64,000 bases of DNA, taken from NCBI RefSeq assembly GCF_017916365.1, contig NZ_JAFMSU010000001.1, positions 1,641,028 to 1,705,027 on the forward strand, read 5' to 3'. This DNA is from Rufibacter roseolus (lineage in GTDB: Bacteria > Bacteroidota > Bacteroidia > Cytophagales > Hymenobacteraceae). The translations under genes were made by a program, and so were the position numbers. The notes beneath the pieces are model-generated. The model was not told where the DNA came from. It did not search any database and saw only the letters and a program-made list of their open reading frames with translations. Below, piece by piece: positions 1 to 64,000 of this stretch. The first letter of the stretch is position 1, and every line of letters starts with the position of its first letter.

Positions 1-1
1 C

Positions 2-436
2 ACGGTGAACGTCACCGACGGCACGCTCAACATCGCCTTCGCCCGCCTGGTCGACAACGCCCTGGTCTCCGCCATTGAGGTCATTTCCAACTCTGGCGGT
101 GTGGCACCAAGTAGTATTGCTTCTTCCTCCAGCAAAGTAGTACTGGAACCTGCCTCTCATAAGAACCTTGAAGCCAGGGTTCATCCAAATCCATTTGACG
201 AAAACATTTATATACTCCTTAACTCAGAGAAGGAAGATGAAGAGTATGAAGTGAAGGTGTATGATGTTTTAGGGAATACTGCTTATAAAAAGTCTTTCAA
301 ACCTAATGCCATTGGAGAAAATGAATTTGAAATCTCTCTGAAAGACTCACAATTAAGCGCTGGTGTTTACTTGCTCTATGTGGTTAGCAAAGACAAAAGT
401 TTCAATAGAATGTTCAAGGTTTTGAAAAAGCCTTAA
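2..436 (+). CDS. C-terminal end of a malectin-like surface protein with type IX secretion tail (5' cut by window)
   Basis: The reading frame is open from the first bases, so the true start lies outside the window. The first ~25 residues (VTDGTLNIAFARLVDNALVS) resemble the last strands of a malectin-like carbohydrate-binding domain. After a Ser-rich linker the last ~85 residues look like a Por_Secre_tail type IX sorting domain: VHPNPF opening, KVYDVLGN core, LSAGVYLLYV and a basic end. Such proteins cross the outer membrane by the type IX system and are attached to the surface or released. Base composition changes inside the gene: the first 80 bases hold 53 G/C by hand count, while the tail is visibly AT-rich. 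A terminator follows at 541-579. Its role beyond surface carbohydrate binding cannot be said. Confidence 0.75.
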   Translation, partial: TVNVTDGTLNIAFARLVDNALVSAIEVISNSGGVAPSSIASSSSKVVLEPASHKNLEARVHPNPFDENIYILLNSEKEDEEYEVKVYDVLGNTAYKKSFKPNAIGENEFEISLKDSQLSAGVYLLYVVSKDKSFNRMFKVLKKP

Positions 437-540
437 TGAGAAGGTAGGTGTTCTTTTTGCCCAATTAAATTGGAATGAGCTTGCCTTGTTTAGATATAAG
501 CGAATCCTAGAATAGATGAGCTTTCATAATTAAGTTAAAT

Positions 541-579
541 AAATCGATGCAGGAGCTACTTGCATCGATTTTTTTTTTT
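541..579 (+). terminator. Rho-independent terminator after the type IX tail gene
   Basis: An 11-bp perfect stem (541-551 with 561-571) encloses a 9-base loop and runs into a T tract of about 11 bases (569-579). It lies about 100 bases after the stop of the surface-protein gene and ends that transcript. Confidence 0.85.
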
Positions 580-1044
580 GTGCCTTTTTTAAAGGTAAAA
601 TTTACAATTAAGTTGTAATTGTAAGGTGTTTTAATGCTGAAATTATTATTGGAATAATTTGTCCGTTTTGAATTTTAATAAAATTATAAAGTAGTTATTA
701 TTTGTAAACAGGTGTGTATTGTGTTTGAGGTTTATATTTAGTAATATAGTGTAGTGGCTATGGGCTGGTGTTTGGGATTCTTTTGCTGTGGCATTCAGGA
801 ATGTAGTTCAAGAGATGGAGGGGGATGGTTTTGGTTATGTTTGTTGAAATATTGTTATGTAGTATTTATGTATATACTCTGATTTTTGTAGCTGTAATAT
901 TTAAGTTTTAAGCTTGATATTTTTATTTTATAAATAATTGAATTTGCTTTATTTTAATAGTTATGAGGAGGGTTTGGATAAAAAATTGGCGGTTGGTTTT
1001 ATCTGGTTTTAGATATATTTTTAAATTTTATGCTTTAAATAAGA
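580..1044. other. AT-rich intergenic region upstream of the + strand glycan genes
   Basis: About 465 bases, very AT-rich, with no reading frame that looks coding and no tRNA-like structure. It must hold the promoter for the acetyltransferase gene starting at 1045. I looked for the Bacteroidota -7 motif TAnnTTTG and found no convincing match at proper spacing from a -33 TTG. Confidence 0.5.
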
Positions 1045-1623
1045 ATGTACAACAAAGATACAGTTAGTGGCCCCTCTTTTTCTATTTACAACCGGCTATT
1101 CAGATTGATCTGGCAAATAGCTGCTTCACTATTTTTTGCTTATACCCCTAAACAACTGCATGGGTGGAGGTCTTTTTTGTTAAGGTTGTTTGGCGCTAAA
1201 GTGGGTAGAGGTGTACACGTTTATCCTAAAGTGAAGATTTGGGCGCCTTGGAATCTTCAATTGGAAGATCAATGCGGGATAGCAAACGGAGTTATTCTGT
1301 ATTCGCAGGGTAAGATCATCATTGGGAGAAGGGCAGTTGTTTCCCAGGGAGCGCATCTCTGTACAGGCACACATGATTATACAGACCCGGGTTTCCCTTT
1401 AATCACCAAACCAATAAGGGTAGGTGATTTTGCCTGGGTGGCCGCAGAGGCATTTGTGCATCCTGGGGTTACCATTGGAGAAGGGTGTGTTATTGGGGCA
1501 AGGTCGGTTGTGACAAAAGATATGCCACCTTGGATGGTATGCTCAGGTCACCCGTGCAGGCCTATTAAAGGAAGGGTGGAGGAGGAACTGAAGCAAAAGA
1601 GGTTCTTAGAACCTGTTTCTTGA
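1045..1623 (+). CDS. WcaF-like hexapeptide-repeat O-acetyltransferase
   Basis: Predicted to transfer an acyl (acetyl) group to a sugar during exopolysaccharide assembly. At 192 aa it has the usual length for colanic-acid WcaF-type enzymes. The N-terminal ~40 residues (IYNRLFRLIWQI, then RSFLLRLFGAKVG) are typical of the family. From ~50 to ~175 it shows left-handed beta-helix hexapeptide repeats (GVHVYPKVKI, GVTIGEGCVIGARSVVTKDM) and a GTHDYTD stretch with the likely catalytic His. The ending GHPCRPIKGR is the common C-terminal cap. It is the first gene of a three-gene + strand group, with 47 bases to the next gene. The exact sugar target is unknown. Confidence 0.85.
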   Translation: MYNKDTVSGPSFSIYNRLFRLIWQIAASLFFAYTPKQLHGWRSFLLRLFGAKVGRGVHVYPKVKIWAPWNLQLEDQCGIANGVILYSQGKIIIGRRAVVSQGAHLCTGTHDYTDPGFPLITKPIRVGDFAWVAAEAFVHPGVTIGEGCVIGARSVVTKDMPPWMVCSGHPCRPIKGRVEEELKQKRFLEPVS

Positions 1624-1670
1624 TAATATGTTGACAACAGTAGCTGTCTTTTTTACATATTCTGATTAAA

Positions 1671-2582
1671 ATGGCACGTAAACTCGATCTTACAATAGCT
1701 ATCCCAGTAAAAAACGAAGAAAGGAATTTGCCTGATTGCTTAAAGTCTATCGGGCAAAATCTGGCACAGCATGTTGTAATCATTGACTCAGGAAGTACTG
1801 ACAATACTAAAGAAATTGCAAGGGCCTACGGGGTAGAGGTCATAGATTTTGTTTGGGATGGCAGATACCCTAAAAAGCGTAATTGGTTTCTGAGAAACCA
1901 TACTCCTAAAACCAAATGGGTGCTTTTTCTAGACGCTGATGAATATCTAACCGATGATTTTAAATCTGAACTCAAGGCTACTCTTCATAACAGTGACAAG
2001 GTAGGGTTCTGGCTTAACTATTCGGTCTATTTCTTAGGAAAGCAATTGAAAGGAGGTTATCCTTTGAAAAAGCTGGCCTTGTTCCAGGTAGGTGCTGGGG
2101 AATACGAGCAGATAGATGAAGATAAGTGGACCCAGTTAGACATGGAGGTGCATGAGCACCCAATTCTGCAAGGAAAAGTAGGTGTCATCAAAAGTAAAAT
2201 TGACCACCAAGACTTCAGGGGCATATCGCATTTTGTGGTAAAACACAATGATTATGCAGAGTGGGAAGCTGCCCGGTTTCTGAAAACTTTTACAAATTCT
2301 CCTTCGCTACATTCCTGGACCTGGAGGCAGCGTCTAAAGTATCAACTGATGCAAAGTATTTTTATTGGCCCTGTGTTCTTTATGGGAAGTTACATCTTCT
2401 TGGGCGGATTTAAAGACGGGGCAAGAGGCTTTGCTTATGCTGTTCTTAAGATGTCTTATTTTATGCAGGTTTATTGTAAAATAAAGGAGAGTAAACGGAG
2501 GATACACTTGGTGAAACAAGTCGGGTCTTTGGGAACTGGGGATGTTCTTTCAGATAGGTTAATTACCTGGCGCGAGAATTAA
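1671..2582 (+). CDS. Glycosyltransferase family 2 (GT-A fold)
   Basis: A 303-aa cytoplasmic/membrane-associated sugar transferase that adds one residue to a lipid-linked glycan. The N terminus has the GT2 opening LTIAIPVKNEERNLPDCL, then IDSGSTDNT and the metal-binding DxD motif in LFLDADEYL near residue 85. The C-terminal third has a hydrophobic stretch around ~225-245 (FIGPVFFMGSYIFLGG), as in WaaE/KdtX-like and WcaA-like enzymes. It sits between an acetyltransferase and a WcaI-like transferase. Donor and acceptor cannot be read from sequence. Confidence 0.85.
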   Translation: MARKLDLTIAIPVKNEERNLPDCLKSIGQNLAQHVVIIDSGSTDNTKEIARAYGVEVIDFVWDGRYPKKRNWFLRNHTPKTKWVLFLDADEYLTDDFKSELKATLHNSDKVGFWLNYSVYFLGKQLKGGYPLKKLALFQVGAGEYEQIDEDKWTQLDMEVHEHPILQGKVGVIKSKIDHQDFRGISHFVVKHNDYAEWEAARFLKTFTNSPSLHSWTWRQRLKYQLMQSIFIGPVFFMGSYIFLGGFKDGARGFAYAVLKMSYFMQVYCKIKESKRRIHLVKQVGSLGTGDVLSDRLITWREN

Positions 2583-2714
2583 AATCTCTTTTCTGCAACC
2601 TGAAACTGCCTCGGTTTATTTAGAAGGATTCAATGCCCTTTCAGGTGGATAGTCACTTTTTTTAAGTGTTATGCATGCGTCTTTAAAGTTGGTTTATTAA
2701 ATGGAATTTAGGTT

Positions 2715-4034
2715 ATGAAGAAAAGAGTTTTGCTCATAAGTTATAACTTCAAACCAGAACCAACGGGTATTGGAAAGTATTGTGGCGAGCAAATTCAGTG
2801 GTTAGCAAATAGGGGATATGATTGTACGGTGGTCACCACCTATCCTTACTACCCTTACTGGAAAGTTCAAGAACCTTACTTTAGTAATAGGTTTCTGTAT
2901 TCTTCAGAAATCCAGTATTTTGAGTCTGGAGGTAAAATCAAGACTTTGCGTTGTCCTATCTACGTGCCAGCAAAACCATCTGGTGTAAAAAGAATTATCT
3001 TAGATTTTACCTTCCTCCTGTCGGCGGGATTGAGGGTGCTGGGTTTGGTTGCCTCTAAAAAGTTTAATGTGGTCATTACCGTGGCTCCTTCTTTTCTGAT
3101 TGGGTTTCTAGGGGTAATGTACAAGAAGGTAAGAGGAGCAAAACTCATATATCATATCCAAGATTTGCAAATAGAAGCGGCCAGGGATTTGCAAATGATA
3201 AAGAACCAAAGAATAGTAGATCTGCTATTCAAATTGGAGAAATTTATCTTCAATAAGAGCGATGTGGTGAGCAGTATCTCAGAGAGTATGGTGGATAGAA
3301 TCCAAAGCAAAGCAAAGAAGAAAGTATTTCTGCACCCTAACTGGACCGATACTTCTCAATTCTACCCAATCAATGATCAGGGAAGCCTGAAAGAACAGTT
3401 CGGGTTCCAGCCTATGGATAAGGTAATTTTGTATTCCGGAGCTATAGGAGAGAAGCAGGGTCTGGAAGCCATCCTCCAAGCCGCACATAGGTTCCGGGAC
3501 CAGGAACACTGGAAGTTTGTAATCTGTGGGTCTGGGCCTTATAAGGCACGCCTTATGGACTTGGCCCAAAGCCTGAGCCTGCAAAACCTTGTATTCTTGC
3601 CCTTACAGCCTTTTGAGAAGTTCAACCAGTTCTTGAATATGGCTGACGTGCATTTAGTTATTCAGAAAAGTATTGCCAGTGATTTGGTTATGCCTTCTAA
3701 ACTGACCACCATTTTAGCCGTTGGTGGCTTGGCCTTGATCACCGCTAACCCCGGTACCGGCTTGTATACGCTTGTTAATAAGCATAAGATTGGCATTCTT
3801 GTGGAAGCTGAAAATCAGGAGGCATTGAATACTGGTATATGGAATGCTTTGGCTCGTGCCACTAATGAAAGTATCAGGTCTGCAGCTTGTGCGTATGCAG
3901 AAAAGTATCTCTCAATTGAAAATGTCATGCAATCCTTTGAAGAGCATGTGTTGTCAAATTCCACCGATTTTAGCACAACTACTAACGCAGCTTTGGCACC
4001 CAATGGACAGGAGTTGCTTGAGGTGAATGGCTAG
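2715..4034 (+). CDS. WcaI-like glycosyltransferase family 4
   Basis: A 439-aa GT-B transferase. Its start, VLLISYNFKPEPTGIGKYCG, and the YPYYPYW stretch are hallmarks of the WcaI/WbuB group, which add fucose-type sugars in colanic acid and related capsules. The N-terminal Rossmann half spans ~1-210. The donor-binding half includes VILYSGAIGEKQGLEAIL, VICGSGPYKARL and a late PSKLTTILAVGG segment. It is the third and last gene of the + strand group, 132 bases after the GT2 gene. The palindromic repeat at 4064-4101 lies just past its stop, between it and the convergent - strand operon. Confidence 0.85.
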   Translation: MKKRVLLISYNFKPEPTGIGKYCGEQIQWLANRGYDCTVVTTYPYYPYWKVQEPYFSNRFLYSSEIQYFESGGKIKTLRCPIYVPAKPSGVKRIILDFTFLLSAGLRVLGLVASKKFNVVITVAPSFLIGFLGVMYKKVRGAKLIYHIQDLQIEAARDLQMIKNQRIVDLLFKLEKFIFNKSDVVSSISESMVDRIQSKAKKKVFLHPNWTDTSQFYPINDQGSLKEQFGFQPMDKVILYSGAIGEKQGLEAILQAAHRFRDQEHWKFVICGSGPYKARLMDLAQSLSLQNLVFLPLQPFEKFNQFLNMADVHLVIQKSIASDLVMPSKLTTILAVGGLALITANPGTGLYTLVNKHKIGILVEAENQEALNTGIWNALARATNESIRSAACAYAEKYLSIENVMQSFEEHVLSNSTDFSTTTNAALAPNGQELLEVNG

Positions 4035-4063
4035 ATCTGGTGTTGGACTTACGGGAACTACCT

Positions 4064-4101
4064 GTTTTTGCCCTTATTTTATGAAAAGAGCTCAAAACAG
4101 G
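4064..4101. repeat. Dispersed palindrome, copy 1
   Basis: Match to the family consensus centred on TTATTTTATGAAAAGAGCTC, between the convergent gene ends at 4034 and 4199. It may serve both transcripts as a terminator-like hairpin. Confidence 0.55.
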
Positions 4102-4198
4102 AATGGTCAGGTAGCAAAATCAGGGTGCAGGAATGGACCTCACAAGCGGGGATGAGGGTGGAATTGAAAGTAGGTTCAGTCTGACTGTTTTCTCCCCA

Positions 4199-5479
4199 CT
4201 ATGATTGCTTCAGTGCTTGCCACACCCTTAACGCATGTGGCTTGATGGCAAAAAAATCTTCGTAGGCATCTCTGGCGTTGTTTCTCATTTGGCCTCTCTC
4301 TTCTTCTGATAAATCAATCCAGGTGCTTAGTAGCTCTTTTGTGCCTTCCTCTGTGTCTTTTGCTACCAAGCCGCCTCCAACCTGGGCAATTTCCCTCCAG
4401 ATGTTTACCTGATCAGAGATGAGAACGGGTTTGCTGCAAGCCAGCGCTTCCACCACGGCAATGCCAAAATTCTCCTGATGGCTTGGCAGAATAAAAGCCT
4501 CACAACCATAAAAAGCCCCCCATTTAGAGTCACCTGTCAGCATGCCAGGAAAGTAGATAGACCTATTGCCCACCCGGGCAGTTTCTTCGGCTTGTTTCTG
4601 TAGCATTTTTCCGTAAGGTGTATCCAAGCCTGGTCCGGCGATCACAAGGGCTGGCCATTGCCTGGTAGGTGCGAGTGTGCTGCTAAGAGATACATCATCT
4701 GCTTCGGCTAACTCAGGAACGGGCTTAAGGAGGTTGTGGTGAATGGTCAACTCAGAATAAGCTTTAACGAGAAGATCAATGCCTTTTTTTTCGTGTATTC
4801 TGCTTAGGAAAAGAAGGTAAGGACGAGTCCGCAATTCAGGGCAAAGCCTGAGGAAAGATTCCTGCATGCTTGCGGTAAGCTCTGGGGGCTCAGGAATACC
4901 ATACCCTACGTTTACTTCCCTTTTTGGAAAATAAGGCCTAAAAGGTTGGCGTGCCAGGCTAAGCTCTGCTTCACAGGTAAATAGAACCCCTGCTGCTTCA
5001 TTGATGATACGGCCTTCAATCAGTTTCCAATAAACCCAGTTCCTTAAGGCCTTTAGTTTTCTACCCGCCGCTTTCTGGAAGTAGGGATCCAGCATGCCAT
5101 GGGGCATGACAAAAAGGTTGGGCAGTTTGTTGCCTCCGGGTTGGGGGGCTGTTTTTCTCAATCTTAACTTATTTAAGGCTTTCCTGACGGCATAGCCATG
5201 ATGAAGCCAAAGGCCGTGCACAATGACCGCATCAAACCGAGGGAGGTTTTCAAGAAGCCAAGGGGTAAGTTTTGGTGAGTAGTTCCAAGGTCCTTTACCC
5301 GGCCCCAAGGCATGGATTGTAAATTCATCTTTTCCCAGAAACGATGCCTCTGGAGCGTCTAAACAAACTACCTCATTGGATACTCCCAACTTTTCAAGCT
5401 CAGGAATAGAATTCCGAATACCCTGACAGGGACCGCCGCTTGCCGGATTCATACTACCAATTACCCGTAATATCTTCAT
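4199..5479 (-). CDS. Glycosyltransferase family 4, last gene of the exopolysaccharide operon
   Basis: A 426-aa GT-B sugar transferase. The N terminus MKILRVIGSMNPASGGP carries the Gly-rich loop of GT4 enzymes. The C-terminal donor site shows LFLSRIHEKKGIDLL and HQENFGIAVVEALACSKPVL with the conserved acidic pair. It is the 3'-most gene of the - strand operon, 25 bases after the acyltransferase gene. There is no signal peptide or membrane helix, so it acts on the cytoplasmic face. Linkage and sugar are unknown. Confidence 0.85.
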   Translation of the reverse strand: MKILRVIGSMNPASGGPCQGIRNSIPELEKLGVSNEVVCLDAPEASFLGKDEFTIHALGPGKGPWNYSPKLTPWLLENLPRFDAVIVHGLWLHHGYAVRKALNKLRLRKTAPQPGGNKLPNLFVMPHGMLDPYFQKAAGRKLKALRNWVYWKLIEGRIINEAAGVLFTCEAELSLARQPFRPYFPKREVNVGYGIPEPPELTASMQESFLRLCPELRTRPYLLFLSRIHEKKGIDLLVKAYSELTIHHNLLKPVPELAEADDVSLSSTLAPTRQWPALVIAGPGLDTPYGKMLQKQAEETARVGNRSIYFPGMLTGDSKWGAFYGCEAFILPSHQENFGIAVVEALACSKPVLISDQVNIWREIAQVGGGLVAKDTEEGTKELLSTWIDLSEEERGQMRNNARDAYEDFFAIKPHALRVWQALKQS

Positions 5480-5504
5480 CAGAGATCCGCTTTAAGTTTT
5501 TCCA

Positions 5505-6167
5505 TCAATGAACAAAGCCCTCTGCTCTGGTAAAATACTTTGCGTGTTGGGGAATTTCACTGATCGCCTTTGCCGGGACCCCGCCGTACAGGGTCCACTC
5601 TTCTTGCTGCGGCTTGTTAAGCAATGATTTTGCGCCCAAAACAGAGTAAGAAGGCAAAAAAGCCCCACCCAGTACTACCACATTGGTCCCCACAAAAGTA
5701 TATTCTCCGATAAAAATGGGTGCGCAGTCTTGCCGATTCTCAAACACGTTGATGGAGTGGGTAAGAAGTTGAGAATTATAACCAGCTATGGTGGAGTACC
5801 GCCCAATGGAGATGGTGTCTGTACAGTCAATATGGTGGTTTTTTGTGATGGCCGCACATGCACCTAACCTAAGTTCGGCTTTCCTTCCGGTGTTGTGTTT
5901 GAAATGAAGCGAACCACTTTTAGTAGGAAAGCCCGTGATCCAGTTCCCTCTGCCTATTTTTGATTTTTGGCCCATCTCAATCAAATCCAGGTTTATAGCT
6001 ACGGTTAAATGATCTATTTGGGCACCTGGTGCCATCACAAGCTTCCTGGGGAAGACCCATGCAAAACCAATACGGGCCGAAGGGTGTATTTTGTAGCCAA
6101 ACCAGGCTTCCAGGGCTTTACGCCTAAGAAACCAGGGAAGAAGAAATGTAATGCACTTCAAGAACAT
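5505..6167 (-). CDS. Hexapeptide-repeat acyltransferase
   Basis: A 220-aa LbH-fold acyltransferase that likely acetylates a sugar of the repeat unit. It has a hydrophobic, basic N-terminal stretch (MFLKCITFLLPWFLRRKALEAW), then repeat turns such as HPSARIGFAWVFP and FVGTNVVVLGGAFLPSYSVLGA. The DCTDTISIGRYSTIAG segment lies in the region where acetyltransferases usually carry the catalytic His (TKNHHIDC precedes it). Its start overlaps the end of the upstream GT4 gene by 10 bases (6158-6167), indicating translational coupling. The acceptor is unknown. Confidence 0.8.
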   Translation of the reverse strand: MFLKCITFLLPWFLRRKALEAWFGYKIHPSARIGFAWVFPRKLVMAPGAQIDHLTVAINLDLIEMGQKSKIGRGNWITGFPTKSGSLHFKHNTGRKAELRLGACAAITKNHHIDCTDTISIGRYSTIAGYNSQLLTHSINVFENRQDCAPIFIGEYTFVGTNVVVLGGAFLPSYSVLGAKSLLNKPQQEEWTLYGGVPAKAISEIPQHAKYFTRAEGFVH

Positions 6168-7327
6168 ATTAATTGAGCTTCTTTTTGCTTAATGCCATGA
6201 AGCTCCAGATAGGAGCCAATAATCTGTTTTCTGGAAAAGCGGCTGCAATTAGCAAGGCCTCTTTCTATCAAATCTGTTTGGATGATGGAATCATTCAGGG
6301 AGAGGAGGGCTGCCGCGAATTCTTCTGGTTTATTAGGGTCACAATAGAGGGCGGCACCTCCGCTCACCTCAGGCATGGGAGCTGTATTGCTTGCAATAAC
6401 AGGGGTGCCGCAAGCCTGCGCTTCAATGACCGGCCAGCCGAACCCTTCAGAATAAGAGGGGAAAATAAAAGCTTGGCAGGTATTGTAAAGCGCCTCTAAG
6501 GTGGCATGGTTAGGATTGACAATGGAGAAAACCCTTTTCTCCAAACCAAGTCGTTGCACATGTGCTACCAGAGAAGGATCAAGGGGTTTGCCGGCATAGC
6601 AGATGTTACCTTCCCATTTGTCTCCAAGCTTGTCTACCATGTCTAAAAGAAGCTTTCTGTTTTTCCTGGGTAGCGCAGAACCTACATGGAGAATGAAGGG
6701 AGCATCAAGGGGAAGGTTTTTATTCTTTAAAGTTTCTATTGCTTTCTTTTCAGGTATAAGTTCAAAGTCAGCATTGAACGCATTGTAGATGACTTTCCAG
6801 TCTTTCTGTTCTGGTTTTGCGCCTACGCTGAGGTCCTTTAATTGGCTGAGCGTAAGGTTAGAAACGCATGCCAAAGACACCGCAGAACTTAAATGTTTTA
6901 AGATCCAGTTCTGTAAAATCTTCCCAAAACCCGAAGCTGTAACATAGGTGTCTGGGTAGCCCTTTGCAGCTCTTATGGCAATCACATCATGGCAGGTAAT
7001 ACTGGTTTTAGAAGAAGGCAGATATTGCAGGTATGGGGCATTGGAATGATCGCAAATGTGAAACCTGACTTCTTTGTCTTTCGCCATGATCTGAGATACG
7101 CGCCACTGCAGCAGAAAACAAAAAAGAATCCATTTGTCCAGGTACCCCATCCATTTTCCTAGACCAGAGGTGGTGCTCTTGAACAATGTCCCAAAAAAGA
7201 CGACTGGCCGCCAAATTTCAGAGGCATGCCCGGCCTCCTGAAAGCCATGGTGCAGCATCTGGGCAAACCTTTCCATGCTCTCCTGCTTATCACGGGGGTA
7301 ATTGCCAATAAATATGAACTTAGCCAT
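6158..7327 (-). CDS. Glycosyltransferase family 4
   Basis: A 389-aa GT-B enzyme. The N-terminal half has a Rossmann start, KFIFIGNYPRDKQESMERF. The C-terminal half contains LHVGSALPRKNRKLLLD and the donor-binding PSYSEGFGWPVIEAQACGTP, followed by APMPEVSGGAAL as in mannosyltransferase-type GT4s. It overlaps the next gene by 10 bases. About 100 bases separate it from the polymerase gene upstream, one of the longer gaps in the operon. The donor sugar is not determined. Confidence 0.85.
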   Translation of the reverse strand: MAKFIFIGNYPRDKQESMERFAQMLHHGFQEAGHASEIWRPVVFFGTLFKSTTSGLGKWMGYLDKWILFCFLLQWRVSQIMAKDKEVRFHICDHSNAPYLQYLPSSKTSITCHDVIAIRAAKGYPDTYVTASGFGKILQNWILKHLSSAVSLACVSNLTLSQLKDLSVGAKPEQKDWKVIYNAFNADFELIPEKKAIETLKNKNLPLDAPFILHVGSALPRKNRKLLLDMVDKLGDKWEGNICYAGKPLDPSLVAHVQRLGLEKRVFSIVNPNHATLEALYNTCQAFIFPSYSEGFGWPVIEAQACGTPVIASNTAPMPEVSGGAALYCDPNKPEEFAAALLSLNDSIIQTDLIERGLANCSRFSRKQIIGSYLELHGIKQKEAQLICS

Positions 7328-7427
7328 ATTTGCTCGTTAAGGTGCGTGTCGAATTCTTTTCTGGTCAGTTGAAATCAGTCTCTACTCTGGGAAGCCATGT
7401 ACAAGTATGCTTCATGATATTGGGCTT

Positions 7428-8801
7428 TTAAGGAAGGAGGGTTTGGCTTTTTGAAGGCCTAAGGGAGGCAATCATCAAACCTCCGATAAGGGTAGAGAAA
7501 CCGAGCGCGGAAGGTTGGGCCCACTGCCCCTGTGGTACTATCAATAACCCGAAGCTTAGGAGCATCCAAGGGAGTAAGTCTCCTGTTACCAGTTTTTTGT
7601 AAGCGGCTACCGAAATTTTAAGACAGAACCCTAACCTGATCAGGATAATAGCCAAGCCAAGGAAAAGCCCTAACTCCCCAATCAATCTTCCCCATTCTCC
7701 TTCTGAAATAAGGAAAGCTTTGCCACCTGACAGAAGCATACTACCTACGTTGGTGCCCATTCCAATCCCATAGCCAAAGAAGGGTAGGCCCTCATTGCCT
7801 TGGAGGGAGCCAATCAAGCCTCCTAAGTACCGGTCCAGCAAAACGCCTTCCAAGCCGTTTTCATTGGTGGTGGCAAGCTCAAAGCGGGTGGTAAACGCCT
7901 CCATGGCTGTTCCAAAGAAGCTGGCTTGGCTTAGTAGTAAGAGGGTAACTGCCATACCAATACCAGCCAGGATAAATTTGCCCGCATATTTTGGTTTGCG
8001 CGACACCGCAATGACGGCAAAAATCAGACTTACCCCAATTTGGAAAAACAGGCCTCGGCTAATAGAAAGCGGTATGGCGGCAATCAATGCAGAAGTAGCC
8101 CCAATTAAAATAGGTTTACTTATTTTTTCAGTATTGAACCAGAAGTAAATAATAAACGAGGCCGCAAAGCCGTAAAAGAGGGTGAGTCCGTTGGTGAAGG
8201 AGAAGGTGCCAGGAGGTCGGAGGTACCCTAATGCTCCGCTAAAGCCCGCACCCGCTACATCTCCTCCCACGCCTCTGTTTACCCAAGCCGTTTGCGGGCT
8301 ATAAAACTGAAAAGCTATCAAAACTGCCATAGGAATGGCCATCCAGAGGGTAACTTTCCCAATCCTGATCACATCATCCTGGTTGAAGAGCCGCCCTATG
8401 GCGAACATCATTGGGAAATGCAGCAGTAAGATACGGGCCCCATACAAGGCAACCATAATATTCCCGTGGCCTAACAACGTGGCGGTGAAAATGCTGACGA
8501 TGCCAATCAGCACGGGACCCAGTAAATATGGGTGAGAAGGAAACAGGCCTCGGTGCAGGGTCTTTGCCACAATCCAAAGCGCTATAGGGTCCCGGACAAT
8601 CAATAGGGGAGTTGCCAAACCCGGGAATACCCATTTGCGGATGGCGCCTTCAAAGATGAGTAGTATGAAGTAAAGCCAGATTGCTTTCTTCAGCAGTTGG
8701 TCTGATTCTGACAAAGACGGGTTTGCTCTATAGCGGAAGTTCTCGAGCGTTGCTGCCTGAGTATCTAAAATGCCCTGCGGATTTCTGGTATAAGCGCGCA
8801 T
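7428..8801 (-). CDS. Wzy-like O-antigen/exopolysaccharide polymerase
   Basis: A 457-aa integral inner-membrane protein expected to join lipid-linked repeat units on the periplasmic side. About ten hydrophobic segments are visible, for example AIWLYFILLIFEGAI, LLGPVLIGIVSIFTATLLG, FILAGIGMAVTLLLLSQ and LFLGLAIILIRLGF. A large loop with charged and aromatic residues around ~300-350 (FELATTNENGLEG) fits the periplasmic loop of O-antigen ligase/polymerase proteins. Sequence is poorly conserved in this family, so the call rests on topology and on its place among transferases, a flippase and export genes. A ligase of the same fold is the alternative. Confidence 0.75.
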   Translation of the reverse strand: MRAYTRNPQGILDTQAATLENFRYRANPSLSESDQLLKKAIWLYFILLIFEGAIRKWVFPGLATPLLIVRDPIALWIVAKTLHRGLFPSHPYLLGPVLIGIVSIFTATLLGHGNIMVALYGARILLLHFPMMFAIGRLFNQDDVIRIGKVTLWMAIPMAVLIAFQFYSPQTAWVNRGVGGDVAGAGFSGALGYLRPPGTFSFTNGLTLFYGFAASFIIYFWFNTEKISKPILIGATSALIAAIPLSISRGLFFQIGVSLIFAVIAVSRKPKYAGKFILAGIGMAVTLLLLSQASFFGTAMEAFTTRFELATTNENGLEGVLLDRYLGGLIGSLQGNEGLPFFGYGIGMGTNVGSMLLSGGKAFLISEGEWGRLIGELGLFLGLAIILIRLGFCLKISVAAYKKLVTGDLLPWMLLSFGLLIVPQGQWAQPSALGFSTLIGGLMIASLRPSKSQTLLP

Positions 8802-8816
8802 GTTGTTGAAATAAAC

Positions 8817-10055
8817 CTAATTATAATTTAAGACTGCAGTCGCCAATTCTCGGCCGTAAACTTCCCAGGGGCGTTTGCGTGCGGTTTCCATGGCCGCTTT
8901 CCCCGCAGATTTGATGGTGTCAGGTTGCCCGATGAGCTTTTCAATAGATGCTCTCAGGGCATCTGCAGACCCTGCCTCCACCAACCAGCCAGAATGATCA
9001 TGGGTGATAAGGTCAGGGCCAGCCGTTCTTTCGGTGGTGATAACTGGGGTGCCCTGAGACATGGCTTCTGAAATTACCAGACCAAATCCTTCAAAAAGAG
9101 AGGGGAAAACAAGTGCGTCCTGGGTGCGCATAAGGGAAAGCACATCTGCATGCGATAAACTGGGAATCCAGCGGTGGTTTGCCAGAGCCGTATCTAATGC
9201 AGGGCAGTTTGTGCTGGGTTTTCGCCCCACAATGGTCAGTTCCACATGCTTTCCAAGCGGGGTCACGGCGGCAAACAAATCGGCGATGCCCTTACGCTGG
9301 GAAAGCCCTCCTACAAACAGCAGCTTCAACCGTTTGCTTCCAGAGCCCGAGGAATAGTCCCTGCCGTTGATTACTGGAGGAAACCCGTAGGGGATGATTT
9401 CTATGGGGGCAAGAGCACCAGGATAGTCTTGTAAAGTTTTGGCGGTAAATTGGCTGGCTACAAAAATCCGGTCGGCTAACCGTAGTTCTTCGTCTTTACG
9501 GGCAAGCTTCTCCTCTGAGTCCTGGAGGCCCTTCAAGGTAGAGGCCCATTCAGGTTTCTGGAGCCGCTCGTTTTCCAACAGCCTTCTGGCAGTTCTCCAG
9601 TATCCAATAGGCAGATCGTATAGACAGTGAAGGTGTAGGTTCTTGGCCTTTTTAAAAGAGTCTAAAGCCCCGTCTTCAAAGGCATAGACCGCATTGGCTC
9701 CCTTTTTCAGGCCCGAGGTTATCTTGGATGCTACATGCCGATCAAATTTGCGGTAAACCGCATCAATGCAGAACAGGCCGGTCTCGTGTTGCGTGAAAGG
9801 AGAAAGACCCGCCTTCGTGGCCAGGAGCCGACCTGCTTCCATCCACGGCCAGGTTTTGGTGACTGTTTTCAGGCTGGGGTCAAACCGTCTTCTACGTATT
9901 TCCTTTAATGGCCCAATCCCGCCAAAACTATCCAAGGCACTCCCGGGAAAAGAAGCGATAGAGGTTCTGAATTCAGAAAGCATGCCCGCTTCCTGGAAGC
10001 CGCGCGCCGCTGCCCGTACATTAGCATTACCTGTTGGATGGGAAAGAATAACCAT
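8817..10055 (-). CDS. Glycosyltransferase family 4
   Basis: A 412-aa GT-B transferase. It opens with VILSHPTGNANVRAAARGF, a start seen in a subgroup of GT4 enzymes. The donor-site half shows LLFVGGLSQRKGIADLFAAV, then FPSLFEGFGLVISEAMSQGTP, with the Glu pair that contacts the nucleotide sugar. It lies 15 bases upstream of the polymerase gene and 12 bases after the preceding GT4, in a tight operon. It likely builds the repeat unit on the cytoplasmic face. Specificity is unknown. Confidence 0.85.
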   Translation of the reverse strand: MVILSHPTGNANVRAAARGFQEAGMLSEFRTSIASFPGSALDSFGGIGPLKEIRRRRFDPSLKTVTKTWPWMEAGRLLATKAGLSPFTQHETGLFCIDAVYRKFDRHVASKITSGLKKGANAVYAFEDGALDSFKKAKNLHLHCLYDLPIGYWRTARRLLENERLQKPEWASTLKGLQDSEEKLARKDEELRLADRIFVASQFTAKTLQDYPGALAPIEIIPYGFPPVINGRDYSSGSGSKRLKLLFVGGLSQRKGIADLFAAVTPLGKHVELTIVGRKPSTNCPALDTALANHRWIPSLSHADVLSLMRTQDALVFPSLFEGFGLVISEAMSQGTPVITTERTAGPDLITHDHSGWLVEAGSADALRASIEKLIGQPDTIKSAGKAAMETARKRPWEVYGRELATAVLNYN

Positions 10056-10067
10056 GGGGCCTGAACG

Positions 10068-11147
10068 CTAATTAGGTGTTAAATTCAGCTTTAATGCTTC
10101 TTTCCATCTCTGCACGACCGCAGGGGCAGAAAACTTCTCAGCATAGAGCCGTTTCTGATTTTCTTTTGAAATCTTGCCTGCTGCAAGGTCAACTGCGAAC
10201 AGCTCCACTGATTTCTTGATCTGCTCATAATCTGAATTAGCCGGGATCACTCTGGTTGAAACAGGATCACAGGCTATATCAGGAACCCCGCCGCGGTCTG
10301 TCGCCAACCAGGGGGTGCCGGCACTCATTACTTCCAAAAGGCTTATGGGCAATCCCTCGGGGTGCACGGAAAGCAGCAAGAATCCATCCAGCAAACCCAA
10401 AACCTTTTTAAGCTCTGTTACACCGGAGAAAGGGCCATGGTACCGCACCCTGGGGAAATTTTCAAAGTAGGAGAACGGATAGGCTTCCCCTTTTCCCCAT
10501 ATGTGAAATTCAACGCCCCCCAATGCCGGTTCTTCACTTAGCTTGCACAACAGGTCAATGCCTTTTTCCGGAATCAGGCGGCCGTAATAACCCAGCTTTA
10601 TCTTCCCGTTTTTGGTAAGAGGAAGCGGTTCCACCTCAATCTCCCGGGAGAGGCAAGGGATAGTATCAATGGTCCGGCTTAAAGCGGCCGACATTTCCAG
10701 GGCATTTCTGTGTGAGCAGGCAATAACTGTATCGGCTTTTTTGAGGGTGCCTATATAGTTGCTTCCCCAAGTGGCCTGGTCTTCTTTGTCTCCCGCAGTA
10801 TGATGGTGGTGAACCCAGGTTCCTTTTATTCTAAGCAGTTTAGGTAAAACACCAATGCTTTCTCCCTGACCGTTGGTGTAGAGGGCATCATACTGGTTAA
10901 ACTTCAATCTAAAAGCCACGGAAACCAGCCAGATCAGTCTTTCTGCCGAGGATTTGTTCTTGCCCAGAAAAACGTTCCGGCATTTGGCCCGGTACAGTTC
11001 CTCTGTGGCCGGAGGTATTCTGGAGTTAAGGACAATCAGGTCAATGATGACAGATTTGTCGCTCATTTTCTGGCAGAACTCAAGAAGATGGCTTTCTATT
11101 CCGCCGGTGGGTAAAAGCTGAGTGGAATAAACAACTATCTTTTTCAT
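10068..11147 (-). CDS. Glycosyltransferase family 4
   Basis: A 359-aa GT-B enzyme. The N terminus KKIVVYSTQLLPTGGIESHL has the GGIE/H loop typical of GT4. The C-terminal half has LGYYGRLIPEKGIDLL, then LSVHPEGLPISLLEVMSAGTP. It follows the pyruvyltransferase-like gene by 32 bases and precedes another GT4 by 12. It is shorter than the neighbouring GT4s but complete across both Rossmann halves. Donor and acceptor unknown. Confidence 0.85.
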   Translation of the reverse strand: MKKIVVYSTQLLPTGGIESHLLEFCQKMSDKSVIIDLIVLNSRIPPATEELYRAKCRNVFLGKNKSSAERLIWLVSVAFRLKFNQYDALYTNGQGESIGVLPKLLRIKGTWVHHHHTAGDKEDQATWGSNYIGTLKKADTVIACSHRNALEMSAALSRTIDTIPCLSREIEVEPLPLTKNGKIKLGYYGRLIPEKGIDLLCKLSEEPALGGVEFHIWGKGEAYPFSYFENFPRVRYHGPFSGVTELKKVLGLLDGFLLLSVHPEGLPISLLEVMSAGTPWLATDRGGVPDIACDPVSTRVIPANSDYEQIKKSVELFAVDLAAGKISKENQKRLYAEKFSAPAVVQRWKEALKLNLTPN

Positions 11148-11179
11148 GGTCTTCCTATTAATGCCCTCTTCTAAAAAGC

Positions 11180-12217
11180 TTATGAGTTCACTTGCTCAAT
11201 GGCTCTTTCTCTGAAAACCCTTTTCATCTGCTCGTTCGCTAACCCTGATGTGCATGCTGCCTTAACTCCCATTCTGTAAAGCCTGGCCATTAAAGTAGCC
11301 TTTTGCTTTATTTTTTGGAGTGCTGCCGTATCTGGGGTCCGCATTACATTGCCCCCCATGGCCACAGATTTGCTTACAATGGAAGAAAGGAACTCTTTCC
11401 TTTTTATCAGGGCAGCCTGGTTGACAACCGGTTTGGAGAAAGCGTTAGCGGCCAGCACCTCTTCATAGGAAATAATGTCCAGGAACTCTGCTACGGTGGC
11501 CAACCTGGGGTCTGAGGGGTTAGGATGAATCAGCATCACGTTTGCGCCCATTCCAAGACAAGGTAAGGCGCAATGAATTTTGGTGGTTACCACCAGGGCC
11601 GCCCTGCAATATCTTTCAAGAAGCGAATTCATGTGGGGTTCTGATTTCTGCATGAATTCCTGAATGGTTCCGCTTACATCTGGCGGGTCATGTGAAACCC
11701 TAACCATGGAAGTCCCCAGCAAACCTTCTAACTTCAGTTTTACCTTTTCAGGGATAGGGTGGTCAATGTTGTCAACGAGTAAAATTTCGCCTTCGCCGGT
11801 GGTATTGATGGGGGCTCTTTTTGCGGTGGTGATAGTTAGGCAACTGGAGTAGTAGGCGGGGATACCCCATCCTAAAAACAGTTTCAAGGTTTTTGCATCT
11901 CTGCACCCAATAGGTGCATGCTTCTTGAAATGGTCTCTGACTTTTCTGTTTAATAGTAGTTCTGACTGGGCAACGTGAACAGAGACGTAGACGGGTTGTA
12001 TGTTCTCAGGGGGAGGAAATTTGTCAAAGGAGTGCATGTACCAGCCATTTGCCACGAGTAACCCAGGTTCTGCAGCATCTATCTCTGCCAAGGCTTCCCG
12101 GTTTACTACCAGAGCATTTTCTGGTAAGAAATACTTAGCCACCATGCCTTGTAAGACATCTCCAATATTATTCCTGAGGTCTCCCTCAATCTGGTAGTAA
12201 TATTTCATAATAAGCAA
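11180..12217 (-). CDS. Polysaccharide pyruvyl transferase family protein
   Basis: A 345-aa protein resembling the PF04230 family, which adds ketal-linked pyruvate from PEP to sugars of exopolysaccharides. Visible features are DLRNNIGDVLQGMVAKY near the N terminus (the GD/GN motif of the family), GCRDAKTLKLFLGWGIPAYYSSCLT in the middle (split C-R-D, then the second domain) and TTKIHCALPCLGMGANVML, the usual T-x-R/K-xH segment. Pyruvate would give the polymer negative charge. It lies between the GT8-like gene and a GT4. Some family members do not pyruvylate, so the reaction is an inference. Confidence 0.75.
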   Translation of the reverse strand: MLIMKYYYQIEGDLRNNIGDVLQGMVAKYFLPENALVVNREALAEIDAAEPGLLVANGWYMHSFDKFPPPENIQPVYVSVHVAQSELLLNRKVRDHFKKHAPIGCRDAKTLKLFLGWGIPAYYSSCLTITTAKRAPINTTGEGEILLVDNIDHPIPEKVKLKLEGLLGTSMVRVSHDPPDVSGTIQEFMQKSEPHMNSLLERYCRAALVVTTKIHCALPCLGMGANVMLIHPNPSDPRLATVAEFLDIISYEEVLAANAFSKPVVNQAALIKRKEFLSSIVSKSVAMGGNVMRTPDTAALQKIKQKATLMARLYRMGVKAACTSGLANEQMKRVFRERAIEQVNS

Positions 12218-12298
12218 CTGATAAAATGGAAGTAATTCAATCTGCGCAAGTACTCGCTTCTTTGGATAGGATAGGTGGAAGGATGTTTTTGACTTGTT

Positions 12299-13201
12299 TT
12301 AAGAATAACTGTTAAATAGCGCTACCAAATCATGCCGGTCTTTGGTCCAGGGGTGGTGTAGGAAATCTGGGCTATCTGGTTTTGCCCCGTTAAAATGGAG
12401 AATGTGTACATCTTTTGACGCCTCTATAACTTTTCTCCTAAATCTTATTGGAATTTGGTTATTTTCTATGGCATTAAAAAACCTTGCTTGAAAATTCATT
12501 CTAAAATCAAAGGAGATAGGCTTGTTGAATTTCTGCATCCACAGGTAAATGATTTCCTGGTCACCTACGGTGCTGGCCCTAAACTCCTTTAAAATCTTCA
12601 GCAACGCCCGGTATTTCTCTGGGGTTCTGTCTTGAGGTCCAATCCTTAAAACGCCTGAGTTCATAGAGGCGAACGGAGGTAAAAAGATGCCCATGGCCAA
12701 CGCTTTGCAATAGGCATTAGTAAGGCTAAGTGCCTTGCTCAGCAACGGACGGTTGAAGGAGAAGACCGGTAAAATCCTTTCGTTGGCGGCACTTATCCCC
12801 AGAAAGGAATCCTCTTCCATAAAGGCGCTTAAATCTTTCAGTACTAACATGTCTGCATCTAATACCAGAATGTTGTTGTATTCTGAGAACAGGTCGCTCC
12901 AGAAATTCACGATGAAGAAGCCGGCATCATTAAAAGATTTTGATTCAAACTTCTCATTCTTGTCTATAAGCAGCTCCCGGTATTCAAACGCTTGCGGGTT
13001 GAAGCGTTTTGGGGATACTTTAGGGATAAGAGAGAAAGCGTTCTCCAACTCCCTGTCAACATCTGGGGTGAGAAATAAAAGAATAGGAGGGTGATTCACC
13101 CAGTTCTTCTTAATGGAGTTGATTAAAGTCTTTGCGTAGCGCGCAAAATCCTGATTCACAACAATGGCAATCGCGTTCTCTTTTAATGGTTGACCAAGCA
13201 T
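12299..13201 (-). CDS. GT8-like glycosyltransferase (GT-A, DxD)
   Basis: A 300-aa nucleotide-diphospho-sugar transferase. AIAIVVNQDFARYAKTLINS at the start, the metal-binding DADMLVLKDLSAFME around residue ~115, NSGVLRIGP and a late HILHFNGAKPD stretch match the GT8/glycogenin-type layout, in which the closing H-x-G/N-x-x-K motif binds the diphosphate. It sits 13 bases downstream of a GT4 gene. It likely adds a hexose to the repeat unit. Confidence 0.75.
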   Translation of the reverse strand: MLGQPLKENAIAIVVNQDFARYAKTLINSIKKNWVNHPPILLFLTPDVDRELENAFSLIPKVSPKRFNPQAFEYRELLIDKNEKFESKSFNDAGFFIVNFWSDLFSEYNNILVLDADMLVLKDLSAFMEEDSFLGISAANERILPVFSFNRPLLSKALSLTNAYCKALAMGIFLPPFASMNSGVLRIGPQDRTPEKYRALLKILKEFRASTVGDQEIIYLWMQKFNKPISFDFRMNFQARFFNAIENNQIPIRFRRKVIEASKDVHILHFNGAKPDSPDFLHHPWTKDRHDLVALFNSYS

Positions 13202-13214
13202 GGCTTAATGTATT

Positions 13215-14345
13215 TCAAGAGCTAACCTTGTTGACAAACTCCGCCTTGTTCAAGGATTCAATGAATTTCTGGGCTACTACCTGCAGTCTGGGTTTGGGGG
13301 CTTGTTTTGTGAAAACAGCTTCAAAACCCGATTCGCAGAAAAGTAGTTGTTCTGTAAACAAGTCGGTGAAGGCGGGATCCAGAATTTCCAGGGGCATACT
13401 GCCTCTAAGTAAAACCGGGAGCCCATGCTCCAGCATGGCCTGGGTTGCCCCGCTTTTACCCCACATGGTAAAGTCAGACCTGGAAATGCCCACGTCAGCT
13501 AACTGCAGTTGCAGGGAAATTTCATGGGGCGGTAAACGGCCTAGTTCCCGTACATACTCTTTGCCCAAAACAAGGGTAGCTGCCTTTAAGGCGGCTTCTG
13601 CATGAGGACCTCCCTCGCCAAAAGTTACCAATTCAGCCTTCAACCCCTTTAATTGCGCCGCTTTAGACAAAAACGACACCTGAGATCTGAAATCATCCAG
13701 CAGGCTGGTGAAACTTCCGAAATGGACTATTCTCAAGCGGTCTTCCTGCTTTCTGGCGTATCCGTCCACAGGAACGATGGGAATATTTCCGAACAGGGGA
13801 AGGAGCTTGGTTTCTGGTTGCGGCAGTTGTTTTCTGTAGATGTCAATGGTGGTAGTGATGTGGTCAGGGGCAGCCCTTCTGAGCAGATCCCTGATAATGA
13901 GTTTCTGGGCTTGTTTTAGCAAACCCATTTTAAAACCCACCTTACCGTCAACTCCCACCCAAAGCTCATGGAACATGACATGGAGTTTGCTTCCTTTGGT
14001 CAGTTCTTTCAAGGATAGATTCAGCAAAAAGGGCAATCCTTTTTCATGAAAAGAAAAGGGAACGTATTGCAAGCTAATCCAGTCAGGCCCAAATTCCTCC
14101 AAGTGCGCTCTTGCCATAAAGAACCGGGATTTAGCGGCAACCCCCGTAGGTAGTCGCACAACCTGTATGGAGATATTGCCAACTTCCTGGGTTTCTTTTA
14201 GCGGTATAGAGCAATACTTATCGTTTAGGGCAATAATAGATACCTGGTGGGCTTGCCGGATCAATTCTCCGGCAAGTCGCCGGGTGTAATCGCCCACGCC
14301 ATCGCAGTCAGGTTCAAGGGAGCCGCAAAGGAAAACTACTCTCAT
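13215..14345 (-). CDS. Glycosyltransferase family 4-like protein
   Basis: A 376-aa GT-B type protein. The N terminus reads MRVVFLCGSLEPDCDGVGDYTRRLAGELI, a split GT4 start with the GVGDY loop. The second half carries IVHFGSFTSLLDDF and a weaker donor site (DVGISRSDFTMWGKSGATQAML) without the classic E-x7-E, so it may be a divergent transferase. It overlaps nothing but lies only 3 bases after the membrane-protein gene. A copy of the dispersed palindrome sits inside its 3' end (13292-13329) and encodes part of EAVFTKQAPKPRL. Confidence 0.75.
   Translation of the reverse strand: MRVVFLCGSLEPDCDGVGDYTRRLAGELIRQAHQVSIIALNDKYCSIPLKETQEVGNISIQVVRLPTGVAAKSRFFMARAHLEEFGPDWISLQYVPFSFHEKGLPFLLNLSLKELTKGSKLHVMFHELWVGVDGKVGFKMGLLKQAQKLIIRDLLRRAAPDHITTTIDIYRKQLPQPETKLLPLFGNIPIVPVDGYARKQEDRLRIVHFGSFTSLLDDFRSQVSFLSKAAQLKGLKAELVTFGEGGPHAEAALKAATLVLGKEYVRELGRLPPHEISLQLQLADVGISRSDFTMWGKSGATQAMLEHGLPVLLRGSMPLEILDPAFTDLFTEQLLFCESGFEAVFTKQAPKPRLQVVAQKFIESLNKAEFVNKVSS
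13292..13329. repeat. Dispersed palindrome, copy 2 (inside a coding region)
   Basis: Core TTGTTTTGTGAAAACAGCTT with outer arms GGTTTGGGGG and CAAAACCC. It is read in frame near the C terminus of the GT4-like gene. Confidence 0.5.
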
Positions 14346-14348
14346 CTC

Positions 14349-15113
14349 TTACAGTACTGGTTCAAGTAGGGTGGCTTCTGTTTTGGCTCGCTCTGTTTCA
14401 GGTGCCTTTTTGTTAAAAGTGAAGACAACTGATTGCAGTTGTTCCTGGATGTAATGCAGCAGCGTATTAATTAGAAGGATGATACCGGTTATCTCCAAGG
14501 TTTCCTCAATGGTGAATATGACAGAATAGAGGATGCCTTCCCTTCCGTAGTTTTCTACAATCCAGCCTCCCACCATTTCCATGCCCAGGGTGCCTGATAT
14601 AAAAATGAGACCCGCCAGAAAGAAGTTACGGCTATACTTAGCGGGTAGAGACAGCAGAAACCTGATATAGGCTATGCTGAAAATGACCACGAACAAGCCG
14701 GCCCCCAGTACCCAGGAAAACAAGAATATGCCTGTAGGCTTTAAAGTATTAAAAGGAATAGCCAACATTTCATGAAATTGAAAACCTTCGTCACAAGCCA
14801 GAAGGCAAAATATTAGGGAGAGCCCGGCCCAATGTTTATAGAAAGGGTCTCCCGTTGATTTCTTCGCTTTGGAGATCAGGAAGAATAAGAAAGCGGAAAA
14901 GAATAAGATGGAGGTTGAAAAGAAGGCCGGCACGTTTCCCTCACTGTCCATGTAAAATTTTTGAATGAAGGTGAAAACAGACTCATAGCCCAGCACATTT
15001 CTCAGATAGCAGGCTATAAGGTTTAAAGCCACCAAGACCAAAGTAGTTTTTATCAAGAAGGATATTACTTTGGAAGGGATTACAGGCATGATAATCTGGG
15101 TATCTTTATGCAT
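14349..15113 (-). CDS. Unrecognised polytopic membrane protein with conserved-looking His/Glu motifs
   Basis: 254 aa; I do not recognise the family. Six or so membrane segments are visible (about 17-37, 62-81, 94-108, 126-155, 163-180, 194-221). Charged residues lie in or next to the membrane: D108-E109 and H114-E115 (LACDEGFQFHEM), E179 (GMEMVGG), E203/E204/E207 and H220 (TIEETLEITG). Such a set could bind a metal in a membrane hydrolase or lipid-modifying enzyme, but this is inference only. It lies between the flippase and a GT4 (3-base gap), so it probably belongs to the same glycan pathway. Confidence 0.6.
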   Translation of the reverse strand: MHKDTQIIMPVIPSKVISFLIKTTLVLVALNLIACYLRNVLGYESVFTFIQKFYMDSEGNVPAFFSTSILFFSAFLFFLISKAKKSTGDPFYKHWAGLSLIFCLLACDEGFQFHEMLAIPFNTLKPTGIFLFSWVLGAGLFVVIFSIAYIRFLLSLPAKYSRNFFLAGLIFISGTLGMEMVGGWIVENYGREGILYSVIFTIEETLEITGIILLINTLLHYIQEQLQSVVFTFNKKAPETERAKTEATLLEPVL

Positions 15114-15205
15114 GTCAATTTGAATTAAACTTATGAATCAAGCGGGTGATAGATAATCTGCCTTGTATAGGTTTATACAATAGTGGAGAGCTTAAATAAG
15201 TTGGG

Positions 15206-16501
15206 TTAGGTATGTTTAACTTGGGAGATTTTCAAGATGCTGAAAATGGTGTTGATGAGTACCTGTATAAAGGCAATGAAAATGTTGAATAACAAAATGC
15301 CCTGCAGGGTAGCCACATCAAAAAGGAAAGCTCCAACTACCAGAGATAGGACATTGAGGGGGATGGAAACAAAGGGATTGATTGCCCAGCCCCTGCTTGT
15401 GTATAAACCATACGAGATGGTAGAAATCAAGCCCAGGCAACTACCTGCTATTTGTAAAAAGACTTCATCTTGCAGATTGGTGTAGTTTTTACCTAAAATC
15501 CATAACACTTCAGAAGGAAACAGCCACACTATGCTTAGTATCATGGTGCTTAACAGCGTGACCATGAACTGAATCTGGACATAACGGCTGAAAAGTAGTC
15601 TGGCATTGTGTTGCAGGCGGGCAAACCGCGGGAAAGTAAGCGTACTGAACAGGACTCTTACTACCACCAACGCCAAAGAGAGCCTGCTCATGGCACCTAC
15701 TTGGGCTACGGCTTCGGTGGTGCCAAAGCTGGAAATGAGCCACAGCGTTAACTGACCAGATAAGCAGTAATAGATAGATCCAGGAAGGATTCTAGAGACA
15801 AAAGTTAAGATCTCTTTCCTTACCGCTGGGTCTGGCTCCTGGTGCAAATCGGCGTAACGGGCAGATAGCCTATGCAGTTTTAAGTTTGCCCAAATTTGGG
15901 GTAAACCACCAGCTAGCACTGCTACAAAAGCCCATGGGAAGGCAAACATGGTTAAGCCAATAAGGGTTAGCCTCCCTAAATTCACATGGATGTGGTTTTT
16001 CTGAAGGGGCGCAATATCCTGGCGTAGCTTCAGGGCCGTTTCAAGCAGGGTGCCCGACAATGCTGATAAAAAAGCAGGGATCAGACTAGCCGTGATCAAC
16101 CCCGCCATCAACCAGCTTGCCTGGTGGTGTCTCAGCAGATAGAGCAGGAGGGGAACGGCGATAGCCAAGCTGCCAATGGCAAACTTTTTTCTTAGCTCCA
16201 GCCCTGTAGTGATGACAATGCCCAATTGCTGAGGGTTTTGCCACACCTTTCCACCTTGGGCCATCACGCCGGTGGAGATGCCCCCATCTGCTAAAATGGT
16301 CATTGTGCCAAGCATGGTGTTTGCCAGTGTATAAAGGGCATACTCATGCGTGGGGAGCAGCCGAATGACCAAAATGCCGCTCAGAAACCCCGTGATTTGT
16401 ACCAGTAACTGAGCCGACCCCGTAAGGGTAATCAGCTTCCCCCATTCAATAGCCTTAGAATAGTATGACTTCTTGTATTTATGTTCAGCAACTGCTCTCA
16501 T
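15206..16501 (-). CDS. Wzx-like oligosaccharide flippase
   Basis: A 431-aa MATE/PST-type membrane protein that would move undecaprenyl-linked repeat units across the inner membrane. The N-terminal helix region ITLTGSAQLLVQITGFLSGILVIRLLP is typical of polysaccharide biosynthesis/flippase proteins. About 12 hydrophobic helices follow, e.g. FAIGSLAIAVPLLLYLL, LVVVRVLFSTLTFPRFARL and ISTISYGLYTSRGW. It sits between the exostosin-like gene and the unknown membrane protein, with gaps of 76 and 92 bases. Length agrees with Wzx proteins. Confidence 0.85.
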   Translation of the reverse strand: MRAVAEHKYKKSYYSKAIEWGKLITLTGSAQLLVQITGFLSGILVIRLLPTHEYALYTLANTMLGTMTILADGGISTGVMAQGGKVWQNPQQLGIVITTGLELRKKFAIGSLAIAVPLLLYLLRHHQASWLMAGLITASLIPAFLSALSGTLLETALKLRQDIAPLQKNHIHVNLGRLTLIGLTMFAFPWAFVAVLAGGLPQIWANLKLHRLSARYADLHQEPDPAVRKEILTFVSRILPGSIYYCLSGQLTLWLISSFGTTEAVAQVGAMSRLSLALVVVRVLFSTLTFPRFARLQHNARLLFSRYVQIQFMVTLLSTMILSIVWLFPSEVLWILGKNYTNLQDEVFLQIAGSCLGLISTISYGLYTSRGWAINPFVSIPLNVLSLVVGAFLFDVATLQGILLFNIFIAFIQVLINTIFSILKISQVKHT

Positions 16502-16577
16502 GACCTAAATAAATGAAAAGCTGATCTTCTGACTTAAATCACTATTATGTTTTTGAGCGACTTTCAGCGATTTCAGC

Positions 16578-17573
16578 TTAAAACGGCAATGCCATTTTGA
16601 ATACTTTGTTCACTTTGAGGTGAATTCTTTGGGGGAGAGTCCAGTGATTGGTCCAGTGTACCTGAAAGGAGTTCCATCTCTTGATTTCAAGTTGCCTGGT
16701 GGTTGCCGGGGAGGTAGACAAGAGCTTTATGAGGGAGTTAGCCAAATAGCCCGCCACCACCTCCGGGCTGAAATATTCTTTCCAGTACTGGTAAGCGGCC
16801 TGGCCTAACCTGCTGTAACTACCTTCTTGCTCTTTCAGAAAAGAATAAAGCTGGTCCGTTTTGTTCTGGGGGTAAAACAACGCAAACTCGTTCCAGTCTG
16901 GCCCTGGGGGCGGAACAAACTCATCGGCAATGATCACGGGACATCGGCCAAGGGCCATGCTTTCATAAATCCTGAAGCTAACGGGGGCCCACCCTGCGGG
17001 GCAGAGCGAAAACTTGGCGTTCCGGATAAGTTGAATGTATCGTTCCTTTTCTTCTTGCTGGTGGTTTAGCCAGCTGTCAGTAGCCTCTATCTGGAATTCT
17101 GGATTTGATTTCAGGCTTTTGATGAGCTCTACTCTTATTTTGTTTGACTTGGTGTTTCCTCTCCAGCTGGCCAGGAAAAAAGGTGGCTCATCAACCAGGC
17201 TTTCTGAGAAGATTAGTTTGTTGGGGTACTCCATGTAAGGAACAGAGGCATGGATAGCACCATCAAATCGCGTTTTAGGTAAGCTGGTGTATAGGCCTCT
17301 TAAAAGCCCGGTTGCGCAATCATCCCTATTGATAGTGTAGACCTTGGAAGCAAAGTCATTGATTAATGCATCTTTCAGTAAGCTCTTGATATATCTGAAA
17401 TCTTTGTAAGACTCTTTTTCCTGGATTATGAGGGCATCGGCGGTGTCTGGTGAAAAGACTTCCTCCACAGATCCAGTACTCAAAAGCGCTTCCTTTACAT
17501 TGGTAAGCATCTTTGAGTCAGGATCAGCTAAAGGTGATAAGTCGCTGGTTATGAAAAATAACTTTAGTCTCAT
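16578..17573 (-). CDS. Exostosin family (GT47-like) glycosyltransferase
   Basis: 331 aa. The second half has the signature of exostosin-like bacterial proteins: RNAKFSLCPAGWAPVSFRIYESMALGRCPVII, then FVPPPGPDWNEFALFY (here split: AKFSLCPAGW near ~190, RIYESMALGRCPVI near ~205). This segment forms the nucleotide-sugar site in GT47. The N-terminal half is less conserved (LFFITSDLSPLADPDSKM). It lies 169 bases after the Wzc-like gene. It probably adds one sugar, and the specific linkage is unknown. Confidence 0.75.
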   Translation of the reverse strand: MRLKLFFITSDLSPLADPDSKMLTNVKEALLSTGSVEEVFSPDTADALIIQEKESYKDFRYIKSLLKDALINDFASKVYTINRDDCATGLLRGLYTSLPKTRFDGAIHASVPYMEYPNKLIFSESLVDEPPFFLASWRGNTKSNKIRVELIKSLKSNPEFQIEATDSWLNHQQEEKERYIQLIRNAKFSLCPAGWAPVSFRIYESMALGRCPVIIADEFVPPPGPDWNEFALFYPQNKTDQLYSFLKEQEGSYSRLGQAAYQYWKEYFSPEVVAGYLANSLIKLLSTSPATTRQLEIKRWNSFQVHWTNHWTLPQRIHLKVNKVFKMALPF

Positions 17574-17742
17574 CTATTCCGGATAATTTTTGAATATATG
17601 CCATGATATAATCTTGATTGCTTATTTAAAACTCAATGCTTCATTTGAAGTGATAAGCATGGGGTAGTTTCTTGTTTGTACAATGTGATATAAATAAATA
17701 GGCTGAAGAATTTAGAATAGAATATAAAAGTCTGCTGGCTGA

Positions 17743-20115
17743 CTAGCTTAGAAGTTCTTTAGAGGGGGTAGGCGATTGATATTTGTTTTCATAGCCGTAG
17801 CCATATCCGTATCCGTTGCCGTTTTCTTTTCTGGCATCGTTCAGCACAATCATTGGATGAGGCAGGGTTTTGTTTCTGTAAATCTCATCAATCATTTCAA
17901 TCTGTTTCCTGAAGGTGTAATTGTACCTCATTAAGTAAATGGTTGAGTCCACCAGGGTGCTTAACACCAAGGCATCTGCTACCTGCCCAATTGGGGAGGT
18001 ATCAATAATGATATGGTCAAAGCTTTGCTTTACTTCATTTATCAAATGGCCTAGTTTTTTTGATACCATCATTTCTGCAGGATCTGGAGGAATGGGCCCC
18101 GCCGAGATAGCATATAGCTCTGGTACCATTTCCGTTAATCTGATCAGATCATGAATCTGAACTTTATCGGATACCAGGTAATTGCTTACCCCAAGTCCTG
18201 TTGACAGACCCAGTTCGGCTGAAAGGCGCGGAGATCTTAAGTCAAGGTCAATGACTAGTACTTTTTTTCCGGTTAGCACCAGGCTGGCGGCCAGGTTAAT
18301 CCCAAAAAAGGTTTTCCCCTCGCCACTCATGCTGGATGTAATAAGCATGACCTTGTTTTCTTTGTCTACTGCGGCAAAGTGAAGTTTTGCCCTTATAAGC
18401 CGGAACAACTCTACAATGGGGGCCCGGCTTCCTTTCTTAACAACCACAAAGTCTGGTGAGTCCTTTTGGCATAACTCACCCAAAATTGGGGTGTTAGTGG
18501 CGTCTTCAATCTCTTTCTTCGTTTGAATTTTGTTTTTTAAGATGTTTCTCAGATAAATCCCTGCAAATGGAATGAGCAAGCCTAATAAAACTGACATCAG
18601 GTAGACAGTAGATTTACTGGGCAATACTGAAAATCCTTCCACAATAGCGGGGTCAATGATGCGGATGTGGGATACCGAGGAAGCCAGTGACAGGGCTGTT
18701 TCCTCCCGTTTCTGTAAAAGGTACAGGTAGAGGTTCTGCTTTATACTCTGTTGCCGGTTAATCTCTAATAATTGCCGCTCCATTGAGGGCACTTTCTTAA
18801 TCTTTGATTTGAATTGGCTTGAGGTTGCCTTTAGTTTATTACTGGTAATGAGCAAGCTTCTTTTAATGTTTCCAAGGTTCTCCAGCAGGTTTACCCTGAG
18901 GTTGGCAAGTTGCTCGTTTATGTTTTGGATTAAGGGACTATTGGGGTTGGTTGTCCGGAGCATGCGCTCCCGTTCTAATTGCAATTCATTGAATTTGGCA
19001 ATGAGGCTCATTAGGGTTTGGTCCTGAATGCCTAATGAACTTGGTACCATCCGGTATTCCCCTTTAGCCTGGCTGAGGTATTTCTCTATGGATCTGAGGA
19101 TATCTATTTGGATAGCCCATTCAGAAAGCTGTTTATTATAATCGCTTGCCTGCGCCAAATAGTCACTTGCCTGGGTATTGACATCGGTGACTTCATTCTG
19201 GCTTTTATATTGTTCTACATTCTTCTCAACACCAGAGAGCTCGGTAGTTAAGTATTTAAGCCTGTCGTCTATGAAAGCGAGGGTATTGGTAGCCAGAACG
19301 TTTTTGTCTTCAATAGATTCTTTGTTGTAGAGTTCAACCAGCTTATTAAGAATATCTTTGGCTCTTTCTGGCTTGGAGTCTGTGAGTTCTAAACTGATTA
19401 CGTTTGTCCAGGTCTTGCCTGCCTGCATTACCTTAATGGAGTTATGATAGCGGCTGGCAACATCTTGAATGTTCTTGAACTGAACCTTGACCTGGTTTAG
19501 GTTAGAGGAAGGGGTGGGGTTCAGCTTATAAGTGGCCAGCACGGTAAAAGTGGCATAGGGCTTTTGAATTCTCTTGCCAAAACTATGGATGCTTCTTTTG
19601 CCATCCTGTTCTTCAAGTACAAAACTATTGTTATCCTTGGTATAGATGGTGAGTTCTTTATTGTAACCTGAGCTATTCAGGCTCTCCACAATAAGTTTTA
19701 TAGGCAACTCCTTTCCATAGATTTCTATATCTTGGAATTGACCCTCAATGTAATAGTTGGTGAATAGCTCCAGGTCTTTGACCACCCTTTCCATCAAGGT
19801 TTTAGAGTCTAGAATCAAGATTTCATTGTCAACTACCTTCGTAGAGTTAAACATATCCAAGTCACTGAAAGCCCCTGCCCCAGAAATACCCTGCCCTCTT
19901 TGGTAGTCTTTTATAAGCAACTTGCTGACCACTTTGTACTGAACACTGGTGTGGTAGCGTAAGTACATAAAAGCAGCTCCCACACTCAAGAGGACGCCAA
20001 TTAAGAATAAATACCAGTACCTGGAGTACTGGATGAAGGTGTTTCTAATATCATTGGTCTCCTTTTTCTCCGCTTTCAACGGAAACAACTCCTCTGTTCC
20101 TGCCAACCTTTGCAT
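17743..20115 (-). CDS. Wzc-like polysaccharide co-polymerase and tyrosine autokinase
   Basis: A 790-aa inner-membrane protein that controls polymer length and export by cycles of tyrosine phosphorylation. A first membrane helix lies near ~33-52 (WYLFLIGVLLSVGAAFMYL). A large periplasmic Wzz domain with a long coiled-coil stretch (~260-460) follows, and a second helix lies near ~505-525. The cytoplasmic BY-kinase has Walker A (SSMSGEGKT, ~600), Walker A' (VLVIDLDLRSP) and Walker B (HIIIDTSP). The C terminus carries the Tyr cluster GYGYGYGYENKY, the usual autophosphorylation site. It starts 11 bases after the Wza-like gene, and the two are surely co-transcribed. Confidence 0.93.
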   Translation of the reverse strand: MQRLAGTEELFPLKAEKKETNDIRNTFIQYSRYWYLFLIGVLLSVGAAFMYLRYHTSVQYKVVSKLLIKDYQRGQGISGAGAFSDLDMFNSTKVVDNEILILDSKTLMERVVKDLELFTNYYIEGQFQDIEIYGKELPIKLIVESLNSSGYNKELTIYTKDNNSFVLEEQDGKRSIHSFGKRIQKPYATFTVLATYKLNPTPSSNLNQVKVQFKNIQDVASRYHNSIKVMQAGKTWTNVISLELTDSKPERAKDILNKLVELYNKESIEDKNVLATNTLAFIDDRLKYLTTELSGVEKNVEQYKSQNEVTDVNTQASDYLAQASDYNKQLSEWAIQIDILRSIEKYLSQAKGEYRMVPSSLGIQDQTLMSLIAKFNELQLERERMLRTTNPNSPLIQNINEQLANLRVNLLENLGNIKRSLLITSNKLKATSSQFKSKIKKVPSMERQLLEINRQQSIKQNLYLYLLQKREETALSLASSVSHIRIIDPAIVEGFSVLPSKSTVYLMSVLLGLLIPFAGIYLRNILKNKIQTKKEIEDATNTPILGELCQKDSPDFVVVKKGSRAPIVELFRLIRAKLHFAAVDKENKVMLITSSMSGEGKTFFGINLAASLVLTGKKVLVIDLDLRSPRLSAELGLSTGLGVSNYLVSDKVQIHDLIRLTEMVPELYAISAGPIPPDPAEMMVSKKLGHLINEVKQSFDHIIIDTSPIGQVADALVLSTLVDSTIYLMRYNYTFRKQIEMIDEIYRNKTLPHPMIVLNDARKENGNGYGYGYGYENKYQSPTPSKELLS
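17794..17824 (-). repeat. Short hexamer repeat encoding the Gly-Tyr tail of the Wzc-like kinase
   Basis: Four Gly-Tyr pairs are coded by alternating GGA/GGC and TAC/TAT codons, giving a degenerate 6-base tandem repeat. It supplies four of the tail tyrosines and could gain or lose units by slippage. Confidence 0.6.
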
Positions 20116-20126
20116 ATCCTTTAACT

Positions 20127-20936
20127 TTAAATGAGTCTGGTAATAATGATGCTTATAAGCGAGATAATGGAAAGCCCAATAGAGATATTGCTTCTGGTAT
20201 TACTCAATTGAGCATCACGGGCTTTGCTTGGTTCTACATAAACAATGTCATTTTGCTGTAGGTAATAATAAGGTGAATTCAATGCCTCTTTTTTGGTTAA
20301 ATCTAACCGTGCGGTGCTGCGTACCCCATCTCTTTCTCTTATAATTAATACGTTTTCTCTCTTGCCATAAATGGTCATATCACCGGCCTGGCCCAATGCC
20401 TCTATTATGTTTACTTTTTGAGTGGGGGCTATATACGTAGAGGGTTTATTTACTTCACCCAGTACCGTGTATTTGAAGTTTATAAAACGGATATTAACAA
20501 TTGGGTTTTTGACATGTTTTTTGATTTCATCGGTCATTCTTAGGGTGGCTTCAGCTTTCGTTAGGCCTGCCAACCTTACCTTGCCCAACACCGGGAAATT
20601 GATCTCCCCATTTTCCTCCACCAGGTACCCCTCCGTTGATACAGTTGTCCTGACTCCATCGCTTGTCATGCCCGGAGTCACCAAACTGCCCCCGTTGAAC
20701 AATATGTTAGATTCTGGATTCAAACTGCTCACTGTTATGCCCAGAATATCACCTGATTGGATTTTGGGTTCATTTGCGTTAGAAATGTCTGTATTAGTTT
20801 CGGTGGAAGATATGTTTTTTAAATCTTCAAAATAGACCAGGTTTTTAGAGGGGCTGCATGAAGTAATTAAGAGTAGTAATATGGTATAAATGAATAGGTA
20901 TTTTTTGATTTTACGTAATCTAATGTTGACCTCCAT
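20127..20936 (-). CDS. Wza-like polysaccharide export lipoprotein (BexD/SLBB family)
   Basis: A 269-aa outer-membrane export protein. A lipobox follows a basic/hydrophobic N terminus (LLLLITSCSPSKN), so Cys27 or so should be lipidated. The Poly_export domain (~60-150: IQSGDILGITVSSLNPES, EENGEINFPVLGKVRLAG) is followed by an SLBB-type region (YTVLGEVNKPSTYI, IIEALGQAGDMT). A C-terminal hydrophobic segment (ISIGLSIISLISIIITRLI) ends the protein. It is the first gene of the - strand operon, and the operon promoter must lie upstream of 20936. It partners with the Wzc-like kinase. Confidence 0.9.
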   Translation of the reverse strand: MEVNIRLRKIKKYLFIYTILLLLITSCSPSKNLVYFEDLKNISSTETNTDISNANEPKIQSGDILGITVSSLNPESNILFNGGSLVTPGMTSDGVRTTVSTEGYLVEENGEINFPVLGKVRLAGLTKAEATLRMTDEIKKHVKNPIVNIRFINFKYTVLGEVNKPSTYIAPTQKVNIIEALGQAGDMTIYGKRENVLIIRERDGVRSTARLDLTKKEALNSPYYYLQQNDIVYVEPSKARDAQLSNTRSNISIGLSIISLISIIITRLI

Positions 20937-21905
20937 GCTATTTTATTGATTAATGTTGTGGTTCCTGTTTTGTGTTTGAAATTATGAATTGACCTTCTTT
21001 TAATCACAGGCCCAATTCATAACCATAGGTAGTTTGGTTGTGTTTTAGGGTGAGTATTGTAGTATATAAGTTTTAACTTTTTAAATGGTGATTTTTATTT
21101 GGGCATATAATGCATGCTTGTCAAGACTTTATATTATTTCTTATCTAAATAGAAGATGCTTTGTTTTATTTAATCTAACTGACCTTGAGCTAAAGTAGAT
21201 CTGCAGTTACTTTAGATAGGTAGTTATTCTCACTTTCTTAAAACGTGAAAGTGAAGAGGAGTAAAACGCGGTTTCTTTGGGTCTCTTTATCTGTACTCAG
21301 CTTAAATTCTATTAGGTATTACAACTGGGGGTTTCAGCAGATCTTGAGTATATCGCAGAGCAACAATCCATATAAAGGTCCACGCATTACAATTTTTTTG
21401 GTGTTTTAAACAGATTATACCCTATCAGACTAAATGTTGTACAAATTACTGTCAGTAGACTTTCCTGAGCTGACCAAGGGAGAGCAAGTAGAGGTTGTAG
21501 GTTTAAATTATGCAATTGTAACTTAATATAAAAATATTTTTCAAAATGATAAAAATAAATTATTGAGTTAGTTATAAATATTATAAAAATGTTTATCTTG
21601 ACGGATGTTTAATGAGCTTTTTGTAGTAATTCTTAAAATTCAGGCGATTTATACCTATAGAGTAGTAAAAACCGAATAGAATAGCTAGTGATCTGGAGTG
21701 CCTTTTGTAGCCTATGTGTTGTACTAGGTGGCAAAAGGTTAATAGATTACCCTATGGGTAAATTGTAGTTTCGTTTGGCTTTGCTTCTATAATAGTACGC
21801 AATACCTTGCATCTTTCTTATGGCAGGATGTAGTGTGTTGTTGCTCAAAATAGGTTTTGGTTGTTGTTTACCGGATTGCATCTTTCTTCCCCCATTCGCA
21901 CCGCC
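20937..21905. other. Long AT-rich intergenic region between divergent glycan genes
   Basis: About 970 bases between the - strand export operon and the + strand GT2 pair, so promoters for both directions must be here. No RNA gene or repeat of the palindrome family was seen. A 30-codon ORF (21434-21526, +, starting MLYKLLSVDFPELTKGEQ) is too short to call and could be a remnant. A 13-base direct repeat TTGCATCTTTCTT occurs at 21806-21818 and 21876-21888, just before the first GT2 gene. I found no convincing TAnnTTTG promoter. Confidence 0.5.
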
Positions 21906-22320
21906 ATGGCCCGCATCCCGTCCACGCCCCCGCCGGTCCCGCCCGTTCCCCCGGGGGAGCACAGGCCCCTGTGGTCGGTGATGATCCCGGCCTACAACTG
22001 CGCCGGGTTCCTGGCCGAGGCCCTCAGGGGCGTGCTGGCCCAGGACCCGGGCCCGGCGCTGATGCAGATCGAGGTGGTGGACGACGCGAGCACCGACGCG
22101 GACCTGGGGGCGCTGGTGCGGGAGCTGGGCCGGGGCCGGGTGGGCTACCACCGCCAGCCCCGCAACGTGGGCAGCCTGCGCAACTTCGAGACCTGCCTCA
22201 CCCGGGCCCGGGGCCGGCTGGTGCACCTGCTGCACGGCGACGACCGCGTCCGGCCCGGCTTCTACGCCAAAATGGAGGGCCTCTTCCAGCGCTTCCCCCA
22301 GGCCGGCGCCGCATTCTGCA
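21896..22320 (+). repeat. GC-rich duplicated coding cassette, copy A
   Basis: 425 bases repeated at 22951-23375 with only three mismatches (21905, the third base of an Arg codon near 22248, and a TTC/CTC change near 22284). It starts 10 bases before the ATG and ends inside the codon run for AAFC. Hand count of 22061-22140 gives 61 G/C of 80, while the 60 bases after the junction (22321-22380) hold 22 G/C. Confidence 0.95.
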
Positions 22321-22916
22321 GAAACAGCTTTATAAATAATAAAGGAGTTTGGTCACATAATACCCCGCTTGAAGCCAATGATGACCTTGTCTTAGATAAT
22401 TGGCTTCTTCGTATTGCGGAGAGGCAGCGTATCCAGTATGTATCTATTGTGGTGCGGCGGGAGGTGTATGAAACGTTAGGTGGGTTCTACGGGATGCCCT
22501 ATGGTGAGGACTGGGAGATGTGGGTACGCATTGCCAGATTTTACCCGGTGGTCTACTCACCCGAAGTCCTTGCCGAATGCCGGATGCATGCTAGTTCCAT
22601 CTCCAGCCGGTTGGGTACTTCTGGCCAAAGCCTTCCTTATCTGATCAAATGCCACACCCTGATTCAAGAGCATATCAGGCAGGCAGATCTACCAGAGAGC
22701 TTAAAGGTCAAAGCTATTGCCAAGGGCAAGCTGCATTGTGCCTTATATTGCCTTTCGTTAGCAAAAGGAATTTACAAGAGAACCCAGGATAGCAGATTGG
22801 CTATGGGATATATTAAATCGGCTTTACGGTTAAGTAATCACCCCCTGGTCTATGTCAGGGTTCTGAAGCTTTGTGTCAAACTTGCCCTTCTGAAACATCA
22901 ACTTTACTTCCTGTAG
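21906..22916 (+). CDS. Mosaic GT2 glycosyltransferase A (GC-rich head, divergent tail)
   Basis: 336 aa. I start at ATG 21906, not at 21861, because the twin gene begins at the same MARIPSTPPP. A Pro-rich leader (to ~20) precedes the GT2 fold: SVMIPAYNCAGFL, VVDDASTD and the DxD-type HLLHGDDRVRPGF near ~110. Residues 1-138 match the twin with a single Phe/Leu change. From ~139 the tail differs but keeps a shared block (RIQYVSIVVRREVYETLGG, then YGEDWEMW), the acceptor-side region of GT2 enzymes. Codon use switches abruptly at the junction. It likely adds a sugar in the nearby glycan pathway; the specificity is unknown. Confidence 0.9.
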   Translation: MARIPSTPPPVPPVPPGEHRPLWSVMIPAYNCAGFLAEALRGVLAQDPGPALMQIEVVDDASTDADLGALVRELGRGRVGYHRQPRNVGSLRNFETCLTRARGRLVHLLHGDDRVRPGFYAKMEGLFQRFPQAGAAFCRNSFINNKGVWSHNTPLEANDDLVLDNWLLRIAERQRIQYVSIVVRREVYETLGGFYGMPYGEDWEMWVRIARFYPVVYSPEVLAECRMHASSISSRLGTSGQSLPYLIKCHTLIQEHIRQADLPESLKVKAIAKGKLHCALYCLSLAKGIYKRTQDSRLAMGYIKSALRLSNHPLVYVRVLKLCVKLALLKHQLYFL

Positions 22917-22950
22917 CAGAATCATATTAGTTCAGGGGTTACACTGTCTA

Positions 22951-23375
22951 TCGCACCGCTATGGCCCGCATCCCGTCCACGCCCCCGCCGGTCCCGCCCG
23001 TTCCCCCGGGGGAGCACAGGCCCCTGTGGTCGGTGATGATCCCGGCCTACAACTGCGCCGGGTTCCTGGCCGAGGCCCTCAGGGGCGTGCTGGCCCAGGA
23101 CCCGGGCCCGGCGCTGATGCAGATCGAGGTGGTGGACGACGCGAGCACCGACGCGGACCTGGGGGCGCTGGTGCGGGAGCTGGGCCGGGGCCGGGTGGGC
23201 TACCACCGCCAGCCCCGCAACGTGGGCAGCCTGCGCAACTTCGAGACCTGCCTCACCCGGGCCCGGGGCCGGCTGGTGCACCTGCTGCACGGCGACGACC
23301 GGGTCCGGCCCGGCTTCTACGCCAAAATGGAGGGCCTCCTCCAGCGCTTCCCCCAGGCCGGCGCCGCATTCTGCA
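22951..23375 (+). repeat. GC-rich duplicated coding cassette, copy B
   Basis: Second copy of the cassette at 21896-22320, offset 1055 bases, three mismatches in 425. Outside it the two genes fall at once to ordinary paralogue-level similarity on the 3' side and to no visible similarity on the 5' side. Confidence 0.95.
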
Positions 23376-23932
23376 ATTATGATGATATAAATGAGTCTGG
23401 TGCATATCTCAGAAGCTATGTGCCTGTACTGGAACAGGCCGGAATCCTGAAAAACGGCCTTTTAACTGTAGCGGGACAGCAGCGCATTCAGTACGTTTCT
23501 ATGGTAGTGCGGCGAGAGGTGTATGAAACATTAGGAAGCTTCTATGGCGTAACCTATGGCGAGGATTGGATCATGTGGGCCCAAATTGCAAAGAAATACC
23601 AGATAGCGTACTCACCTGAACCTCTTGCCGAGTATCGTAAACACAAAGGTTCTATCTCCTGGCCTAAAGCAGAAAATGGGCAAACTACCAAAGACTTGGC
23701 TTATGTCATCAGGCATATAGAAGAGATGTTACCCCTTGAGGGGAAGTACGTCATGGCAAATGCAAAAAAAGGCTGCGCGCTTTACTGCATGGCCAAGGCT
23801 AACGTTATTTGGAAGCAATCCAAGAATCTAACGGCTGCCCGTGATCAGGTAAAATTGGCTTTGAGTCTGGACAGATCTGCCAAACTTTACTACCACATTT
23901 CTAAGTTTTACCTGAAGGTAGCGCTAGGGTAA
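22961..23932 (+). CDS. Mosaic GT2 glycosyltransferase B (GC-rich head, divergent tail)
   Basis: 323 aa, 44 bases after its twin and in the same direction. Its head (1-138) has the same PPPVPPVPPGEH leader, SVMIPAYNC, VVDDASTD and HGDDRV donor/metal-binding motifs as the first copy. The tail begins NYDDINESGAYLRSY and retains RIQYVSMVVRREVYETLGS and YGEDWIMW, then differs in length and sequence. The C-terminal ~80 residues are helical (MANAKKGCALYCMAKANVIW). Head and tail have clearly different base composition. A role in adding a sugar to the surface glycan is inferred from the neighbourhood. Confidence 0.9.
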   Translation: MARIPSTPPPVPPVPPGEHRPLWSVMIPAYNCAGFLAEALRGVLAQDPGPALMQIEVVDDASTDADLGALVRELGRGRVGYHRQPRNVGSLRNFETCLTRARGRLVHLLHGDDRVRPGFYAKMEGLLQRFPQAGAAFCNYDDINESGAYLRSYVPVLEQAGILKNGLLTVAGQQRIQYVSMVVRREVYETLGSFYGVTYGEDWIMWAQIAKKYQIAYSPEPLAEYRKHKGSISWPKAENGQTTKDLAYVIRHIEEMLPLEGKYVMANAKKGCALYCMAKANVIWKQSKNLTAARDQVKLALSLDRSAKLYYHISKFYLKVALG

Positions 23933-24235
23933 GGTGCTTACCTGGCAGGTTTATAGTGGCATTGGTGTCATTATCCTTTTTGGGTTCAGCCATATAGAAA
24001 ATGAACCCTACTTTTGTGAACGTCCTTCTCTTCTGCCTTGAATTATTTTAGATTGGTTTTTTAGAACGCCTTAATAAAATTGAGGTTATTGCATCCTTCA
24101 AAACTAAAATCTATTGCTTCCTTCCAGCGGAAATCAGTAGGCCTGAAGCTCAACTGTTCCAGGAGAAGTTCTCAGGGGAAAGGCCTGCCAAAACCTTTCC
24201 CTTGATACAATGCATCAACTCGTCACAGAAGTACC
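23933..24235. other. Intergenic region between the glycan block and the utilisation locus
   Basis: About 300 bases. A short stem with 3-base loop (GGTAAG/CTTACC) overlaps the stop of the second GT2 gene but has no T tract. I see no gene, RNA or repeat here. It should contain the promoter of the DUF4861 gene. Confidence 0.4.
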
Positions 24236-25450
24236 ATGGTCATATCATTACAAGTAAAGAGAGCCACCTGGGCCGGTCTGCTCCTGGCAACGGGGTTGTT
24301 GGCTTCCTGCCAGAAATTACCAGGAGCGAATACCATCACCGTGCAGAATCGCCTGGACCTGGACCGGTCCTCAGAGACCATCTCAGTTCCTGTTTCCAAA
24401 GTGAAAGCCCTTGTGGCGCAATTTGGGGCGGAGAACCTTCTGGTCAGGGATGCCGAGACCCAGCAGATCCTGGTAAGCCAGCCACTTGACAAAGACCTGG
24501 ACGGCACCGTAGATGAAATCCTGTTCCAGACCGACATCAAAGCCCGGGCCATCAAAAAGTTTTATGTGCAGGGTGCCACGAACGGAGCTGCTTCCCAGCC
24601 CAAGACTGAAATCAGAACCTACTCCCGGTTTGTGCCGGAACGCACTGATGACTACACCTGGGAGAATGACCGGGTGGCTTTCCGGACCTACGGTCCCGTG
24701 GCGCAACAGATGGTGGAGCGGGGAGTCCCCGGCGGAACCCTCACCAGCGGAATGGATGCTTGGCTGAAGCGGGTGAGCTATTCAGTCATTGATGCCTGGT
24801 ACAAAGGATACCTGAGCAACCCCAACTTTTACCACACTGACCGGGGCGAGGGGTATGACCCTTACCATGTTGGTCCCAGCAGAGGCATCGGCGGCATTGG
24901 TGTCTGGGAAAACGACTCTTTATATGTCTCCAGAAATTTCACCAGCTACCGGAAAATAGCGGACGGACCTATCCGGACTATATTTGAGTTGACCTATGCG
25001 CCCTGGCAAGCCAACGGGAAAACCGTAACCGAGAAGAAAATCATCAGCCTGGAGCTGGGCAGTAACTTGTCCCGGTTTGAGGTATCTGTTAAAAGCGATA
25101 AACCACTGCCCAACGTAACCGCCGGAATCACCCTGCATGACAAAAAAGGCGAAGCAAAGGGAGACCAACAAGCCGGTTGGTTCCGCTACTGGGAACCAAT
25201 GGACGGTTCTTACCTGGGCACGGGGATTGTCATGGCGCCTGCGGCGGTAAAGGCCTTCAAAGACCATCGGGTGGAGACCAAAGACATGAGTCACCTGTAC
25301 GTGATGGCAACGCCCAAAGAAGATAAAGTGATTTACTACGCCGGATTTGGCTGGGTGAAAAGTGGGCAGTTCAAAACCGTGCAGGAGTGGGATGCCTACC
25401 TATCCGACTTCGCCAAAGGGGTGGCCTCACCGCTAGTAGTGACTTTCTAA
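24236..25450 (+). CDS. DUF4861 family lipoprotein
   Basis: 404 aa. The N terminus has a signal peptide with lipobox (GLLLATGLLASCQK), so the mature protein should be lipid-anchored at Cys25 or so. The body resembles the DUF4861 family: ITVQNRLDLDRSSETISVPV, LVRDAETQQILVSQPLDKDLDG (split), the AWGPVAQQ-like FRTYGPVAQQMVERG, and YHVGPSRGIGGIGVW. Members occur in pectin and other plant-glycan loci next to GH105 and DUF2264 proteins. Their activity is not established to my knowledge; a beta-sandwich hydrolase or lyase accessory is possible. A strong terminator follows at 25505-25566, so it is probably a single-gene transcript. Confidence 0.8.
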   Translation: MVISLQVKRATWAGLLLATGLLASCQKLPGANTITVQNRLDLDRSSETISVPVSKVKALVAQFGAENLLVRDAETQQILVSQPLDKDLDGTVDEILFQTDIKARAIKKFYVQGATNGAASQPKTEIRTYSRFVPERTDDYTWENDRVAFRTYGPVAQQMVERGVPGGTLTSGMDAWLKRVSYSVIDAWYKGYLSNPNFYHTDRGEGYDPYHVGPSRGIGGIGVWENDSLYVSRNFTSYRKIADGPIRTIFELTYAPWQANGKTVTEKKIISLELGSNLSRFEVSVKSDKPLPNVTAGITLHDKKGEAKGDQQAGWFRYWEPMDGSYLGTGIVMAPAAVKAFKDHRVETKDMSHLYVMATPKEDKVIYYAGFGWVKSGQFKTVQEWDAYLSDFAKGVASPLVVTF

Positions 25451-25504
25451 GACCAATTGAATCCGCGGCTGCTTACAGGAAAAACCTGAGGGCACGCCAG
25501 CGTA

Positions 25505-25566
25505 ACCGCCTCCGGTTTCAGGGCCTTTTTTTATGAAAAGGCCCTGAAACCGGAGGCGGTTTTTTT
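25505..25566 (+). terminator. Perfect 25-bp stem terminator
   Basis: Arms 25505-25529 and 25536-25560 are exact reverse complements with a 6-base loop. T runs lie on both sides (TTTT on the loop side and TTTTTT at 25561-25566). It sits 55 bases after the DUF4861 stop and would stop transcription firmly. Confidence 0.92.
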
Positions 25567-26125
25567 AATCTGTAAATCTCTCTTTATTCTTCGGAAAGAA
25601 GGTTCTTAGGCCTTTTGCAGGTGCCTTGGTGTTGATCAAAGGGGATCTCGAAAGGGTAGTTATGTAGATTTTAAATCCCAGTAATGATAATTGTTTTTAA
25701 GACACCTATTGCATAAATGCTAAAAGAAAGGCAGTTTTACGTCAATTCATCAAAGACAAGGAGAAATTCAATAGCTGTATTAGCTTTTAGTAATTTTTTG
25801 AGTCTTAATGAAAGCGATTCTAGAACCCTGGATTTTAGAACTACTGTCTTTCCGGGTTGGCGCAGTCTCCACTTTCCAGATTTCCTGTAAAGGGTTGTGC
25901 TGCTGCTTGTAACCATCATCTGGAGATGACCTTCGTTCCTTTTTGATATGATTTCTGTACTGAAGGGCCTCCCTGGATGGGGCCTTGGTTAGATAAAATA
26001 ATACACGCCGTCCTTCATGCGTGAATACTGAGGCGGGTGCCTGGCCTGAAAGCAAAGTTGGGCACCCGCTACTTTTATATTAACAGCAACCCAAAAATGT
26101 CGCCTACCCCCAAGGTTCTCTGTTC
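25567..26125. other. Intergenic region upstream of the short DUF2264 gene
   Basis: About 560 bases. Two - strand open frames exist (25737-25919 and 25780-26055), but they overlap each other, match no family I know and lack a credible start context. I see no repeat or RNA gene. The promoter for the DUF2264 gene is expected here. Confidence 0.4.
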
Positions 26126-27364
26126 ATGAAACTCAAACTACTGGTTCTTGCCTGCCTTTTTCTGTCTTTTCTGGCAATATCAGCGGAGGCGCAACAAAAG
26201 AAAGCCGCAAAGACCAATGATAGAGTGGTTTGGCTCCGGCACCTGGACAAAATCGTTCGGCCGGTGCTGTCCAATCTGGCAGAGGACAAGTTGAAGGAGA
26301 AAATGCCGGTGGCGCTGTCCAATAAGATCGATTATAAAAGCTCCCGCGAGAAGGTGTCTTACCTGGAGGCGTTTGGAAGGGTCATGAGCGGCATAGGACC
26401 CTGGCTGAACACCGAGGGCGGCTCGAAAGAAGAGGTGACGCTACGGAACCATTACCGGCAGTGGGCTTTAAAATCGGTGGCCAATGCCGTGAACCCAGCC
26501 GCAAAGGACTATATGCAGTGGAACGGCGGACAGCCTTTGGTAGACGCCTCTTTTCTGGCTTTGGGATTGGTGCGCTGCCCCTGGCTTTGGGAAAATCTGG
26601 ATGCGGGGGTGAAAGAGCAAGTTATCACAGCCTTTAAAACCACTCGGGAGACCGTGCCGGTGTTTTCCAACTGGGTGCTGTTCACCGGCATGATAGAGAC
26701 TTTCTTCTGCCAGTACGGTCTGGAGTATGACCCGGTGCGCATTGAATACGGTGTGCGGGAGTTTGCCAACCATTGGTACGTGGGCGATGGCATGTACTCA
26801 GACGGAATGAATTTTGCCCAGGACTACTACAACAGCTACGTCATTCAGCCTTACCTGGCCACCATTGTGCGGGTAGCCCACGAAAAGAAGAAAAACTACA
26901 CCTGGTACGTACCTAACCTGCTCAAGATAAACCAACGCTACGCCGAACTCCAGGAACGCATGATCCATACCGATGGTAGTTTTCCGGTCATCGGAAGGTC
27001 CATCACTTATAGGGGCGGAGCCTTCCATCACCTCGCAGATATGGCCCTCCGGAAGCAATTACCAGAGTCATTGAGCCCCGCGCAGGTAAGGAGTGCCCTC
27101 ACGGCGGTGCTGAATAAGACCATGGAAGCGCCTTCCACTTTCACTAAGGACGGTTGGCTGAACATCGGTCTGTACGGGCACCAGCCAGATGTGGCAGATT
27201 TCTACATCACCACCGGGAGCCTGTACCTGTGCGCCACCATCTTTTTGCCCCTGGGTTTACCCGAATCTGATAAATTCTGGTCTTCTCCAGCCGAGCCCTG
27301 GACGGCGGTGAAAGCCTGGAGTGGGCAACCGGTGCCGGCAGACCATGCCCTGGAATTGAAATAG
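26126..27364 (+). CDS. DUF2264 domain protein, short form
   Basis: 412 aa with a signal peptide (LLVLACLFLSFLAISAEAQ). It carries the N-terminal helical DUF2264 barrel: LEAFGRVMSGIGPWL, VDASFLALGLVRCPWLWENL, NWVLFTGMIETFF, YGVREFANHWYVGDGMYSDG and GRSITYRGGAFHHLADMAL. The (alpha/alpha)6-like barrel suggests a glycoside hydrolase or lyase. The longer DUF2264 protein at 47193-49277 has an extra C-terminal beta domain that this one lacks. The activity is not known to me. It precedes the sensor/regulator gene and probably belongs to the same utilisation locus. Confidence 0.85.
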   Translation: MKLKLLVLACLFLSFLAISAEAQQKKAAKTNDRVVWLRHLDKIVRPVLSNLAEDKLKEKMPVALSNKIDYKSSREKVSYLEAFGRVMSGIGPWLNTEGGSKEEVTLRNHYRQWALKSVANAVNPAAKDYMQWNGGQPLVDASFLALGLVRCPWLWENLDAGVKEQVITAFKTTRETVPVFSNWVLFTGMIETFFCQYGLEYDPVRIEYGVREFANHWYVGDGMYSDGMNFAQDYYNSYVIQPYLATIVRVAHEKKKNYTWYVPNLLKINQRYAELQERMIHTDGSFPVIGRSITYRGGAFHHLADMALRKQLPESLSPAQVRSALTAVLNKTMEAPSTFTKDGWLNIGLYGHQPDVADFYITTGSLYLCATIFLPLGLPESDKFWSSPAEPWTAVKAWSGQPVPADHALELK

Positions 27365-27482
27365 CGTTTCTGAAAATAGAAGCCCCGCCTTTATGATGCG
27401 CCAACTGAAACCCTTGAAAACTTTACCGCCGGTACAAAAGGTATTGTCATGGCTTAGTGCGAGGTTAAAGCGGTGGACTGCT

Positions 27483-27520
27483 GTTTGGGGGCTGTTTTCA
27501 GGAAAACGAGTCCTAAATGG
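27483..27520. repeat. Dispersed palindrome, copy 3
   Basis: Core CTGTTTTCAGGAAAAC with outer arms TTTGGGGG and CCTAAATGG. It is about 120 bases after the stop of the short DUF2264 gene. Confidence 0.65.
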
Positions 27521-27584
27521 TGGGGATGATTATGCGCTGCATTCAGCGTATGCCTTGCGGGGCACATTTATTTTGGCAAACTTC

Positions 27585-27612
27585 CATGTACAAAGAAGCA
27601 TGTACAAAGAAG
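27585..27612 (+). repeat. 14-base tandem duplication
   Basis: CATGTACAAAGAAG is present twice back to back, about 80 bases before the regulator start. It may alter the leader of the regulator transcript. Confidence 0.7.
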
Positions 27613-27691
27613 AAGGAAGCTATTACTTAGGAAGGGGCAAGGTTGAAGGTGATTGGAGTAGGTGTAGTTTTGTAAGGCGGGAATTGAAGAA

Positions 27692-30600
27692 TTGAAAACC
27701 AGCATTAAGCATATCATAAAGGGGCACAAGGTACGGCTGTCTCTGTATTTGAAAGTAATCCAACTCTGCATTATGCTAGGGGTTGCTGTTCCTTTGGCCT
27801 CCTTTTTGCCAAATCAGCCCCGAAACATCATCCGGCAGTATGGGGTGGAGGAAGGACTGTCCCTGGGAATCGTCACCAGCATCAGCCAGGACCAGAGGGG
27901 CCTCATGTGGTTTGCCACCGAAGACGGCCTCAACCGCTTTGACGGCTATTCCTTCAAAGTCTTTAAATATGATCCAGCCCGGGAGAACAGCCTCACCGGA
28001 AACTTCATCCGCAAAGTCTTCACCGATTCCAAGGGAATGGTCTGGGTCTCCTCCCGCCACGGCTTGAACCGCTTCAACGCCAAAGGAGAGGCCTTCGTGC
28101 ATTACAGTTACCGGGCCGGGGTTGCAGGCTCGCTCGCGGGCGATGACATCAGTGACATAGCAGAGTCTAAGTCAGGCAATTTGTGGGTGGCTTCCTACAG
28201 AGCCGGGGTGTCTTTCTACCATCGGGGGAAGAACCAGTTTAGGGCTTACCGGAAAAAGAACTTGCCAGGCCTTCCCAGCGATAAAATCATCAGCCTTTAT
28301 GAAGACAGCAAAGGGTGGCTGTGGGTGGGCACCCAGGATGCCGGCGTGCACGTGTACCAGGTGAAAGAGGGAGCTGTGCTGGGCAAAGTTCCGCTTCCTG
28401 CCGCAGAAAGTTTAGCCGGAGCCAGCGTGTCCTGCATCTATGAAGACCGCTCGGGGCATGTTTGGCTGGGTGCCTCCACGGGCCTGTACCTCTATGCCGG
28501 AGACAACAGAAGTTTTACCGCCTTCCCGGGCGCAAAATACTTCCGGAATAGCAACATCGTCCTATCAGTTTTAGAGGACAGCAAGGGCATGTTGTGGGTG
28601 GGCCTGCAAGACGGTGGGGTGTACCAACTGGATTTGCGCCATTTAAGGAAAAACGGACCGGAAAAAGCCATCTTCACCGAGGCGCAGGGCAAAGACGGGC
28701 GTCCGCTCACCCAACGGTCGGTGCAGGCCCTTTTTGAAGACAAAGACCAGAACCTGTGGGTAGGCACCTACGGTGACGGTATTAAGATGGTAGCCCGGGA
28801 AAATGAGAAGTTCATCAAGTTCCGCCTTTCCCAGGACGTTTCTGGAAAATCGGCCCCAAACGAGATCCGCTATTACGGCATCTGTACCGATGCAGAGGGC
28901 AATCTATGGCTGGGCACCGATGGCAACGGCATCTACAAATGCGATAAAACCGGTAGGATACTCAGCCATTATGCCAGCTCCCAGCCTGGAAAAGGCTTAA
29001 CTGACAATGCCATCCTCAGTGCATTAAAAGACTCCAGGCAGAACCTGTGGTTCGGGTCTTATTCCAAAGGCCTGTTCCTGTATAAGAAAGAGACCGATTC
29101 TTTCCAGAACTTCCAGCATGACCCGGCCAACGCCAGCACCTTAAGCGGGAATGATGTGCGCGCGCTGTTCGAGGATTCAAAGAAGAATCTATGGGTGGGC
29201 ACCAATGGCGGTGGTCTGAGCCTGCTGCAACCCGCAGGGCAGGGTTTCAAGAACTTCAATACGGCCAACAGCGGCATTACCTCCAATGACGTGCGGGCCC
29301 TCGCCGAGGACAAGGCAGGTCGCCTGTGGATTGGTACCTACGGCGGAGGCTTAAGCTGTTACTCGCCCGGCACCCGGACCTTCAAAAAGTATGCTTACGT
29401 TGAAGCGAATGGCCGAAACCCCTCCAGTGAGGTGGTGTTGGCGCTATTCGTGGATCAGAAGCAAAACCTCTGGATCGGGACGGAAGAAGATGGCCTGTTC
29501 AGGTACAACCTGGCTACGAACAAGATACAGCAGTACAGAGAAAAAGACGGCCTGGGCAACAACACCGTTTACGCCATTCAGGCAGACGTCATCGGGAATA
29601 TCTGGGTGAGCACGAACCGCGGGTTGACCAAAATAGACGCCCAGACTGGGAAACTGTATAACTATGGGCTTTCTGATGGTTTGCAGAGTGGGAAATTCAA
29701 CCCGGGCTCGGTACTGGTAAATAGGGAAGAAGGGCTCCTGGGGTTTGGCGGTACCAAAGGCCTGAATCTTTTTTACCCCGGCCAGATCAAGGAGACCGTT
29801 TCTGCTCCCCGGGTACTCATCACCGGGCTGCAGCTTTTCAACAAACCAGGCAGCCAGCAGCAGGAACAGCTCATTGAGGAAAACCAAACCCTTACCTTAA
29901 GGCCAGACCAGTCGGTTTTCATGATTGAGTTTGGGGCCTTGGACTACGCGCACCCGGCCAAAAACAACTATGCCTACCGGCTGGAAGGCTTTGACAAGGA
30001 CTGGAACTATGTGGGGCAGCAGCGCTCGGCCACGTACCGGTACCTGAGCCCCGGCACCTACACGTTTCAGGTGAAAGCCTCTAACCAGGAGAACGCCTGG
30101 GACCAGGAGTATACGTCTTTGAAAATAGTGGTGTCGCCTCCTTTCTGGCGGACATACTGGGCGTATTGCCTGTATCTGATTGTGGTCATCGCCACTGCGT
30201 TTGGGGTGTACACCTTCCTGGCCCGGCAAAAGAAGCTTCGGCGGAAGCTGATGCTGGCCAAGGCCCAGAGCCGTAAAGAGCGCCGCATAGCCCGGGAAAG
30301 GCTGAGTTTCTTCACCGAAGTATCGCATGAGTTCCGGACCCCGCTCACCCTGATGCTGGGCCCACTGGAGGATCTGGTCAACAAGGAAACCACCTCTGAA
30401 GCAGGGAAGAAACTGCAGATGGTGTACCGGAATGCCCACAAACTCCTGACCTTGATCAATAAATTGCTGGATTACCGCAAAGCCGAAGCGGGTAGCCTGG
30501 TTTTGAAAGTGCAGGAAGAAGACATAGTGAGCTTTGTGAAAGAGATCTACATTTCTTTCCAGGAACTGGCCGGCAAAAAGCAAATCCACTACGAGCTGGA

Positions 30601-31855
30601 GGTGCCAAACGCCCCGGTGTTGGTGTGGTTTGACCGCGAGAAGCTGGAGATGGTCTTGAGTAACCTGCTTTCCAATGCTTTCAAATATTTAGGCGAGGGG
30701 AACCGCATCACGGTGGCGCTCACCGTAGACAACGCCTCCGCCACCGTAGAGGTGAAGGACAACGGCCGGGGGGTGCCGGTGAGCCAGCAGAAACACATCT
30801 TTGACTGGTTTTTCCAGGGAGATCCTGTCACGCCTATGAGTTCGGGGCTGGGGTTGGCGCTGGCCAAAAGGCTGGTGCTGCTGCACAAAGGCGATATCTA
30901 TGTACAGAGCGAGGAGGGAACCGGCGCCACCTTCGGGTTCAAAATTCCTTTGGGCGTGGAGCACCTGGATGCAGCCTCCATGGTGAGCCCCGAGGAGACA
31001 CCTCTGTTACCGGAAACCAAGGCAGAAGGGATTCCTGTCTTGCCCGACGTTTTAAGCCTAGATTCTGGAAATCACCCCAAAAAGGGCCAGCGGAAGATCC
31101 TGATTGTGGAAGACGAGGAAGACATCAGAAAGCTTCTGAAATACTACCTAAGCGAGCAGTTCCACATCCTGGAAGCGTCTAACGGCAAAGAAGGGCTGGA
31201 ACTGGCTTTGGCCCACCATCCAAACATCATCATCAGTGACGTGAAGATGCCCGTGATGGATGGGATACAGCTTTGCCGCGAACTGAAGACCAATATCAGA
31301 ACCAGCCATATTCCCGTGGTGCTGCTCACGGCCCGAACCGCTTTTGCTCACCACAAAGAGGGCCTGGATACCGGCGCCGATGCCTACCTGACCAAGCCTT
31401 TCAGTCCGGAGCTGCTGCAGATCAAGATCAAGAACCTGCTGGAGTCTCAGGAGAAACTGAAGAAGTTTTACCTCAACCTGTTCAACATCAACAGCCCGCA
31501 GCCAGAAAAAGAAACCAACTCCGTAGATGAGCAATTCCTGAAACGCATCTATGAGGTCCTGAAAGAAAACCTGGACAACTCTGAATTCAACGTCAATGAC
31601 CTGGCTGCGGCCCTGAACATGAGCCGGTCTCTGGCTTACAAGAAAATCAAACTTCTGACCGGGGCCTCACCCGTGGAGTACCTCCGCACCCTCAGGCTGC
31701 AGGAGTCGGCCAAGCTCCTGAAGACCGGCAAGTACAAGGTGTTTGAGGTGGCCTGCCAGGTGGGCTTCAATGACGATAAGTATTTCAGGCAGTGCTTCAT
31801 CAAGGAGTTTGGGTGCACCCCCTCAGAATTTGTTAAAACAGCAGATATATGCTGA
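27692..31855 (+). CDS. Hybrid two-component system sensor kinase/regulator (HTCS) of the utilisation locus
   Basis: 1387 aa from a TTG start; no ATG occurs in frame before 27773, and starting there would cut the N-terminal hydrophobic segment. Order: signal/TM (~18-38), two periplasmic beta-propellers of Reg_prop blades (~45-700, repeated EDSKGxLWVGT units), a Y_Y_Y domain (~740-815, YRLEGFDKDWNYV), TM (~820-843), HisKA with phospho-acceptor H879 (SHEFRTPL), HATPase (GLGLALAKRL), a receiver domain (~1132-1250, Asp1183 in SDVKMP) and a C-terminal AraC-type HTH (~1280-1387). It senses oligosaccharides in the periplasm and activates the downstream susC/susD and enzyme genes. Confidence 0.93.
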   Translation: MKTSIKHIIKGHKVRLSLYLKVIQLCIMLGVAVPLASFLPNQPRNIIRQYGVEEGLSLGIVTSISQDQRGLMWFATEDGLNRFDGYSFKVFKYDPARENSLTGNFIRKVFTDSKGMVWVSSRHGLNRFNAKGEAFVHYSYRAGVAGSLAGDDISDIAESKSGNLWVASYRAGVSFYHRGKNQFRAYRKKNLPGLPSDKIISLYEDSKGWLWVGTQDAGVHVYQVKEGAVLGKVPLPAAESLAGASVSCIYEDRSGHVWLGASTGLYLYAGDNRSFTAFPGAKYFRNSNIVLSVLEDSKGMLWVGLQDGGVYQLDLRHLRKNGPEKAIFTEAQGKDGRPLTQRSVQALFEDKDQNLWVGTYGDGIKMVARENEKFIKFRLSQDVSGKSAPNEIRYYGICTDAEGNLWLGTDGNGIYKCDKTGRILSHYASSQPGKGLTDNAILSALKDSRQNLWFGSYSKGLFLYKKETDSFQNFQHDPANASTLSGNDVRALFEDSKKNLWVGTNGGGLSLLQPAGQGFKNFNTANSGITSNDVRALAEDKAGRLWIGTYGGGLSCYSPGTRTFKKYAYVEANGRNPSSEVVLALFVDQKQNLWIGTEEDGLFRYNLATNKIQQYREKDGLGNNTVYAIQADVIGNIWVSTNRGLTKIDAQTGKLYNYGLSDGLQSGKFNPGSVLVNREEGLLGFGGTKGLNLFYPGQIKETVSAPRVLITGLQLFNKPGSQQQEQLIEENQTLTLRPDQSVFMIEFGALDYAHPAKNNYAYRLEGFDKDWNYVGQQRSATYRYLSPGTYTFQVKASNQENAWDQEYTSLKIVVSPPFWRTYWAYCLYLIVVIATAFGVYTFLARQKKLRRKLMLAKAQSRKERRIARERLSFFTEVSHEFRTPLTLMLGPLEDLVNKETTSEAGKKLQMVYRNAHKLLTLINKLLDYRKAEAGSLVLKVQEEDIVSFVKEIYISFQELAGKKQIHYELEVPNAPVLVWFDREKLEMVLSNLLSNAFKYLGEGNRITVALTVDNASATVEVKDNGRGVPVSQQKHIFDWFFQGDPVTPMSSGLGLALAKRLVLLHKGDIYVQSEEGTGATFGFKIPLGVEHLDAASMVSPEETPLLPETKAEGIPVLPDVLSLDSGNHPKKGQRKILIVEDEEDIRKLLKYYLSEQFHILEASNGKEGLELALAHHPNIIISDVKMPVMDGIQLCRELKTNIRTSHIPVVLLTARTAFAHHKEGLDTGADAYLTKPFSPELLQIKIKNLLESQEKLKKFYLNLFNINSPQPEKETNSVDEQFLKRIYEVLKENLDNSEFNVNDLAAALNMSRSLAYKKIKLLTGASPVEYLRTLRLQESAKLLKTGKYKVFEVACQVGFNDDKYFRQCFIKEFGCTPSEFVKTADIC

Positions 31856-32061
31856 CACACAGGGGTGTTTTTGATAAAAATACACATATGCCCCCGTTTA
31901 AATAATAGTTTGTCACCTCTCTGATGAGGAAGGATGATGTTCCTTTGACATAGAAAAGCAAGCGAAAAGGTGCGCTGCCTGGCAGTTCAGAAAGTGCCGC
32001 CGCCTAAGCCTGCAATTCAAGAATCCGCTTAAGGAATTGTCAAACTAACCCATTCTTCCAA

Positions 32062-35000
32062 ATGCTACAAACATTACTCAAAACAAAGAGGTACCTCCTG
32101 GTACTACCTCTTCTGCTCTTTCAGATGGGGGTGGCCCTGGCACAAGGCCATACCGTGAAAGGCAAAGTAACCGATGAGACCGGTACAGGCATGCCGGGGG
32201 TGACTGTATTGCTGAAGGGAACTTCCACTGCCGCCCCCACCAGTGCAGACGGAACGTACACCATCCAGACCCCGTCCGGCGAGGGAACGCTCGTGTTCTC
32301 CTTTATCAGCTACCAGACCCAAGAGGTAGCCATTAACAACCGGACTACCATTGATGTTACCATGAACACCGATGCCAAGGCTTTGGACGAGGTAGTGGTA
32401 GTGGGCTACGGTACCCAAAAGAAAGCCACCGTTACCGGATCTATCTCTGAGGTAGGCGGGGCAGCCATCAACAAAAGCCCTCAGCCTAACGTGTCTAACG
32501 CCCTAGCAGGCCGGGTCTCTGGGGTGGTGATCAACAACCGCGGCGGTGAGCCCGGTTACGATGGTGCCGAAGTAAGGGTAAGGGGCCTGGCCACTACCGG
32601 TAACAACGATGTACTGATCGTGGTAGACGGCGTTCCTGGCCAGATTGGCGGCCTAGACAGACTAGACCCCAATGACATTGAAAGCATCACCGTGCTGAAA
32701 GACGCTTCGGCGGCAGTTTACGGAAACCGGGCTGCAAACGGCGTTATCCTGGTGACCACCAAAAGAGGAACCACTGGCAAACCCACCGTTTCCTATAGCT
32801 ACAACCAAGGATTCTCTTCCCCAACCCGCTTGCCTAAGTTCGCCGATGCCGCTACTTATGCCTCTATCCTCAACGAGATTGACTACTACAACAACACCGC
32901 CGGTGGGTTGAACCAACGCTACACGCCTGAGGAAATCGAGCTTTTCCGGAACGGTTCAGATCCTTTGAACTACCCTAACACTAATTGGCTGGATGAGGTA
33001 CTAGATCCTTATGCCCTGCAAAACAGACAGAGTCTTTCTGTAAACGGGGGAACGGAGAACGTGAAGTACTTTGCTTCTTTGGGTACCCTTTCCCAGGACG
33101 CTCTTTACAAAGACGGCGCTACCAAGTACAACCAGTACAACTTCAGAACCAACCTGGACGCCAACATCACTGACCGGTTCAGTGTGGGGTTGTCTTTGTC
33201 AGGCCGTCAGGAAGACAGACAATTTCCTCAGTTTGGCGCCGGCGGAATCTTCTGGCAAACGTACCGCGCCTATCCGTTCATCCCGGCCCGCTACCCTAAC
33301 GGTCTGCCCTCGCAAGGGGTAGAAGGGGGGATCAACCCGGTGATGATTGTCACCGATGCCGCTGGCCTGAACAAAAACCAACGCCTTATCTTCAACGGAA
33401 TCCTGAGAGGCCGCTATGACTTCGGCTTCCTGGAAGGACTATCGGTAGACGGTTTCTACTCTGCAGACAGAGGCCAGAGTTTTACCAAATCCTTCGTGAA
33501 GCCTTACCTGGTGTATTCTTATGAAGGCAATGACACCTACAAGCCTATCACCGTGGGTGAGCCGAAAGCTTCTTTGTCACAGATCCAGGAGAATACCAAC
33601 CTGCTTACGGCCAACATCAAATTGAATTTTGAGCGCCACTTCGGCGACCACGGCATCAACGCCTTCGTGGGTTATGAGCAAAGCAAGAACAGTCTGGAGC
33701 ATTTAGAGGCTGGCCGTAGAAACTTCCCTACCATCCTTACCCCTGAATTGTCACAGGGCGGAACCGGACCTAATGACAGAAGCAACGGTGGCTGGAGCTG
33801 GGTATTTACCAGAAGAAGTTACCTTGGTAGAATTGCCTATAACTACAAAGAGAAGTACCTGGCAGAATTGCAGATGCGCGCCGATGGCTCCGCTAACTTC
33901 CCTAAAAACAGCCGTTGGGGTTATTTCCCGGGTGTTTCCCTGGGCTGGAGAATCTCTGAGGAGGGATGGTTCAAAAACAGCCTGCCTTTCATGAACGAGC
34001 TGAAGCTTAGAGCTTCTTATGGTGAGCTGGGGAACGATAACGTAGGCTCCAACCAGTTCATGAACAACTACTCCTTTGACAACCGCTACGTGATTGGCGG
34101 TGAGGTGTACCCTGGTCTGAACCTGGTGAAACTGGCTAACCCTAACATCACCTGGGAGGTAGCCCAGAAAACAGATGTAGCCGTAAGCGGTATCTTCCTG
34201 AACAACTTCAACTTTGAGTTCATCTATTTCCAGCAGAAACGGAAAGATATCCTGGCCAACAGAAACGCATCTGTACCATTTGTAACTGGTATCGTGAACC
34301 CTTGGGGCTCAGATGCGCTGGTGCCTTCAGAGAACATAGGTCAGGTAAACAACAATGGTATAGAGGCCACCTTAGGGTTTGACAAAAGTGCCGGTGACTT
34401 CAGATACAACATCTCCGGTAACATCACTTATGCCAAGAATGAGATCGTATTCATAGATGAGGCGCCAAGTATCCTTGATTACCAGAGACAAACCGGTGGT
34501 CCGTTGAATACCTCCTTACTGTACCGTTCTATCGGCATCTTCCGGTCTCAGGAAGACTTAGACAAATATCCGCATCCATCCGGAGCCAAACTGGGTGACT
34601 TGATCTATGAAGATTACAACAAGGATGGTAAGATCACGGCAGATGACATGGTAAGGACTGATCTGGGCAATATTCCACAGATCACCTACGGTCTGAACCT
34701 GGGCGCAGAGTACAAAGCCTTTGACTTCTCGGTTCTCTTCCAGGGCCAGGCCAAGGTGAGACAGTACGTGTTGCCAGATGTAGGACTCAGCGGAAACTTC
34801 TTCAGCACCTGGGCAGATAACAGATGGAGCCCAACCAACCCTAACGGTTCTTATCCAAGGGTAGATACCCGTACCGGTTCTGCGGTGAGCGGCGGGCTTT
34901 TCCCAAGTGACTTCTGGTTGTACAACACCGCTTTCTTAAGGGTGAAGAACGTGGAGTTAGGCTATACCCTGCCTTCTACTTTACTGTCTAAAATCAAGAT

Positions 35001-35145
35001 TGAGAATGTGCGGGTGTATGCCAACGCTTTCAACCTGGCCACTTTCACCAAGGTGAAGGATTTTGACCCGGAGACCAGCTCAGGGAACGCACAATTCTAC
35101 CCGCAGCAAAGAATCATCAACCTGGGGGTAAATGTCAAATTCTAA
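32062..35145 (+). CDS. SusC-like TonB-dependent outer-membrane glycan importer
   Basis: A 1027-aa TonB-linked transporter that brings oligosaccharides into the periplasm with its SusD partner. Signal peptide to ~28 (VLPLLLFQMGVALAQ). A CarboxypepD_reg-like domain (~30-115) starts HTVKGKVTDETGTGMPGV. The SusC plug signature reads ALDEVVVVGYGTQKKATVTG, and the plug runs to ~230 (VLKDASAAVYGNRAANGVIL). A 22-strand-type barrel fills the rest and ends in RIINLGVNVKF with a terminal Phe. The gene lies 207 bases after the regulator, and the susD-like gene follows after 13 bases. The size is normal for the family. Confidence 0.95.
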   Translation: MLQTLLKTKRYLLVLPLLLFQMGVALAQGHTVKGKVTDETGTGMPGVTVLLKGTSTAAPTSADGTYTIQTPSGEGTLVFSFISYQTQEVAINNRTTIDVTMNTDAKALDEVVVVGYGTQKKATVTGSISEVGGAAINKSPQPNVSNALAGRVSGVVINNRGGEPGYDGAEVRVRGLATTGNNDVLIVVDGVPGQIGGLDRLDPNDIESITVLKDASAAVYGNRAANGVILVTTKRGTTGKPTVSYSYNQGFSSPTRLPKFADAATYASILNEIDYYNNTAGGLNQRYTPEEIELFRNGSDPLNYPNTNWLDEVLDPYALQNRQSLSVNGGTENVKYFASLGTLSQDALYKDGATKYNQYNFRTNLDANITDRFSVGLSLSGRQEDRQFPQFGAGGIFWQTYRAYPFIPARYPNGLPSQGVEGGINPVMIVTDAAGLNKNQRLIFNGILRGRYDFGFLEGLSVDGFYSADRGQSFTKSFVKPYLVYSYEGNDTYKPITVGEPKASLSQIQENTNLLTANIKLNFERHFGDHGINAFVGYEQSKNSLEHLEAGRRNFPTILTPELSQGGTGPNDRSNGGWSWVFTRRSYLGRIAYNYKEKYLAELQMRADGSANFPKNSRWGYFPGVSLGWRISEEGWFKNSLPFMNELKLRASYGELGNDNVGSNQFMNNYSFDNRYVIGGEVYPGLNLVKLANPNITWEVAQKTDVAVSGIFLNNFNFEFIYFQQKRKDILANRNASVPFVTGIVNPWGSDALVPSENIGQVNNNGIEATLGFDKSAGDFRYNISGNITYAKNEIVFIDEAPSILDYQRQTGGPLNTSLLYRSIGIFRSQEDLDKYPHPSGAKLGDLIYEDYNKDGKITADDMVRTDLGNIPQITYGLNLGAEYKAFDFSVLFQGQAKVRQYVLPDVGLSGNFFSTWADNRWSPTNPNGSYPRVDTRTGSAVSGGLFPSDFWLYNTAFLRVKNVELGYTLPSTLLSKIKIENVRVYANAFNLATFTKVKDFDPETSSGNAQFYPQQRIINLGVNVKF

Positions 35146-35158
35146 TTCCAAGCACATC

Positions 35159-36844
35159 ATGAAACTGAAAATATTTTCTGCCTTTGCCTTAGGATTGGCA
35201 ATGTGCATGACCTCTTGTAAAGAAGATTTCCTGGAAGTAACGCCGACCGACAGGGTATCTGACGAAGCCATCGTGGGAGATTCTGTGCTCTTCGAGTCCT
35301 TCGTGATCAACCGCTACCTGGGCGCCCGCTTACAGGACAAAGAAGCAGACGGAGCGCCTCCGGGCTTTGGCAGAGGCTGGGAATACGCCTTGTGGTCTTC
35401 TCTGACTGATGAATCTATCTATAGAAGCGATGACAACACCTGGTTAGTGCAGCGCGGGCAGCTGGCCCCTGAGAATACCGGTATCACAGGTACTTTGTGG
35501 GGAAGAAGCTACCGCAGCATAAGAGAGGTGAATTACGCCCTGGCCAACGTGGACAAGGTGCCCATGAGCCAGTCGCACAAGAACCTGCTGGTGGCGGAGC
35601 TGAAGTTCATCAGAGCGTTCCGTTACCATGACCTGATCCGTAACTACGGCAAGGTAGTACTGGTGGGAGATAAGGTTTCTCAATTGGGCGAGGATTTCAC
35701 TGATCCGGCCCTGTTTCAGCGGGCTCCGCTACAGGAGAGTATCGCTTATGCCACGGCGCAGTTAGACCAGGCTGCCGCCGCCTTACCGGCAGAAAACAGC
35801 AACAGCTGGCAGAAAGGAAGAGCCACCAAAGGTGCCGCTTTAGCCCTTAAATCCCGTTTGATGCTTTATGCCGCCAGCCCACTGTATACCCAGAACGGAA
35901 GCACGGTAACCTGGCCGCAGGCTGCCCAAGCGGCAAAAGACGTGATGGATTTGAATCTGTACACCTTGGATCCGCAGTACGCCAATATGTTCATCAACGA
36001 GGCCGGTAGCAGCAAGGAAATCATCTTCGCCCGCTACTATAACCTCAATTCTCGCCATACGGCCCTGGAGATTGCCAACGGACCCAATGGGTATGATGGC
36101 TGGGGTGGAAACGCGCCTCTGCAGAACCTGGTGGATGCGTATGAGATGTCCAACGGAAAGATGATCTCAGACCCAACCTCAGGGTATAATCCTCAGAATC
36201 CGTATGCAGACAGGGACCCTCGTTTCTATGCCACCATTCTGTACAATGGGGCGCAATACAGAGGACGGGCCGTGGAGACCTTCACCCCAGGCGGAAAAGA
36301 CAGCAAGGATGGTCCTTCTAACTGGAATACTTCCCAGACCGGCTATTACCTGCGCAAGTTCATGGATGATACCAACCCTATCCAGAACCCCTGGAATGTG
36401 GCCGGAAGACAGCCCTGGATTTATTTCCGCTTTGCTGAGGTCCTGCTGAACTACGCCGAGGCCCAGAACGAAGCCGTTGGTCCGGATGCCACAGTTTATT
36501 CCGCCATCAACATGATTCGTCAGCGCCAGGCAGTGAACATGCCACCACTTCCCGCGGGACTTTCCCAGGCCGAAATGCGCCAACGCATCCGCAATGAGCG
36601 TCAGGTGGAATTAGCGTTTGAGGAGCATCGGTTCTATGATGTGCGCCGCTGGATGATCGCCGAACAAACGGAAAACACCCCCGCCTACGGCATGGAGATC
36701 ACCAGGCAGGGTACCAACTTCGTGTTCAACCGCAAGGTAGCCTTGGAAGGCCGTAGTTTCCAGAACAAGCATTACTGGCTGCCCATTCCAAGAGCAGAGA
36801 TCCAGGCCTCCGGAAATAAATTAGAACAGAACCCGGGCTACTAA
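35159..36844 (+). CDS. SusD-like glycan-binding outer-membrane lipoprotein
   Basis: 561 aa from ATG 35159. I prefer this to the overlapping ATG at 35132 because it gives a clean lipoprotein signal (LKIFSAFALGLAMCMTSCKED) and a 13-base gap after susC. RagB/SusD features are the N-terminal TPR-like helices (LLVAELKFIRAFRYHDLIRNYGKVVLV split across ~145-175), YASPLYTQNG-type Trp/Tyr-rich segments and the C-terminal NERQVELAFEEHRFYDVRRW, then YWLPIPRAEIQASGNKLEQNPGY. It caps the SusC barrel and binds the glycan. A hairpin follows at 36861-36893. Confidence 0.93.
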   Translation: MKLKIFSAFALGLAMCMTSCKEDFLEVTPTDRVSDEAIVGDSVLFESFVINRYLGARLQDKEADGAPPGFGRGWEYALWSSLTDESIYRSDDNTWLVQRGQLAPENTGITGTLWGRSYRSIREVNYALANVDKVPMSQSHKNLLVAELKFIRAFRYHDLIRNYGKVVLVGDKVSQLGEDFTDPALFQRAPLQESIAYATAQLDQAAAALPAENSNSWQKGRATKGAALALKSRLMLYAASPLYTQNGSTVTWPQAAQAAKDVMDLNLYTLDPQYANMFINEAGSSKEIIFARYYNLNSRHTALEIANGPNGYDGWGGNAPLQNLVDAYEMSNGKMISDPTSGYNPQNPYADRDPRFYATILYNGAQYRGRAVETFTPGGKDSKDGPSNWNTSQTGYYLRKFMDDTNPIQNPWNVAGRQPWIYFRFAEVLLNYAEAQNEAVGPDATVYSAINMIRQRQAVNMPPLPAGLSQAEMRQRIRNERQVELAFEEHRFYDVRRWMIAEQTENTPAYGMEITRQGTNFVFNRKVALEGRSFQNKHYWLPIPRAEIQASGNKLEQNPGY

Positions 36845-36860
36845 GCCTTCAGTAACAGAT

Positions 36861-36893
36861 CTCCCATGGTGCACTTGCGTGGCGCCATGGGAG
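36861..36893 (+). terminator. Hairpin after susD-like gene (attenuator candidate)
   Basis: A 12-bp stem with one G-T wobble (36861-36872 with 36882-36893) and a 9-base loop, 17 bases after the susD stop. The T tract is weak (TCTTTA), so it may reduce rather than end transcription into the enzyme genes, or protect the susCD mRNA. Confidence 0.55.
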
Positions 36894-36930
36894 TCTTTAC
36901 GCTCATGGTGCAAACCAAAAGGAATTTACT

Positions 36931-38538
36931 ATGCTTACAGCTATACCCCGGGTCTTAAAAGAATCTACTTTGGTTAAATCTCTCTTCCTCTCCACTCTTT
37001 TCGCATTCCTGGGCTGCACCGACGATGGTTCCACCGGGGCAGGAGATGATCCTTCCACCAACGCCTCGGTGAAAGTGACGGCCACCATAGACGTGACCAA
37101 GCGGTTCCAGAAGATAGACAACTTTGCCGCCTCAGACGCCTGGTCTTGCCAGTTTGTGGGAAATTGGCCCGAAAACAAGAAGAACGCCATCGCGGACTTG
37201 CTCTTCAGTACCGCCTCTGATGCCAACGGACAGCCCAAGGGAATAGGTTTGTCTTTGTGGCGGTTTAACATGGGCGCCGGCAGTACCCAGCAGGGTGAGG
37301 GGAGCGGGATCAGAGATGAGTGGCGCCGCGCCGAGTCTTTCCTGGACAGTGACGGAAGCTATAACTGGCAGCGCCAGGCCGGGCAGGTTTGGTTTCTGAA
37401 AGCCGCCCAGGCCCGCGGCGTAAGTAAGTTCCTGGCTTTCCCCAACAGCCCTACCGTGAACCTTACCCGCAACGGGAAAGCGTATGCCTCCAACGGCAAT
37501 CCCAACCTTGACCCTGCCAAGTATGAGGCTTTCTCTGATTACCTCGCCGATGTGATCCAGGGCGTGCAACGGGTGCATGGCATCACCATGGACTACATCA
37601 GCCCGGTGAACGAGCCGCAGTGGGACTGGAGCGATGGCGGACAGGAGGGCACTCCCTTCATGAATGAGGATGTGGCCGGCATTGTCCGGGCGCTGAACAC
37701 CTCTTTGGCCAGAAGAAACCTACCCACCAAAATAGACATCGCGGAAGCCGGCAAAATAGACTACCTCTACCAGCAAGCTGATAAACCCAATAGAGGAAAC
37801 CAGATTGATGCCTTCTTCTCCAAAAGCTCCCCGCATTACGTGGCAGACTTACCCCATGTAAGCAAGGTGATCTCCGGGCACAGCTATTTTACCACCTCCC
37901 CCCATGACCAGGCCGTAGCCAGCCGGAAACAATTGGCCAGCAAAGTGGCTGAAGTGCCCGGTCTGGAGTTCTGGCAGTCTGAGTACTGCATCCTGGGCGA
38001 CAATGCCGGTGAGATAGACGGTAACAAACGCGCCTTGGGCATTGATCCGGCAATTTACCTGGCCCGCGTCATCCATAATGATCTTGTGGTAGCCAATGCC
38101 ACAGCCTGGCAATGGTGGCTGGCCATCTCGCCCTACAACTACAAAGACGGCCTCATTTACATTGACCAGAACAAAACCGACGGCAATTACTATGACAGCA
38201 AGATGCTGTGGGCCCTGGGCAATTACAGCCGCTTCATCCGGCCCGGAGCTGAGCGCGTGGATCTGCAGGTCGCGGGAAATGACAAAGGAAACGATGCCTT
38301 GCTGGCCTCAGCCTACCTGGACACCGAACAGAAGAAGCTTGTGTTGGTGGCCATCAACTCCAGCATTTCTCCCGCGCAGCTGAACATACAACTGAAAGGT
38401 GCCACCCTCCGCAACATCAAGCCCTACGTCACTTCTGACAAGGAGAGCCTGAAGCCAGGTGCCACTTTAGAAAAACAGGAAGACATCATTTTGGCGCCCC
38501 GCTCCATCGTCACCTTCGTGGCCGATGTGCAGCTTTGA
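36931..38538 (+). CDS. GH30 endo-beta-1,6-galactanase-like glycoside hydrolase
   Basis: 535 aa, lipoprotein signal (LFLSTLFAFLGCTDD). It has a retaining GH30 (beta/alpha)8 domain (~50-440) with predicted acid/base E228 in PVNEPQW and nucleophile E351 in FWQSEYCIL, then a short beta-domain (LLASAYLDTEQKKLVLVAIN). The opening KVTATIDVTKRFQKIDNFAASDAW resembles the GH30 group with endo-beta-1,6-galactanases rather than glucosylceramidases. Placed next to SusC/SusD, it likely cuts backbone or side-chain galactan at the cell surface. Other GH30 activities (xylanase, beta-1,6-glucanase, fucosidase) cannot be excluded. Confidence 0.82.
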   Translation: MLTAIPRVLKESTLVKSLFLSTLFAFLGCTDDGSTGAGDDPSTNASVKVTATIDVTKRFQKIDNFAASDAWSCQFVGNWPENKKNAIADLLFSTASDANGQPKGIGLSLWRFNMGAGSTQQGEGSGIRDEWRRAESFLDSDGSYNWQRQAGQVWFLKAAQARGVSKFLAFPNSPTVNLTRNGKAYASNGNPNLDPAKYEAFSDYLADVIQGVQRVHGITMDYISPVNEPQWDWSDGGQEGTPFMNEDVAGIVRALNTSLARRNLPTKIDIAEAGKIDYLYQQADKPNRGNQIDAFFSKSSPHYVADLPHVSKVISGHSYFTTSPHDQAVASRKQLASKVAEVPGLEFWQSEYCILGDNAGEIDGNKRALGIDPAIYLARVIHNDLVVANATAWQWWLAISPYNYKDGLIYIDQNKTDGNYYDSKMLWALGNYSRFIRPGAERVDLQVAGNDKGNDALLASAYLDTEQKKLVLVAINSSISPAQLNIQLKGATLRNIKPYVTSDKESLKPGATLEKQEDIILAPRSIVTFVADVQL

Positions 38539-38548
38539 TAAAGGCAGG

Positions 38549-38586
38549 GTTTTACGCCTGTTTTCAGGAAAACAGCCTCAAAATGG
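38549..38586. repeat. Dispersed palindrome, copy 4
   Basis: One of the best copies: GCCTGTTTTCAGGAAAACAG followed by CCTCAAAATGG. It starts 11 bases after the GH30 stop. Confidence 0.7.
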
Positions 38587-38653
38587 CTCCAGAGGAAAAC
38601 ATCAAAACAAAAGAGACAACTTAAAAGCATAGCATCATTTAATTCCCCTATAA

Positions 38654-41128
38654 ATGAGAAATAGAATTTTACTCGTCTTCTTCATCGCGCTGTTGATGTA
38701 TACCTCGCAGGTATTCGCGCAGCAGCCGCGCACCAAGGCGCTTTTCAACGATAACTGGAAGTTCCACAAAGGCGACGTCGCCAAAGCAGAGGCGGTTGGT
38801 TTCGCTGATGCGCAATGGCGCAGCCTGGATTTGCCGCATGACTGGAGCATTGAAGGGCCTTTCAGCCAGGAATGGGCCAGCGCCACCGGCTATTTACCCG
38901 GCGGGATAGGCTGGTACCGGAAGACCTTCAAAGTGCCCGCCGCGCAACAGAACAAACAACTCTTCCTCTACTTTGACGGGGTTTACAAGAACAGCGAAGT
39001 TTGGATCAACGGACATGCCCTGGGTAAAAGACCCAACGGCTTCACGCCCTTCCAGTACGAGATCACCAAGTACCTGAACAAGACCGGAGACAACGTGGTG
39101 GCGGTAAAAGTGGACCACACCCAGTTCGCCGATTCCCGGTGGTATACCGGCTCGGGCATCAACCGGAATGTCTACCTGGTGGCAGTAGAGCCTTTGCACA
39201 TCAGCCTGTGGGGAGTGGCCTTCACCACTCCGGAGGTATCGGCGGCCAAGGCGTTGTCCAACGTGAAAGTATCGGTGACGAATGCTTCCCAGAAAGCAGC
39301 TGATATCCAAGTGAAAGCCGAGTTGCTGGACAAGGGAGGCAAACTTGTGAACCAGGCCCAGAAGCAGGTAAGCGTCACCAGTGGGAAAGAAGCTGAGGCG
39401 GCCTTGTCCTTCCAGGTGAACAATCCCAAGCTGTGGTCGGTGGAGCAGCCTACTCTGTATCAGTTGCGGGTGTCTTTGTTCGTGAACGGCAAAAAGACTG
39501 ATGAAACAGTGGAGCAGGTGGGCTTCAGAAGCATCGCCTTTGATGCTAACAAAGGCTTTTTTCTGAACGGGAAAAACATGAAGCTGAAAGGCGTCTGCAT
39601 CCATGATGATGCTGGTGCTCTGGGAACCGCCGTGCCGGAAGAAGTATGGGAAAGAAGGCTCATCACCCTGAAAGAAGGTGGCGTGAATTCCCTCCGCATG
39701 AGCCACAACCCGCACGCCGATTACCTCTATGATCTGTGCGACAAATTGGGCTTTCTGGTTCAGGACGAGGCCTTTGACGAATGGGAGACCGGGAAAAACA
39801 AATGGATTGCTGGTTGGAACGTGGGCACCCCCGGCAAAGACGGTTACCACGAACACTTCAAAGAATGGGCCGATAGAGACCTGGCGGATATGATCCTGCG
39901 CAACCGCAACCGGCCTTCCATCATCATGTGGAGCATCGGGAACGAGATTGATTACCCCAATGACCCTTACTCCCACGAGGTGCTCAACACGGGCAACAAC
40001 CCGCAGATCTACGGCAAAGGCTACCAGCCCAACAACCCACCCGCCAGCCGTTTGAGTGAGCTGTCCAGGCATCTGGTGGAGGTGGCGAAAAAGCACGATA
40101 CTTCCCGGCCTATCACAGCAGCTTTGGCCGGGGTGGTGATGTCCAACTTCACTGATTACCCCAAAGTACTGGATATCGTGGGCTACAATTATCAGGAGCA
40201 CCGCTACCCTGAGGACCACGCCAAATACCCCGACAGAGTCATCTACGGCAGCGAGAACGGCATGCGCCTGAACGCCTGGGCCGCCGTGGACACGAATGAC
40301 TATATTTCGGCGCAGTACCTCTGGACCGGCATTGACTACATGGGTGAGGCCGGCAGATGGCCCAGCCGCAGCAACGGTGCTGGCTTAATGGATCTGGCCG
40401 GCTTCAAGAAGCCCGAGTATTTCTTCCGGCAAAGCCTGTGGTCAGACAAACCCATGGTGTACATCGGGGCTTCTCCTGTACCCAAGAACCAAGACAATGG
40501 TATCTGGAGCCATAGAAGGGCAGACCCCACCTGGAACTGGAAAGCCAACGATAGCGTGCGGGTAAGCTGCTTCACCAATGCCGATGAAGCAGAACTCTTC
40601 CTGAACGGCAAATCGCTGGGCAGAAAGTCTCTGGCCCAGAGCCCTCAACGCGCGCTCTACTGGGACATGGTCTATGCGCCCGGCGAGCTGATGGCCAAAG
40701 CCTATAAAAACGGAAAAGAGGTAAGCCGTGACGTGTTGGTTACCGCCGCTGCGCCCGCCGCCATCCAGGCCAAAGCCGACAAGAAAACCCTGGCTGGCAA
40801 AGGAGTGGCGCATATAGAGATCAACGTGGTAGACAGCAAGGGCAACCTGGTGTACGGCGCTGACAATGAGATGACCTTCACGGTAGAAGGGCCCGCCAAG
40901 ATCCTGGGTCTGGAAAACGGCAGCCATTCGGGGGTTGAGAACTACCAGTCTGAGAAACGGAAGGTGCTGCGCGGAAAACTGCTGGCCTACGTGCAGGCAG
41001 GCCAGAAACCCGGCAAAGTCAAGGTCACCATCCAGTCGCCCCGCCTGACGCCTCAAACGGTGGAGTTTACGGTAAAACAGGCCCAAAACGGGATGGTAGG
41101 AGGAGCCAGTTCAGCATCGGTGAAATAA
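38654..41128 (+). CDS. GH2 beta-galactosidase-like enzyme (short form)
   Basis: 824 aa with a signal peptide (ILLVFFIALLMYTSQVFAQ). GH2 domains in order: sugar-binding jelly roll (~30-190, HDWSIEGPF, GWYRKTF), Ig-like (~195-300) and TIM barrel (~305-600), with predicted acid/base E431 in WSIGNEIDYP and nucleophile E534 in YGSENG. A DUF4982 domain and another Ig-like domain end the protein (~610-800: RVSCFTNADEAELFLNGKSLG). This layout is common in periplasmic Bacteroidota beta-galactosidases acting on plant glycans. It lies 115 bases after the GH30 gene with palindrome copy 4 between. A beta-glucuronidase or mannosidase activity is less likely but possible. Confidence 0.9.
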   Translation: MRNRILLVFFIALLMYTSQVFAQQPRTKALFNDNWKFHKGDVAKAEAVGFADAQWRSLDLPHDWSIEGPFSQEWASATGYLPGGIGWYRKTFKVPAAQQNKQLFLYFDGVYKNSEVWINGHALGKRPNGFTPFQYEITKYLNKTGDNVVAVKVDHTQFADSRWYTGSGINRNVYLVAVEPLHISLWGVAFTTPEVSAAKALSNVKVSVTNASQKAADIQVKAELLDKGGKLVNQAQKQVSVTSGKEAEAALSFQVNNPKLWSVEQPTLYQLRVSLFVNGKKTDETVEQVGFRSIAFDANKGFFLNGKNMKLKGVCIHDDAGALGTAVPEEVWERRLITLKEGGVNSLRMSHNPHADYLYDLCDKLGFLVQDEAFDEWETGKNKWIAGWNVGTPGKDGYHEHFKEWADRDLADMILRNRNRPSIIMWSIGNEIDYPNDPYSHEVLNTGNNPQIYGKGYQPNNPPASRLSELSRHLVEVAKKHDTSRPITAALAGVVMSNFTDYPKVLDIVGYNYQEHRYPEDHAKYPDRVIYGSENGMRLNAWAAVDTNDYISAQYLWTGIDYMGEAGRWPSRSNGAGLMDLAGFKKPEYFFRQSLWSDKPMVYIGASPVPKNQDNGIWSHRRADPTWNWKANDSVRVSCFTNADEAELFLNGKSLGRKSLAQSPQRALYWDMVYAPGELMAKAYKNGKEVSRDVLVTAAAPAAIQAKADKKTLAGKGVAHIEINVVDSKGNLVYGADNEMTFTVEGPAKILGLENGSHSGVENYQSEKRKVLRGKLLAYVQAGQKPGKVKVTIQSPRLTPQTVEFTVKQAQNGMVGGASSASVK

Positions 41129-41152
41129 ACCCCAGAATGATTGCGAAATTAA

Positions 41153-44529
<3,377 letters not shown>

Positions 44530-44552
44530 GTTCATCCGCTCAGCAGTGATTC

Positions 44553-45914
44553 ATGGTTGGTCATTTACATACATTCATAAAAGCTTTTTCCCATTTCCTC
44601 GCCGTGGCGTTGGTGCTGGGTGCCTTTTCCTGCCGATTTTCCAAAAACGCCGCTGAAACGAAAGGCAGTGATGTGAAGATTACCCACGTGTCTGACGGTT
44701 GGGCGAATAACTCCGTGAACGTGGTGGCCTTCCGGAAAAACTCGCTGGTGACCTTTAAAGATACGCAGTACACCGCCTGGTATGCCGCCGACCGCTCGGT
44801 AATGCTGGCCAAACGCAAAAGCGGGGCCGCTGCCTGGAAAATCCAGAAAACCAGCTTCAAAGGCAACACCGCCGATGCGCACAACACCATCAGCGTGATG
44901 GTAGACGGCCAGGGTTTCCTGCACCTTTCCTGGGACCACCACAACAACCCGCTCAATTACGCCCGCAGCGTGCGCCCCGGCGCCCTGCAGATGACCGAGA
45001 AAATGCCCATGACGGGCCAGCGGGAAAAAGTGGTTTCTTACCCCGAGTTCTACCGCCTGCCCAACGGCAACCTCCTGTTCTTCTACCGCGACGGCGGCTC
45101 GGGCCAGGGTAACCTGGTCATCAACAGTTATGACACCAACACGCAGGTATGGACGCAACTGCACAGCAACCTCATCAACGGCCAGGGGAAGCGCAACGCC
45201 TACTGGCAAGCCTACCTGGACAAGAAAGGCACCCTCCACGTGTCCTGGGTGTGGCGCGAGAGCCCCGATGTAGCCAGTAACCATGACCTGGCCTACGCGA
45301 GGTCTCTGGACGGCGGCCAGACCTGGGAGAAATCCACCGGCGAAAAGTACACTCTGCCCATTACTGAAGCCACCGCAGAAAAAGCCCTGGTGATTCCGCA
45401 GAACAGCGAGCTCATCAACCAGACCTCCATGGCCGCCGATGAGCAGGGGAACCCTTTCATTGCCACGTACTGGCGCGCGACGGGGTCTACCATTCCGCAG
45501 TACCACTTGGTGTACCATACCGGCAAGACCTGGCAAAAGGTGGCGCTGGATTTCCGGAAAACGCCTTTCAGTCTGAGCGGGGTAGGCACCAAACGCATTC
45601 CCATCGCGCGGCCACAGATCATGGTGAAAAACGCTGGCGAGAAAGCATCGGTGCTTCTGATTTTCCGGGACGAGGAGCGGGGCAGCAAGGCCTCGGCGCT
45701 GGTCATCAAGAAACTATCAGACCCTAGATGGACAATCTTTGACCTGACGCCGGAATCACTGGGTTCCTGGGAGCCCACCTATGACACCGAACTCTGGAAA
45801 GAAAAGCAAATCCTGAACCTGTTCGTGCAGAAAGTGGACCAGGTAGATGGGGAAGGTCAGGCTGAAATCGCGCCGCAACCCATCCGGGTGGTGGAGTGGA
45901 AACCGAAGTTTTAA
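44553..45914 (+). CDS. BNR_4 family lipoprotein, candidate GH145-like or lyase-type exo-enzyme
   Basis: 453 aa with a lipobox (LAVALVLGAFSCRF). The rest resembles the BNR_4 seven-bladed propeller family: DGWANNSVNVVAFRKN, DAHNTISVMVDGQGFLHLSWDHH (split), PEFYRLPNGNLLFFYRDG, and WVWRESPDVASNHDLAYARS. Related propellers include GH145 enzymes, which remove rhamnose linked to glucuronic acid in arabinogalactan, and PL24/PL25 lyases. His residues in the DAHN and WDHH stretches are candidates for catalysis. It precedes the GH105 gene by 55 bases, which would suit processing of uronic-acid ends. The exact reaction is inference. Confidence 0.7.
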   Translation: MVGHLHTFIKAFSHFLAVALVLGAFSCRFSKNAAETKGSDVKITHVSDGWANNSVNVVAFRKNSLVTFKDTQYTAWYAADRSVMLAKRKSGAAAWKIQKTSFKGNTADAHNTISVMVDGQGFLHLSWDHHNNPLNYARSVRPGALQMTEKMPMTGQREKVVSYPEFYRLPNGNLLFFYRDGGSGQGNLVINSYDTNTQVWTQLHSNLINGQGKRNAYWQAYLDKKGTLHVSWVWRESPDVASNHDLAYARSLDGGQTWEKSTGEKYTLPITEATAEKALVIPQNSELINQTSMAADEQGNPFIATYWRATGSTIPQYHLVYHTGKTWQKVALDFRKTPFSLSGVGTKRIPIARPQIMVKNAGEKASVLLIFRDEERGSKASALVIKKLSDPRWTIFDLTPESLGSWEPTYDTELWKEKQILNLFVQKVDQVDGEGQAEIAPQPIRVVEWKPKF

Positions 45915-45943
45915 GCCTGTTTTCCGAAAAGCATAGATAAACC
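45908..45943. repeat. Dispersed palindrome, copy 6
   Basis: TTTTAAGCCTGTTTTCCGAA then AAGCATAGATAAACC. It spans the stop codon of the BNR_4 gene; the right arm is decayed. Confidence 0.55.
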
Positions 45944-45969
45944 GGGGCTCTTCCCCGCATGAAATAAGC

Positions 45970-47118
45970 ATGATTCAAAAGAAAGCATTTTTTACGCTGT
46001 TGTTGCTCTTGGGCGTTTGGACTGCATTTGTAGGGGCTAAACCCAAGCATCCTTTGCTGCCGGCCTCCAAAAAAGAAGTAGCCGATCAACTGCACAAGGC
46101 CAACGCCTACTGGCAAAGCACCAACCCTACTCCCGGTTGGGCTTTCTGGGATGTGGCCGCCTACCACACCGGCAACATGGAAGCCTACAAAATCACCAAA
46201 AACGAAGCTTACCGCCAGTATTCAGAGGCCTGGGCCGAGCAGAACCAGTGGATGGGCGCCAAGTCAACCAGCAAAGCCGATTGGAAATACTCCTATGGCG
46301 AGAAGGACGACTACGTGCTCTTCGGGGACTGGCAGATCTGCTTCCAAACCTACATCGATCTCTACTGCCTGGACGGCGCCAAGGATGACCGCAAAATCGC
46401 CCGGGCCCGCGAGGTCATGGAATACCAGATGGGCACGCCCAAAAACGATTACTGGTGGTGGGCCGATGGCCTCTACATGGTGATGCCCGTCATGACCAAA
46501 CTGTACCGGGTCACCGGAAACAAACAATATCTGGAGAAGCTGCACGAGTACCTGAGCTATGCCAACTCCATCATGTATGACGCAGATGAAAAACTCTACT
46601 ACCGCGACGCCAAGTACGTCTACCCCAAACACAAAAGCGCCCACGGCCAAAAGGATTTCTGGGCCCGCGGCGACGGTTGGGTGTTTGCCGGGTTCGCCAA
46701 AGTTTTGCAGGATCTGCCCAAAAAAGACCCGTACCGCAAAGAGTACGAGCAGCGCTTCAAAGACATGGCCAGCGCCATCGCCCGCTCGCAGAGACCCGAG
46801 GGCTACTGGACCAGAAGCATCCTGGACCCGGCCCACGCACCCGGGCCTGAGACCAGCGGCACCGCCTTCTTCACCTACGGCTTCCTGTGGGGTATCAACA
46901 ACGGCCTGCTGGACAAAAAAGAATACCTGCCCGTGGCGGCCAAAGGCTACCAATACCTGACCAACACCGCCCTGCAGCCCAACGGCAAACTTGGCTACGT
47001 GCAGCCCATCGGGGAGAGGGCCATTCCCGGGCAGGTGGTAGACGTGAACTCCACCACCGGTTTCGGGGTAGGGGCCTTCCTGCTGGCTGCCTCGGAGATG
47101 TACCGGCTGCTGGATTAG
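45970..47118 (+). CDS. GH105 (GH88-like) unsaturated uronyl hydrolase
   Basis: 382 aa with a signal peptide (FFTLLLLLGVWTAFVGA). An (alpha/alpha)6 barrel with family features is visible: PGWAFWDVAAYHTGNMEAY, YWWWADGLYMVMPVMTKLY with the catalytic Asp in WWADGL (~165), RDAKYVYP, FWARGDGWVFAGFAKVL and PETSGTAFFTYGFLWGINNGLL. It hydrolyses 4,5-unsaturated uronic acids left by lyases, usually from pectin (rhamnogalacturonan) and in some systems from arabinogalactan glucuronic acid ends. The neighbouring BNR_4 protein favours the second, but substrate is not proven. Confidence 0.9.
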   Translation: MIQKKAFFTLLLLLGVWTAFVGAKPKHPLLPASKKEVADQLHKANAYWQSTNPTPGWAFWDVAAYHTGNMEAYKITKNEAYRQYSEAWAEQNQWMGAKSTSKADWKYSYGEKDDYVLFGDWQICFQTYIDLYCLDGAKDDRKIARAREVMEYQMGTPKNDYWWWADGLYMVMPVMTKLYRVTGNKQYLEKLHEYLSYANSIMYDADEKLYYRDAKYVYPKHKSAHGQKDFWARGDGWVFAGFAKVLQDLPKKDPYRKEYEQRFKDMASAIARSQRPEGYWTRSILDPAHAPGPETSGTAFFTYGFLWGINNGLLDKKEYLPVAAKGYQYLTNTALQPNGKLGYVQPIGERAIPGQVVDVNSTTGFGVGAFLLAASEMYRLLD

Positions 47119-47134
47119 GTAAATCCCAGGTAGC

Positions 47135-47174
47135 GTGTTTTAACCCCGATTTCCTGAAAACAGCTCTAAAACGG
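47135..47174. repeat. Dispersed palindrome, copy 7
   Basis: TGTTTTAACCCCGATTTCCT then GAAAACAGCTCTAAAACGGC. It begins 17 bases after the GH105 stop. Confidence 0.65.
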
Positions 47175-47192
47175 CTTTGCTGGAAATACCTG

Positions 47193-49277
47193 ATGAACCA
47201 AGTTTATCAAAGAATCAAACAATTTAACCCCATGCGGTATCCTGCCAGTGTTCTTCTGCTGATTGTCTCGTTGTTTTGCGCTTCCAATTCATGGGCGCAA
47301 ACGGGGACGGTTGCTGGCAAGGCGGGAGCGGGCCGGAAGACCTTCCAGATCATTAACCCTGACTTCAAAACCAGTCCGCATACAGGCATGACCCGCAAGC
47401 ATTGGAAAGACGCGGCGCAGTACCTGCTGGAGGGGGCCGTCCAATACGTGAAGACCGTGGAGGACCCCATGGTGTTTCCCAAGCAGCCCGGCAAAAGCTA
47501 TCCGCGCGATGGGGTGCACACGCCCACCGAAATGCTGGAAGGCCTCTGCCGTACCTTGTTTGTGGCGGTGCCCCTGTTAAAGGAAAACCCCAACCTGCAA
47601 ATCAACGGCATAAAAGTAGCCGACTATTACCGGCGCCAACTGGTGAAACTGACTGAGCCCACCAGTCCTACCTATGTGAAACCACGGGCAGCTGATGGCG
47701 GACCGAGCCAGATTCTGGTGGAGTTCGGCGGATTGGCAGTGTCATTGTTCTATGCTCCGGAAGTTCTCTGGAAGCCGTTGACCGCTCCCCAGAAAGAGGC
47801 TTTGGCTAAGACCATGCTCAGCTACGGCGATGGTCCTACCGTGGGTTCCAACTGGCGGTTCTTCAACATCTTCGTGCTGAGTTTCTTCAAGGAGCAGGGC
47901 TACGGGGTAAACGAGAAGCTGATGCTCGAATACCTGGATCAATCGCTGGAGCAGTACCGCGGCCAGGGCTGGTACCATGACAGCCCTGCCTACGACTACT
48001 ACAGCATGTGGGCCTTCCAGATGTATGGACCGCTTTGGTCAGAGTTCTTCGGGAAGAAGCACTACCCGGAATACGCCGCCCGTTTCGTGGCCAATTTCAA
48101 GGAACTGGATGAAAACTACCCCTACCTGTTCAGCCGCGACGGCAAGATGATCATGTGGGGCCGCAGCATCGCCTACCGCTTTGCCGCCGTGGTGCCATTC
48201 CCGCTCATGGGCTTGGTGCAGGAACCCGGCGCCAACTACGGCTGGATGCGCCGGATCGCCTCGGGCACCCTACTCCAGTTCCTGCAGAACCCCGATTTCA
48301 TGGCCGCCGACCACATTCCCACCTTAGGTTTCTACGGGGCTTATGAACCGGCCGTGCAGATCTACAGCGCCCGCGCCAGTGCCTTCTGGATGGGCAAAGC
48401 GTTTTTGGGTCTGCTCGTGCCGGAGGGCAATCCGTTCTGGACCGCCGTGGAAAACGAGGGTGCTTGGGACAAAGACCTGAGCAAAGGAAAGGTCTACAAC
48501 AAATTTCAGGAGGGCTCCAAAATCCTCATCACCGATTACCCCAACCTCGGGGCTTCTGAGGTGCGGGCCTGGTGCCATGAGACGGTCGCCAAGGACTGGC
48601 AATTGTTCCGGTCCACCGAGAACTACAACCGCCTTTCCTACCACAGCGCTTTTCCCTGGCAAGCCGATGGCCCCAACGGCGAGGTAGCCATGAACTACGT
48701 GGTCAAAAACAAGAAGAACCAGTGGGAGGCTTTCCGGCTCTACACCTTCAAAAAGTTTGAGAAGGGCATCTATTACCGCGATGTGGTGCTGGAGACCGAC
48801 GAGAATGTCCGCTTCAGCTTAGCAGATATTCCCTTGCCCAACGGCATCCTGCGGGTAGACAGAAACTTGGGCAAAGAAGCCGTGCAGGTGCGGCTGGGCC
48901 ACTACACTCTGCCCCAGAAAAACGGACCCATCAAAAAAGAAACCCGCCAGGTGAAAGGCCATCAGGTGCAGATCATTGACAACGGCGAGTACCAACTGGC
49001 CATGGTCTCGCTCAAAGGTTGGGACGGTCTGGAAATCCTGAACACCACCGGTCTGCACCCCGAAAGCCAGGAAAGCACCCTCCTCATCGCCAGGGATAGC
49101 TTCCAGCCCGGGCAAAAGGAAGATCTATATGTGATCCTCATGCTCTGGAAGAAGTCCGGGGAGAAATGGACCGAGGACGAGCTGATGCCCGTGCAGAAAA
49201 TTGAGCAATCTTCAAAAAACCAGAGTATCACGGTCTCCTTCAGGAAAGGCGAGAAGAAAACTGTGCGATTCAATTAG
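47193..49277 (+). CDS. DUF2264 domain protein, long form
   Basis: 694 aa from ATG 47193; ATG 47232 is a good alternative that gives a shorter signal peptide (RYPASVLLLIVSLFCASNSWAQ). The frame extends further upstream into the GH105 gene, but that part lacks coding character. The DUF2264 helical barrel (~60-430: TPTEMLEGLCRTLFVAVPLL, VGSNWRFFNIFVLSFF, WYHDSPAYDYYSMWAFQMY, MWGRSIAYRFAAVVPFPLMG) is followed by a beta-rich C-terminal domain (~460-690), as in polysaccharide lyases and hydrolases of the heparinase-like type. I know of no proven activity. It lies between GH105 and galK. Confidence 0.88.
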   Translation: MNQVYQRIKQFNPMRYPASVLLLIVSLFCASNSWAQTGTVAGKAGAGRKTFQIINPDFKTSPHTGMTRKHWKDAAQYLLEGAVQYVKTVEDPMVFPKQPGKSYPRDGVHTPTEMLEGLCRTLFVAVPLLKENPNLQINGIKVADYYRRQLVKLTEPTSPTYVKPRAADGGPSQILVEFGGLAVSLFYAPEVLWKPLTAPQKEALAKTMLSYGDGPTVGSNWRFFNIFVLSFFKEQGYGVNEKLMLEYLDQSLEQYRGQGWYHDSPAYDYYSMWAFQMYGPLWSEFFGKKHYPEYAARFVANFKELDENYPYLFSRDGKMIMWGRSIAYRFAAVVPFPLMGLVQEPGANYGWMRRIASGTLLQFLQNPDFMAADHIPTLGFYGAYEPAVQIYSARASAFWMGKAFLGLLVPEGNPFWTAVENEGAWDKDLSKGKVYNKFQEGSKILITDYPNLGASEVRAWCHETVAKDWQLFRSTENYNRLSYHSAFPWQADGPNGEVAMNYVVKNKKNQWEAFRLYTFKKFEKGIYYRDVVLETDENVRFSLADIPLPNGILRVDRNLGKEAVQVRLGHYTLPQKNGPIKKETRQVKGHQVQIIDNGEYQLAMVSLKGWDGLEILNTTGLHPESQESTLLIARDSFQPGQKEDLYVILMLWKKSGEKWTEDELMPVQKIEQSSKNQSITVSFRKGEKKTVRFN

Positions 49278-49354
49278 ATCATCACAGAACAAGATAACAA
49301 AAGCTTCCAACCCTCGGGCGAAGCACCTCATCATAAGTTTACAGAAGTACAACC

Positions 49355-50547
<1,193 letters not shown>

Positions 50548-50548
<1 letters not shown>

Positions 50549-50584
50549 TTTCAGGCCCACTTTTAGAAAAACAGGCTTGAAACC
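50548..50584. repeat. Dispersed palindrome, copy 8
   Basis: GTTTCAGGCCCACTTTTAGA then AAAACAGGCTTGAAACC. It begins at the last base of the galK stop and fills the gap to galT. Confidence 0.65.
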
Positions 50585-50615
50585 TAGCATCACATCAATC
50601 ACCCAAACAGAACCT

Positions 50616-51641
50616 ATGAATTCATTCGATATCACCGAGCACTCGCACCGCCGCTTCAACCCGCTTTTGGGGGAGTGGGTGCTGGTCTCGCCGCACCGCT
50701 CCAAGCGCCCCTGGCAGGGCCAGCAGGAGTCTACCGAAAAGGACACCCGCCCGGAGTATGACCCCACCTGCTACCTGTGCCCGGGCAACGTGCGCGCCAA
50801 CGGCGAGGCCAACCCCCAGTACCCCTCCACCTTCGTCTTCACCAACGACTTCGCCGCCCTGCAGTCCGACAGCCCCTCCGGTTCCTTTACCAAAGGAGGC
50901 CTGCTGCAGGCGGAGAGCGAGCGCGGCATCTGCAAGGTCATCTGCTTCTCGCCCCGCCACGACCTGACCCTCTCGGACATGGAGACCACCGAGATCAAAA
51001 AAGTCGTGGACCTGTGGCAGGCGCAGTACCTGGAGCTGGGCGCCATGCCCGAGATCTCCTACGTGCAGATCTTCGAGAACAAGGGCTCGGTGATGGGCAG
51101 CAGCAACCCCCACCCGCACGGGCAGATCTGGGCGCAGAGCTCGATGCCCGGCGACCCGGCCAGGGAAACCGTGCAGCAGGAGAACTACTTCCAAGAGAAC
51201 GGCCGTAGCCTCCTCTCTGATTACCTGGCCCTGGAGCTGGAGGAGAACACCCGCATCGTGGCGGAGAATGAGTTCTTCGTGGCGCTGGTGCCCTTCTGGG
51301 CGGTGTGGCCCTTCGAGACCATCGTCATCCCCCGCCGCCACTTTGCGCACTTAGGCGAGATCAATGAAGACGAAAAGCTTGCTTACGCCGATATCATGAA
51401 GCGCCTCTCCAGCGTATACGACCGGCTGTTCCAGACCTCCTTCCCATACTCGGCCGGCCTCCACCAGGCGCCCACCGACGGCAGGGACTACCCCGGCTGG
51501 CACCTGCACATGCACTTCTACCCGCCGCTGCTCAGATCGGCCTCCGTGAAAAAGTTCATGGTGGGCTACGAGCTCATGGCCGAGCCCCAGCGCGACATTA
51601 CCCCCGAGAGCGCCGCCGAAAGACTCAGGGCCCTGCTGTAG
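50616..51641 (+). CDS. galT: UDP-glucose--hexose-1-phosphate uridylyltransferase
   Basis: 341 aa from ATG 50616; a longer TTG-started frame from 50577 would begin inside the palindrome and is unlikely. The enzyme swaps UMP between UDP-glucose and galactose-1-phosphate. Family features are [17 protein letters not shown] near the start, [13 protein letters not shown] (zinc-site Cys pair), and the active-site HPHGQIWAQ with nucleophile His168. [18 protein letters not shown] lies near the C terminus. With galK it feeds galactose into UDP-sugar/glycolysis. No galE or galM is in the window. Confidence 0.97.
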
Positions 51642-51678
51642 GCTGTCGTCGGGATTAGATAAAAATAAAAAGACCAGG

Positions 51679-52500
51679 ATGATGCACAGCAAGAAGTTAC
51701 AAGTGAAGGGCAAGTCTATTTTAATGGCAGTCGTGTGGCTGGCCGTAGTGGCCTGTTCACCCGCTTCCCTGCAGAGAACAGGGATGCAGGGAGGCAGCTG
51801 GCAAACGCTCTTCAACGGCAAGGACCTGAAAGACTGGATCGTGAAGATTCACCACCATGAAGTGGGAGACAATTACGCCCAGACTTTCCGGGTGAAGGAC
51901 GGTGTGTTGCAGGTGAACTATGATGATTACGGAACCTTTAATGAACGTTATGGGCACCTGTTTTACAAAACCCCGTTCTCTTCTTTTCACTTGAAATGGG
52001 AGTACCGTTTCACCGACCAGTGGTTGAAGGATGCCCCTTCCTACACCTATCGGAATAGCGGTATCATGTTCCATTCCCAGAGCCCAGAATCCATCTTAAA
52101 GGAGCAGGATTGGCCTATCTCAGTGGAGTTCCAGCTGCTGGCGGACGCGGGAGACGGCAAACCCCGCCCCACCGGAAACATGTGCTCCCCGGGTACTGAT
52201 GTGGTGTACGAAGGCAAAATTGATGATCGGCACTGCATCAACTCTTCCTCGGCTACCTATGCGTGGGATAAGTGGGTGAAAGCCGAACTGATTGTACTGG
52301 GAGATTCCCTGGTGACGCACCTCATCAACGGTGACACGGTACTGCAGTATTCCCGTCCGCAGATCGGGGGAGGGGTGGCCAACAACTATGACCCCAAAGT
52401 AAAGCAGAATGGCAAGCCTTTAACACAAGGCTACATAGGCCTCCAGAGCGAAGGCCAGGGAATTGAATTCAAGGAAATCAAGATCAGGCGATTAGACTAG
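51679..52500 (+). CDS. DUF1080 (3-keto-disaccharide hydrolase family) lipoprotein
   Basis: 273 aa with a lipoprotein signal (SILMAVVWLAVVACSPAS). The single DUF1080 lectin-like beta-sandwich shows WQTLFNGKDLKDWIVKIHHH near ~40, YRFTDQWLKDAPSYTYRNSG, GIMFHSQSPESIL and a C-terminal GYIGLQSEGQGIEFKEIKIRRL. Family members bind or cleave sugars, some as 3-keto-glycoside hydrolases. Which applies here is unknown. It lies 37 bases after galT and thus probably in the same transcript. Confidence 0.85.
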   Translation: MMHSKKLQVKGKSILMAVVWLAVVACSPASLQRTGMQGGSWQTLFNGKDLKDWIVKIHHHEVGDNYAQTFRVKDGVLQVNYDDYGTFNERYGHLFYKTPFSSFHLKWEYRFTDQWLKDAPSYTYRNSGIMFHSQSPESILKEQDWPISVEFQLLADAGDGKPRPTGNMCSPGTDVVYEGKIDDRHCINSSSATYAWDKWVKAELIVLGDSLVTHLINGDTVLQYSRPQIGGGVANNYDPKVKQNGKPLTQGYIGLQSEGQGIEFKEIKIRRLD

Positions 52501-52532
52501 GAAAGAACGCTGCAGGATGGGAGGTTCATGCC

Positions 52533-52569
52533 TTTTTTAGGGGTGTTTTTCCAAAAGATACTTAAACCT
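52533..52569. repeat. Dispersed palindrome, copy 9
   Basis: TTTTTTAGGGGTGTTTTTCC then AAAAGATACTTAAACCT, 32 bases after the DUF1080 stop. A more diverged copy. Confidence 0.5.
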
Positions 52570-52735
52570 GAATAGCAGATTATTTTATGCGCCATAAAGA
52601 TTGAACCGATGTAACAGCCACCAATAAGTATCCCCCAGAAATAACCAGATACGGCAGGTACTTTTCCCTCGGGTAAAAGAGAAGGAAGATGCCGGCATCA
52701 AAAGCTTACCCTTTACCATTAACTTACCAGTAATA

Positions 52736-55090
52736 ATGAATCAAACCAGGTCCAAACTTTACTTTCTGCTTCTCTTGCTTCTGCTCAGCCTCACCGGACA
52801 GGCCCAGCAGCTGAGCGGGAAGCCAGGCACCTTCACCGTCGGGAACAAGGAGTTCCTGCTCAACGGCAAGCCCTTCGTGATCAGGGCGGCCGAGCTGCAC
52901 TACCCCCGCATTCCGCGCGAGTACTGGGAGCACCGCATCCAACTCAGCAAGGCCATGGGCATGAACACCATCTGTATCTACCTGTTCTGGAACCTGCACG
53001 AGCAGCAGCCGGGCCAGTACGATTTCAAAGGCCAGAACGATGTGGCCGAGTTCGTGAAGCTGGCTCAGAAAAACGGCATGTACTGCATCGTGCGGCCTGG
53101 CCCGTACGTGTGCGCCGAGTGGGACATGGGCGGCCTGCCCTGGTGGCTCTTGAAGAAACAGGACGCGCAGGTGCGCACCCTGCAAGACCCGTACTTCATG
53201 GACCATACCAAGCGGTTCCTGAAGGAGGCCGCCAAGCAATTGGCCCCGCTCCAGATCCAGAACGGCGGCAACATCCTGATGGTGCAGGTGGAGAACGAGT
53301 ACGCCACCTTCGGGGAGGAGCAGGCCTATATGGAGGCTACCCGCGATGCGGTGCGCGAGGCCGGATTTGACAAGGTGCAGCTTTTCCGCTGCGACTGGCC
53401 CTCCAACTTCAACAAATACAAACTGGACGGCGTGGCCACCACCCTCAACTTCGGGGCGGGCACCAACGTGGAAGAGGCCTTCAAGAACTTCAAGGAACTG
53501 AACCCCACCGCACCCCTGATGTGCAGCGAGTACTGGTCCGGTTGGTTTGACCACTGGGGCCGTCCGCACGAGACCCGTTCGGTGAGCAGCTTCATCGGCA
53601 GCCTCAAGGACATGATGGACCGCCGGATTTCCTTCAGCCTCTACATGGCCCACGGCGGAACCACCTTCGGGCAGTGGGGCGGGGCCAATGCGCCACCCTA
53701 CTCGGCCATGGCCACTTCCTATGACTACAACGCACCGGTAGGCGAGCAGGGCAACACCACCGAGAAGTTCTTCGCGGTGCGCGACCTGCTCAAGAACTAC
53801 CTGCAGGAGGGCGAGACCCTGGGCGAGATCCCGGCCGCCAAATCAATCATCGAGATCCCCGCTTTCAACCTGACCAAGAGCGCAGCCCTGTTCGCCAACC
53901 TGCCGGCTGCCAAGAAGACCGAGAAGATCCAGCCCATGGAGAACTTTGGCCAAGGCTGGGGACGCATCCTGTACCGCACCACCTTGCCTGCCTCGGCCTC
54001 GGGGCAGAAACTGGTGATCACCGAGGTGCATGACTGGGCCAACGTGTTCGTGAACGGCAAGTCCGTGGGCAAGCTGGACCGACGCCGGGGTGAGAACACG
54101 GTGACGCTGCCCGCCTTCCAGGGAGACGCGCAACTGGACATCCTGATAGAGGCCACTGGGCGGGTGAACTACGGGAAAGCTATCATCGACCGCAAGGGCA
54201 TCACCGAGAAAGTGGAGCTGAACGACGGCCGGAAGAACACCGAGCTCAAAAACTGGCTTGTCTACAACTTCCCCGTGGATTATAAATTTCAGAAGAAAGC
54301 GAAGTTCAGGAAGGGCACCGCAGAGGGTCCGGCCTGGTACCGGGGCACGTTTGAGCTGAATGAGACCGGCGACTCGTTCCTGGACGTGAGCAAATGGGGC
54401 AAAGGCATGGTTTGGGTGAACGGGCAGAATCTGGGCCGTTTCTGGAAAATCGGGCCGCAACAGACGCTGTTTGTACCGGGCGTATGGCTGAAGAAAGGCC
54501 GCAACGAGGTGGTGGTGCTGGACGTGGACCAACCCGAGGCGACCACCATCGCGGGCTTGAAAGAACCTATCCTGGACCAACTTCGGGCCGAGGAGTCTTT
54601 AACGCACCGCGCCAAAGGCCAGACGCTGAACCTGGAAGGGGAGAAGGCAGTGGCCACGGGCTCGTTCCCGTCCGGCAGCGCCTGGCAGCAGGTGACCTTC
54701 GACAAGACCGTGCAGGGGCGTTACCTCTGCTTCGAGGCCCTGAGCTCGCAGAAACCGGATGATCCCTATTCCTCCATCGCGGAGCTGGAGTTGGTGGACG
54801 AGAAAGGGAACCCTATCTCCCGCCTGAAATGGAAAGCTGTCTACGCCGACAGCGAAGAGGTAACCGGTGCCAACAACGCCGCCGACAAGGTCTATGACCA
54901 GCAGGAATCCACCTTCTGGCACACCCAGTACTCCGGCGACAAACCCAAGCACCCGCACCACCTGGTGATTGACCTGGGCGAGAACGTGACCGTGAAAGGC
55001 CTGCGCTACCTGCCCCGCTCAGACAAGAACACAGGTGGTATGGTGAAAGACTATCGCATTTACCTCAAGAACAGCCCATTTAAAATGTAA
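52736..55090 (+). CDS. GH35 beta-galactosidase with C-terminal discoidin-like domain
   Basis: 784 aa, signal peptide to ~24 (LLLLLLSLTGQAQQ). The GH35 TIM barrel (~30-345) starts FVIRAAELHYPRIPREYW and has predicted acid/base E188 (QVENEYATFG) and nucleophile E265 (MCSEYWSGWFDHWG). Beta-sandwich domains (~400-620) hold VFVNGKSVGKLDRR and WGKGMVWVNGQNLGRFW. A final F5/8-type (discoidin) domain (~645-784: DDPYSSIAELELVDEKGNP, HHLVIDLGENVTVKGLRYLP) probably binds carbohydrate. It releases terminal beta-galactose. The preceding gap of ~235 bases holds palindrome copy 9. Confidence 0.93.
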   Translation: MNQTRSKLYFLLLLLLLSLTGQAQQLSGKPGTFTVGNKEFLLNGKPFVIRAAELHYPRIPREYWEHRIQLSKAMGMNTICIYLFWNLHEQQPGQYDFKGQNDVAEFVKLAQKNGMYCIVRPGPYVCAEWDMGGLPWWLLKKQDAQVRTLQDPYFMDHTKRFLKEAAKQLAPLQIQNGGNILMVQVENEYATFGEEQAYMEATRDAVREAGFDKVQLFRCDWPSNFNKYKLDGVATTLNFGAGTNVEEAFKNFKELNPTAPLMCSEYWSGWFDHWGRPHETRSVSSFIGSLKDMMDRRISFSLYMAHGGTTFGQWGGANAPPYSAMATSYDYNAPVGEQGNTTEKFFAVRDLLKNYLQEGETLGEIPAAKSIIEIPAFNLTKSAALFANLPAAKKTEKIQPMENFGQGWGRILYRTTLPASASGQKLVITEVHDWANVFVNGKSVGKLDRRRGENTVTLPAFQGDAQLDILIEATGRVNYGKAIIDRKGITEKVELNDGRKNTELKNWLVYNFPVDYKFQKKAKFRKGTAEGPAWYRGTFELNETGDSFLDVSKWGKGMVWVNGQNLGRFWKIGPQQTLFVPGVWLKKGRNEVVVLDVDQPEATTIAGLKEPILDQLRAEESLTHRAKGQTLNLEGEKAVATGSFPSGSAWQQVTFDKTVQGRYLCFEALSSQKPDDPYSSIAELELVDEKGNPISRLKWKAVYADSEEVTGANNAADKVYDQQESTFWHTQYSGDKPKHPHHLVIDLGENVTVKGLRYLPRSDKNTGGMVKDYRIYLKNSPFKM

Positions 55091-55115
55091 GACACAAAGG
55101 AAGATGCCCCGAAGA

Positions 55116-55153
55116 GAAGGCCCGCTGGCTTTCACTTCGGGCCTTCCTGTTTT
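55116..55153 (+). terminator. Terminator after the GH35 gene
   Basis: A 9-bp stem GAAGGCCCG/CGGGCCTTC (55116-55124 with 55138-55146), a 13-base loop, then CTGTTTT. It lies about 25 bases after the stop. Confidence 0.65.
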
Positions 55154-55247
55154 AGAGAAGTTTCTTTAAAAATAAGGCATAAACCGCTTTGTCAGGGCTA
55201 GATGTCTCTTTCCCGGATAAAGCATTACTAAAGATTTCCACCACCAC

Positions 55248-57455
55248 ATGAACAAACAACTTTCCAGAAACCTGGCGAAAAACTGCGCGGCCTTTTGCCT
55301 GGCCATCGGTGTATTGGGCTCAGCCTGCTCTCCGCAGGTGGCAAAAAATTCCGGGTCTGGCCAAACGGGGGCAGAACAGAGTGCCCCGCAGGAGAAGTAC
55401 AGCGGGTATCTCTTCACGTACTTCACCGGCAATGACAAAAGCGAAGAGGCCATCAGGTTTGCGGTCAGTCCAGACGGCTATCATTACCGGGCGCTCAACG
55501 GCAATAAACCCATCATCTCTTCTGCCCAGATCAGCTCTACCGGCGGCGTGCGCGATCCGCATATCCTACGCGGCGCCGACGGCAAAACCTTTTACATGGT
55601 GGTGACTGATATGGTGTCGGCGAACGGCTGGAGCTCTAATCGGGCCATGGTGTTGCTCAAATCCACGGACCTCATTAACTGGACTTCCAGCGTGGTGAAC
55701 ATCCAGAAAAGATTCGCCGGGAACGATAAGCTGTTGCGCGTTTGGGCCCCGCAGACCATCTATGACCCCGAGGCCAAAAAGTACATGGTCTACTTCTCTA
55801 TGAAGCATGGCGACGACCCCGATAAGATCTACTACGCCTACGCCAATCAGGATTTTACCGATCTGGAGAGTGAGCCCAAGCAACTGTTTTTCAGCCCCAC
55901 CAACGGCGCGGCCATTGACGGCGACATCGTGCTGAAAGACGGCAAATACCACCTATTCTTCAAAACAGAAGGCGAGGGCTCGGGCATTAAGATCGCGGTG
56001 TCTGATAAACTGACCGGCGGTTACGTCTTGCAGGATAAGTATGTACAGCAGACCAAAGACCCCGTGGAAGGCGCGGGAGTGTTCAAACTCATCAATGAAC
56101 CCGGCTACATCCTGATGTACGATGTGTACACCAAAGGCCGCTACCAGTTCACCAAAACCACCGATCTGCAGAACTTCACCGTAGTGGACACTGAGGTGTC
56201 TATGAACTTCCATCCGCGCCACGGCACCGTCATTCCCATCACCTCCAGAGAATACGAGGCGTTGGTTTCTAAATGGATGACGGCAGAAGAAGTGCTGCTT
56301 ACTGCCAAGGCACCCGAACTGAAGCGGTTCAACGTGGCTCTGGATTCCGCCAAAAGAACCCTGCACCTGCCGGTAAAACCCGGAACGGACCTGGCTTCCT
56401 TCAAGCCGCAGTTCGACTCTTTTCCGGGCGTGACCATTTCCCCTTCTGCAGCCGATTTTTCAAAAGGGGCGGTAAACTACACGGTGGAGATCAATGGGCA
56501 ACAACCCCAGACTTTTGCCGCCACTGCCCGCGAAGACCATAACCCGGTGCTGGATGGTTACTTCGCCGATCCAGACATCATTTACGCGGAGAAGACCGGC
56601 AAATACTACATCTATCCTACCAGCGATGGGTTCAACGGCTGGTCAGGGACCTACTTCAAGACCTTTTCTTCCCCGGACCTGGTGAATTGGAAAGACGAAG
56701 GCGTGATCCTGGATTTGCCCATAGACGTGAGCTGGGGAAAAAGAAACGCCTGGGCTCCGGCCATCATCGAGAAGAAAGTAAATGGCCAGTATAAGTACTT
56801 CTATTATTTCACGGCGGCCCAGAAGGTAGGCGTAGCCGTATCGGATAGCCCCACCGGCCCCTTCGTAGATTCCGGGAAACCGCTGGTAGACCAGTTGCCA
56901 CCAGGCGTGAAAGGCGGCCAGCAGATTGACCCCGATGTGTTCACCGACCCGAAGACTGGCAAGAGCTACCTGTACTGGGGGAACGGCTACATGGCCGGCG
57001 CCGAGCTGAACGCCGATATGGTGTCTATCAAACCTGAGACTATCAAAGTCCTTACCCCGGATAACACCTTTAGGGAGGGAACCCACGTGCTCTTCCGCAA
57101 AGGCACTTACTACTTCCTGTGGTCTGAGGATGACACCCGCAGCGAGAACTACCGGGTACGCTATGGCACCTCCACCTCCCCGCTGGGCAAGATCAAGGTT
57201 CCGGCAAACAACCTGGTCATCGCCAAAGACCCGGCCTCCGGGATTTACGGTACCGGGCATAATTCCGTAATTCAGGTGCCCGGCAAAGACGAGTGGTACA
57301 TTGTCTACCATCGGTTCAACTACCCCAAGGGCATCACCATGGGCGATGCCGCCGGCTTCAACCGCGAGGTGGCCATTGACAAGATGGAGTTCAACGCAGA
57401 CGGGACCATCAAGCCGGTGAAGCCTACCCACGGAGGAGTCAAACCCCTGCGGTAA
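55248..57455 (+). CDS. Tandem GH43-type protein (two five-bladed propeller domains)
   Basis: 735-aa lipoprotein (LAIGVLGSACSPQ). The first propeller (~55-345) includes GGVRDPHILRGADGKTFYMV, VWAPQTIYDPEAKKYMVYF and AAIDGDIVLKDGKYHLFFKTEGEGSG (split). A ~70-residue beta linker (~350-430) resembles bacterial Ig/DUF5018-like modules. The second propeller (~440-730) is a clear GH43: LDGYFADPDIIYAEKTGKYY with the catalytic base Asp, WAPAIIEKKVNGQYKYFYYF, QQIDPDVFTDPKTGKSYLYW and REGTHVLFRKGTYYFLWSED. Expected activity is arabinofuranosidase, xylosidase or exo-galactanase. The first domain may be catalytic too or a binding relic. Confidence 0.85.
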   Translation: MNKQLSRNLAKNCAAFCLAIGVLGSACSPQVAKNSGSGQTGAEQSAPQEKYSGYLFTYFTGNDKSEEAIRFAVSPDGYHYRALNGNKPIISSAQISSTGGVRDPHILRGADGKTFYMVVTDMVSANGWSSNRAMVLLKSTDLINWTSSVVNIQKRFAGNDKLLRVWAPQTIYDPEAKKYMVYFSMKHGDDPDKIYYAYANQDFTDLESEPKQLFFSPTNGAAIDGDIVLKDGKYHLFFKTEGEGSGIKIAVSDKLTGGYVLQDKYVQQTKDPVEGAGVFKLINEPGYILMYDVYTKGRYQFTKTTDLQNFTVVDTEVSMNFHPRHGTVIPITSREYEALVSKWMTAEEVLLTAKAPELKRFNVALDSAKRTLHLPVKPGTDLASFKPQFDSFPGVTISPSAADFSKGAVNYTVEINGQQPQTFAATAREDHNPVLDGYFADPDIIYAEKTGKYYIYPTSDGFNGWSGTYFKTFSSPDLVNWKDEGVILDLPIDVSWGKRNAWAPAIIEKKVNGQYKYFYYFTAAQKVGVAVSDSPTGPFVDSGKPLVDQLPPGVKGGQQIDPDVFTDPKTGKSYLYWGNGYMAGAELNADMVSIKPETIKVLTPDNTFREGTHVLFRKGTYYFLWSEDDTRSENYRVRYGTSTSPLGKIKVPANNLVIAKDPASGIYGTGHNSVIQVPGKDEWYIVYHRFNYPKGITMGDAAGFNREVAIDKMEFNADGTIKPVKPTHGGVKPLR

Positions 57456-57469
57456 CCTTAAGCCTGATG

Positions 57470-57523
57470 CCGGAGGAATCTTGCCTAATTAGCAGTATCT
57501 TTTTGACTTGTAGATTCCTCTGG
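57470..57523 (+). terminator. Weak hairpin between the GH43 and GH51 genes
   Basis: A 12-bp stem with one wobble (57470-57481 with 57512-57523) and a long 30-base loop. It lacks a good T tract and may be processing or chance. Confidence 0.3.
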
Positions 57524-57552
57524 TTTTCCTCAATCATTACCTGTTGATTTAT

Positions 57553-60162
57553 ATGAAGAAATTTTTAGCGCTGTCGGGGCTTTACGTGGGAGCGGTTATA
57601 TTTCAGACCGCCCTGGCCGGCCCCGGGAAAACGGTGAACGAACCAGACTCGGTGTACCTTTTCTCTTACGGCACCGAGAAAAACGGCGGCCGGAACGGGC
57701 TGCACTTTGCCTGGAGCCGCGACAAGGAGAAGTGGTTCAGTATCGGGAGCGAGTATGGCTTCGTGCGGTCAGACTACGGCAGGTGGGGCGCCGAGAAGCG
57801 TATGCATACGCCGTATGTGTTCCGCAGACCCAACGGGGTCTGGCAGGCTGTGTGGAGCCTGAACGATCGGGAACCGCTTTTCGCGCACAGCGCCTCTCCG
57901 GACCTGGTGTATTGGGGACGGCAGAGCTACCCGATGGTGCAAGGAAGCGCCAATGTGCTGCGACCGGTGGTCCAGTATGAGGCCAAATCAGGGAACTACG
58001 CCATCACCTACGCAGACGCTTGGGGTAAGTATTACCGGGTCACCACCAAAGACTTCAAAGCCTTTTCGTCGGCCACGGAAGTACCGGCAGCCCAGTACCG
58101 GGACAACAGCCAGAAGGTGACCTTGCCGGAGGGCAACGCGACCGGGCAGGTACACCGCGTGGCCTGGGCGGAGGTGGACAGGCTGGTAAAAACGTATGAG
58201 CAGAAGCAGTTCAAAAGCAGCCAGTACAGTGAAACCATGGCGCAGGATGCACAGCGCTTTGCCGGGCTCAAACCGGTGGAGGCTAAAATCACGATAGAGG
58301 CGACCAAGGCAAAACCCATCAGTGATCTGCTGGTAGGCGTCTTCTTTGAAGACCTGAACTACGCGGCCGACGGCGGACTGTACGCCGAGTTGGTGCAGAA
58401 CCGCGGGTTTGAGTACTCGCCCAACGACAAGGAAGGTCACGATAAAAGCTGGACCAGCACCCACTCCTGGAGCCTGAAAGGCGAGAACACCTCGTTCACC
58501 GTGGAGACCGCCGCCCCGGTGCACCCCAACAATCCGCATTACGCGGTGCTGGAGACCAAAGCACCGGGGGCGGCGCTGGTCAACGCCGGGTTTGATGGCA
58601 TCTCCGTCAAGAAAGGCGAGCGCTACAACCTCTCCCTGTTTACGAGGCATTTACAGGGAAAGAGCGCCAAACTAGAGGTGCGCCTGGTCAGCGAAAAAGA
58701 GGGTGTTTTGGCAAAAACTACCCTAAACGCTCCTGCGGGCAATTGGAAGAAACTCACCGCGGTGCTGACGCCCAATAAGACCGCCGCCGATGCGCGCCTG
58801 GAACTGCAGCCGCTCACCGAAGGAAAGCTGGCCCTGGATATGGTCTCTTTGTTTCCCCAGCAGACCTTCAAAGGCCGGAAAAACGGCCTGCGGGCCGATT
58901 TGGCGCAGACCATCGCTGATCTGAAACCGCGTTTTGTGCGGTTCCCAGGGGGCTGCGTGGCCCACGGGGACGGGCTGGAGAACATCTACCACTGGAAGAA
59001 CACCATCGGGCCGCTGGAGGCCCGCAAGCCGCAACGTAACCTGTGGGGCTACCATCAGTCCCTAGGCTTGGGCTACTTTGAGTACTTCCAGTTCTGCGAG
59101 GACATCGGGGCCCGGCCGGTGCCGGTGGTCGCGGCGGGGGTACCCTGCCAGAACTCCGGCAGCGGTCCCCACGGCGGTGGCCAGCAGGGCGGCATCCCGA
59201 TGAGCGAGATGGACGAGTACGTGCAGGATGTCCTTGACCTGGTGGAGTACGCCAACGGCGATGTGACCACCAAGTGGGGCAAGAAACGGGCCGAGGCCGG
59301 CCATCCCAAACCGTTCAACCTGAAATACATTGGCGTAGGCAACGAAGACCTCATCACCGATGTGTTTGAGGAGCGCTTCGCGATGATCTACAAGGCGCTG
59401 AAGGAAAAGCACCCCGAGATCACGGTCATCGGCACAGTAGGGCCTTTCTCCGAGGGGACCGACTACGTGGAGGGCTGGGACATCGCCGATAAGATGGGTC
59501 TGGCCATGGTGGATGAGCACTATTACCAACCGCCGGGCTGGTTCATCCATAACCAGGACTACTATGACCGCTATGACCGGACCAAGTCAAAAGTTTACCT
59601 GGGCGAGTACGCGGCCCATTTGCCCGGCCGCCCCAACAACCTGGAAACCGCCCTCTCCGAGGCCCTGTACCTGACCTCGGTGGAGCGCAACGGCGATGTG
59701 GTGCACATGACCTCTTACGCGCCGCTGCTGGCAAAGGAAGGCCACACCCAATGGAACCCCGACCTGATCTACTTCAACAACACCGAGGTAAAGCCCACCG
59801 TGGGCTACGAAGTGCAGAAACTCTTCGGCCAGAACGCTGGCAGCGAGTACCTGCCCAGCACTGTGAGTTTGTCCAACACCCAGGAGGCGGTGACCAAACG
59901 AGTGGCAGTATCGGTGGTGCGTGACCCCAAAAGCAAGGACGTGATCCTCAAAATGGTGAACCTGTTGCCGGTGACCGTCACCTCCTCAGTAGACCTGAAA
60001 GGTTTAGGTTCCTTCAACGGCAAGGCCACCAGAACCGTGCTGCAGGGTAACCCAGCGGATAAACTCCTGAAGCCGACGAAAACCATTGTGGCTCTAGCCG
60101 ATCTGTCAAACACCGAGTTGCCGGCTTACTCCTGTACCATCATCCGCCTGAAGTCTAAATAG
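57553..60162 (+). CDS. GH51 alpha-L-arabinofuranosidase with N-terminal GH43-like module
   Basis: 869 aa from ATG 57553 (the frame opens at a TTG three codons earlier). Signal peptide ends near TALAG. Residues ~25-205 look like part of a GH43-type propeller (LFSYGTEKNGGRNGLHFAWSR split, WGAEKRMHTPYVFRRPNGVW, NYAITYADAWGKYYRVT). This module appears too short to be a full enzyme. The GH51 part (~230-865) has VGVFFEDLNYAADGGLYAEL, PRFVRFPGGCVAHGDGLEN, predicted acid/base E598 in GVGNEDLI and nucleophile E685 in VYLGEYAAH. It removes alpha-arabinofuranose side chains. It is the last enzyme gene of the locus before a terminator. Confidence 0.92.
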   Translation: MKKFLALSGLYVGAVIFQTALAGPGKTVNEPDSVYLFSYGTEKNGGRNGLHFAWSRDKEKWFSIGSEYGFVRSDYGRWGAEKRMHTPYVFRRPNGVWQAVWSLNDREPLFAHSASPDLVYWGRQSYPMVQGSANVLRPVVQYEAKSGNYAITYADAWGKYYRVTTKDFKAFSSATEVPAAQYRDNSQKVTLPEGNATGQVHRVAWAEVDRLVKTYEQKQFKSSQYSETMAQDAQRFAGLKPVEAKITIEATKAKPISDLLVGVFFEDLNYAADGGLYAELVQNRGFEYSPNDKEGHDKSWTSTHSWSLKGENTSFTVETAAPVHPNNPHYAVLETKAPGAALVNAGFDGISVKKGERYNLSLFTRHLQGKSAKLEVRLVSEKEGVLAKTTLNAPAGNWKKLTAVLTPNKTAADARLELQPLTEGKLALDMVSLFPQQTFKGRKNGLRADLAQTIADLKPRFVRFPGGCVAHGDGLENIYHWKNTIGPLEARKPQRNLWGYHQSLGLGYFEYFQFCEDIGARPVPVVAAGVPCQNSGSGPHGGGQQGGIPMSEMDEYVQDVLDLVEYANGDVTTKWGKKRAEAGHPKPFNLKYIGVGNEDLITDVFEERFAMIYKALKEKHPEITVIGTVGPFSEGTDYVEGWDIADKMGLAMVDEHYYQPPGWFIHNQDYYDRYDRTKSKVYLGEYAAHLPGRPNNLETALSEALYLTSVERNGDVVHMTSYAPLLAKEGHTQWNPDLIYFNNTEVKPTVGYEVQKLFGQNAGSEYLPSTVSLSNTQEAVTKRVAVSVVRDPKSKDVILKMVNLLPVTVTSSVDLKGLGSFNGKATRTVLQGNPADKLLKPTKTIVALADLSNTELPAYSCTIIRLKSK

Positions 60163-60190
60163 GCCTGGTAAGCCAGAGCCTCCGATCTAG

Positions 60191-60226
60191 AAGCAGCGCA
60201 TCCTTTTGGGTGGGCTGCTTTTTTTA
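60191..60226 (+). terminator. Rho-independent terminator ending the enzyme cluster
   Basis: Stem AAGCAGC/GCTGCTT (60191-60197 with 60214-60220), loop of 16 bases that can pair partly, then a run of T to 60226. It lies 28 bases after the GH51 stop. Confidence 0.75.
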
Positions 60227-60260
60227 TGGTTTTGGTATGCGGCATATGGAAGACTGTTCC

Positions 60261-60299
60261 GTTTCAGGCCTGATTTTTCCAAAATATCCTAAAACCGGG
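60261..60299. repeat. Dispersed palindrome, copy 10
   Basis: GTTTCAGGCCTGATTTTTCC then AAAATATCCTAAAACCGGG. Confidence 0.6.
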
Positions 60300-60449
60300 T
60301 AAGTAGGAGAGAGGAAGGCGGCTTCTGCATTGAGAACCCAAGCGTAGGAGTGGCTCCATGGAACGTTTTGAGCAAGACGTTTGCAGGCTACCTTAAAGAC
60401 AAGCCATTGAAGATGGACAGGCATTTGAGGAAAGAAATTGTTGGGAAAC

Positions 60450-60486
60450 CTTTTTCAGGCTGCTTTTCCAAAAACACCTCAATAAC
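60450..60486. repeat. Dispersed palindrome, copy 11
   Basis: CTTTTTCAGGCTGCTTTTCC then AAAAACACCTCAATAAC. Confidence 0.55.
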
Positions 60487-60621
60487 AGAGAAAGGGTGCG
60501 TAAGGTTGGTGCTATAAAACGCTGGTCAAGAGGTAAATCGGCTTTCGCCTCTTGCATGAGGGCGCCGTATATAAACTAAGTCTAAGGCGAATATATCCTC
60601 ATTATCTAATACCTACCCAAG

Positions 60622-61983
60622 ATGAAGAAAGTACTCAGCACCCTCCTGCTCCAATTGCTTGTGCTTTCCTGTTTTTGCCAGGATAAAGCCTCCATCGGCG
60701 GCACAAGTGGAACCACCAGCGGTCCTCCGGCCTGGATCATGCAGGGCAACATCTATGAGGTGAATGTCCGGCAGTACACACCGGAAGGCACCCTGAACGC
60801 TTTCGCCAAACACCTTGATCGCCTGAAAGGGATGGGGGTACAGACGGTGTGGTTCATGCCGCTTCACCCCATCAGCAAGGTGGACCGGAAAGGCTCGCTG
60901 GGGAGCTACTATGCCGTCTCTGACTACACCGCCGTCAACCCGGAGTTCGGCACGATGGCAGACTTCAAGCAGGTGGTAAAGGCTATCCATGACAAGGGAA
61001 TGAAGGTCATCATCGACTGGGTACCCAACCATACCGGCGGAGACCACCGGTGGCTAACCCAGCACCCTGATTTCTTCGTGCGGGACAGCACCGGGAAGGC
61101 GGCCATGGCGGTGGACTGGGCTGACACCCGGCAGTTGGATTACAAGAACCCGGTGATGCAGGATAGCATGATCGCCGCCATGAAATACTGGGTCTCCAGC
61201 ACAGGAATAGACGGTTTCAGGTGCGACGTGGCCTGGAACGTTCCTGCCTCCTTCTGGCGCCGGTGCATCCCCCAGTTGAAGGAGATGAAGAGCCTTTTCA
61301 TGCTGGCCGAGGGAGACAGCGCCTATCTACCGAAGAGCGGCTTTGACGCGGTCTACCCGTGGCACATGTTCAAGATGATGGAGAAGGTGGCCAAGGGCGA
61401 AAGACCGGCCTTCAGCCTGGATAGCGTGAAGCAGGAGAGTGACCGGATGTACCCCGCCCATACCATCCAGATGTACTTCACCAGCAACCACGACGAGAAC
61501 AGCTGGAACAAGGCAGACTACGGGACTTTCCCCGGCCCGGTGCATGCGCCGTTCGCGGTATTCACCCAAACCATGGCCAGCAGTGTCCCCCTGATCTACG
61601 GCGGGCAGGAAGAACCGGTCCTGCGGGCCTTGAAATTCTTCGACAAGGACCCCATGACCTTCGGCAAACTCCAAAGAGCCTCGTTCTATAAAACTCTGCT
61701 TAACCTCCGGAAAAGGAACGCCGCCCTATCCGCCGACGCGTCTTTCCAGAAAGTAAGTGCGGGGGATGAGAGGGCAGTGTATGCCTTCGTGCGGGAAAAA
61801 GGGAAGAAGAAGGTATTGGTGATTCTTAACTTTTCCGGTACCCCACAGCCGATCACCATAAAGGAGAAATCGTTGATCGGGAGTGCCTATAATGTTTTCA
61901 AGGGTGCAAAGGAGCCTGTAAGCAGCAAAAAATGGAATATGCGACCATGGGGTTATGCGGTGTATGAATACAATTCCAAATAA
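60622..61983 (+). CDS. GH13 alpha-amylase family protein, secreted
   Basis: 453 aa with a signal peptide and possible lipobox (LLLQLLVLSCFCQDK). GH13 TIM barrel with the four conserved regions: DWVPNHTGG (region I), GFRCDVAW with predicted nucleophile D202, FMLAEGD with acid/base E230, and SNHDEN with D291. A short C-terminal beta-domain follows (~375-453: AVYAFVREKGKKKVLVILNF). It hydrolyses alpha-1,4-glucans or short maltooligosaccharides; it is somewhat shorter than classic alpha-amylases. It probably lies outside the galactan locus, since a terminator and two palindromes separate it. Confidence 0.9.
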   Translation: MKKVLSTLLLQLLVLSCFCQDKASIGGTSGTTSGPPAWIMQGNIYEVNVRQYTPEGTLNAFAKHLDRLKGMGVQTVWFMPLHPISKVDRKGSLGSYYAVSDYTAVNPEFGTMADFKQVVKAIHDKGMKVIIDWVPNHTGGDHRWLTQHPDFFVRDSTGKAAMAVDWADTRQLDYKNPVMQDSMIAAMKYWVSSTGIDGFRCDVAWNVPASFWRRCIPQLKEMKSLFMLAEGDSAYLPKSGFDAVYPWHMFKMMEKVAKGERPAFSLDSVKQESDRMYPAHTIQMYFTSNHDENSWNKADYGTFPGPVHAPFAVFTQTMASSVPLIYGGQEEPVLRALKFFDKDPMTFGKLQRASFYKTLLNLRKRNAALSADASFQKVSAGDERAVYAFVREKGKKKVLVILNFSGTPQPITIKEKSLIGSAYNVFKGAKEPVSSKKWNMRPWGYAVYEYNSK

Positions 61984-62085
61984 GCCATTGAAGGCCCGTT
62001 TATTTAAGCCAATGGAAAATTATAAGCACTTGAGGCTGCAGGCAGCTCAAATAAATTAGTTTATTGGTGGAGAGATTATGATTTG

Positions 62086-62122
62086 CTTTTAGAGCCTATT
62101 TTCCTAAAAATGATACAAAAAC
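62086..62122. repeat. Dispersed palindrome, copy 12
   Basis: CTTTTAGAGCCTATTTTCCT then AAAAATGATACAAAAAC, about 100 bases after the amylase stop. A diverged copy. Confidence 0.45.
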
Positions 62123-62260
62123 AGAAGTTGTAAGTCAGCAGTATTGCCAAAGAACAAACACCTGAACTTCAGCCTCGGCTGAGGGAACTCCGGAGCCTTT
62201 AGCCCAACAGTAAGTTAGCAGCAATTCATCTAATGATCATAATCTTAATGCTTGTTGCAT

Positions 62261-62749
62261 ATGGCAAAGACAATTAACCAACGCATGACTGTTAATCTGG
62301 AGGGCGATTTTGTGGTGTTCCTGATTGGAATGCGTATCAATCGCTTTTGGAAATTTCATAAATGGTTACCAGTGGCAAGAGCCATGCCTAAGATGCTGAA
62401 AGAGCTTTCTCAGAAACCGGAGAGGGGTTTTTTGGGCTTTCAATTTAACGGCGGCATTCTGCCGGTGATTGTTCAGTACTGGAAATCGTTTGAACAACTG
62501 GAGGCTTATGCCAAAGGCAGAACGGGTTACCATTACCCCGCCTGGAAGGAGTTCAACACCAAAATAAAAAGTAATGGTGATGTAGGCATCTGGCATGAAA
62601 CCTACAAGGTCAGGGCCGGAGAGTACGAGTGTATTTACAACAACATGCCCAGATATGGCTTGGGTAAAGTTGGTGACTTAGTGCCGGCTGTTGGTAGTAG
62701 AGAATATTCTGCCCAAAGGATTTCCCTAAAAAGCACTGGCAGCCGCTAA
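62261..62749 (+). CDS. DUF4188 family protein
   Basis: 162 aa from ATG 62261 (two TTG codons lie just before it in frame). The protein resembles the DUF4188 family of small ferredoxin-like, monooxygenase-type proteins: RMTVNLEGDFVVFLIGMRI, WLPVARAMPKMLKELSQKPE, GFLGFQFNGGILPVIVQYWK, and a C-terminal GIWHETYKVRAGEYECIYNN. Substrate and role are unknown. There is no signal peptide, so it is cytosolic. It stands alone, convergent with the kelch gene and followed by the hairpin at 62862-62931. Confidence 0.85.
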   Translation: MAKTINQRMTVNLEGDFVVFLIGMRINRFWKFHKWLPVARAMPKMLKELSQKPERGFLGFQFNGGILPVIVQYWKSFEQLEAYAKGRTGYHYPAWKEFNTKIKSNGDVGIWHETYKVRAGEYECIYNNMPRYGLGKVGDLVPAVGSREYSAQRISLKSTGSR

Positions 62750-62861
62750 CGTATTGGCGCTTTATGAGTGCAAGCCTTATGTACCTATTTTCAACCGGGA
62801 ACCGACATTAACAGGAGAACTAAATTTGAACTGAGATTTTCCCGATATGCCACCTTCACAA

Positions 62862-62931
62862 AGTGCTTGTCCAGGAGCTTGGCCTTCTACTCCCAGCCGT
62901 GAGGGAAAGGCCATGCTCCTGGACAAGCACT
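62862..62931. terminator. Long hairpin between convergent genes
   Basis: Arms 62862-62886 and 62907-62931 pair over 25 bases with one mismatch around a 20-base loop. It sits just after the kelch stop and 113 bases after the DUF4188 stop. The T tract is poor on both sides, but the position fits a shared bidirectional terminator. Confidence 0.6.
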
Positions 62932-62935
62932 CACC

Positions 62936-64000
62936 TCAGAATTCCAGCCTCCAGACTTGGTTTGAAAGGGAAAATAGATTCCCTCCAAAGGTGGCACCCC
63001 CCGCCAGGTAGACTTCATTGCCAGCGGAGACGATAGTTTCATATTGGATCGCATCTTGGGGCAGTACCCCGATCGACCAGGTGCGGGTCCCCAGATCGTA
63101 AATATCGAACCGGTGGGTATCTTGCCCTATATTCCGGAAGAAGAGTAGCTTGTTATTCTTCAAAACGGCGTTGTTCGCCATAAACCCGGGAAGGGCGGGC
63201 TGGAACAGCGGGGCGAAGGAGATTTCCCCCGAGGTCGCGTTCCACTTCTCCATAGCGCAGCCTCCCAGCCAGTAGACATCGTCCGCCACGGCAAGGCCGG
63301 CCAAATGCCCCATAGTATAGTTCAGGGAGGCCGTGGACCAGGAGCCTGTGGCACCGTCATACACATCCACCTTGTTTGAGGGGGTTGGCTCCCACATGTT
63401 ATCCTTGTACCCACCCGCAAAAAACACTTTCCCGCCCCCAGCTACGGCGGTGATAAGCCCTCGGGGCTCGCTCAGGGTGGTTGTGGACCATTGCTCGGTG
63501 GACAAGTCGTAGATGTCCACCCGGTCAGAAGGAGTGAAATTCGCATCCTTCTCCCCACCCGCGAAAAACACCTTGTCGCCAAAGGTCGCCGCCGAGACGT
63601 ACGCCCGGGGCTCGCTCAGCGTGGCCACCGACCAGGCACCCGTGGCCGCGTCATAGATATCGACTGTGGAGAAATAAAGGTCGGGGGTGCCAATATCGCC
63701 ACTGGACAGCCTGCCTCCGGCAAAAAACACCTTGCCACTGACTGCCGCCGCAGCAATGGCGGAGCGCGCCTCGCTCAGCCGAGCCGTCGACCACCGCCCA
63801 GTGGACGCGTCGAAGATATCCACCCGGGAGGAGCCTTGGCCGTTAATGCCCGCGGCCGACCATGAGGCGCCCGCAAACATTATCTTAGTGCCAACCGTCA
63901 CTCCTGCCATCATGGCCCTCGCCTCTGACAGGGTGCCGAAGGGTACTAGCCGGGCGGTGACTAAGGGCCGGCCGGTGCTATCGCAGGAGATATCTACGAA
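62936..64000 (-). CDS. Kelch-repeat beta-propeller protein (5' end outside window)
   Basis: The frame is open through the last base (354 residues visible), so the ATG at 63913 is internal and the true start lies beyond 64000. Kelch-type blades of ~50-55 residues repeat: LSEARSAIAAAAVSGKVFFA, LSEPRAYVSAATFGDKVFFA, LSEPRGLITAVAGGGKVFFA, each followed by a VDIYD.STG.WS turn. Later blades near the C terminus are more diverged (TMGHLAGLAVADDVYWLGG). No type IX sorting tail is seen at the C terminus (NQVWRLEF). It is probably a secreted or surface protein with a ligand-binding propeller; the partner is unknown. Confidence 0.8.
   Translation of the reverse strand, partial: FVDISCDSTGRPLVTARLVPFGTLSEARAMMAGVTVGTKIMFAGASWSAAGINGQGSSRVDIFDASTGRWSTARLSEARSAIAAAAVSGKVFFAGGRLSSGDIGTPDLYFSTVDIYDAATGAWSVATLSEPRAYVSAATFGDKVFFAGGEKDANFTPSDRVDIYDLSTEQWSTTTLSEPRGLITAVAGGGKVFFAGGYKDNMWEPTPSNKVDVYDGATGSWSTASLNYTMGHLAGLAVADDVYWLGGCAMEKWNATSGEISFAPLFQPALPGFMANNAVLKNNKLLFFRNIGQDTHRFDIYDLGTRTWSIGVLPQDAIQYETIVSAGNEVYLAGGATFGGNLFSLSNQVWRLEF

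Follow-up and report, generated by a model that had tools for sequence, protein, structure and literature searches.

Two adjacent glycosyltransferase genes of this Rufibacter genome, A and B, begin with almost the same 425 bases and then part into unlike and less GC-rich second halves, which raises the question of what keeps the first halves uniform and why base composition changes where the identity ends. Within the window (the whole 64-kb stretch of DNA that was analysed), gene A (21906..22916, plus strand, 336 aa, an ORF with an in-frame ATG at 21906) and gene B (22961..23932, plus strand, 323 aa, an ORF) match PF00535 with E-values of 6e-17 and 5e-16, respectively. By direct comparison, the two copies of the repeat (21896..22320 and 22951..23375, both plus strand) differ only at 21905, 22247 and 22284, the head proteins at 1 of 138 residues, and the similarity breaks at codon 138; with a seed of 16 and a length of at least 40 bp, this was the sole direct-repeat family of the window. 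With the start codon of gene A at 21906, the repeat starts 10 bp upstream of the ATG, a small correction to the first-pass annotation, whose numbers (425 shared bases, three mismatches, 138 residues with one change, G/C of 61/80 and 22/60) were otherwise reproduced. A Wzc-like tyrosine autokinase gene (divergent) and polysaccharide export genes at 17743..20936 on the minus strand place the pair in the context of an exopolysaccharide locus.

For gene A, a structure model (pLDDT 93) was searched with Foldseek, with chondroitin polymerase (2z86) as the best match (E 2e-14) and AvpGT, TarS and TarP among the next. The likeness to GT2 enzymes such as chondroitin polymerase, TarP and TarS consists in these matches and in PF00535, at 11-21% identity in the 50 alignments listed. 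By PF00535 domain and GT-A fold, A and B are predicted GT2 glycosyltransferases. The earlier assignment of the head to the donor half of the fold and of the tail to the rest fits domain, model and Foldseek matches; the division into a nucleotide-sugar half and a remainder is assumed by analogy with GT2 enzymes in general. A and B would then use a common donor sugar and separate acceptors.

Uniform heads and orthologous tails

The same A/B pair, in the same gene order, is found in the near relative R. hautae, and the pair is also present in Pontibacter pamirensis, with A preceding B in 3/3 species. Each of the three genomes carries one tandem pair, with further family members located elsewhere. 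The pair is thus old, being present also in R. hautae and P. pamirensis, and since R. hautae was assembled separately, an assembly artefact, which the first-pass annotation had named as a possible source of the identity, is unlikely; the pair stands in three assemblies of three species.

Between A and B, fourfold degenerate sites differed at 1/88 (window), 1/80 (R. hautae) and 1/69 (P. pamirensis) positions in the heads, and at 21/32, 20/30 and 17/30 in the tails (Fisher's exact test, 2e-14, 1e-13 and 3e-10). In the head tree, sequences cluster by genome. In the tail tree, the three A-tails (22321..22913 in the window, plus strand) group together with a support of 100/99.9, and the B-tails (23376..23929, plus strand; orthologous to R. 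hautae B) form one clade with two Cyclobacteriaceae proteins (100/98), with a p-value of 0.28 for the three B-tails alone. AU tests rejected a clade of the three A heads (p 3e-33) or of the three B heads (p 4e-53), as well as a grouping of tails by genome (p 5e-4 for P. pamirensis, 9e-6 for Rufibacter); a clade of the A heads of the two Rufibacter species was not rejected (p 0.10), which counts against our main reading. The A-tails are thus orthologous across the three species and the B-tails likewise, though less firmly resolved. As the tails are orthologous and the heads group by genome, the heads undergo concerted evolution through gene conversion inside each genome, within a bounded tract, with paralogs closer within than between genomes; in all three species, the tract begins close to the ATG and ends at codon 136-138. 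This conflict between head and tail trees, together with the low divergence of heads within genomes, bears out the earlier proposal that gene conversion keeps the head uniform. Unequal crossing-over appears disfavoured, as the tails keep their orthology and the pair remains a pair in three species.

Two other proposals of the first-pass annotation found no support, namely that the head had moved as a unit and that tails diversify by swapping. The own genome contains the 425-bp head in A and B only, the third match being a 65% paralog; of 59 genomes searched, the own one among them, 2 had heads of at least 95% identity, each time as an A/B pair, the best match on plasmids was 63.7% (Hymenobacter), and on viral contigs the search for the head gave none. 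On these searches, a mobile or shuffled head cassette was rejected. Swapping of tails was rejected on the tail tree, with orthologous A-tails from Rufibacter to Pontibacter, B-tails in one clade and a constant A-B order, and none was seen. A plain recent tandem duplication had been expected to leave the head confined to these two genes, as is the case, and tails no more diverged than heads; the second expectation failed, in that between the two Rufibacter species fourfold sites differed at 21/72 and 29/66 positions in the tails and at 6/80 and 8/79 in the heads.

Composition step at the repeat boundary

The main addition to the earlier annotation, which had noted the composition step, is the link of this step to conversion. 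G+C drops from 61/80 within the head (22061-22140) to 22/60 just past the junction (22321-22380), and amounts to 318/425 (0.75) in each head, 276/593 in tail A and 252/554 in tail B. GC3 is 0.98 in both heads, 0.51 in tail A and 0.48 in tail B. In both Rufibacter species, heads have a GC3 of 0.98-1.00 and tails of about 0.5, and the step coincides with the conversion boundary. As the mean GC3 was 0.68 in the sampled part of the own genome (818 genes coding for 300 aa or more, 2.07 Mb), the tails lie below average as well as the heads far above it. Head minus tail GC3 was +0.43 to +0.50 in Rufibacter, compared to a mean of -0.003 (sd 0.066) in 98 other family members.

We read the step as a product of GC-biased gene conversion between nearby repeats, a reading to which we assign a probability of about 0.7 and in which we infer the repair bias itself. 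In an old tandem GT2 pair of an exopolysaccharide locus, the first 138 codons would be repeatedly homogenised by intragenomic conversion, presumably of RecA type, between direct repeats of 425 bp that lie about 1 kb from each other. Conversion would be blocked by the diverged second halves, on the acceptor side, such that its boundaries remain fixed to the start codon and codon 138. Heteroduplex mismatches would be resolved toward G/C, and frequent conversion would act as a GC drive that takes silent sites to a GC3 of 0.98-1.00 and shifts amino acids to G/A/R/P; in Rufibacter and Pontibacter, further near-identical repeats that lie close together would be marked by the same process.

Alternatively, the head of a high-GC donor may have been imported horizontally and copied to the other gene by unbiased conversion, leaving the step as a scar of the donor. 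The head tree separates Rufibacter from P. pamirensis heads (joining them was not rejected by AU, p 0.31), and the nearest heads outside the Rufibacter pairs (74-75% protein identity) include those of high-GC Larkinella and a Hymenobacteraceae MAG, besides Cesiribacter and P. pamirensis; yet in the family (106 members), a head GC3 above 0.86 was confined to the Rufibacter pairs. A donor scar would also be expected to decay, whereas the heads have stayed at 0.98-1.00 since the split from R. hautae. Between window and R. hautae, synonymous S-W to C-G changes numbered 2:5 in the head and 37:2 in the tail of gene A (p 3e-4), and 3:6 in the head and 48:3 in the tail of gene B (p 1e-4), the counts for the A and B heads being mutually dependent. 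In the heads, S<->W changes are suppressed and C<->G changes survive, a standing bias by which GC3 is held. As import would, furthermore, have to be invoked many separate times for the unrelated repeats described below, we consider it unlikely.

Less probable still is selection on the head, be it for codons that end in G/C, for RNA structure or for an overlapping gene, with conversion unrelated to composition. Two further frames, +3 and -1, are open through the Rufibacter heads, but in the heads of P. pamirensis, which are also converted, they contain 4 to 9 stops, as expected if their openness is a by-product of GC; an overlapping gene was therefore rejected. So was codon optimisation, with GC3 values of 0.41 in the EF-Tu-like gene and 0.47 in the EF-G-like gene, both so named from PF00009 and their length. 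Selection would also need to stop at the repeat boundary in this pair and likewise in genes that carry CBM6, InlB-type and malectin domains.

Near-identical repeats in other genes

In a survey of near-repeats, 78 pairs were obtained from 3.31 Mb, of which 6 without a usable coding frame were dropped, leaving 72 coding pairs. The repeats exceeded the remainder of their gene in GC3 by a mean of 0.06 below 80% identity (59 pairs), 0.16 at 80-90% (8) and 0.41 at 90% or more (5; range 0.28-0.48), with 4 of the latter 5 not glycosyltransferases according to a hand-made list. The window pair and the P. pamirensis pair were binned at 85-88%, as the BLAST alignments ran into the tails. One of the dropped pairs, from Maribacter, had an identity of 95.8% and a GC of 0.44 vs 0.39 in the flank. 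The GC step was present in 4/4 unrelated non-glycosyltransferase Rufibacter/Pontibacter pairs of at least 90% identity, two of which look like orthologs. In locus L045, fourfold GC was 0.92 in two 99% copies, 0.60 in a further, diverged copy of that domain and 0.40 in the rest.

Loci with InlB repeats (n=30), one of two families chosen, had been set as a test beforehand and, by a procedure that differs from the 72-pair survey, were scored per locus (codons under each identity class) and not per pair. All 3 loci whose repeats reach an identity of 90% or more had a GC3 of 0.92, 0.92 and 0.89 therein, vs 0.46, 0.47 and 0.51 in the unrepeated rest; the mean excess was +0.08 at 80-90% (12 loci) and +0.02 below 80% (14 loci). 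The GC step thus recurs in unrelated near-identical repeats of Rufibacter and Pontibacter.

The step was weak or absent in several instances. The equally converted P. pamirensis heads have a GC3 of 0.46/0.48 and an excess of just +0.15/+0.22 (z 2.4/3.4); one unlinked family member of that genome likewise shows +0.15. Dispersed repeats of 85-89% identity in the own genome (three rows) had a GC3 of 0.46-0.63. The step did not recur in other families of the order. An earlier test that had likewise been set beforehand, on plasmids (450 kb), failed: the sole near repeat in coding sequence that reached 90% identity (Persicobacter, 97.6%) had an excess of just +0.04 (0/1), and five Persicobacter repeats of 90-92.5%, for which there was no usable coding frame, had G+C not above their own locus (0/5). 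The Larkinella soli heads (90% identical, inverted) showed just +0.05/+0.06.

These instances bear on a further alternative, that DNA rich in GC is more prone to conversion or duplication and is hence found homogenised. In the sampled own genome, the highest-GC3 genes were duplicated in 11/12 cases vs 0/806 others; this paralog association is confounded and cannot tell the direction, because a GH130-like gene (GC3 0.87-0.90 in 3/10 single-copy relatives, merely 0.79 in a two-copy relative) and galT (0.92 in 1/14) are GC-rich in some single-copy relatives. The galT copies look concerted, with counts of 21/151 and 32/143 for copies of one genome and of 42/136, 45/139, 48/138 and 53/140 for copies of different genomes, their orthology being judged solely by the distance of ~28 kb to the glycosyltransferase pair in both genomes. 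Against such a reverse order of cause and effect, for which we see slightly less room than for selection, P. pamirensis heads are homogenised and Persicobacter repeats near-identical, and neither is GC-rich; head GC3 follows tail GC3 in the 98 other family members (correlation 0.90), and the less homogenised L045 copy is intermediate in GC. A fresh tandem duplication or an assembly artefact, to which the near-identical heads alone might point, is very improbable and, provided the trees are right, refuted by tails that show strong synonymous divergence and cluster with those of other species, and by the pair in three species' assemblies.

Taken beyond this locus, strongly GC-biased conversion may well be what drives near-identical nearby repeats of Hymenobacteraceae such as Rufibacter and Pontibacter to a GC3 of about 0.9-1.0, marks the tracts by composition alone and rewrites proteins, a generalisation in which we place somewhat more belief than doubt.

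Implications and known systems

GC-biased gene conversion in bacteria is disputed. Lassalle et al. (2015; PMC4450053) propose that recombination raises bacterial GC independently of codon optimisation, and Ely (2021), to the contrary, states that such a bias has not been observed. Lassalle et al. related gene-level GC to intragenic recombination, whereas the contrast of the present case is one within single genes, between nearby repeats; the words 'paralog' and 'Bacteroid' are absent from the text of that paper as searched. Head and tail of one gene are equal in expression, location and history and differ in conversion, a natural control missing from gene-level statistics. If our reading is true, a repair-driven GC drive would be seen in bacteria inside single genes, repair bias would be able to reshape proteins, some intragenic GC islands otherwise readable as horizontal transfer would be accounted for, and a simple repeat system would be at hand for the direct measurement of repair bias.

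In the literature searched, in part as abstracts or passages, no paper was recognised as describing the present case. A preprint on M. tuberculosis (PMC13061034) reports, in the sections available, intragenomic conversion between paralogs; it resembles the present case as bacterial intragenomic conversion, and differs in that conversion frequency had no association with GC content. X-chromosome palindromes are reported to undergo intrachromosomal GC-biased conversion between near-identical arms (PMC8981503), but are large and eukaryotic, whereas the repeats here are direct and of 0.4 kb. In the mammalian pairs BMP8A/B, DDX19A/B and TUBG1/2, as far as the accessible text describes them (PMC2720389), concerted and divergent regions stand side by side, and GC, including that of third positions, is raised in the concerted part, which was interpreted as conversion with GC-biased repair; the third-position rise in rodent Bmp8a/b was not significant. 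Compared to these partial gene pairs, the present pair is bacterial, with a GC3 step from about 0.5 to 0.98.

The gene pair and the history of its heads

The Rufibacter genome of the window (5.5 Mb in 7 contigs), for which R. hautae was the closest named relative found, carries two adjacent GT2 glycosyltransferase genes with PF00535, A (21906-22916) and B (22961-23932), adjoining genes for a Wzc-like autokinase and export that are transcribed divergently. As the first-pass annotation had claimed, the first halves of A and B (heads) are 425-bp direct repeats with only three mismatches; past codon 138, in the tails, the aligned DNA is 52% identical, and third positions 36%. The pair is present with unchanged gene order in R. 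hautae and in different gene surroundings in P. pamirensis.

Twenty loci with two members of this family were found. Their heads are 98-99% identical in the window, R. hautae and P. pamirensis and 60-73% identical in 16 others; Larkinella soli, where the arrangement is inverted and the second head sits in a longer gene, lies between at 90%. The proposed contrast in synonymous divergence was borne out at fourfold sites, where A and B differ at 1/88, 1/80 and 1/69 positions of the heads and at 21/32, 20/30 and 17/30 of the tails in the window, R. hautae and P. pamirensis, respectively. The A-tails of the three species form a single clade (support 100/99.9), as do the B-tails together with two Cyclobacteriaceae proteins (100/98); the three B-tails alone form no clade in the best tree, yet such a clade was not rejected by the AU test (p 0.28). 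The head tree groups by genome, and for the three species both A-heads-together and B-heads-together were rejected, with mixed results for the two Rufibacter alone (p 0.10 for A heads, 0.027 for B heads). In all three species the tract extends from at most about 11 bp from the ATG to codon 136-138; in R. hautae, early divergence is seen in the 20 codons at either end of the heads. Homogenisation of the heads is thus recurrent and bounded by a lack of upstream homology and by the diverged tails downstream.

Two family members each, one with a B-type tail, were also observed in Cyclobacterium (L094:6001-8940) and Cognataquiflexum (L114:4936-6969), adjoining homologs of other window genes; their heads are unconverted (69% and 62% identical, respectively).

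Composition at the head/tail boundary

The step in composition annotated at the junction is real: GC3 in the window is 0.98 in both heads and about 0.5 in the tails, with 0.99-1.00 in R. hautae heads and 0.48-0.57 in the tails of both species. The difference in GC3 between head and tail averaged -0.003 (sd 0.066, maximum 0.15) over the 98 other members of the family, none of which had a head GC3 above 0.86; the third member in the own genome (contig C3) has a head GC3 of 0.56. The A and B heads are the top peaks of 9390 120-codon windows (mean 0.69) in a 464-kb own-genome sample; in a larger sample, GC3 1.0 was reached in one such window, in a duplicated symporter gene.

Synonymous differences between the two Rufibacter are C<->G in 5/7 (A) and 6/9 (B) cases in the heads, and between G/C and A/T in 37/44 (A) and 48/54 (B) cases in the tails. 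That the heads keep C<->G differences and few of the other class fits a standing bias, whereas in an import undergoing decay G/C would be lost. Assuming equilibrium and mutation biases of 1 to 3, the composition of the heads would require a population-scaled bias of roughly 3.8 to 5.7. The amino-acid composition of the heads follows the GC rise, with a G/A/R/P fraction of 0.43 in the window vs 0.33 in P. pamirensis, whose heads are homogenised and only slightly raised in GC; for this slight rise the best explanation, GC-biased gene conversion between nearby repeats, must assume that conversion there is younger or rarer, or that the bias is weaker.

Near-identical repeats and paralogs elsewhere

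A first scan covered 95 sequence sources (1.25 Mb), including the window, a second own-genome locus and some places twice, and took in L093 while leaving out its likely ortholog L100. Repeats of at least 88% identity gave seven rows from six places, all with G+C above the flanks: four are coding and unrelated to glycosyltransferases (their proteins have CBM6, InlB-type or malectin domains), another is the head in R. hautae, and the last, in Maribacter, is non-coding with G+C slightly up. A systematic scan of 143 sources, each place once (3.31 Mb), yielded 72 coding pairs, with a GC3 excess of 0.055 at 60-70% identity, 0.048 at 70-75%, 0.097 at 75-80%, 0.161 at 80-90% and 0.406 at 90% or more. 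With GT2 rows removed, the mean excess was 0.40 (4 pairs, at least 90%) vs 0.07 (42 pairs, below 80%; p 6e-6, or 1e-5 with one row per gene); two of these four pairs resemble orthologs from two Pontibacter genomes. In the repeat-domain proteins of L045:3-3974, L093:10069-12825, L100:10013-12958, L121:9177-11042, L344, L358 and L363, GC3 is 0.61-0.93 in near-identical repeats and 0.34-0.51 in the rest of the gene; fourfold GC in L045 falls from 0.92 in two near-identical copies to 0.60 in a copy of that domain that has diverged, and to 0.40 in the remainder.

A first test of generality, with the prediction set beforehand, used 450 kb of plasmid sequence from R. tibetensis, Persicobacter and Spirosoma. 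It failed: the sole qualifying coding pair (Persicobacter) had an excess of just +0.04, and in five Persicobacter pairs of 90-92.5% identity, with no usable coding frame, G+C was not above the locus. Repeats 81-98% identical on the Persicobacter psychrovividus plasmid (L335:8507-11719, L335:27716-29438) show no GC rise and may serve as a negative contrast marking a limit of the bias. A second test, likewise set beforehand, named the InlB-repeat and CBM_6 families and passed for the InlB half. In its 30 Hymenobacteraceae loci from an InlB-repeat search, picked blind to composition, all three loci with repeats of at least 90%, each from the genus of P. pamirensis, were raised (GC3 0.92, 0.92 and 0.89 vs 0.46, 0.47 and 0.51 in the unrepeated rest), with a mean of +0.08 (range -0.05 to +0.37) at 80-90% (n=12) and +0.02 below 80% (n=14). 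Given both outcomes, the effect is claimed for Rufibacter and Pontibacter only.

Paralogs were surveyed in 818 own-genome genes of at least 300 aa (about 2.07 Mb). A 120-codon window at GC3 of at least 0.93 was present in 11/12 genes that have a paralog at least 79% identical, and in 0/806 others. This association was set aside as support, as single-copy relatives can be GC-rich too: 3/10 for the GH130-like gene, which is less GC-rich in a relative with two copies, and 1/14 for galT, where that one relative equals the duplicated copies; part of the association thus has another cause. The galK-galT duplicate (49355-51638 and own-genome C1:1116569-1118789) has galT copies 91.6% identical (GC3 0.90/0.93), with divergence within the genome below that between species, here and in R. 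hautae. The duplicated cluster of sodium:solute symporter, GH130-like phosphorylase and cellobiose-2-epimerase-like genes (C1:1295373-1299754 and 1379391-1383766; L282, L285, L286) is among the top whole-gene GC3 of the sample (0.84-0.96). Dispersed repeats 78-89% alike, lying within short doubtful ORFs (C1 near 348760, 643282, 1037967 and 2019430), are not GC-rich.

Proposed mechanism and known systems

GC-favouring conversion between the A and B heads via RecA-type exchange is most likely. With repeats 1 kb apart, head A would be copied onto head B or the reverse, mismatches would be repaired preferentially to G/C, and the cycle would recur over species lifetimes. In the predicted structure of A (mean pLDDT 93), residues 23-138 comprise alternating strands and helices with an invariant or nearly invariant His-Gly-Asp-Asp (110-113), and residues 139-336 a nearly invariant Gly-Glu-Asp-Trp (200-203) and C-terminal helices. 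On general GT2 background, which also supplies the roles of both motifs, the head is taken to be the nucleotide-sugar half of the fold, so that its conversion would be harmless or useful; tail conversion would presumably wipe out acceptor specificity.

The open-access literature searched yielded no description of GC content stepping within a bacterial gene at the edge of an intragenomic conversion tract. Bacterial GC-biased conversion is argued from gene-level statistics (PMC4450053) and doubted (PMC8153448), and mammalian gene pairs are described with concerted regions of raised GC3 (PMC2720389).
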